From positions 1 through 32,001 of IMG/VR virus record IMGVR_UViG_3300046804_002040: a DNA stretch of 32,001 nucleotides; one strand, 5' to 3'. A program made the position numbers and the translations under genes. The notes below the pieces were generated by a model, which saw only the letters and a list, made by a program, of their open reading frames with translations, searched no databases and had not been told where the DNA came from. This document shows, piece after piece, positions 1 to 32,001 of this stretch (position 1 is its first letter; each line of letters starts with the position of its first letter). The stretch is from a virus.

Positions 1-387
1 GAAGATTTCGGCGGTGAAGAAGATTTCGGCGGCGAAGAAGGCGACGAAATGATGGAAGCTGTACAGTTGCAGAAAGTTTCTGTAACACACGGTGACAACG
101 GTCAAAACACTAAGTCAATCGTTTCTAACGGACCAAAAGTTTCCGGTAACGGCGCAACAGCAGGTAACATCGCTAAAGGTGGTGTAGCTTCTGGTGAAGG
201 CACAAAAGGTGGTTTGTTAAACCCACAAGTTAAAGATATTCCTGGTAATTACAAAAATGCTCCAGGCAAAGGTAACTTCTCTGAAAAAGGTGAAGCAGCT
301 CCTAAGCCAAAGCATGGTGATGACGGCGTAAACAAGAAGTCAATCGTTGGTGAGTCAAAGAAGACCACTAAGAAGATTGTTAAGTAA
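1..387 (+). CDS. Prohead core / inner-capsid-like protein (5' partial)
   Basis: The reading frame is open from the first base, so the N-terminus lies outside the window; the first Met at 49 is unlikely to be the start because acidic coding sequence precedes it. The visible part opens with two copies of an acidic EDFGGEE unit. It then has a low-complexity Gly/Lys/Asn region in which the pattern HGDxGxNxKSIV occurs twice, near the start and near the Lys-rich C-terminus. There is no signal peptide or membrane segment. It lies directly upstream of the gp21 protease gene (14 nt gap), the slot occupied by small prohead core proteins gp67/gp68 in T4. Similar Gly/Asn-rich proteins precede gp21 in marine T4-like phages, as far as I recall. 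The core-protein role is inferred from position and composition; it could also be another small head protein. Confidence 0.55.
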   Translation, partial: EDFGGEEDFGGEEGDEMMEAVQLQKVSVTHGDNGQNTKSIVSNGPKVSGNGATAGNIAKGGVASGEGTKGGLLNPQVKDIPGNYKNAPGKGNFSEKGEAAPKPKHGDDGVNKKSIVGESKKTTKKIVK

Positions 388-401
388 GGATACCTGAGAC
401 A

Positions 402-1037
402 ATGGCTTTGTATCTCAAAGAGCATCTAACTTTCGACAGAGCCTCTATGGTTGTCGAAAGTGAAGGTGAAGGTAGCAAGAAGAGCCTTTATATGAAAGGC
501 ATCTTCATTCAGGGAGGGGTAAAAAACGCCAATGAGCGTGTTTACCCTGTATCTGAAATTCAAAATGCTGTCAATTCTCTTAATGAGCAAATCACAGAAG
601 GTTTCTCAGTCCTTGGCGAAGTTGACCATCCCGATGATTTAAAAATCAACTTAGACCGTGTATCACATATGATTACTCAAATGTGGATGGATGGTGCTAA
701 CGGGTTCGGCAAGCTAAAGATTTTACCAACTCCAATGGGACAGTTAGTGTCTACTATGTTGGAGAGTGGTGTCAAACTAGGCGTATCAAGTCGTGGTAGC
801 GGAAACGTGAACGACATGAATGGCCATGTCAGTGACTTTGAAATTGTCACTGTGGATATCGTTGCACAACCGAGTGCTCCTAATGCTTATCCAAAAGCAA
901 TCTATGAAGGTATGATGAATATGCGTCATGGTCATAGAACGCTTGAGATTGCAAAAGATGCACAAAGCAATGCAAAAGTACAGAAGTACTTGAGAGAAGA
1001 GGTAACTCGTCTTATCAAGGACCTCAAAATTAAATAA
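402..1037 (+). CDS. gp21: Prohead core scaffold protein and protease, T4 gp21 family
   Basis: This 211-residue protein is almost the length of T4 gp21 (212). It belongs to the phage prohead serine proteases, which have a herpesvirus-assemblin-like fold. The two catalytic signatures are visible: GEVDHP with the candidate catalytic His at residue 76, and GVSSRGSG with the candidate Ser at 129/130. In this family the protease sits in the prohead core, is activated after head assembly, and trims the scaffold and capsid proteins after (L/I)xE. The next two genes are gp22 and gp23, its expected substrates, in the T4 order. An AAGGA Shine-Dalgarno sits about 12 nt before the ATG. The stop codon almost touches the next ribosome-binding site, so it is probably co-expressed with gp22. 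Confidence 0.95.
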   Translation: MALYLKEHLTFDRASMVVESEGEGSKKSLYMKGIFIQGGVKNANERVYPVSEIQNAVNSLNEQITEGFSVLGEVDHPDDLKINLDRVSHMITQMWMDGANGFGKLKILPTPMGQLVSTMLESGVKLGVSSRGSGNVNDMNGHVSDFEIVTVDIVAQPSAPNAYPKAIYEGMMNMRHGHRTLEIAKDAQSNAKVQKYLREEVTRLIKDLKIK

Positions 1038-1048
1038 GGGGATTATGC

Positions 1049-2143
1049 ATGTTAGATGCTATCAAACCATTACTTGAGAGTGGATTAATCAACGAAGAAA
1101 CTTCTACTGCTTTGAATGAAGCATGGGAAGCTAAGTTGAATGAAGCTCGTGAGCAAGTACGTGCTGAATTAAGAGAAGAATTCGCACAACGTTTTGAACA
1201 CGACAAATCAGTTATGGTAGAAGCCCTAGACAAGATGGTAACAGACGGCTTATCAGCAGAGATTGAAGAATTCAATGCTGAAAGAAAAGCAATGAACGAA
1301 GACCGTGTCGCCGCAAAGCGCAAGTTGCATGAGAATGCAACAAAGTTCAATAATTTTATGGTAACTAAGTTATCAGAAGAAATCAAAGAACTTCGTGCGG
1401 AGCGTAAGATTCAAAAAGAAAGCCAACAAAAGCTAGAGCAATTCGTTGTTCACGCTTTGTCACGTGAAATTAAAGAATTCGCTGCTGACAAGCAAGCTGT
1501 TGTTGAAGCTAAGGTCAAGTTAGTTGCAGAAGGTCGTAAACAATTAGAAGCATTGAAGTCACAATTTGTGACCAAGAGTGCTGCTAAGATTAACGAAGCT
1601 GTTACTGCACACTTGAAGGGTGAAATGAAGCAATTGAAAGAAGATATCAAGACTGCTCGTGAAAACGATTTTGGTCGTAGAATTTTCGAATCTTATGCTA
1701 GTGAATTCAGCACAACTTATCTACAAGAGAAAGCTGAGACACGCAAGTTGTTCAAACAACTACAAGCTAAAGATGCTCAATTAGCCGAATCTATCAAATC
1801 AGCTAAGGCTGCAAAGCAATTAGTTGAATCAAAGGAACGTGAAATCCGTATCATCAAAGAGTCCAATGAGCGTACAAAGGTCATGGGCGAGTTGCTAAAG
1901 TCTTTAAACGAAGAAAAAGCAACAGTGATGAAGGAGTTACTAGAAAGCGTACAGACACCTCGTCTACAAGCCGCTTTCGATAAGTATTTACCAGCAGTAT
2001 TAAACAACGCTACTGAGAAAACATCTTCAAAGCAAGTCATCAAAGAAAGCGTTGAAGTTACTGGTAATAAATCTGCCACCAAGCAAGTTGAAGTTGAGCA
2101 ACGTGATAACGTTATCGACATTAGACGTTTGGCAGGGCTATAA
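1049..2143 (+). CDS. gp22: Prohead core scaffolding protein, T4 gp22 family
   Basis: This 364-residue protein is very rich in Glu, Lys, Ala and Gln, with long heptad-like helical stretches from about residue 20 to 310, as expected of a coiled-coil scaffold. It has no hydrophobic core motifs, signal peptide or enzyme signature. It lies between gp21 and gp23, the gp22 position. Many LxE/IxE tripeptides are scattered through it, including LLE at residues 8-10. This matches a scaffold that the gp21 protease degrades during head maturation. The start at 1049 is chosen because AAGGGG at 1036-1041 is well spaced; the ATG at 1045 opens only a very short frame. The assignment rests on position and composition, since gp22 proteins are poorly conserved in sequence. 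Confidence 0.87.
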   Translation: MLDAIKPLLESGLINEETSTALNEAWEAKLNEAREQVRAELREEFAQRFEHDKSVMVEALDKMVTDGLSAEIEEFNAERKAMNEDRVAAKRKLHENATKFNNFMVTKLSEEIKELRAERKIQKESQQKLEQFVVHALSREIKEFAADKQAVVEAKVKLVAEGRKQLEALKSQFVTKSAAKINEAVTAHLKGEMKQLKEDIKTARENDFGRRIFESYASEFSTTYLQEKAETRKLFKQLQAKDAQLAESIKSAKAAKQLVESKEREIRIIKESNERTKVMGELLKSLNEEKATVMKELLESVQTPRLQAAFDKYLPAVLNNATEKTSSKQVIKESVEVTGNKSATKQVEVEQRDNVIDIRRLAGL

Positions 2144-2172
2144 AAATAAGACATAATTTAGGAGATATATAA

Positions 2173-3369
2173 ATGTCACAAGTTCTATTAGAAAGCCGTT
2201 GGGATGAGACTAAAGAAGCCCTGTTAGAAGGTCTTAAAGGTACTCGCCGCTCAACAATGGGTGTTATCTTAGAAAACACCAAGAAGTCATTACTATCTGA
2301 ATCTTCAGCTGGTACAACAACTGCAGGTAACATCGCTACATTAAACCGTGTTATTCTTCCAGTTATCCGTCGTGTAATGCCAACAGTTATCGCTAACGAG
2401 TTGGTAGGCGTTCAGCCAATGACAGGTCCAGTTGGTCAGATCCACACTCTACGTGTTCGTTATGCTCAGTCATTGACAGACAACAGTGCTGCTCAGACTA
2501 GCGTAACAGCTGGTGAAGAAGCATTGAGCCCATTCAAGATTGCTCAAGCATACTCAACACAGACAAATGGTTCATCATCATCAAACATCTATGGCGCTAA
2601 CAACACAGCAGCCTTAGAAGGTAATGGCGGTAAGCAAATTTCTGTACAAATCTTGCGTCAAGCTGTTGAAGCTAAGTCACGTAAGTTACAAGCTCGTTGG
2701 ACATTCGAAGCTGCTCAAGACGCTCAATCACAACATGGTATTGACGTTGAAGCAGAAATCATGGCCGCTCTTGCTCAAGAAATTACTGCTGAAATCGACC
2801 AAGAAATCTTGTTGTCATTGTCAACATTGGCAACTACAGAAGCTACATACAACCAAGCTGCCGTATCTGGTACAGCTACATTCGTTGGTGACGAACACGC
2901 TGCTCTAGCTGTTCTAATCAACCGTGTTGCTAACTTGATTGCTCAACGCACACGTCGTGGCGCAGGTAACTGGGCTGTTGTTTCTCCAGCTGCATTGACA
3001 GTATTGCAATCAGCAACAACATCAGCATTTGCACGTACTACAGAAGGTACATTCGAAGCTCCAACAAACACTAAGTTCGTTGGTACATTGAACGGTGCAA
3101 TGCGTGTATTCGTTAACTCATATGCTAGCGATTCACAACCAGTTCTAGTTGGTTACAAAGGTACTAGCGAAACAGATGCAGCGGCATTCTATTGCCCATA
3201 CATCCCATTGATGTCATCTGGTGTTGTTCTAGACCCATCAACATTCGAACCAGTCGTATCATTTATGACTCGTTACGGTTATGTTGAGTTGACAAACACA
3301 GCATCATCATTCGGTAATGCTGCTGACTACTTAGGTGAAATCGCTGTATCTAACCTAACATTCCAATAA
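2173..3369 (+). CDS. gp23: Major capsid protein, T4 gp23 family
   Basis: The protein forms the hexamers of the phage head (HK97 fold). The N-terminal third carries the family's typical segment: a Thr/Ala-rich stretch followed by VLPVIRRVMPTVIANELVGVQPM and GPVGQIHTLRVRY-like text. A candidate gp21 cleavage site, L-S-E followed by SSAG, lies after residue 43, which would remove a charged amphipathic propeptide. At 398 residues it is clearly shorter than T4 gp23 (521) and shorter than typical cyanophage gp23, suggesting a divergent T4-like lineage. A strong AGGAG ribosome-binding site lies 8-9 nt before the ATG. The gene ends just before a pair of TTCG-loop hairpins, the second a good terminator, as suits a highly expressed gene. 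Confidence 0.97.
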   Translation: MSQVLLESRWDETKEALLEGLKGTRRSTMGVILENTKKSLLSESSAGTTTAGNIATLNRVILPVIRRVMPTVIANELVGVQPMTGPVGQIHTLRVRYAQSLTDNSAAQTSVTAGEEALSPFKIAQAYSTQTNGSSSSNIYGANNTAALEGNGGKQISVQILRQAVEAKSRKLQARWTFEAAQDAQSQHGIDVEAEIMAALAQEITAEIDQEILLSLSTLATTEATYNQAAVSGTATFVGDEHAALAVLINRVANLIAQRTRRGAGNWAVVSPAALTVLQSATTSAFARTTEGTFEAPTNTKFVGTLNGAMRVFVNSYASDSQPVLVGYKGTSETDAAAFYCPYIPLMSSGVVLDPSTFEPVVSFMTRYGYVELTNTASSFGNAADYLGEIAVSNLTFQ

Positions 3370-3390
3370 TCGGAATTTTCTGTTCGGGAA

Positions 3391-3410
3391 ACATGTACTT
3401 CGGTACATGT
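3391..3410 (+). other. Perfect TTCG-loop hairpin after gp23
   Basis: An 8-bp perfect inverted repeat, ACATGTAC and GTACATGT, encloses a TTCG tetraloop 22 nt after the gp23 stop codon. UUCG tetraloops make very stable RNA hairpins. No U-run follows, so it is not a terminator by itself. It may protect the 3' end of the capsid mRNA or help the terminator 20 nt downstream; that role is inferred. Confidence 0.7.
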
Positions 3411-3423
3411 CACAGGAAGGATC

Positions 3424-3451
3424 AAAAAGGCACACTTCGGTGTGCTTTTTT
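3424..3451 (+). terminator. Intrinsic terminator after gp23
   Basis: The stem GCACAC/GTGTGC with a TTCG loop (3430-3445) is followed by six T residues and preceded by five A residues that can extend the stem. This is a textbook rho-independent terminator. It separates the head genes from the 121-residue gene downstream. Confidence 0.92.
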
Positions 3452-3461
3452 GTTTATGAGG

Positions 3462-3469
3462 CATAAATA
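3462..3469 (+). promoter_or_regulatory. T4-type late promoter (CATAAATA)
   Basis: The octamer CATAAATA differs from the T4 late consensus TATAAATA at one base. It lies just after the gp23 terminator and 48 nt before the ATG at 3518, so the following gene probably has its own late transcript. In T4 such sites are read by the phage late sigma factor gp55. Confidence 0.65.
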
Positions 3470-3517
3470 ATAGTATGCGCTTCTATATGAAGCTCAAAAT
3501 TTTAAAGGAAATATATC

Positions 3518-3883
3518 ATGGCATATACAAACAAAGCACACGGTAATACATACCCACAAAGTAACTTTGCTACACGTAAGTTAGCATTCGTTGTAATCGA
3601 TATGAACACAGACGTTGAAACAAATGCTGACCAAATCGGTAGCTTGTATCAAAAAGCTGTTCAAGGTATCCAACAAGTAGCTGAGTTCTACGCATTGGGT
3701 CAACCTAATGGTCAGTACTTCACTGCTGTTCTATCTGATGACACATTACCATACGGTGATGGCGAGTCTATCGCTGACGGCGGTCGTAACTCTGCTTTAG
3801 AAGCAGCTATCAACGAATCAACTGGCGCATCATGCTACGCATGGAACGCTTATTTGAATGGCGACAGCTTGAACTACGATTAA
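3518..3883 (+). CDS. Small protein of unknown function, separate transcription unit after the capsid gene
   Basis: I do not recognise this 121-residue protein. It starts MAYTNKAHGN, has a hydrophobic strand (KLAFVVIDMN) at about residues 22-31 and a helix-like acidic stretch at about 33-60 (ETNADQIGSLYQKA). Its C-terminal half is rich in small polar residues, with one Cys near residue 109 and no membrane segment or signal peptide. AAAGGA precedes the ATG with good spacing. A terminator and late-promoter motif lie upstream and another terminator follows, so it appears to be transcribed alone. An isolated late gene beside the major capsid gene suggests an abundant virion protein, for instance head decoration. 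That is inference from position only. Confidence 0.8.
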   Translation: MAYTNKAHGNTYPQSNFATRKLAFVVIDMNTDVETNADQIGSLYQKAVQGIQQVAEFYALGQPNGQYFTAVLSDDTLPYGDGESIADGGRNSALEAAINESTGASCYAWNAYLNGDSLNYD

Positions 3884-3900
3884 TCTAATCTAGTAAAAAC

Positions 3901-3927
3901 AAAAGAGCACTTCGGTGCTCTTTTTTT
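3901..3927 (+). terminator. Intrinsic terminator after the 121-residue gene
   Basis: GAGCAC and GTGCTC (3905-3910 and 3915-3920) pair around a TTCG loop and are followed by seven T residues; upstream A residues can extend the stem. It closes the single-gene unit 3518-3883 and has the same design as the terminator after gp23. Confidence 0.93.
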
Positions 3928-3957
3928 ATGGCTGTAACAACCCAATTGATGAATAAT

Positions 3958-3965
3958 GATAAATA
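3958..3965 (+). promoter_or_regulatory. T4-type late promoter (GATAAATA)
   Basis: GATAAATA matches seven of eight bases of the T4 late octamer. It lies after the terminator at 3901-3927 and 28 nt before the ATG at 3994, the right place to start the long fibre-gene transcript. Confidence 0.65.
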
Positions 3966-3993
3966 AGATATAAAATAATATTTGGGACCATAC

Positions 3994-4695
3994 ATGGCAG
4001 CAGATGCATTCAATTCAGCAGGTGGATACACAGTAAACATTCCTCCAATACAAGTCATCGATAGTAATGGCAACATTACTAGCAATCGTGCGACTTTTGG
4101 TAATGTAGCCATCTCTGGAAACTTAGCAGTATCAGGTGACTTAGCTGCAACTAACTTTTTCGGAAACGTTCAAGGTAACATTAACGCTAACATTACTATT
4201 ACTGGCACTGATGGTGCGTTAGTATATAACAATATAGGTTTAGCTACAACTGCTGAAGGTGTTGTATATAACAATACTAATCGTTCACTAACAGTAGAAG
4301 AAGATTTGAGTGCTAATACATTCTCATTGGGTATGGGTGTTAATCAATTCTATCAGATTTCATCTTTTGTTGCTACTACACAAAGTACAGCACAAGACCA
4401 AGTATTACACAGAGTTCCAGCTGGCAGCGTCATTTCAATGGACTATACAATCATTGCAACAGATGTTGTGGCTAACACAAGACAGACTAGCAAGTTAATT
4501 GCTAGCGTATTGGGGAGTGACGTAGGTTACTATGAATATGGTACCATCGATGCCCCGGTGTCGAGTCCGGGGGTAGGGGACTTTAAGGTCAACTTTGTCC
4601 CAGGTGGCGGTTCTGGAAATGTTACATTAACTGTAACACCTCAGACAGCACACTTAACAAACTACAAAATCTTAATTACAAGCTATAAAGCATAA
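3994..4695 (+). CDS. Protein A: fibre-like virion protein with FNSxGG N-terminus and C-terminal beta domain
   Basis: The ATG at 3994 gives 233 residues beginning MAADAFNSAGGYTV, which aligns with the starts of the next two genes; a TTG four codons earlier is less likely. Residues about 20-75 hold GNxxIxGN-type beta repeats. A short region follows with the pattern seen in this protein set as 'TGTDGALVYN...NTNRSLTVEED'. The last ~110 residues form a beta-rich domain that resembles the ends of proteins B and C and, from memory, the C-termini of many marine T4-like structural proteins. GGGA lies 7 nt before the start. It is probably a short fibre or fibre-tip protein in the virion, though the exact site is unknown. 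A GC-rich hairpin (4553-4572) lies in the codons of the C-terminal domain. Confidence 0.8.
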   Translation: MAADAFNSAGGYTVNIPPIQVIDSNGNITSNRATFGNVAISGNLAVSGDLAATNFFGNVQGNINANITITGTDGALVYNNIGLATTAEGVVYNNTNRSLTVEEDLSANTFSLGMGVNQFYQISSFVATTQSTAQDQVLHRVPAGSVISMDYTIIATDVVANTRQTSKLIASVLGSDVGYYEYGTIDAPVSSPGVGDFKVNFVPGGGSGNVTLTVTPQTAHLTNYKILITSYKA

Positions 4696-4704
4696 GGATA
4701 AAAT

Positions 4705-7596
4705 ATGGCAATTAGAACATTCAACTCAGTCGGTGGTTTCTCGGTAGGTGAAGTCCCGGTACAAGTCATCGCTAATACCGGTGACATTGGAAACGTAGCC
4801 AACGCTACGATTGGTAATATTACCGCGACTACCAAAATCATTGCAGGTAATGTTACATCAAACAATTTAACAAACACGCAAGTTACATTTACTAAAGATG
4901 GCGTACTATCTGACAGTGCAAACTTTACGTTCACTGGCGGTAATGTTTTAACAGTTAAAGATGCTGCAAACATCGTAAGTAGCGATGGTGCTAACTATAT
5001 TAGTTTGACTGGTTCGAATGGTCAAATTACTTCTACTGGTAATGCAAATCTTGCTAATGGTGGCTTCACTGTTACTACTGCCGGCGATGCAAATATTGCA
5101 AATAGTTTGACTGTTGGTTATAGCAGTGCAGACGGTGATAGCGCATTTTATGTTGATGCGTCAGGTAATGTTTCTATTAAAGTTTATGACCAAGCAAATA
5201 GCACATATAATACTGTTTTCAGTGTTGATCCTATAAGTGGTAACATTACAACTGCTGGTTCTGTTGTAAGCCCAGGCGGTGGCGCAGCTACAATTTCTGC
5301 TCCTGGTGCTAACACACAAGTTCTTTTCAACGATGGTGGTAATGTTGGTGCAGTCGATGCGTTCACATTCGATAAGAGTTCAAATACATTAACTGTAACT
5401 GGTTCAGCTAACATCACTAATTCTTTGGATGTCAATGGTGTACTTAACTTATGGGATGACCTCTTTATTGATGGTGGTAATATTTCTAGCCCAAGTTATG
5501 TTGTATTACCACAAGGCGGTTATTTGTATGACGGCAATGATGGAAATTCAATTAGATTACACGCTGAAACAAATGGATATGCACAATTAGAATATTTAAA
5601 TGATGCATGGGTTTGGGTTAACAATCAAGGCGCCTTCATGGAGTCTGATAATAATCAAATCAGTGCATGGGCAGGCGGTAATGTAGAAATTGCTGTCGAT
5701 GGTAACTCATGGTATTTTGCTCCAGACGGAAATCTATCAACACCAGGTTCTATCTGGGCTAATGCAGGTAACTTTGAATTAAATGGTTACGCTAATGTCG
5801 GTGGAACATTGACAGTGGGTGGTATAGCAACACTACAAAGTGATGCAATTGTCGAAGGTGCATTGAATGTAACTGCAACAACTAATTTATTTGATAATGT
5901 TACGATTGGTATTGTTAATGGTGTAACTGCTGACTTAGAAGTTTCCGGCGACACATATTTGCGTGGCAACTTAGAAGTTGACGGTGAAGCAAACTTATAT
6001 AATCTACATGTTCAAAATCATGTTACAAGCGATTTGATTCCAGATATTAATGCTGATGGTTCAGGTGCTGGATACGATTTAGGTTCATCATCATATCGTT
6101 GGAAAGATTTGTGGTTGTCTGGTTTAACTATTAACTTAGGTAACACAACTATTAGTTCTGGTGGTAGCAACAACATGATTGTTGGTAACGCTATTATCGG
6201 TTATGCAGGTGCATTAACTGGTTATACATCACCTACTGTGGGTAATTTATATGCAGGTTATTTGACAACATCAAATAACACTAGTATCGGTAACTCATCA
6301 GCTAGAGCAAACTTAGCAGTTTCTGGTAACTTAACAGTTGATGATACAGCAGCCGCAACAAGCACAACTTCTGGTGCATTCCAAGTTAAAGGCGGTGTTG
6401 GTATCGGTGGTAACATTTATGTAGGTGGCGCACAAGCTAATATTACAGGTAATGTATTAATCGAAGGTACAGAAGCTAATATTTCTACAGGTAATTTGCG
6501 TATCGGTGGCAATGCAAACGTAGTACACGATATGGTTATCGGTGGTAACTTGACAGTAAGTGGCACTACAACATATGTCAATACAACAAATTCAAGTTTA
6601 ACAGACCCATTAATCGATATTGCAGGCAATGGTTCAGGTGGTGATTTAACCGGTGGTGATTTATACGACAGAGGTTTGTATATTCATAACTATGCAGGTG
6701 GTGCAGCAGTAAATCAATTTATGGGTTGGAAGCAAGGCGACGGTGAATTCCAATTGAAGACAGGTGTAAGTACTTCCGGTAACGCAGTTACAGGTGGCAC
6801 ATACGCTAACTTGAGACTAGATACATTGTACACTGACCATCTATATGGTACAGTAGAAACAGTTGACCAACCAAACATCGCTAACATGTCAGGTTTGTTT
6901 GATATCAGTGTTTCTAACTTAGCAGATATCAATCTTGCACAAGTTACTACATTGGTTGCTAGTGGATTAAACTACCCATTGAATGACGGCTCTGCTCCGC
7001 AAGATAACGAAGTAGTTGTTTTAAGAACAGACGGTGCGGCAAACTTAACATTTGAAATTATTCATACTGATAGAATCGGTAATGCTACAAGTGGTATTTT
7101 TGTAAACGCAGATGGTAATGTTGAAGTAACAGCAAATAGTAATCTAACATTTACAGTAACAGAAACCGGCGCTAACGTAGTAGGTGACTTTGATGTTACT
7201 GGTTTATTATCTGCAGGTAGTTTGAATGTAGGTTCATTGACACCAGAAAGCATCACAATCGGTGATACTAATATCGATGATTCTACTGTAACTACGCATG
7301 ATGACCAACAACATGTTGTTGCTGAAGTTCCAGCAGTAGCAGGTAACGCAGTTGAATTCTTTGTAAAAGGAAAATCAGTTGTAGGTGGGGTAACATATGC
7401 GACAGTAGCCACAGTTACAGCTATGTATGATGGTACTAATGTTGACTTTGCTACATATGGTAAACTTCATATGCCATCAGGTGGTACTGGGGCAGGATCA
7501 CTTACTGTTAACTATGGCGGTGGTAATATCCAATTGTTAGCGACACCTAGCCAAAACGCAGATACACTTTGGACAGCACAAATTAGAACCATCTAA
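4705..7596 (+). CDS. Protein B: large modular tail-fibre-like protein
   Basis: This 963-residue protein starts MAIRTFNSVGGFSVGEVPVQ, like proteins A and C. Glycine/Asn-rich beta repeats follow. At about 255-350 is a region with DGN..W.F.PDG.LSTPG wording. Near 465 is the LGSSSYRWKDLWLSG module, and at about 613-692 the module TTTYVNTT...DPLIDI...DRGLYIHNY...FMGW. The final ~110 residues resemble the C-terminal beta domain of A. It has no signal peptide, no coiled coil, and no intramolecular chaperone (peptidase S74) domain, although these repeats often precede one in other phages. AAGGATAAA is the ribosome-binding site, 9 nt after the stop of A. It is likely a trimeric distal fibre; function is inferred from architecture. 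Confidence 0.85.
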   Translation: MAIRTFNSVGGFSVGEVPVQVIANTGDIGNVANATIGNITATTKIIAGNVTSNNLTNTQVTFTKDGVLSDSANFTFTGGNVLTVKDAANIVSSDGANYISLTGSNGQITSTGNANLANGGFTVTTAGDANIANSLTVGYSSADGDSAFYVDASGNVSIKVYDQANSTYNTVFSVDPISGNITTAGSVVSPGGGAATISAPGANTQVLFNDGGNVGAVDAFTFDKSSNTLTVTGSANITNSLDVNGVLNLWDDLFIDGGNISSPSYVVLPQGGYLYDGNDGNSIRLHAETNGYAQLEYLNDAWVWVNNQGAFMESDNNQISAWAGGNVEIAVDGNSWYFAPDGNLSTPGSIWANAGNFELNGYANVGGTLTVGGIATLQSDAIVEGALNVTATTNLFDNVTIGIVNGVTADLEVSGDTYLRGNLEVDGEANLYNLHVQNHVTSDLIPDINADGSGAGYDLGSSSYRWKDLWLSGLTINLGNTTISSGGSNNMIVGNAIIGYAGALTGYTSPTVGNLYAGYLTTSNNTSIGNSSARANLAVSGNLTVDDTAAATSTTSGAFQVKGGVGIGGNIYVGGAQANITGNVLIEGTEANISTGNLRIGGNANVVHDMVIGGNLTVSGTTTYVNTTNSSLTDPLIDIAGNGSGGDLTGGDLYDRGLYIHNYAGGAAVNQFMGWKQGDGEFQLKTGVSTSGNAVTGGTYANLRLDTLYTDHLYGTVETVDQPNIANMSGLFDISVSNLADINLAQVTTLVASGLNYPLNDGSAPQDNEVVVLRTDGAANLTFEIIHTDRIGNATSGIFVNADGNVEVTANSNLTFTVTETGANVVGDFDVTGLLSAGSLNVGSLTPESITIGDTNIDDSTVTTHDDQQHVVAEVPAVAGNAVEFFVKGKSVVGGVTYATVATVTAMYDGTNVDFATYGKLHMPSGGTGAGSLTVNYGGGNIQLLATPSQNADTLWTAQIRTI

Positions 7597-7599
7597 ATA
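7592..7599 (+). promoter_or_regulatory. T4-type late promoter overlapping the stop of protein B (TCTAAATA)
   Basis: TCTAAATA contains the TAA stop codon of protein B and lies 28 nt before the ATG at 7628. It has the CTAAATA form seen at several other gene starts here. It may boost transcription from protein C onward. Confidence 0.5.
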
Positions 7600-7627
7600 G
7601 CTAGTAACCTTTTGAAAGAGAGATTTA

Positions 7628-9175
7628 ATGGCTATTAAGAAGTTCAACTCGGTAGCAGGGTTCACGATAGGCGAAAGCGGCATTGTTGTCGTTGATGATA
7701 TCGGGAACGTTGCTGCTGCAAACCTAACGGTTAGCGGCAATACAACTATTGCCGGTAACCTAACCGTTACGGGTAATTTATCGTATGTCGAATCACAAGT
7801 AGTATACATAACCGACCCTATCGTTGAACAAGGTGGCGGACCCGGTGGCGCAGGTTTAGTAGTAAATGACAACAAGGATCGCGGCACATTATATCATTAC
7901 TATGATACTGTGGCAGCCGCAGAAGTGGGCGCATTCATTGGTTGGGATAATTCTAATTCAGAATTTGTACTCGCTAGCAATGTGGGTGTCGCAGATGATG
8001 TAGTTTCATTTAACGATTTAGGTAATGCCCGTTTAGGTAATCTAATAACTGGTTCTGGTGCCGGCGGCACTATAAGCGGAGCCAACATTGTCAGTGCAAA
8101 CTATTTGTACGGTACACTAAAAACTTCAGCACAACCAAACATTACAAGTGTTGGAACATTAACTAGTTTAACAACTAGTGGTAATGTTTTAGCAGAGGGC
8201 ATCAGAGGTAACACTGGTTACTTCTCAGGTAATCTAACTGTATTGGGTAACTTGAATGCAGAAGTCGGTGGCATTATATACGCTAATAGTTCTGTAATTT
8301 ATGGTAATGTTGTTACAGGCGAACAAGCATTGTATGTGGGTGTTCCTGGTTATACAGAATTACCTAATACTATTCTTCAAATCGGTGCTAACATCCCTGG
8401 TTATGCTCAAGTTAACTTTGAAAACGTAAATCCAGACGGTACTGCTGATTATATCTTAACCGCAGACTTAGGAACAGATACTTCATATTATTTGGATATA
8501 GGTATTGCAGGTAGCGCATATGATAACGCTAGCCCTAACAACAGTTTAGGTACATCACTTTATCCATTAGATAGTTATATCTATTCGCAAGGTCTTGATG
8601 GTAATGTCGGCGGTAATTTGGTATTGGGAACAACAATAGCAAACACTGAACTTAAAATTATTGTAGGTGGTGTTGATAATTCAAATATTGTAACATCATT
8701 CTCTAGTACCAATGTAAACGTTTCAGCTAATATTAACGCTACTGGTAATGTAACTGCAAATTATCTAATAGGTGACGGTAGTCAGATTTCAAACATTGCA
8801 GGTAGCAGTGTTGTTGGTGGTGTCGCAGTACTAAACGTTGACACTGGCTTACTATCAACTAACAAGATTGTTAGTAAAGATGGTAGTATTCCAGTATCAG
8901 TAGACACACTAATTGATACCTTCCCCCTATCGGTTTATAGGTCAGCTAAATATATTATAAGAGCAAGTAATGATTTGGGTTTTGAATCATTAGAAGCATT
9001 GTTAATCCACGATGATAGTGACAGCTACATTACAATCTATGGAGCGATTAGTACATTAGATGAGGACATCATTGTTATCAGTACTAACGTATCAGGTGGT
9101 AATGTTAATTTATATGCATCTGGTATTGCTGCTAATACCACGATAAACCTAGTCACTACTTACATCAAAGATTAA
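7628..9175 (+). CDS. Protein C: modular fibre-like virion protein
   Basis: This 515-residue protein starts MAIKKFNSVAGFTIGE, the same N-terminal type as A and B. Residues about 25-60 are GNxTVxG repeats. Residues about 60-115 are the module ending in DRGTLYHYY and FIGW, which is shared with B, F, H and M. The QPNITSVGTLTSL motif lies near 168. Residues about 415-515 form the beta domain with RSAKYIIRAS and a following HDDSDSYITIYG, a type I know from many T4-like marine phage structural proteins and similar to the ends of A and B. GAAAGAGAG precedes the ATG. The role, fibre or peripheral virion adhesin, is inferred. Confidence 0.83.
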   Translation: MAIKKFNSVAGFTIGESGIVVVDDIGNVAAANLTVSGNTTIAGNLTVTGNLSYVESQVVYITDPIVEQGGGPGGAGLVVNDNKDRGTLYHYYDTVAAAEVGAFIGWDNSNSEFVLASNVGVADDVVSFNDLGNARLGNLITGSGAGGTISGANIVSANYLYGTLKTSAQPNITSVGTLTSLTTSGNVLAEGIRGNTGYFSGNLTVLGNLNAEVGGIIYANSSVIYGNVVTGEQALYVGVPGYTELPNTILQIGANIPGYAQVNFENVNPDGTADYILTADLGTDTSYYLDIGIAGSAYDNASPNNSLGTSLYPLDSYIYSQGLDGNVGGNLVLGTTIANTELKIIVGGVDNSNIVTSFSSTNVNVSANINATGNVTANYLIGDGSQISNIAGSSVVGGVAVLNVDTGLLSTNKIVSKDGSIPVSVDTLIDTFPLSVYRSAKYIIRASNDLGFESLEALLIHDDSDSYITIYGAISTLDEDIIVISTNVSGGNVNLYASGIAANTTINLVTTYIKD

Positions 9176-9186
9176 CAGGAAGCTAG

Positions 9187-9711
9187 ATGACAGTAAAACC
9201 ATTCAACGTCAAAGGTGGATTAACGACAGGCAACATTAGCCTGGACGCTGCCAGCGGTAACGCCAACATTGCTAATGTCAACGTATCCGACACGGTTAAT
9301 ACTGCTAATCTATCTGTATCCTTAGTAAAATCTAATCTAATTCCTCAGGGAAACGGGGTGCTATCTTTAGCATCTGCGTCTAGCAGATACAAAGACTTCT
9401 TCCTTAAAGGAAATCTAGATATCAATGGGCAGACCATCACTGCAAATAGTGACGGTATAACTGCTGGGAATGTCTTCTTTACCAACGCAAATATCGACAC
9501 TGTAGAGATTAATAATCAATTAGTCATAAATAGTAGTACAGACTCTACTTCTACCATTACGGGTACTATTGTAACTCAAGGTGGTGTAGGGATTCAGAAA
9601 GATTTGACTGTAGGTGGTAACATCAACCTAGCACCGCAAGGTTCTAGCACTCCAAAAGGTGCTATCAACTACAACAATTCTGCTGATAGTATAGATTTTA
9701 AATTTAATTAA
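9187..9711 (+). CDS. Protein D: short fibre protein, first gene of the D-E cassette
   Basis: This is a compact 174-residue version of the larger fibre proteins. The N-terminus MTVKPFNVKGGLTTGN resembles A-C. Residues about 51-82 hold the SRYKDFFLKG module and residues about 115-145 hold STSTITGTIVTQGGVGI, a module seen in B and H as TSGAFQVKGGVGI. It ends with NNSADSIDFKFN, matching the end of the much larger protein F (TANSLDFIFN). AGGAAG precedes the ATG, and the gene starts 11 nt after C stops. The shared end with F, and the fact that both are followed by an E/G-type gene, suggest one ancestral pair. No enzyme motif is present. Confidence 0.8.
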   Translation: MTVKPFNVKGGLTTGNISLDAASGNANIANVNVSDTVNTANLSVSLVKSNLIPQGNGVLSLASASSRYKDFFLKGNLDINGQTITANSDGITAGNVFFTNANIDTVEINNQLVINSSTDSTSTITGTIVTQGGVGIQKDLTVGGNINLAPQGSSTPKGAINYNNSADSIDFKFN

Positions 9712-9724
9712 CAGGTAAACACAT

Positions 9725-10651
9725 ATGACAGGAACAGTCGGCGCAAGATTAAAGAACGATGGAACGTTACTTACTGCCGGTTCGTTTGATGAAAAAGGTG
9801 ATGTTCATACTGGACACAAAGTTACAGTAGACACTATATTCGCAGATGAGCTAGATGAAATCACGTTGTCAGATGGACAACCTTCCGGCGGTTCTATCAA
9901 ATTAAACGGCACTAACCAGATGATTACAATCACTGGTTCCGGTGATTTCCAATTCGGAAATGATGCATTCACAGTTGAAGGTTGGTTCTATTCTACTTCA
10001 ACATCATATCAGCGTCTGTGGTCTTTCCCAGACGGTGATAACGTTGAGATGATGGGTTCAGTATTGTATTATTGGAACGGTTCTAGTGCACCGGTAGGTA
10101 GTGGAACAGGTGTTGTACCTCAAAATCAATGGTTCCATGTAGCATTAGTGAAAACAGATTCAACACATGTTAAAGTATATGTAAATGGTGTATCTGTTAT
10201 CACAGATTCATCACCATTCAATTCAGTATCATCACGAGCATTAGCAATCGGTGGTGAAGTTAACACTGATGTAACAGGTCAGTCAGGTACATCAGGTTCT
10301 AGTGATGGTTTCTTCACTGGACAAATTACAAATTTCCGTGTAGTAAAAGGGGTTGCAGTGTATACTGGTAACTTTAGTACTCCTATTGCACCTTTTAGTG
10401 CTACACAAGACAGCAGTGTTAATATCTCTGCTATTACAGGTTCTGCAACAAAGTTGTTATTAACAGTAGCAAGTTCAGGTGCAATGACAACAGATAGTTC
10501 GGGAACGAGCAAGACTGTTACAAATGTAGGTAGTGCAACGTATGATGCGTTGACACCGTTATCAATCAATTACAATGGTATGATGAAGCAGAGAAAATCT
10601 GGGGAGTTGTTAGTTGGTAATGAATTTGATGAAGTTACAGGTATAGTGTAA
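9725..10651 (+). CDS. Protein E: LamG/concanavalin-like carbohydrate-binding virion protein
   Basis: This 308-residue protein has three parts. Residues 1-52 begin TGTVGARLKNDGTLL and match the start of protein G. Residues about 53-230 form a LamG/concanavalin A-like jelly roll: FTVEGWFYS, the strand pair QWFHVALVK...VKVYVNG, and TNFRVVKGVAVYTGNFSTP, which is typical of Laminin_G_3 domains in phages. The last 25 residues (GELLVGNEFDEVTGIV) match the end of G. Such domains bind sugars, so it is a candidate receptor-binding component for host surface glycans. Its start lies 13 nt after D. An inverted repeat spans its stop codon. The lectin fold is confident; the ligand is unknown. Confidence 0.88.
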   Translation: MTGTVGARLKNDGTLLTAGSFDEKGDVHTGHKVTVDTIFADELDEITLSDGQPSGGSIKLNGTNQMITITGSGDFQFGNDAFTVEGWFYSTSTSYQRLWSFPDGDNVEMMGSVLYYWNGSSAPVGSGTGVVPQNQWFHVALVKTDSTHVKVYVNGVSVITDSSPFNSVSSRALAIGGEVNTDVTGQSGTSGSSDGFFTGQITNFRVVKGVAVYTGNFSTPIAPFSATQDSSVNISAITGSATKLLLTVASSGAMTTDSSGTSKTVTNVGSATYDALTPLSINYNGMMKQRKSGELLVGNEFDEVTGIV

Positions 10652-10661
10652 TAACACTATA
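10642..10661 (+). other. Perfect inverted repeat spanning the stop of protein E
   Basis: TATAGTGT and ACACTATA pair perfectly around an AATA loop, and the TAA stop codon lies in the hairpin. It is AT-rich and has no T-run, so it is a poor terminator. It could be a weak mRNA structure between the E and F genes or a chance palindrome. Confidence 0.4.
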
Positions 10662-10697
10662 AACTAAAGAAAACCATAAAGAAAAAGGAAAAGAAAA

Positions 10698-13600
10698 ATG
10701 GCTAAACTAAAAGATGGTACTAGAGTTTACGGTGGACTAACTGTAGATGACGCATTACTAGTAACAGACGTAACAATTAGCGGTAACTTGATTATTCAAG
10801 GTACTACAACTACTGTAGATTCTACAGTAACACAAATTGAAGACCCGGTATTAGAATTGGGTTCAGGCGCTAATGGCGCAACATTAACGACAAATGACGG
10901 TAAAGAGCGTGGTTTATCGATGCACTATTACAGTGGATCAGCTAAGAATGCGTTCATGGGCTGGCACACAACTGACGGTGAATTCGTTTTAGCTAGCGAA
11001 GTTACTGTGTCAGATAACGATGTATCTACTATTACTTCATATGGTAATGTACATGCAGGTCACTTCATCGGTGAAGGTGATACACTTGCTAACATCAGTG
11101 GTGCTAATGTTACAGGTACTGTTCTTAACGCTAACATGGCTGCTTATGCAGGTAATGTTGTAAATGCTACACAATCAAACATTACTAGCGTTGGTACATT
11201 GGTTAACTTGACAGTTGGTAACTCAACTGCTAATACAGTATTTGGTAACGGTACAATCACTACTTCAGGTGAAGCAAATCTTAACTCATTAGTTACAGTT
11301 GGTGATGCTAACATCGGTGGTAACTTAAATGTAACAGGTAACATCACTGGTACATTCACTGGTACAATTGCAGCTAAAGGTTCTGACAAGTATGTTCAGT
11401 TTAATGATGGTGGTAATGTTAACGGTGTTGCTGGACTAACATTTGACAAATCAGGTAATGCACTTACAGCAACTGGTACAATTACCGGTGGTAACTTATC
11501 AACAGGTGGTACATTATCTGTATCAGGTAATGTTGATGTTAATACAGGCAAAGCAACAATTACTGCATCATCAGGTGACATCTATACACAAGGTGCTATC
11601 ACTGCTGATGGCGAAATATTAGCCAATACTACTCTTAAAGTAACTGGCACAGCTAACGTTGGTAACTTAGTATCTCCTGGTTCAGCTAACATCACTGGTA
11701 ATGTTGATGCAGGTAACTTAGTAACTCTAGGTGGTGTATATGGTAATGTAGGTACATTCACAGGTAATGCTAGTGCTGCTAATATCAGCACAACAGGTGT
11801 TGTAACTGCTACAGGTGATATCACTGGTGGTAACTTAATCACAGGCGGCGGTGCAAATGTAACTGGTACTGCTAATGTCGGTAATTTAGTATCTCCTGGT
11901 TCAGCTAACATCACTGGTAACATCGACGGTGCTAACCTTAACACAACTGGTGTAGTATCTGCTACAGGTAATGTAACTGGTGGTAACTTAGTTACTTCTG
12001 GTACAGCTAATATCGGTAACTTGGCAATCTCTGGTGTAGTTACAGGTGACTTGATTCCAGCTACAAATGAAGGCGGCAACTTAGGTAACTCTACAAATCG
12101 CTGGAAAGACTTGTGGATTTCTGGTAGCAGTATCCAATTAGGTCAACAAACTATTTCGTCAAACTCAACTACTGTTTCTGTAACATCAGATTTGGCTGCT
12201 AATAACATCGTTATCACTAACAATGCTAACGTTGGTAACCTAAATGCTTCAGGTAAAGTCGTTGGTGCAAACGTAACTGCTAACAACTTAGTATCTACTC
12301 GTGTAACATTTGCTGGTACAGGTGGTTTGTTAACTGACGATGCAAATCTAACATTCACTACAGGTACAGGTGAACTAAGTGCTACTTTACTAAAAGGTAC
12401 ACTAACAACTGCTGCTCAACCAAATGTAACTTCAGTTGGTACATTAACATCATTAGATGTTTCTGGTATGTCAAATGTTGCAGATATCTTAATCGATGGT
12501 GACGCAAACATTACTGGTAACGTTAACATCGGTGGTGTTGTAATTGCTAACGGTGAAATCACTGCTGCATCTTTCAACACAGCCGGACATGTTTCAGCGA
12601 CAGGTGACTTTGACGGCGCCAACGCTTCATTCACAGGTACATTGAGTGCAGGCGATACAACAATCAACGGTAACTTGACAGTTACAGGTACAACAACAAG
12701 TGTTAACACAACAGTTACACAATTGACTGACCCATTGTTCGAACTAGGTGGCGGCGCTAATGGCGCATCACTGGGTACAGCAGACGGTATGGATCGTGGT
12801 CTATTGCTACATCGTTATGACGGCGGCGCAGTTGATTCATTCATCGGTTGGGACGAAGCTAACGCACAATTCGTAGTCGGTAGCAATGTTTCTGTTTCTA
12901 ACAATGTAGTTACAGTTAATGAATACGGTGATTGGAAAGCAGGTAATGCTACATTCACTGGTAACATTCAAGGTGAAAACTTAAACATCGGTGGCGTTAT
13001 TATCGCTAACGGCAACATCACATCTAACGGTTACTTCACTGGTAATCTAGTCGGTGACGTTATCGGTAACATCAGTGGTAACATCAAAGTTGCTGGTGGT
13101 AACGGTTCTATTCAATTCGCTACAAACGTTTCTGAACACGTTGGATCAGGTTTACCCGCATCAACTATTGTATCTGGTAAAGAATATGAAATTATCACAC
13201 CTGGTACAACTGATTTTACTACAGTCGGTGCCGCAAATAATAATGTAGGTACAAGATTCACTGCAACAGGTACACCATCTCCAGCTGGTACAGGTACTGC
13301 AGGCATAGTATCTACATACGGTGACTTGTCAAATGACGGTTCTAACTTGACATACGACACTGCTAATGGTGTATTCACTGTAAGCGGCAACATTGCTGCA
13401 GGTGGTATCAAGACTGACAATTATTACTATGCTAACGGTACAGCAGTTGACTTCCAACAAGCTGCTGGTAACACAGGCGAACTACAGTTTAACAGCGGCG
13501 ATGACTTCACTGCTAGTGCAAACTTGACATTTGATGACAGTACACAAGAATTGTCAGTAACAGGTAAAGTTATAGCTTCTAATGTTACTGTATCTTCACT

Positions 13601-14657
13601 AACATCTGGTACATTGACTATAGCAGGTACAGGCGGTGCTCTAGAAAATGCTACTGGCTTAACATACAGCGGTACTACATTGACTACTGGAAATGCTAAT
13701 GTTACATCAACATTGAATTCTGGTAACATCAAAGTATCATCATTAACAGCTGGTAAAGTTGTTCTTGCAGGTACAGATGGCTTGCTAACACAAGATAGTG
13801 AGTTGTCATATGATTCAGCTACAAACACATTAACTGCAAATAACATCAATTCAACTGAAAAAGTTTCAGCAGCTAATGTAGCCGCAAGTTCATTGACTGC
13901 AGGTCGTGTAACATTTGCAGGCGCAGCTGGTCTATTAGTTGACAACGGTAACTTAACATACGATGGTCCTACTAATGTTCTATCAGTTACTGGCGGTAAT
14001 GTTTCTGCTAACTATATCAATGGTTCATATGTAACTGGTAACGGTTCTGCATTGTCAAGCATCACTGGTGCTAATGTAACTGGACAAGTTGGTAACGCAT
14101 TAATTGCAGGTACTGTCTACACAAACGCACAACCAAATATCACATCAGTTGGTACACTAACTTCATTAGAAGTATCTGGTACAACTGATTTGGGTGATGT
14201 AGGTAATGTAACAATTACTGGTGGTACAAACGGTGCTTACTTAAAGACAGATGGTTCAGGTGGTTTATCTTGGGCTACTGTTGACACAAGTACTGTTGCA
14301 AATGGTACAAGTAATGTAAGCATTCCGGTAGCAGATGGTAACGTTCTAATTGTAAGCGGTGGAAACACTGTATTGACTGTAACAGGTCTAGGTGCTAATG
14401 TAACAGGTTACATCGATGTAACCGGTGATATTAACGCTAACAACATTACAGCTAATGGCACATTATCTGCATTAGGTAACGTAGATGCTAACTCTAGTAT
14501 AACTGGTACATTAACTGTAACAGGTGGTATCGGCGCAACTGGTAATATCTATACAGGTCACTCAGTTGGTTTCGCTAATAACAACGGTGGAACTGCTAGT
14601 GCTGCATATATTCAATTTAACGCAACTGCTAATAGCTTAGACTTCATCTTCAATTAA
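10698..14657 (+). CDS. Protein F: giant modular tail-fibre-like protein
   Basis: This is the largest protein here at 1319 residues. It starts MAKLKDGTRVYGGLTVDD, resembling H rather than A-D. The module TTTTVDSTVTQ...ELGxGANG...DRG/ERG...FMGW occurs twice, at about 28-110 and 659-745. QPN[IV]TSVGTL-like motifs recur three or more times. The RWKDLWISG module lies near 468, and a GTTDFTTVGA...GTRFTATG module, common in marine phages, near 815-875. GLLTDDANLTF-type repeats fill much of the rest. It ends TANSLDFIFN, like D. An internal 73-residue repeat unit is visible at the DNA level (11667 and 11886). A strong AAAAGGAAAAG precedes the ATG. It is probably a long trimeric beta fibre. Confidence 0.85.
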   Translation: MAKLKDGTRVYGGLTVDDALLVTDVTISGNLIIQGTTTTVDSTVTQIEDPVLELGSGANGATLTTNDGKERGLSMHYYSGSAKNAFMGWHTTDGEFVLASEVTVSDNDVSTITSYGNVHAGHFIGEGDTLANISGANVTGTVLNANMAAYAGNVVNATQSNITSVGTLVNLTVGNSTANTVFGNGTITTSGEANLNSLVTVGDANIGGNLNVTGNITGTFTGTIAAKGSDKYVQFNDGGNVNGVAGLTFDKSGNALTATGTITGGNLSTGGTLSVSGNVDVNTGKATITASSGDIYTQGAITADGEILANTTLKVTGTANVGNLVSPGSANITGNVDAGNLVTLGGVYGNVGTFTGNASAANISTTGVVTATGDITGGNLITGGGANVTGTANVGNLVSPGSANITGNIDGANLNTTGVVSATGNVTGGNLVTSGTANIGNLAISGVVTGDLIPATNEGGNLGNSTNRWKDLWISGSSIQLGQQTISSNSTTVSVTSDLAANNIVITNNANVGNLNASGKVVGANVTANNLVSTRVTFAGTGGLLTDDANLTFTTGTGELSATLLKGTLTTAAQPNVTSVGTLTSLDVSGMSNVADILIDGDANITGNVNIGGVVIANGEITAASFNTAGHVSATGDFDGANASFTGTLSAGDTTINGNLTVTGTTTSVNTTVTQLTDPLFELGGGANGASLGTADGMDRGLLLHRYDGGAVDSFIGWDEANAQFVVGSNVSVSNNVVTVNEYGDWKAGNATFTGNIQGENLNIGGVIIANGNITSNGYFTGNLVGDVIGNISGNIKVAGGNGSIQFATNVSEHVGSGLPASTIVSGKEYEIITPGTTDFTTVGAANNNVGTRFTATGTPSPAGTGTAGIVSTYGDLSNDGSNLTYDTANGVFTVSGNIAAGGIKTDNYYYANGTAVDFQQAAGNTGELQFNSGDDFTASANLTFDDSTQELSVTGKVIASNVTVSSLTSGTLTIAGTGGALENATGLTYSGTTLTTGNANVTSTLNSGNIKVSSLTAGKVVLAGTDGLLTQDSELSYDSATNTLTANNINSTEKVSAANVAASSLTAGRVTFAGAAGLLVDNGNLTYDGPTNVLSVTGGNVSANYINGSYVTGNGSALSSITGANVTGQVGNALIAGTVYTNAQPNITSVGTLTSLEVSGTTDLGDVGNVTITGGTNGAYLKTDGSGGLSWATVDTSTVANGTSNVSIPVADGNVLIVSGGNTVLTVTGLGANVTGYIDVTGDINANNITANGTLSALGNVDANSSITGTLTVTGGIGATGNIYTGHSVGFANNNGGTASAAYIQFNATANSLDFIFN
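11667..11920 (+). repeat. In-frame direct repeat in the gene for protein F
   Basis: The same 35 bases occur at 11667-11701 and 11886-11920, 219 bp apart (73 codons). They code for LVSPGSANITGN in both places, and the flanking TANVGN codons differ at some third positions. This shows an internal duplication that has partly diverged and could still support unequal recombination. Confidence 0.85.
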
Positions 14658-14670
14658 TTGGAGATAGTCG

Positions 14671-14904
14671 ATGGCTAATATCGCGGCTAGATTGAACAAT
14701 TCTGGAAACCTCTACGCTACTCTAAGTGGTAGCGTAGGCTTCAATGAAACTAGTCAAAGCAATATAAGCATCACCCCCGATGGGGTGTTTGCTTATACAC
14801 TGGATGAGTATAGTGGAACCGAAAATGGCGAGGCAATGCAACAGCTAAATACGGGTGTACTAAAAATTTCCGGAGTTTTTGATGAGGTGTCTGGGATTAC
14901 ATAA
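14671..14904 (+). CDS. Protein G: 77-residue paralogue of protein E without the lectin domain
   Basis: Residues 1-15 (MANIAARLNNSGNLY) match the start of E, and the last ~25 residues (NTGVLKISGVFDEVSGIT) match the end of E. The central ~230 residues of E, including the LamG domain, are absent. GGAGA precedes the ATG, 13 nt after the stop of F. The E-like position, straight after a protein ending in DFxFN, makes it the second member of the F-G cassette. It may be an adaptor or tip protein that can carry an inserted binding domain. A strong hairpin (14763-14797) lies within its codons. Function is not known from sequence alone. Confidence 0.8.
   Translation: MANIAARLNNSGNLYATLSGSVGFNETSQSNISITPDGVFAYTLDEYSGTENGEAMQQLNTGVLKISGVFDEVSGIT
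14763..14797 (+). other. Strong hairpin inside the gene for protein G
   Basis: CACCCC and GGGGTG pair around a CGAT loop (14772-14787), and the flanking TATAAGCA and TGCTTATA also pair, with only a small T/TT internal loop between the two stems. This gives about 14 base pairs in 35 nt, unusual inside a coding region of this composition. No T-run follows. It may affect translation or RNA stability, or be chance. Confidence 0.6.
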
Positions 14905-14927
14905 GTATATGTAAGGTAAAAAAAAGT

Positions 14928-17375
14928 ATGGCATTACTACGTTCGGGCACTAGAATATACGGAAACGCAACTATCGACACTGTATTAGTGGTCGATGGTA
15001 CCGACGCCGCAACTAGTAACACGACAGGTGCTCTTAAAGTAGCAGGTGGTATCGGGGTAACCGGTAACATCTTTACATCAGCCAATGTAACATCTCTTAA
15101 CGCTAACTTGGGTAATCTTGCGGTAGCAAATTACTTTCAAGGCACACTAACTACTTCAAGTCAACCTAACATCACAAGTTTAGGTGAACTTACTGGATTA
15201 TCAGTAACTGGTAACACAGTTTTAAATGGTAATCTCGTTATTAACGGGACTACTACAACTATATCTAGTAACAATACTACCTATTCAGATAGTATAATAG
15301 AACTACATACACAGGCTAATTTAGATCCGTTAACTGTAGATGACGGCAAAGATGTAGGTATTCGTGTACACTACTTCAAATCTAGTGATAAACACGCTTT
15401 CTTTGGTGTTTCAAACGACACAACTGCATTTGAATATTATTCAGATGGCACAGAGACAGATGGTGTATTCAGTGGAACTTACGGTAACATAAAGGGTGCT
15501 AGCTACATTTCAGAAGCATCTACCGGAACTGCTCCGTTATTTGTAAAATCAACAACAGAAGTTGCAAATCTAACAGCACAGTTTGCTAATGTTGCAAACA
15601 CTGCTAGTTCGGCTACTACAGCTGGTACAGTAACAACAAACGCACAACCAAACATCACAAGTGTTGGTACATTAAGTACACTAACAGTAACTGGATTAAA
15701 GACATTTGGTGCACCAAGTTCAATTAAGATTACAGGCGGCTCAAGTGGCTATGTCCTATCTACGGATGGTTCTGGTAACTTAAGCTGGATAGCACCTTCT
15801 ACTGCTACGGGCACAGGTAATGCAAACGTTGCAGGTAGCAACACACAAATTCAATATAATGATGGTACTAACTTAAGTGCGAGTGCCAATCTAACATTTA
15901 ACGATGTAACTAAAACATTAACAGTAGACAAGATTGTTGCGAATGGTGCAGGATTAACTAGCATCGCTGGTGCTAATGTTACTGGATTCGTTGCGAATGC
16001 AAACGTCGCTAATGTTGCATATAGTGTTTCTGGTGCTAATGTATCAGGTGCAGTTAACTATGCAACTACTGCAAATAGTGTTTCGGGCTCTAATGTAAGT
16101 GGTCAAGTATCCAATGCATTGGTAGCAGGTACAGTGTACACTAATGCACAACCTAACATCACATCAGTTGGTACATTAACAAAATTAGATGTTACTGGTA
16201 ATGTTTCTGCTAATTATTTTATCGGTGACGGTAGTCAACTAACCGGTCTTAACGCAGCCGCGTTGACAGGTAACTTCCATGCATGTGTAATATCAAATGT
16301 AAGCAACATCGTAGCTGGTTCTGCTTTAGATATCGTAGTCGATTATGCTAACAGTAGTTATCCAGCTGGTGTATTTACTATCAATCAATTAGGTCCAGTA
16401 TCAATAACTACAACTGATATTTGGCAAGGTGGTGGTACTAATAAAAACGCTTACGCTAACTATATCGCAAGTTCAATTAATACTCAAAACGTTTCGATTA
16501 CATTCAGTGTTGCTAATGCTACTTTTGATATTAAGTCTACTGACACTATCACAATTGGTGGAAGTTCAGTTACTGGTGCAAACATTATTGCTTTGGGTAT
16601 TACTGGCACAGGTGGCACATATGTCATTCCTAGCGGATACTTAAGCACAACACCCCAAACACAAGCAAGCAGTCCTGTTACAGTAAACTTAACTACAAGT
16701 CGTGGTTTATACGCATCAACAGGTACTACATTAACAACTAATCAGCCTGTACCGTTCAACGTTACTGCATTGAGTGGCTCGTTCCCGGCAAGCACAGTTC
16801 CATATTGGAGCTTGAATCAAACATTTACATGGTCTGCTACAACTACATCAGGAGCAGTCGTTGCATCTGGTAATGTAACATACGCAAACACAGCAAACAG
16901 TATCAGCGGTACACTAGTATCAAATGGTGCAACATCGGGTACAAGTACATCATTAGACAGTACAATGTCTTATACTATTACAAGTAGTGATTACACTGGT
17001 GCAGGAGCATACGGTGCTGGTACTAGAACAATGACCGCTACTGTAAATGGTACAGTAGCCGCAGCAACAAAATATTACCCATTGTTCTGGAAGATAACAA
17101 GTAACAGCACATTGCCGACATTCACTACAAGTGATTCACACAATAGTAATAATTATGCATTAGGACAAGGAGCAAGCACATCATCAACAGCTACCAACTA
17201 TCTATGGTTAGCGACACCGAATACAACTTCACATACATTTAAACACGTATTCTTGGGTTCAGACATTGTTGACACCCCAGATGTAACTGGTACAACAACG
17301 ATATCAGGACAAACATACAGTGTATGGGGATTCACGAACTTTAGCCAAGTGGCATCTATTGTAACAACTTCATAA
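14928..17375 (+). CDS. Protein H: modular fibre-like protein with a distinct C-terminal half
   Basis: This 815-residue protein starts MALLRSGTRIYGNATIDT, like F. The module TSNTTGALKVAGGIGVTGN lies at about 25-45. A divergent form of the module that gives DRG...FMGW elsewhere lies at about 100-170, here reading DVGIRVHYF and HAFFGV. QPNITS(V/L)G motifs recur three times. Near residue 280-320 is the AGSNTQIQYNDG...LTFND module. From about residue 449 a ~365-residue Ser/Thr-rich region begins with VISNVSNIVAGSALDIV; I do not recognise this as a named domain, and it is not obviously shared with the other proteins. AAGG precedes the ATG. The stop is one base from the next start, so H and I may be translationally coupled. 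Confidence 0.82.
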   Translation: MALLRSGTRIYGNATIDTVLVVDGTDAATSNTTGALKVAGGIGVTGNIFTSANVTSLNANLGNLAVANYFQGTLTTSSQPNITSLGELTGLSVTGNTVLNGNLVINGTTTTISSNNTTYSDSIIELHTQANLDPLTVDDGKDVGIRVHYFKSSDKHAFFGVSNDTTAFEYYSDGTETDGVFSGTYGNIKGASYISEASTGTAPLFVKSTTEVANLTAQFANVANTASSATTAGTVTTNAQPNITSVGTLSTLTVTGLKTFGAPSSIKITGGSSGYVLSTDGSGNLSWIAPSTATGTGNANVAGSNTQIQYNDGTNLSASANLTFNDVTKTLTVDKIVANGAGLTSIAGANVTGFVANANVANVAYSVSGANVSGAVNYATTANSVSGSNVSGQVSNALVAGTVYTNAQPNITSVGTLTKLDVTGNVSANYFIGDGSQLTGLNAAALTGNFHACVISNVSNIVAGSALDIVVDYANSSYPAGVFTINQLGPVSITTTDIWQGGGTNKNAYANYIASSINTQNVSITFSVANATFDIKSTDTITIGGSSVTGANIIALGITGTGGTYVIPSGYLSTTPQTQASSPVTVNLTTSRGLYASTGTTLTTNQPVPFNVTALSGSFPASTVPYWSLNQTFTWSATTTSGAVVASGNVTYANTANSISGTLVSNGATSGTSTSLDSTMSYTITSSDYTGAGAYGAGTRTMTATVNGTVAAATKYYPLFWKITSNSTLPTFTTSDSHNSNNYALGQGASTSSTATNYLWLATPNTTSHTFKHVFLGSDIVDTPDVTGTTTISGQTYSVWGFTNFSQVASIVTTS

Positions 17376-17376
17376 T

Positions 17377-19659
17377 ATGGCATTCTTATCATTCCCATCA
17401 CCGACGCAACTGAGAAACTTGTCTGACCCGTCATCTAATACCGACGCGGCGACAAAGCAGTATGTCGATGCCGCATTAAGCGGCGGAACTGGTACGATTG
17501 TTGTAGCTAATGTTACTGCTACCGGTGAGATTTCTGCAAATACAGTAGTAGCAAACAGTGCTAACTTGGGTAACACAGTTGATGCAAATTATTTCATTGG
17601 TGATGGTTTATATCTTTCTAACATACCTGGTTCTAATGTAACCGGTCAAGTAGCTAACGCATTAGTCGCAGGCACTGTTTATACTAATGCACAACCAAAT
17701 ATCACTAGTGTAGGTACACTAACAAGTTTAACTGTTAGTGGTAATGTCACTGCTGGTAATATCAAAACTGACCATTTGTTGTATGCTAATGGAACAGCAT
17801 ATACACTTGCTTCTTTCACAAACGATGGTGGATATTTAACATCTGCTGACATGAGTAGCTATGCAACTCAGACAGATGTAAGTAATGCAGTAGCAAACTT
17901 AGTAGCAAGTGCTCCGGCAGCATTGGATACATTGAACGAGTTGGCAAATGCTTTAGGTAATGACGCTAGCTTCTCTACTACACTTACTAACAGTTTAGCC
18001 AATAAGTTAAGTACAAGCTCTTTTAATTCTACAGCAAACACATGGATTGCTACACAGTCAACTAGCAATTTAACTGAAGGTACTAATCTATATTTTACCG
18101 AATCTCGTGCTAATTCTGCAATTGATGCCCGTGTAACGAAATCATTTGTTGATAACTTATCTATCACTAACATTGGTACACTAACATCTCTTACGGTTGA
18201 AGGTATTACTGACTTAGGTGATGTTGGTAATATACGAATTGCCGGTGGTAACGCTAACTTTATATTAACAACTGATGGCAGTGGTAATCTATCTTGGGTT
18301 GCACCTTCTAGCAGCGCAGGTTCGTTGACCGCTGATGTAGATAGTTTTACTGGTAACGGTGTACAAACTGCATTCACATTAACAAATGCACCACAAGGCG
18401 CAAACTATTCAATTGTTGCAGTTCAAGGTATCGTTCAACCTAAATCAGCATACACTATCAGTGGCTCAACATTGACTTTCAGTGAAGCTCCTGGCGACAC
18501 TGCTGATATTGAAGTCACTACATTTGGTGGCAATGTATCATCGGGCGGAAGCAGTAACGTTGCAGTGACAGTAAGTGGCAACGCACAACCAAACATTACG
18601 TCAGTTGGAACATTGACAAGTTTATCTGTAGGTGATATTAGCATCACAGGCAACATTCTTCCAACTGCAAACATAACATATAACTTAGGTAGCCCTACAG
18701 CAAGATTCAAAGACATTTATTTGTCAGGAACTACTATTGACTTGGCTGGTGCAACAATCAAAACTGATGCGGCAACTGGTGCTATCGCATTGATACCGCA
18801 ACCAACTGTTGCTGTGCCCAATCCAATCGGTATCGTTATTACTACTTCAGGTACTCTCGCTACGGTAACTACTACTGCCGGTGAAGCAAACGTATCTCAT
18901 ATTTCTAACGCAGTTAACAACAGTGCTAACTTTGCATCAACTGACTATGTTGATAGTGCAGTCGCAAACCTAGTTAACTCAGCACCATCTGCTCTAAATA
19001 CATTGAATGAACTAGCTACTGCATTGGGCAATGACGCTAGCTTCTCAACTACAGTTACCAACAGTTTAGCTAATAAACTAAACAGTAACGCATTTACATA
19101 CGCTAACATTACCGGTAAGCCTACTTTAGGTAACATCAGCACTGTTAATTTAGACGGAAACGCAAGTAATATCTTATACGGTAATGGTACGTTTGCAGCA
19201 GTTCCTGCGCAGGGGGTAACTCTCAACGCATATTCAAATTCAAGTGTATTCCCTAGTTCAAACGACGGAGCAATGGCATTTGCATTAGATACTGCGGTAT
19301 TATACATCAGAAACAGCAACGCATGGGTAGCAGTTAAGTCAGCTAACCCACAATATATCACATTGAATCAACCAGGACCAATTACAACTCCAGTGACCGG
19401 TACCGCAAGGTATTATCCAAAAGGCAATATCACAATTAGTAATGTATATGCTTACTTAGGAACTCCTAGTTCATCAAATCTTACATTTAACCTATATAAA
19501 AACGGGTCTAATGTAGGACTATTCACAGTTAGTGCTAATGCTTATGTTATGTCAACGGCTTCAACTAATATCACAATGACTTCAAGTGATTATTTGACAT
19601 TGGGTGTTGCTACTGGTACAGGGGCAACTGACTTGAAGGTTGATTTAGAGTATAAATAA
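17377..19659 (+). CDS. Protein I: tail-fibre-like protein, first gene of cassette 1 (I-J-K-L)
   Basis: This 760-residue protein starts with a TDAATKQYVDAAL segment typical of phage fibres. It contains twice, at about 166-210 and 523-568, the phage fibre repeat of the form ALDTLNELANALGND followed by FSTTLTNSLANK. QPNITSVGTL motifs, an FTGNG...SEAPGD module (about 322-390) and an ARFKDIYLSG module (about 430-470) follow. The last 100 residues (from LNQPGPITTP to DLKVDLEYK) match the end of protein P. No Shine-Dalgarno is evident at this start, which lies one base after the stop of H, so translation probably depends on ribosomes finishing H. The stop codon lies in a perfect late-promoter octamer. 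Confidence 0.85.
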   Translation: MAFLSFPSPTQLRNLSDPSSNTDAATKQYVDAALSGGTGTIVVANVTATGEISANTVVANSANLGNTVDANYFIGDGLYLSNIPGSNVTGQVANALVAGTVYTNAQPNITSVGTLTSLTVSGNVTAGNIKTDHLLYANGTAYTLASFTNDGGYLTSADMSSYATQTDVSNAVANLVASAPAALDTLNELANALGNDASFSTTLTNSLANKLSTSSFNSTANTWIATQSTSNLTEGTNLYFTESRANSAIDARVTKSFVDNLSITNIGTLTSLTVEGITDLGDVGNIRIAGGNANFILTTDGSGNLSWVAPSSSAGSLTADVDSFTGNGVQTAFTLTNAPQGANYSIVAVQGIVQPKSAYTISGSTLTFSEAPGDTADIEVTTFGGNVSSGGSSNVAVTVSGNAQPNITSVGTLTSLSVGDISITGNILPTANITYNLGSPTARFKDIYLSGTTIDLAGATIKTDAATGAIALIPQPTVAVPNPIGIVITTSGTLATVTTTAGEANVSHISNAVNNSANFASTDYVDSAVANLVNSAPSALNTLNELATALGNDASFSTTVTNSLANKLNSNAFTYANITGKPTLGNISTVNLDGNASNILYGNGTFAAVPAQGVTLNAYSNSSVFPSSNDGAMAFALDTAVLYIRNSNAWVAVKSANPQYITLNQPGPITTPVTGTARYYPKGNITISNVYAYLGTPSSSNLTFNLYKNGSNVGLFTVSANAYVMSTASTNITMTSSDYLTLGVATGTGATDLKVDLEYK
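19651..19658 (+). promoter_or_regulatory. T4-type late promoter, perfect consensus (TATAAATA)
   Basis: TATAAATA matches the T4 late octamer exactly. It is also the coding sequence for the last two residues of protein I plus two bases of its stop codon. It lies 16 nt before the ATG of J, just enough for a short leader with the AAAGGA ribosome-binding site. Confidence 0.75.
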
Positions 19660-19674
19660 ACAAAGGAATAATTA

Positions 19675-20586
19675 ATGCTTGTAAGAATTAAACAAACATC
19701 AACGTCAACAATCACAGAATTATTGGCAAATTTAAAAACAATCATCACCGGTGCGATGACCACCACAACTGTCAATGGTGTAGTTAAACCTAGCAACCTA
19801 ACAAATATTGATTCTGCTAACTCATCTGTGTTGGGCACAATCTGGACTAATAGTAACTCACTTTATTCTAACCCAACGGGAAACGACTATAAAAAGAAAA
19901 ACAATGCATACACAACCTACGAACATTGGTTTAAACTATCTGCAAGTTCAACTAAATTGGCAGTAGAGTATGGTAATAATTATGCAAATACTGCACTCAA
20001 TACATCAGGAGCACTAACATCATTGATTGATGCAACTGCAACTGATAAAACAATTGACGTTATCATCACTGATAAAATTTTCTTTGTTAATCAAGCACCA
20101 ACTCGTGGAATGGCATTACTATGCGATGTTTCTAAGAATGGTATGAACCGTTACTTCACCGATTCAATGATGATGGCAGGCTGTGTCCCGACAGCAGCGG
20201 ACGATACTGGTGTACCTGATGCATATTATCAAGTATTCAGTATACCAAAAGCATACAGTTTATCATCATCCACTTATACTAACCAAACAGGTATGTATCT
20301 ACACAATCTATCTGCGGAGTTAGCACCTGATGCTAAAAATAAAACAACTAAAGTACCATTGTCCACTTGTTACATAGGTAATCAACAACAAGGTTTATAT
20401 CCTATCTACGGAGTAAAGGGATTTTCTAATAGTCCTATCTTTTTTGATGCAGGTATTATGTATGATAGTGACAATAAAGTTTATTATACAACTGGTAAAT
20501 TGGCAGCGAGCGGAACTTCTAGTACGGTTGTATACGCAGAAGGTAACGCATATCAAGGATCACAAATTGTGATTGAAGGAGAATAA
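19675..20586 (+). CDS. Protein J: virion-associated protein, paralogue of Q
   Basis: This 303-residue protein of unknown function begins MLVRIKQTSTSTITELLANL, an N-terminus of the form M[LFY][VC][KR]-aromatic/aliphatic that K, Q and R also have. The middle holds DVIITDKIFFVN...GMALLCDVSKNG, which aligns with the corresponding segment of Q (ELIIILTNKSLVLI...CIGWVDITSNG). It has three Cys residues and no membrane helix, signal peptide or enzyme motif. AAAGGA precedes the ATG and a consensus late promoter lies just upstream. It stands between a fibre gene and K, as Q does between T and R. It could be a fibre-associated adhesin or a structural connector. Confidence 0.75.
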   Translation: MLVRIKQTSTSTITELLANLKTIITGAMTTTTVNGVVKPSNLTNIDSANSSVLGTIWTNSNSLYSNPTGNDYKKKNNAYTTYEHWFKLSASSTKLAVEYGNNYANTALNTSGALTSLIDATATDKTIDVIITDKIFFVNQAPTRGMALLCDVSKNGMNRYFTDSMMMAGCVPTAADDTGVPDAYYQVFSIPKAYSLSSSTYTNQTGMYLHNLSAELAPDAKNKTTKVPLSTCYIGNQQQGLYPIYGVKGFSNSPIFFDAGIMYDSDNKVYYTTGKLAASGTSSTVVYAEGNAYQGSQIVIEGE

Positions 20587-20589
20587 TCA

Positions 20590-21966
20590 ATGTTTTGTAA
20601 AGTAACACTTATGGGTGACGCAAGGTCACAAAATCAACAGTTAATGAAGGCTGTCAGAGCAATTGCAACCGCTAGTGCCAACTCAACACCATCCGTAACT
20701 GGTAGTACAGCTTACAATAACGCTAGTACAGGTCAGTATGAGGTAATTACGACCGTTTTGGATAACACAGTAGCTGGTGGATGGACAGTAAAATCGGATC
20801 AAACAACACTGAATAGCAGTATTATATCAACTAACTCTTTTTTAGAAAGTTTATTGTTGTATAGAGATACTGGTAAATCTGGATTACCTTATTTGTGGTT
20901 CAGTATGATTGAAGGTGCATATACTAGCAGTCAGATTAATTATGGTCCTTTCCTGTCATTTGGATATGCAACAACTTTGGCAAATTGTAATTATGGTTCC
21001 GGATATAACGTTACTGGAACATATTCGGCAGGAACCGCTTCTACTTCGGTATATGCAGGCGGATGTCCATTCACCACCTCAACATTCATATATGATTATA
21101 ATAGGGTCGCAGGCATATCCAGTAGTGCAACCAGAGTTTATTACATCTCAGCCACTAGCGAATTCATTCATATACAGCAAGATGTTGCTTCAACAAGTGT
21201 AGCTCATTGTGGTTCATGGTTTCATTTAGGACTTAGAACCAATAGTTCATGGGAAGACAATTATAATGACAATCCATATTGGGTTGCGTTGTGGTGTAGC
21301 CAAGGATCTAATAGTGCGTATACAGGACAAGCTAGTGATGCTGCTGGGTATTGGACTGTAATGAGAACAATTGACACAACTACGGGAACAGTAGGGTCAG
21401 CAGTAAACATTTGGAGAGCAACTAATCCTGGATCAAGTGCTGGTAGCTACACCACCATGAGCCCATTGACCAATGTTCAATATGCAGCCACTTACAGTAC
21501 TCCATATTATAGACAAATCGCTCCGCAGAATCCCACAACTGTTCCGTTTAGTTACCCAACTAATTATAGTTCTGCTGGTTCAAATGGAGGAACCGGATAT
21601 ACATTAGGAACCTGGCAAGGCACAGGTTCTACCACCGCATTACAAACAGATATCTTTAATGTATATTGGGCTACGGCCACCCAGGTACCGTCAGTGGGTG
21701 TTACATCCGATTCTACTACAAATGCGTTGATTAGTCCTGCATTACCGATGTATATACGATATACTGGAACTAGTAATTTTGGCGGATATATGAAGAACTT
21801 GTTTCAGGGTGGTATATATAGCTCTGCCGCAGAATTAGATTTATACCATGTTCCTGATGCATCTTATACTATTGACGGAACAACCTATATTGGTATCAGA
21901 ATGGGATATGTTGCTAGTAGCTCCGGACCTAATCCTAGACAGCTTCTATATGTAAAGGCTTCATAA
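20590..21966 (+). CDS. Protein K: virion-associated protein, paralogue of R
   Basis: This 458-residue protein of unknown function aligns with R along its length. Shared text includes STPS near residue 33, VTTVLxN...GGW in K as ITTVLDN...GGW, the core YYISATSEFIHI...WFHLGLRT...W...YNDNPYWV (from about residue 182), and a C-terminus with IDGTTYIGIRMG and LYVKAS. It is rich in Trp, Tyr, Ser and Thr, a composition common in beta-rich receptor-binding or virion surface proteins. A strong GGAG precedes the ATG, 3 nt after the stop of J, so J and K are one translational pair. The N-terminal ~30 residues resemble those of J, which suggests a common docking segment. No catalytic motif is recognised. 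Confidence 0.75.
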   Translation: MFCKVTLMGDARSQNQQLMKAVRAIATASANSTPSVTGSTAYNNASTGQYEVITTVLDNTVAGGWTVKSDQTTLNSSIISTNSFLESLLLYRDTGKSGLPYLWFSMIEGAYTSSQINYGPFLSFGYATTLANCNYGSGYNVTGTYSAGTASTSVYAGGCPFTTSTFIYDYNRVAGISSSATRVYYISATSEFIHIQQDVASTSVAHCGSWFHLGLRTNSSWEDNYNDNPYWVALWCSQGSNSAYTGQASDAAGYWTVMRTIDTTTGTVGSAVNIWRATNPGSSAGSYTTMSPLTNVQYAATYSTPYYRQIAPQNPTTVPFSYPTNYSSAGSNGGTGYTLGTWQGTGSTTALQTDIFNVYWATATQVPSVGVTSDSTTNALISPALPMYIRYTGTSNFGGYMKNLFQGGIYSSAAELDLYHVPDASYTIDGTTYIGIRMGYVASSSGPNPRQLLYVKAS

Positions 21967-21967
21967 A

Positions 21968-22249
21968 ATGCCTAGTAGCGTAGTCCCGACATTTTTTAAA
22001 AAAACAGTTAGTTTATCTACGTCTGTCGTATCAGAAGATGTGTTGACTGAAAGCCTGTATGTGTCAGTTACTCCCGTTATGACTAACAGACAATTTACTA
22101 ATTCCCAAACATCATTATCCATACAAACAGTCCTAGAAGATTCATTATCCGAAGCAATAAGTTTGAGTTTTAAACCCATCTACAAAATCATGCAAACAAC
22201 CGAATCTACCACTAGCACCAACAATAATTATCAGTACTGGACAGACTAA
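21968..22249 (+). CDS. Protein L: 93-residue unknown protein, last gene of cassette 1
   Basis: I do not recognise this protein. It is rich in Ser, Thr and Val, with SxS..VxxDxLxESL-type spacing repeated (VVSEDVLTESL near residues 20-30 and VLEDSLSEAISL near 55-66). It starts one base after the stop of K with no Shine-Dalgarno, so it probably relies on coupled translation. It occupies the slot that S occupies in the second cassette, although the two are not clearly similar in sequence. It may be a small virion or chaperone protein. Confidence 0.6.
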   Translation: MPSSVVPTFFKKTVSLSTSVVSEDVLTESLYVSVTPVMTNRQFTNSQTSLSIQTVLEDSLSEAISLSFKPIYKIMQTTESTTSTNNNYQYWTD

Positions 22250-22258
22250 CCCAAAACA

Positions 22259-22266
22259 GATAAATA
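22259..22266 (+). promoter_or_regulatory. T4-type late promoter (GATAAATA)
   Basis: GATAAATA lies in the short gap after protein L, 22 nt before the ATG of protein M. It is identical to the motif before protein A. Confidence 0.65.
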
Positions 22267-22288
22267 TAACATATAAAAGGTATTCATA

Positions 22289-24703
22289 ATGTCACTACTA
22301 AAAGTCAAACCATTTAGCTTGGATCAAACAGCTACGTTTTCGTTTGCTAATGCTAACATAGCCGGAAACATTGTTTCAGGTAATGCTAATCTAGGCAATT
22401 TAGCGTCAGCTAACTACTTTAGCGGAAATGCTAGTCTATTGTTCGGCATCGCAGCCGGCAACATTACTGGTCAAGTTGCTAACAGCTTAGTAGCTGGTAC
22501 GGTATACACAGCAGCACAACCTAACATTACATCGGTTGGTACACTAACTAGCGTAACAGTCAGTGGTGCAAGTGATTTAGGTGCAGTGGCTAATGTTAAG
22601 ATTACAGGTGGTTCAACTGGTTATGTACTAAAGACAGACGGTCAAGGAAACCTATCATGGGGTTCAATGACTACTGGTACAGGTAACGCTAACGTTGCTG
22701 GTAGTAATACACAGATTCAGTTCAATGACGGAACTAACTTATCTGCTAGTGGTAACTTGACATTTGACGTATCAACTAAAACCCTTGCAGTAGACTTTAT
22801 CTCAGCTAACGGTAGTGCATTATTTGGACTTGCAGGTGGCAACGTAGTCGGTGATGTATCGGGTGCTAATCATGCTAACGTAGCTGATTCAGCTAATGCA
22901 GTGGCAGGTGCTAACGTATCAGGTGCAGTAGCATTCGCAACTACAGCAAACGCAGTAGCTGGTGCTAACGTTTCTGGTGCTGTAGCTAATGCGACATACG
23001 CAGTTACAGCAGGAACAGCTAACTCAGTAGCTGGTGCTAATGTATCAGGTGAAGTAGCTTTTGCAGCAGTTGCCAACTCAGTAGCCGGTGCTAACGTTTC
23101 CGGCGCAGTAGCATTCGCAACAACTGCTAATGCAGTCGCAGGTGCCAATGTATCAGGTACAGTAGCTAATGCGACATACGCAGTTACAGCAGGAACAGCT
23201 AACTCAGTGGCTGGTGCTAATGTAACAGGCACCGTAGCTAATGCAACGTATGCGACAACTGCAGGCAGTGCTGATTCAGTAGCCGGTGCTAATGTAACTG
23301 GACAAGTAGGTAACGCATTAGTTGCAGGCACAGTTTACACTAATGCACAACCAAATATCACATCAGTCGGTACGTTAACTAGTTTAGCAGTCACTGGCTC
23401 ATTGTCAGCCGGTGACGCAACTATTACAGGTAACTTAACAGTTACCGGAACAACAACTACAGTTAACTCAACTGTAACACGAATTGTAGACCCAATCTTT
23501 GAATTGGGCGGCGGAGCCAACGGCGCAGCGTTATCAAGCAATGACGGCAAAGAACGTGGGCAATTATTGCATTACTATGACGGTGGTGTAAAAGATGCGT
23601 TTATGGGTTGGATGAATACCGATAAGGTATTTACTTTTGCTAGTAGCGTATCAGTAACCGATAATACGGTAACAATAACAACACTAGGTAACATTAAAGC
23701 AGGTGATGCAAACTTAGGTAATGCAGTTACTTCTAATTACTTTATTGGTAATGGTAGTTTATTAACCGGTGTAGTAGCTACTACTGCCGTGTCCGTCACA
23801 GCGAGTGCTCAACCAAACATCACAAGTGTTGGTACACTGACTAGTCTATCAGTTACCGGTAATTTATCAGCCGGTAACGTAGCAGGAGGAAACTTAGTAA
23901 GTGCAAACTATGTAAGTGGAAATGGTTCATTACTGTCTGCATTAGCTGGTGCTAATGTAACTGGACAAGTAGGTAACGCATTAGTTTCAGGTACAGTTTA
24001 CACTGCGGCACAACCAAACATTACTAGTGTCGGTACATTAACTACTTTAGCAGTTTCTGGCACTACTAATCTAGGGGCAGTTGGTAATATCACTATCACA
24101 GGTGGTAATGCAAACTATGTATTGAAGACTGACGGTACAGGTAATCTAGCTTGGACTGCAATGCCTACTACTGAAATGGTAGTTGACACATTTACAGGTG
24201 ACGGCACTTGGACAATGAAGACCTTATCTGCAACTCCTGCTAGTGTTGACTATACTATCGTAGGTATCGGTGGTGTCTTGCAACCAAGAGATGCATACAG
24301 CGTACTAGCAGACGTAATCACGTTTGATGAAGCACCGCCCGCAGGTTATGTTGTTGAAATTACAACAGTAACTGGCGGTGGCAGTTCGGGAGGCAGTGGC
24401 GGCGGCTCAAGTTATACATATTCTGAAGTAACTTCAAACGTTACTATGACTGCTTCAACTAAGTACATCGTTGATACATCAACAGCAAACATCACATTAA
24501 CATTACCATCAACTGGTACATTAGGTGATGAGATTTCTATTATCGATGGTACTGGAAATGCAAGCACACATGCAATTACAATTGCCCGTAACGGTGGAAA
24601 AATTCAAGGGGCAGCAAGTGATATGACCGTCACTACTGATAGAGCAGCATTCACTTTAGCGTATTATAATGCTACTCAGGGTTGGTTACTAACTAATGTA
24701 TAA
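22289..24703 (+). CDS. Protein M: repeat-rich modular tail-fibre-like protein
   Basis: This 804-residue protein has four QPNITSVGTL motifs. At about 205-340 is a run of short units of the form ANSVAGANVSGxVA. The module TTTTVNSTVTR...ELGGGANG...ERGQLLHYY...FMGW lies at about 384-465 and an FTGDGTW...DEAPPAGYVVEI module at about 630-700. A Gly/Ser linker (GGGSSGGSGGGSS) follows. The last ~95 residues (about 709-804: KYIVDTSTANITLTLPS, GNASTHAITIARNG, YYNATQGWLLTN) are a domain I know from marine phage structural proteins. AAAAGG precedes the ATG. The repeat region carries a 180-bp DNA duplication. It is probably a beta-rich trimeric fibre. Confidence 0.85.
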   Translation: MSLLKVKPFSLDQTATFSFANANIAGNIVSGNANLGNLASANYFSGNASLLFGIAAGNITGQVANSLVAGTVYTAAQPNITSVGTLTSVTVSGASDLGAVANVKITGGSTGYVLKTDGQGNLSWGSMTTGTGNANVAGSNTQIQFNDGTNLSASGNLTFDVSTKTLAVDFISANGSALFGLAGGNVVGDVSGANHANVADSANAVAGANVSGAVAFATTANAVAGANVSGAVANATYAVTAGTANSVAGANVSGEVAFAAVANSVAGANVSGAVAFATTANAVAGANVSGTVANATYAVTAGTANSVAGANVTGTVANATYATTAGSADSVAGANVTGQVGNALVAGTVYTNAQPNITSVGTLTSLAVTGSLSAGDATITGNLTVTGTTTTVNSTVTRIVDPIFELGGGANGAALSSNDGKERGQLLHYYDGGVKDAFMGWMNTDKVFTFASSVSVTDNTVTITTLGNIKAGDANLGNAVTSNYFIGNGSLLTGVVATTAVSVTASAQPNITSVGTLTSLSVTGNLSAGNVAGGNLVSANYVSGNGSLLSALAGANVTGQVGNALVSGTVYTAAQPNITSVGTLTTLAVSGTTNLGAVGNITITGGNANYVLKTDGTGNLAWTAMPTTEMVVDTFTGDGTWTMKTLSATPASVDYTIVGIGGVLQPRDAYSVLADVITFDEAPPAGYVVEITTVTGGGSSGGSGGGSSYTYSEVTSNVTMTASTKYIVDTSTANITLTLPSTGTLGDEISIIDGTGNASTHAITIARNGGKIQGAASDMTVTTDRAAFTLAYYNATQGWLLTNV
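22921..23280 (+). repeat. Tandem 180-bp in-frame duplication in the gene for protein M
   Basis: Bases 22921-23100 and 23101-23280 are adjacent, diverged copies of a 60-codon unit coding for AVAFATTANAVAGANVSG and following units. The best conserved part is identical for 47 bp (22982-23028 against 23162-23208), followed by one mismatch and 15 more identical bases. Each unit is itself built of ~15-residue AGANVSG repeats. Confidence 0.88.
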
Positions 24704-24714
24704 GAAAGAATAAT

Positions 24715-26304
24715 ATGGCAGACTATAAGCAATTTAAAAACAAAAGTGTACTAGATGCACTTACTACTGGTAATGTCTCCTTAGGTTCAGTCGCCAACGT
24801 GCGTATAACTGGAGGCTCATCTGGGCAGTTTATCTCAACTGATGGAGCAGGTAATTTAAGTTTCGCAACACCTGCATCAGCAGGAACTATAACTGCAACT
24901 GCTACCGGATCATTAAGTGACGGTACTAAAGTGATTGTTAACAGTGATGGCACAGTAAGCTCTATATCTGATACTACTGAGAGTCTCACACAGTTCACCC
25001 CATCAGTTGCGAGTAACAGTAACAATATGCTTTCTGCCTACGATCCTACTACTGGTAAAATATTATTAGCAATTATTAATAGTAGTACATCACCAATTTG
25101 GTACATTGGTACTATAACAAGCGGAAGTTTAACTTTGGATTATGGATATAGTTTATCAGCGACTAATCTTTCTTATAGTGGTAAACTAATATATATAACA
25201 GAAAACAAATTTTTATTCTACTATACTGATAGTTCTGGATATCTTAAAGCTAACGTAATGACCATTTCAGGTACAACGGTCAGCGCAGGTACGGCAATGA
25301 CATTAGTTTCTGTAGCAACGCAAAACCTAAGTGCTGCTTATGATACCGTGAGACAGCGCATTGCAATGACATACACAAAAAGTAATGTTCCGTATGTTAT
25401 GATTGGTACACTATCAGGTACGACTGTTACCTGGGGAGGTGAAGCTACGATAATTGGCGCTAGTGCTATCTCAGTGGGTAGAGTAGTATATAACATAGCA
25501 ACCAAAACAATGGTGTATTTGTGGACACAAGGTTCTACCCCACAATATGGATTATCCACATCAATTCCAATGCCAACTTCAACTAACACAGCTTACACAT
25601 GGCAATCAGTTACAAACCCCTTATACACTACTTGGTTTTACACAGAATCTGGTACATATGCGATAACTGAAAGTTTTCAAGTTTCATACAATGTAGCAGC
25701 AAAAAAGATAGTAATTTTATGTTATCAAAAAAATAGTGTAGGTGCTTGGATAGTTCATGGTGACGGTAAAAATTGGAGTAATCCATTGCACATTCCCTCT
25801 ACTTTATCAGGTAACAATAATACTCCGTATATGACAATGAGTTATTGTTATACAACTACACGAACAACTATATTATTCAGTGATACCGGATATAATGGAT
25901 TTTATGCTTTTTCATTATTATTTGACCCAGTAAATTCAGATACAATAACAGTAGGTACTGTTAATTATAGAGGAGTAGTACCGTATTTTGCGACTATAGC
26001 ATCTGCCAACAACGGACAAACTCTTGTATTATATGGCAATGGAACAGTATCTGCCTACATGTGGCAACTACCAACCACAACACTTACTAATACCAACTAT
26101 ATAGGAATTTCAAATGGGTCTTATACTAACGGTCAAACTGCTACAATTCAAACTGCTGGATCAGTTGATGATGCTCAAACAGGACTAACTCCTGGATCAG
26201 CATACTATGTTCAGAATAACGGATCTCTGTCAACTACGCCCGGAATTCCTAATGTTTTTGCAGGCACTGCTATCGCATCCACTAAACTATTAATTAAAGG
26301 ATAA
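24715..26304 (+). CDS. Protein N: propeller-like virion protein with conserved C-terminal cap
   Basis: This 529-residue protein begins with a short VRITGGSSGQF...DGAGNLSF segment shared with the fibres. The body (about 90-455) holds repeated blade-like units: LSAYDPTTGKILLAI, LSAAYDTVRQRIAMTY, VVYNIATKTMVYLW and VSYNVAAKKIVILC. Between them are GTxSGTTVTWG-type strands. This periodic pattern suggests a beta-propeller and resembles the YDxxxxKVVVAY repeats I know from phage tail proteins. The last ~70 residues (NYIGIS...TGLTPGSAYYVQ...TKLLIKG) are a cap found in cyanophage and pelagiphage virion proteins. Its start lies 11 nt after M. It is probably a receptor-binding or fibre-tip protein; the fold is inferred. 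Confidence 0.8.
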   Translation: MADYKQFKNKSVLDALTTGNVSLGSVANVRITGGSSGQFISTDGAGNLSFATPASAGTITATATGSLSDGTKVIVNSDGTVSSISDTTESLTQFTPSVASNSNNMLSAYDPTTGKILLAIINSSTSPIWYIGTITSGSLTLDYGYSLSATNLSYSGKLIYITENKFLFYYTDSSGYLKANVMTISGTTVSAGTAMTLVSVATQNLSAAYDTVRQRIAMTYTKSNVPYVMIGTLSGTTVTWGGEATIIGASAISVGRVVYNIATKTMVYLWTQGSTPQYGLSTSIPMPTSTNTAYTWQSVTNPLYTTWFYTESGTYAITESFQVSYNVAAKKIVILCYQKNSVGAWIVHGDGKNWSNPLHIPSTLSGNNNTPYMTMSYCYTTTRTTILFSDTGYNGFYAFSLLFDPVNSDTITVGTVNYRGVVPYFATIASANNGQTLVLYGNGTVSAYMWQLPTTTLTNTNYIGISNGSYTNGQTATIQTAGSVDDAQTGLTPGSAYYVQNNGSLSTTPGIPNVFAGTAIASTKLLIKG

Positions 26305-26306
26305 CC

Positions 26307-26558
26307 ATGAAAACTATAGTCAAATTAGATAACAACATCTCACTTTATGTGTTTGAAGACAATGAAGTGGTTGATGTTCAAGAGGATAAGACAATCATTG
26401 GTTCTCCGGAAACACTAATCATTAGTGATTGCAATTCAACAAATATCACAGTACATGAAAATGTAACTGTGCCGGAAGATTGGAAAGGTTGGAAATACCT
26501 TTTTGACGGTACCGATTGGACGGAAAACTCAGACTGGGTAGACCCCTTAGTAGAATAA
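26307..26558 (+). CDS. Protein O: small conserved phage protein
   Basis: This 83-residue acidic protein starts MKTIVKLDNNISLYVFEDN and ends WKGWKYLFDGTDWTENSDW. I recognise the type from T4-like marine phages, where it lies beside fibre genes, but its role is not known to me. AAAGGATAA precedes the ATG, 2 nt after the stop of N, so the two are co-translated. By position it could be a fibre assembly helper or small fibre-associated protein. There is no membrane or catalytic motif. Confidence 0.78.
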   Translation: MKTIVKLDNNISLYVFEDNEVVDVQEDKTIIGSPETLIISDCNSTNITVHENVTVPEDWKGWKYLFDGTDWTENSDWVDPLVE

Positions 26559-26565
26559 TATAGGT

Positions 26566-26592
26566 GTATAGCAGTGCATATCACTGTAATAC
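26566..26592 (+). other. Inverted repeat before protein P
   Basis: GTATAGCAGTG and CACTGTAATAC pair around a CATAT loop with one A/A mismatch and one G/T wobble (11 positions per arm). No T-run follows, so it is a weak terminator at best. It ends 6 nt before the late-promoter motif at 26599. Confidence 0.45.
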
Positions 26593-26598
26593 CGATAA

Positions 26599-26606
26599 AC
26601 TAAATA
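26599..26606 (+). promoter_or_regulatory. T4-type late promoter motif almost touching the start of protein P (ACTAAATA)
   Basis: ACTAAATA matches the CTAAATA form seen elsewhere in the window but ends only 4 nt before the ATG at 26611. If used with T4 geometry, the transcript would begin at or inside the start codon. It may serve a leaderless message, or be unused. Confidence 0.45.
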
Positions 26607-26610
26607 CAGT

Positions 26611-28848
26611 ATGGCATTAGAAAAAATCAGACCCAAGGTAGTAGATGAAACGCAGAATTACGTATTCAATAACGTTACTGCGACAGGTAACCTAACCACC
26701 CTAAATGCCAACTTAGGTAATCTAGTATCTGCTAACTACTTCACTGGTGTATTAATTACCGGTGCTCAACCCAACATTACATCAGTGGGTACATTGGGTA
26801 ATGTTAATGTAACTAGTAATGTATCTGCTGGTAATATAAAGACGGATCATCTTCTTTATGCCAATGGTGCAGCATGGTCATTTGCTACTGTATCTGGGTC
26901 AAACACACAAGTACAGTTTAACAATAGTGGCTCATTTGGTTCTAGTGCTAACTTTACATTTGATAGTACATCAAATACATTATCAGTAGATAACTTTGTA
27001 GGCAATGGCTCTGGTCTAGGAAACATAACCGGTAGTAATGTAACCGGTCAAGTACCAAACAGTTCTATTGCAGGTACGGTATACACAAACGCACAACCCA
27101 ATATTACTAGTGTAGGTACATTAACTAGTGTAACTATCTCAGGTAACTTAACTTCAGGTAACGCCAACTTAGGTAATCTAGCATCAGCTAACTATTTCAG
27201 TGGTTCTGGTAACTTATTAAGCAACATTGTCGGTGGTAATGTTACTGGGCAAGTTTCATATGCCGCAGTCGCTAACAGTGTTGCGGGTGCTAATGTATCC
27301 GGTGCTGTAACTTATGCAGCCACTGCAAACGCAGTATCCGGTGCTAATGTAATGGGTGAAGTTTCATATGCCGCAGTCGCTAACAGTGTTGCTGTTGCAA
27401 ATGTAAGCGGTATCGGCAACATTGCTACTATCAACAAAGATGGCAATGCAAGTAATATCTTGTACGGCAATGGTGTATTTGCAAGTGCACCTGTCACATA
27501 TGGTGATAGTAATGTCGCAACATACTTACCCACATATACAGGTAATTTAAGTCCAGGTAACATCTCAATCAGTGTTGCTAATCTTTTCATCACTGGTGGA
27601 ACTGCCAACTATGTATTGAAAACAGATGGTTCAGGAAATCTAAGTTGGGCAGAACAATCAGGCGGCGGGTCAAGTACATATACTAGTGTAACAGTAGATA
27701 ATTTTACTGGTGACGGAACAACTACTCAATTTACATTGAGTGTAACTCCAGGCAACATTAATCAAACATTTGTTAACTATAACGGCGCTCTACAGTTACG
27801 TGCCGCCTACACATTGAGCGGCGCCGACATTGTATTCAGTGAAGCACCTGCAAATGGGTCATTGATTGAAGTTACAACTACTATGGGTGTAACGCAAGCA
27901 GGTGGCAGTTCTCTAACTGTCAGGAATTATGTTTCTGATGGTGTACAATTAACTTATACAGTATCAAGTGGTGTAACTGAATCTAGTATTCTTGTTACAG
28001 AAAACGGTCTAGTTCAAGTACCAACCACAGACTATACAGTAAGTGGATCTACATTGACATTTGTGACTGCCCCGGGTTACGGGGTAAAAATTCAAATTCG
28101 TGAATTAACTACTGCAATCGCAACAATGACGATTCCTGGCTCAAATACAGAAGTATTGTTTAACAATGCAGGAAGTCTAGGTAATAGTGCTCAATTTAAA
28201 TTCGATGCGTCATCAAATACACTTTCTGTAGGTAGCATCAGTCTGACCGGTAACATAATACCGACTGCTAACGTTACTTACAATTTAGGTAATAGCACTA
28301 ACCGCTTTAAAGACTTGTTCTTGTCAGGTAGTACAATTGATTTAGCCGGTGCCCAGATTAAGACTGACGCAACCACTGGTGCTATTGCGTTGATACCCAT
28401 ACCAACAGCAAACGTACCTGATCCAACAGGTATTATCATAACTGCTTCAGGTACCCTAAGTACAGTGGCTACAACAAACGGGGTAGCAAATACTTCGCAA
28501 CTCTCTTCGGCAATTGCAAACTCAGTTCAGCTTGTACAACCTAGATTTATTTCAATGCACACTACGGGATCCGTGTCAGGACCTAGTACCGGGACGACCA
28601 GATTCTATCCACCCAAAGCAGTGTCAATCAGTAACATAGTTGCTAGTTTAAGCCAAGCTAGTACAACTGACTTTGTACTAAAAATTAAGAAGAACGATAC
28701 ACAGGTTAATACATATACTGTTACTGCAAACACTAATACTATGACAAAGGCAGCACTCAACGTCAACTTAACTACAACTGATTATTTGACCGTGGACATC
28801 GTGTCAGGAAGTGCAGTAGATTTGCGTGTAGATTTAGAGTACACTTAA
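26611..28848 (+). CDS. Protein P: tail-fibre-like protein, first gene of cassette 2 (P-T-Q-R-S)
   Basis: This 745-residue protein is a paralogue of I. Shared parts are KTDHLLYANG, QPNITSVGTL (twice), GNASNILYGNG, FTGDG...SEAP modules (about 363-425, with a divergent second copy at about 437-500), NRFKDLFLSGSTIDLAG (from about 560), and the last ~100 residues ending DLRVDLEYT against DLKVDLEYK in I. The fibre repeat with NELANALGND, present twice in I, is absent. No Shine-Dalgarno is visible before the ATG, and a late-promoter motif lies almost on the start. The N-terminus (MALEKIRPKVVDETQ) differs from the other fibres. It is probably a trimeric fibre. Confidence 0.85.
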   Translation: MALEKIRPKVVDETQNYVFNNVTATGNLTTLNANLGNLVSANYFTGVLITGAQPNITSVGTLGNVNVTSNVSAGNIKTDHLLYANGAAWSFATVSGSNTQVQFNNSGSFGSSANFTFDSTSNTLSVDNFVGNGSGLGNITGSNVTGQVPNSSIAGTVYTNAQPNITSVGTLTSVTISGNLTSGNANLGNLASANYFSGSGNLLSNIVGGNVTGQVSYAAVANSVAGANVSGAVTYAATANAVSGANVMGEVSYAAVANSVAVANVSGIGNIATINKDGNASNILYGNGVFASAPVTYGDSNVATYLPTYTGNLSPGNISISVANLFITGGTANYVLKTDGSGNLSWAEQSGGGSSTYTSVTVDNFTGDGTTTQFTLSVTPGNINQTFVNYNGALQLRAAYTLSGADIVFSEAPANGSLIEVTTTMGVTQAGGSSLTVRNYVSDGVQLTYTVSSGVTESSILVTENGLVQVPTTDYTVSGSTLTFVTAPGYGVKIQIRELTTAIATMTIPGSNTEVLFNNAGSLGNSAQFKFDASSNTLSVGSISLTGNIIPTANVTYNLGNSTNRFKDLFLSGSTIDLAGAQIKTDATTGAIALIPIPTANVPDPTGIIITASGTLSTVATTNGVANTSQLSSAIANSVQLVQPRFISMHTTGSVSGPSTGTTRFYPPKAVSISNIVASLSQASTTDFVLKIKKNDTQVNTYTVTANTNTMTKAALNVNLTTTDYLTVDIVSGSAVDLRVDLEYT
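27251..27392 (+). repeat. 34-bp direct repeat in the gene for protein P
   Basis: The same 34 bases occur at 27251-27284 and 27359-27392, 108 bp apart (36 codons). They code for VSYAAVANSVA in both copies. The identical third positions suggest a recent internal copy or gene conversion in the AGANVSG-type repeat region. Confidence 0.85.
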
Positions 28849-28854
28849 TTAATT

Positions 28855-28862
28855 ACTAAATA
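28855..28862 (+). promoter_or_regulatory. T4-type late promoter (ACTAAATA)
   Basis: ACTAAATA lies just after the stop of P and 17 nt before the ATG of T, with a GATAAGGAA ribosome-binding region between. Its position matches the consensus octamer at the end of I in cassette 1. Confidence 0.6.
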
Positions 28863-28879
28863 GTAGATAAGGAAATTTT

Positions 28880-29185
28880 ATGGATTTTGTCAAAGTTTTT
28901 TATAGCGGGAACCCCGCAAAAGTATTCAAATTAACCACTCAAGTCGAAAATACCGATATTACGTCATCGGAAAGAGCGTTAGAAATACATGAGCTTTTAG
29001 CTGAAGCATTAGGTGTTGAACCTGCCACATTGTTTGGATCAATCTCGGATATTCAAGGTGAGACATATTTTTACACGGAACACCATGAATTGTCGTTGTT
29101 GTCTACTGACAAGTTTGAATTGGTTTTTGATTCTGATTCGTTAGATGAATCACCGACGACCGAATCAGAAGAAGGGGAAGTATAA
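28880..29185 (+). CDS. Protein T: 101-residue acidic unknown protein, only in cassette 2
   Basis: I do not recognise this protein. It begins MDFVKVFYSGNPAKVFKLTT, has a helix-like middle (SERALEIHELLAEALGV, about 37-53), and ends with a strongly acidic tail (DESPTTESEEGEV). There is no signal peptide or membrane segment. The TAA stop overlaps the ATG of Q by one base (TAATG), and the Shine-Dalgarno of Q (AAGGGG) lies within its last codons, so T and Q are translationally coupled. No equivalent lies between I and J in cassette 1. It could be a small assembly factor or structural partner of Q. Confidence 0.7.
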   Translation: MDFVKVFYSGNPAKVFKLTTQVENTDITSSERALEIHELLAEALGVEPATLFGSISDIQGETYFYTEHHELSLLSTDKFELVFDSDSLDESPTTESEEGEV

Positions 29186-30075
29186 TGTACGTTAGATATA
29201 GAATCTCAGCCAGCACTACCGCGGCAGATGTGTTGAATGATATTACCGGTATCATTGGTGGAACAATTACGGCTGCTAGCGGATTGAGCACAAATGCACA
29301 AGCAAACAGCACGTTCTCAGGTAGCTATCCATCAGGAACAATATATGCGGTATCATATACGAACAGTTCTACTGCAAGTGTGATTAGTAAAAAACACAAT
29401 TCTGCATCTTCCTATACTTCATATATTTTGTTGAACGCATCATCTGATACAACTGGCTTAGGCGTAGGTATCAACACAAGTACAAGCGCATTAGGAAAAG
29501 ATTGGAGTTCTGGGGCAACTATTACTAATAGTGCAACAATGTATGCTAATAAACCGGCATTTTTAAAACCTTACTATAGCACCACAAATATTCCACATGA
29601 GTTGATTATTATCTTGACAAATAAATCATTAGTGTTAATACAACCTGCACATGGTACTTGTATCGGTTGGGTTGATATCACTAGTAACGGTGTGGTCGAG
29701 AAATATACTACAAGTATGAGAACCGTTATGTGCGACTTTGTTAACTCCCAAGCAAAAGTTCCGTACACATACAAACTTAACGGAACTAGTTCAGGTTATG
29801 GTACAACAACATACACTGGAATCTATAATACTGCAGGTTCAGTGCCAGGATCATCATTGGTTCCAGGCGGTTCCTTCTTGACATTAGATGAAAACAATTA
29901 TCCAGTCATCATTGAAAATCCATCATATATCAGAAGTCCTGATGCAGGGGGATATGTAAACTTTTTATACGGTGTTGTATCACTAGCACCGGGTGTTTTA
30001 TCTAGTAAAACAATTTACAACACAAGCGGAGTTACACGCATAACATACGGTAACTATGCATTTTTAACAGAATAA
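29185..30075 (+). CDS. Protein Q: virion-associated protein, paralogue of J
   Basis: This 296-residue protein starts MYVRYRISASTTAADVLNDI. It aligns with J in the N-terminal segment, in the ELIIILTNKSLVLI...GWVDITSNG middle, and in overall length. The second half contains a Gly/Ser/Tyr-rich loop region and VSLAPGVLSSKTIYN near the end. It overlaps the end of T by one base and lies 9 nt before R. Function is unknown; a surface-exposed structural role beside fibre proteins is inferred. Homology to J is judged by eye from shared segments, so identity is low but the placement supports it. Confidence 0.75.
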   Translation: MYVRYRISASTTAADVLNDITGIIGGTITAASGLSTNAQANSTFSGSYPSGTIYAVSYTNSSTASVISKKHNSASSYTSYILLNASSDTTGLGVGINTSTSALGKDWSSGATITNSATMYANKPAFLKPYYSTTNIPHELIIILTNKSLVLIQPAHGTCIGWVDITSNGVVEKYTTSMRTVMCDFVNSQAKVPYTYKLNGTSSGYGTTTYTGIYNTAGSVPGSSLVPGGSFLTLDENNYPVIIENPSYIRSPDAGGYVNFLYGVVSLAPGVLSSKTIYNTSGVTRITYGNYAFLTE

Positions 30076-30084
30076 GGAAAACAA

Positions 30085-31416
30085 ATGCTAGTAAAATTTA
30101 CAATGCCAGCGACAACGACATATAAAGATATTATTTGGAACTTAATGAGCGCAGTTTATGCAACCGCAACTGCAACTGCAGGCTCTACTCCATCAACAAC
30201 CAACTCTTCCAACAATAGTCTTGCCACTGCAAATAACATGGTCACTACTGTATTAGCAAACTCACAAGATGGTGGTTGGGTTACTGCAACCGGTAACGCT
30301 TTTACTGCGGGTACTGTGCCAGCTTCTTCAACCGCTGACTATTTTTTACGTCTACAAACCACAGATGGTAAAGGCGGAAATAAAATCTTTTCAATGGGTG
30401 CTGGTAATACTAATTGGGCTTACTATAGAGCTAATAATACTAGTATTGCTTCATATAATAAAACATGGACATCAATGGATGTTTTAACCACCCCATTCAA
30501 TGCAGGTACATATCAAGTGGGATATGGTGGAACAACGTTTGGTTCAGCGGGAAGTACCCCTGGACCGTTAGCTGTCACGGGTATGGGCTCTTGGATGACA
30601 GAAATAAATCCTACAAGTGCTCTAGCACAATCACAATATGGCCCATTCAGTGTCTATTCTTGGCCATCCACCGCCGGAACTATCTTTTATGTAGGTGCTA
30701 CTAGTGACTATATAACGTTATTGAGTCCCTATGGAATATGGTATTTTGGAACAAGGACAAGTCAGGGTTGGGAACAAAGTTATAGTGATAACCCTTATCT
30801 TGTTGGATTTGGATACCACCCTGGTATGCAAATGAACAACGGCGCCACTAACAATCACCACACACCATTCAGTGCAATGTATACACGAACGATTAACACA
30901 GACACTGTGAGTTATAGTGTTAACAGCCCTTATATGTATTATAATACTAGCAATGCAACTACTTCACCATACTATGGATTTAATACCCCGTCTCTTGCAT
31001 CAACTGCTACAACAAACCAAACAACGGATCCTATATCATTGAAAACGGGAGCCACTGTGCCACTAGGCAGTTATCCTACAACATCTGTTAGCACAAACAC
31101 ACTAAGAGAACTTTTCAGAAGAAATTCATGGGAAGCCAGTGGATTATTTGACGGTCCTAGTGTTGACAGTGGTACTGGATTATTAGTACCAACAGTATAC
31201 CCGATCAATTTCTCAGTATCAGGTTCATCAACTACTGCAGGTGGAACTCAGGGCGGTACTGCAATTGGCATCTATAAAGGACAAAACGGTATTAATGCAA
31301 ATAGCCCGTTACTAAGTCTACCGTCATATAATATAAACGGAAGTAATTATGCTCCTATCTGGGTAGGAACTCCAGGTGGAGCCAATAGCGACTTATTCTT
31401 TGTAAAATTAGTATAA
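30085..31416 (+). CDS. Protein R: virion-associated protein, paralogue of K
   Basis: This 443-residue protein aligns with K: STPS and VTTVLANSQDGGW near the N-terminus, FSM, then FYVGATSDYITLL...YFGTRTSQGWEQSYSDNPYLVGF from about residue 202, and INGSNYAPIWVG...FFVKLV at the C-terminus. It is Ser/Thr/Tyr/Trp-rich, with no membrane or catalytic signature. The N-terminus (MLVKFTMPATT) shares the M[LFY][VC][KR] start of J, K and Q. AAGGAAAA precedes the ATG. The Tyr/Trp-rich central block is the best conserved part and may form the core fold. It may be a receptor-binding or fibre-associated protein. Confidence 0.76.
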   Translation: MLVKFTMPATTTYKDIIWNLMSAVYATATATAGSTPSTTNSSNNSLATANNMVTTVLANSQDGGWVTATGNAFTAGTVPASSTADYFLRLQTTDGKGGNKIFSMGAGNTNWAYYRANNTSIASYNKTWTSMDVLTTPFNAGTYQVGYGGTTFGSAGSTPGPLAVTGMGSWMTEINPTSALAQSQYGPFSVYSWPSTAGTIFYVGATSDYITLLSPYGIWYFGTRTSQGWEQSYSDNPYLVGFGYHPGMQMNNGATNNHHTPFSAMYTRTINTDTVSYSVNSPYMYYNTSNATTSPYYGFNTPSLASTATTNQTTDPISLKTGATVPLGSYPTTSVSTNTLRELFRRNSWEASGLFDGPSVDSGTGLLVPTVYPINFSVSGSSTTAGGTQGGTAIGIYKGQNGINANSPLLSLPSYNINGSNYAPIWVGTPGGANSDLFFVKLV

Positions 31417-31417
31417 T

Positions 31418-31798
31418 ATGGCAAATCTAGCAGTAACATCCTACACTGTATCCTTTAACGCTATCGTTACTGCTAGTAGTAATATATTCCAAGCTGATAC
31501 CAGTACCGTAGTCAGTACACAGCAACCTATATTATCAGAAATTTCATTAAATCCAACAAGAACGGGTATACAGTTCTTGTCTTCCCCTATAACTGGCAGT
31601 AGCAATATATTCCAAGCTGATACCAGTACCGTAGTCAGTACACAGCAACCTATATTATCACAATTTGCCTTAAATTCAGATAATACAGTAGTGCAGTTCT
31701 CAAACCAGCCAGTAGCAATGACCACATTCACCGTTCAACAAGCAAACTCGTTTACAACGGGCGGAACCGCAAGTGCAACATACTGGGTCATGGGGTGA
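31418..31798 (+). CDS. Protein S: 126-residue protein with an internal perfect repeat
   Basis: I do not recognise this protein. Residues about 22-40 and 63-81 carry the same segment, NIFQADTSTVVSTQQPILS, encoded by identical 57-bp DNA. Between and after the copies are beta-like Val/Ser/Thr/Gln-rich stretches ending TASATYWVMG. It begins one base after the stop of R with no Shine-Dalgarno, so coupled translation is likely. It fills the place of L at the end of cassette 2. Its repeat structure suggests a small fibrous or surface protein; this is inference. Confidence 0.68.
   Translation: MANLAVTSYTVSFNAIVTASSNIFQADTSTVVSTQQPILSEISLNPTRTGIQFLSSPITGSSNIFQADTSTVVSTQQPILSQFALNSDNTVVQFSNQPVAMTTFTVQQANSFTTGGTASATYWVMG
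31481..31660 (+). repeat. 57-bp perfect direct repeat in the gene for protein S
   Basis: Bases 31481-31537 and 31604-31660 are identical over all 57 positions and are offset by 123 bp (41 codons), so gain or loss of a unit keeps the frame. The flanks differ at several positions. Silent sites are also identical, which points to recent duplication or conversion. Confidence 0.93.
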
Positions 31799-31913
31799 TG
31801 ACATGCTAGTTCATATAGATTTTACACTTTAAGGGTTCAGGTAGAGATATTTTCTAAAGATTAGAAATTAGTAGATAAACTAATAAATATTAAATTAACA
31901 CAAGGAGAAAGAA
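31799..31913 (+). other. Short intergenic gap between S and the last gene
   Basis: This 115-nt AT-rich gap holds a late-promoter motif at its 3' end and a weak 7-bp AT-only hairpin (31851-31867). I see no terminator or small gene in it. Confidence 0.5.
31882..31889 (+). promoter_or_regulatory. T4-type late promoter (AATAAATA)
   Basis: AATAAATA matches seven of eight bases of the late consensus and lies 24 nt before the ATG at 31914, in the AT-rich gap after S. Confidence 0.55.
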
Positions 31914-32001
31914 ATGGCACATTTCGCACAAATAGATGAAAACAACATCGTAGCAGAGCAGGATTTTATCGATTCCGGCGCTGTTGGTGATTCATCTAAG
32001 T
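31914..32001 (+). CDS. Small conserved phage protein, 3' partial
   Basis: Only the first 29 residues are in the window, starting MAHFAQIDENNIVAEQDFID. The opening MAHFAxxDENNIV is a type I know well from T4-like marine phages, where it marks a small protein of unknown function near structural genes. A strong AAGGAGA ribosome-binding site and a late-promoter motif precede it. The frame is open to the window edge. Its role cannot be read from this part. Confidence 0.75.
   Translation, partial: MAHFAQIDENNIVAEQDFIDSGAVGDSSK

Follow-up and report, generated by a model that had tools for sequence, protein, structure and literature searches.

Two multi-gene blocks in the window (the whole stretch of DNA analyzed, 32,001 nt of a 32-kb virus record, within which both blocks were read) are likely to be attachment cassettes, each consisting of a fibre gene, a pair of genes whose products are predicted to adopt the fold of gp47 and gp48 of phage JBD30, and a variable gene in the last position (slot 5). 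The two cassettes likely represent anciently diverged, exchangeable modules.

The window starts with the genes for the prohead protease, a scaffold-position protein and gp23 of a T4-like phage. These follow the gp21-gp22-gp23 order, with matches to PHROG 207 (head protease), PHROG 10922 (the scaffold-position gene, a family of unknown function) and PHROG 138 (gp23). The gp23 is closest to that of large phages, being 65-68% identical to PBECO4, PA5oct and Vibrio phage 2.275.O. By these genes, the window phage fits a T4-superfamily myovirus with a PBECO4/PA5oct-type capsid protein. The J-K and Q-R gene pairs lie in the fibre array downstream of gp23. Searches at the HMM level of the loci near gp23 in PA5oct, PBECO4, Vibrio phage 2.275.O and Phosso detected no J/K/T or gp47/gp48-like genes.

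Two homologous gene blocks

A sequence-only reading had arranged the blocks as I-J-K-L and P-T-Q-R-S, and checking of the ORFs bore out both this gene order and the coordinates. All features are on the plus strand. Cassette 1 opens with the fibre gene I (17377..19659; 760 aa), which has PHROG tail-fibre matches and ends in a domain of ~104 residues (nt ~19345-19656) that is found in every cassette. It is followed by J (19675..20586) and K (20590..21966), the putative first and second adhesin subunits, which match the J-family and K-family profiles, respectively, and by the slot-5 gene L (21968..22249; 93 aa, C-terminus NNYQYWTD), 59% identical to a gene of contig L003. Cassette 2 comprises the fibre gene P (26611..28848; 745 aa), which is 48% identical over 626 columns to the fibre of contig L014 and the C-terminal domain of which (nt ~28540-28845) matches that of I; the small acidic gene T (28880..29185; 101 aa, pI 4.1); the putative first and second adhesin subunits Q (29185..30075) and R (30085..31416); and the slot-5 gene S (31418..31798; 126 aa, C-terminus SATYWVMG). 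S carries an internal duplication, SSNIFQADTSTVVSTQQPILS. The partners of each pair are on the same strand, separated by 3 bp (J-K) and 9 bp (Q-R). M, N and O (22289..26558) lie between the cassettes and belong to neither.

Pairwise similarity was measured against 200 composition-matched shuffles, with local and global alignment scores expressed as z. By local alignment, I/P scored z=42, K/R z=16 and J/Q z=8.3, so that the proposed matches of J to Q and of K to R stand above composition-matched controls. BLASTP aligned R to K over the full length (E=9e-13, 28% identity) and Q to J with E=4e-5. The common C-terminal domain proposed for I and P (~105 residues) was recovered with E=1e-20 and 38% identity. 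By local score, the cross-pairs J/R, K/Q, J/K and Q/R stayed close to the shuffles (z 0.6-2.8); global scores reached z 4.2 (J/R) and 3.6 (Q/R). No significant similarity was found between L and S by pairwise alignment (local z=0.5; global z=3.2). Together, these sequence comparisons support the view that the two blocks are homologous multi-gene units.

The same reading had placed a late-promoter motif at the end of each fibre gene, which applies to I only. The window has a single exact TATAAATA, at 19651, which falls within the final codons of I. At the end of P the sequence is GAGTACACTTAA, without a TATAAATA motif, and one-mismatch TATAAATA sites are rarer in the window than in shuffles. 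Late promoters were rejected as cassette boundaries.

Relatives in viral contigs were reached by searches with K and with family alignments, and their gene order was read by profile annotation; R as the query found no relative in these contigs. The same gene order recurs in about 20 contigs: a fibre with the ~105-residue C-terminal domain comes first, then T, J and K, and at the end a gene that is small or variable. J-family and K-family genes are adjacent in about 20 relatives. Two cassettes are also present in L008 and L013; the J genes of the two L013 cassettes share 59% identity, and the K genes 47%. L014 and L028 contain a divergent cassette in addition to a canonical one; the divergent cassette has two J-like genes (~415 residues), which share 41% identity. 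Direct tblastn with Q, R and the J and K of L014 against 50,697 cultured-phage records returned no match.

The fibre of Alteromonas phage R22Y (PP212876) bears the same C-terminal domain (E 5e-26) and is likewise followed by two genes, the second of which ends in QFW. However, neither downstream protein is detectable as J or K, and the second is LamG-like, as judged by PHROG matches that it has in common with window gene a9. The downstream genes of R22Y and of Xanthomonas phage X1 were considered as J/K candidates and rejected: they resemble another family (PHROG 9600), and no link to J/K was found.

T is a genuine cassette gene: members of its family (~100 aa, acidic, pI near 4.1) stand between the fibre gene and J in nearly every relative. 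T is lacking in I-J-K-L, in L002, L003 and L004, in the second cassette of L013 and in L015, a relative of that cassette. The L002-L004 and L015 contigs are truncated upstream. The window and L013, with one T-less cassette each, both encode T in the other of their two cassettes, and T may therefore act in trans. Most likely, T would be an acidic accessory protein serving as a folding or assembly chaperone.

The last-slot genes span 70 to 1590 residues. A Trp in the last eight residues occurs in 17 of 20 slot-5 genes, as opposed to 34 of 230 other ORFs (Fisher p=1e-10, an optimistic value because the 20 genes include near relatives). L and S had been paired as the small genes in the last slot. 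Their position and C-terminal Trp motif agree with this pairing, and their bodies are unrelated. Since the motif marks slot 5 while the bodies vary, we regard L and S as equivalent by position and tail, not by body.

Predicted fold of the paired subunits

J, K, Q and R gave no PHROG match, no significant Pfam match and no usable PDB sequence match. An hhalign comparison of J against K also found no match; the kinship of J and K is visible only through the match to the gp47/gp48 fold. AlphaFold (AF2) models of Q and R were built from family alignments. The Q model (pLDDT 73.5, pTM 0.79) matched chain K of PDB 8rk3 with Z 16.9 over 245 residues (rmsd 3.4; next entry Z 2.5), and the R model (pLDDT 61.9, pTM 0.73) matched chain G with Z 15.4 over 252 residues (rmsd 3.7; next entry Z 3.1). 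The 8rk3 entry is the baseplate of Pseudomonas phage JBD30, and by chain length, chains K and G are its tail fibre proteins gp47 (318 aa) and gp48 (307 aa), respectively. VIA-align thus gave gp47 as the best chain for Q and gp48 for R, which would make the first gene gp47-type and the second gp48-type. Foldseek with the Q model was modest and nearly tied the two chains (E 5e-3 for gp47, 1e-2 for gp48), so the one-to-one assignment of Q to gp47 and R to gp48 is uncertain. The weaker fold matches of the models include virion proteins of unknown role.

In JBD30, the genes for gp47 and gp48 are adjacent, 1 bp apart. The two proteins have similar folds and form three heterodimers per arm; these arms clasp the type IV pilus (PMC11445458). 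They are also paralogous by profile (98.5%, E 2e-15), and both match PHROG 687. The window pair resembles this system in its two adjacent genes and in the similarity of Q to gp47 and R to gp48 over about 250 residues. Unlike the window pair, the JBD30 pair belongs to a siphophage and lies between the tape measure and distal tail protein genes, whereas J-K and Q-R follow a fibre gene and, usually, T. The K family, at 380-530 aa, is longer than gp48, and the JBD30 arms attach to the baseplate core, whereas mounting on a trimeric fibre would apply here. Sequence similarity between the two systems is not detectable: hhalign of J/K against the gp47/gp48 profiles gave probabilities under 4%, and J and K do not fall within PHROG 687 or the gp47/gp48 sequence profiles.

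Relatives of gp47 are encoded beside a gp48-like gene in YuA, DLP3, AH2, SM1, SN1 and others. These phages and Lydia-type phages are like the window phage in having an adjacent paralogous pair but differ in its setting: every one sampled has it in the tail operon of a siphophage, behind the tape measure gene, rather than in a fibre array of the T4-like kind. The receptor of DLP3 is the type IV pilus (PMC8228603), and others with gp47/gp48-like pairs presumably use it as well. An evolved JM2 derivative that had gained one host carried a change in the gp48-like gene (PMC11577772).

Both subunits of the pair are predicted to have the gp47/gp48 fold, with the match resting on two models of moderate confidence and J and K assigned by homology to Q and R. 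Given the lack of profile similarity, the moderate models and the modest Foldseek result, the pair probably works like gp47/gp48 but is not filed in that sequence family. The pairs may instead be generic beta-rich decoration or polysaccharide-binding proteins that have only a common phage fold and are unrelated to pili, a reading that is possible though somewhat doubtful. The lack of sequence similarity to gp47/gp48, the richness of the sequences in Ser, Thr, Asn and Gly, and the nature of the weaker fold matches all favor it. It does not readily account for the adjacent pair finding both JBD30 members with Z above 15, when unrelated chains score near 3.

We also considered that J-K might be a tip adhesin of the gp38 type, as in the T4-like phage S16, with T as its chaperone and the likeness to JBD30 incidental. 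The genes directly downstream of the fibre gene are placed like gp38, a chaperone or adhesin commonly follows the fibre gene (PMC7289586), and T4-type distal fibres with gp38 undergo a similar modular exchange. However, the protein families appear to be different, and the cassette encodes two large paralogous proteins, not one, without a PHROG match to gp38-type families, although a gp38-family protein could lack such a match; with the strong match to gp47/gp48, this makes a gp38-type adhesin very improbable.

Local duplication or probable exchange at two slots

The blocks had been interpreted as one unit copied and then diverged. Homology of the units agrees with this interpretation, and local copying does not fit the trees or the related genomes. 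The L003 gene shares 82% identity with J, and a gene of L008 (L008_2) shares 31%, versus about 25% for Q; K shares 61% with its L003 counterpart and 28% with R. In the trees, J, L003 and L008_2 were set apart from all other J genes, including Q (100/100). A sister pair of J and Q was rejected (AU p 8e-8), as was one of K and R (AU p 5e-6), and both rejections were repeated when the longest branch was left out and the closest relative was included. Recent local duplication is rejected by these trees. In the K tree, R may adjoin the cassette-1 clade (80/78; weak in the repeat tree), and a deep duplication, before the window, L003 and L008 phages diverged, is therefore possible.

Two relatives are near the window phage, with capsid proteins 95% (G010) and 91% (G003) identical. 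The DNA of G010 is collinear with the window through H into the first codons of I (~13-40 codons) and again from near the start of M, which is conserved in G010, whereas N and O are absent there. Between H and M, G010 encodes a 326-residue protein with an I-like start, without the C-terminal domain, and then two unrelated genes; this slot contains no J, K or L. After M, G010 has a fibre-T-J-K cassette at the position of P-T-Q-R. Despite the 95% capsid identity, the J and K of this cassette share only 32.5% and 30% identity with Q and R, respectively, a divergence consistent with replacement or with very fast change. Common ancestry of the slot-2 genes as one clade was not rejected (p 0.07 and 0.25). 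Because the G010 contig breaks off within K, another cassette may follow downstream. G003 has a divergent cassette upstream of its canonical one, and its flanks differ more from those of the window; we infer that the divergent cassette occupies the same slot. I-J-K-L is unremarkable in GC and GC3 relative to the rest, and composition therefore neither supports nor excludes acquisition.

Single-cassette relatives, which had been named as support for duplication, do exist: contigs of 364 kb and 165 kb each contain one J and one K. A local duplication, in which an ancestral P-T-Q-R-S was copied to the H-M slot in this lineage and then diverged, could draw on these relatives, on the presence of both cassettes in one genome, on the homology of all main parts in the same order, and on the closer J and K pairs within L013, by which such pairs are known to occur. 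We nevertheless regard it as unlikely, given the rejection of the J+Q and K+R sister pairs, the far higher identity of J to another phage's gene than to Q, and the lack of T in I-J-K-L, the supposed copy. The cassettes are probably anciently diverged modules, exchangeable in two slots, and for this reason acquisition or exchange at the slot fits better than local duplication.

Proposed mechanism and significance

A trimeric fibre with a JBD30-like two-protein adhesin appears most likely, because the models of Q and R match gp47 and gp48, the pilus-gripping heterodimers of JBD30. The conserved C-terminal domain of I or P would close the trimeric shaft, and the structurally paralogous subunits J-K or Q-R would pair as a heterodimer, placing a two-subunit adhesin at or near the fibre end. 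This adhesin may grip a surface filament or another receptor, and the best-supported guess is a structure like the type IV pilus; pilus binding by the window phage would follow by analogy with JBD30. T would aid folding or assembly, and L or S would add a variable body, docked via the conserved C-terminal Trp tail. Two cassettes could confer two specificities if both sets are displayed. Recombination between phages would gain, lose or exchange cassettes at two slots, H-M and after M. In its most specific form, T4-like large phages would mount JBD30-type pilus-gripping arms on trimeric fibres, with two specificities in two exchangeable slots and the Trp tag as a universal plug for swappable domains, a scheme we hold to be speculative and rather doubtful.

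The analysis offers a testable function for a protein family that lacks a direct-search match among cultured-phage records, and links adhesins of uncultured T4-like phages by predicted fold to a solved pilus-binding structure. It suggests that a phage may swap a complete four- to five-gene module and thereby change or widen its attachment, with the capsid remaining nearly identical.

Modules shared among the fibre-like genes

Reshuffled modules, for example NALVAGTVYTNAQPNITSVGTLTSLTV, are common to many fibre-like genes of the window (a6, a7, G, H, I, M and P; 3982-28848). The similarity between the fibre genes I and P outside their common C-terminal domain therefore reflects, in part, general module sharing.

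The last cassette slot and its surroundings

S, the last-slot gene of the second cassette (31418-31798), contains two copies of SSNIFQADTSTVVSTQQPILS, an internal duplication. It is followed by a gene with the N-terminal start MAHFAQIDENN (31900-32001), relatives of which are located after the cassette in four loci of other phages (L010, L014, L032 and L033). The PHROG matches of window gene a9 (9725-10651) are LamG-like, and a9-matching proteins in other phages (L012 4583-14408; L013 5682-7919; L008 11849-14437) adjoin or sit within the last cassette slot.

Layouts in other phages

A divergent cassette in L014 (985-3482) and L028 (17227-19700) carries a tandem pair of J-like genes, each of ~415 residues, and a T-like gene of its own. 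In the cultured Alteromonas phage R22Y (L040 5285-8950), the fibre has the same C-terminal domain as the cassette fibres. Two genes come next after the fibre gene, the first encoding a PHROG 9600-type protein and the second a LamG-like protein whose last residues are QFW. Xanthomonas phage X1, a 200-kb phage (L061 2163-5916), has a large gene, then a PHROG 9600-type protein and next a second protein of similar size, an arrangement resembling the cassette.
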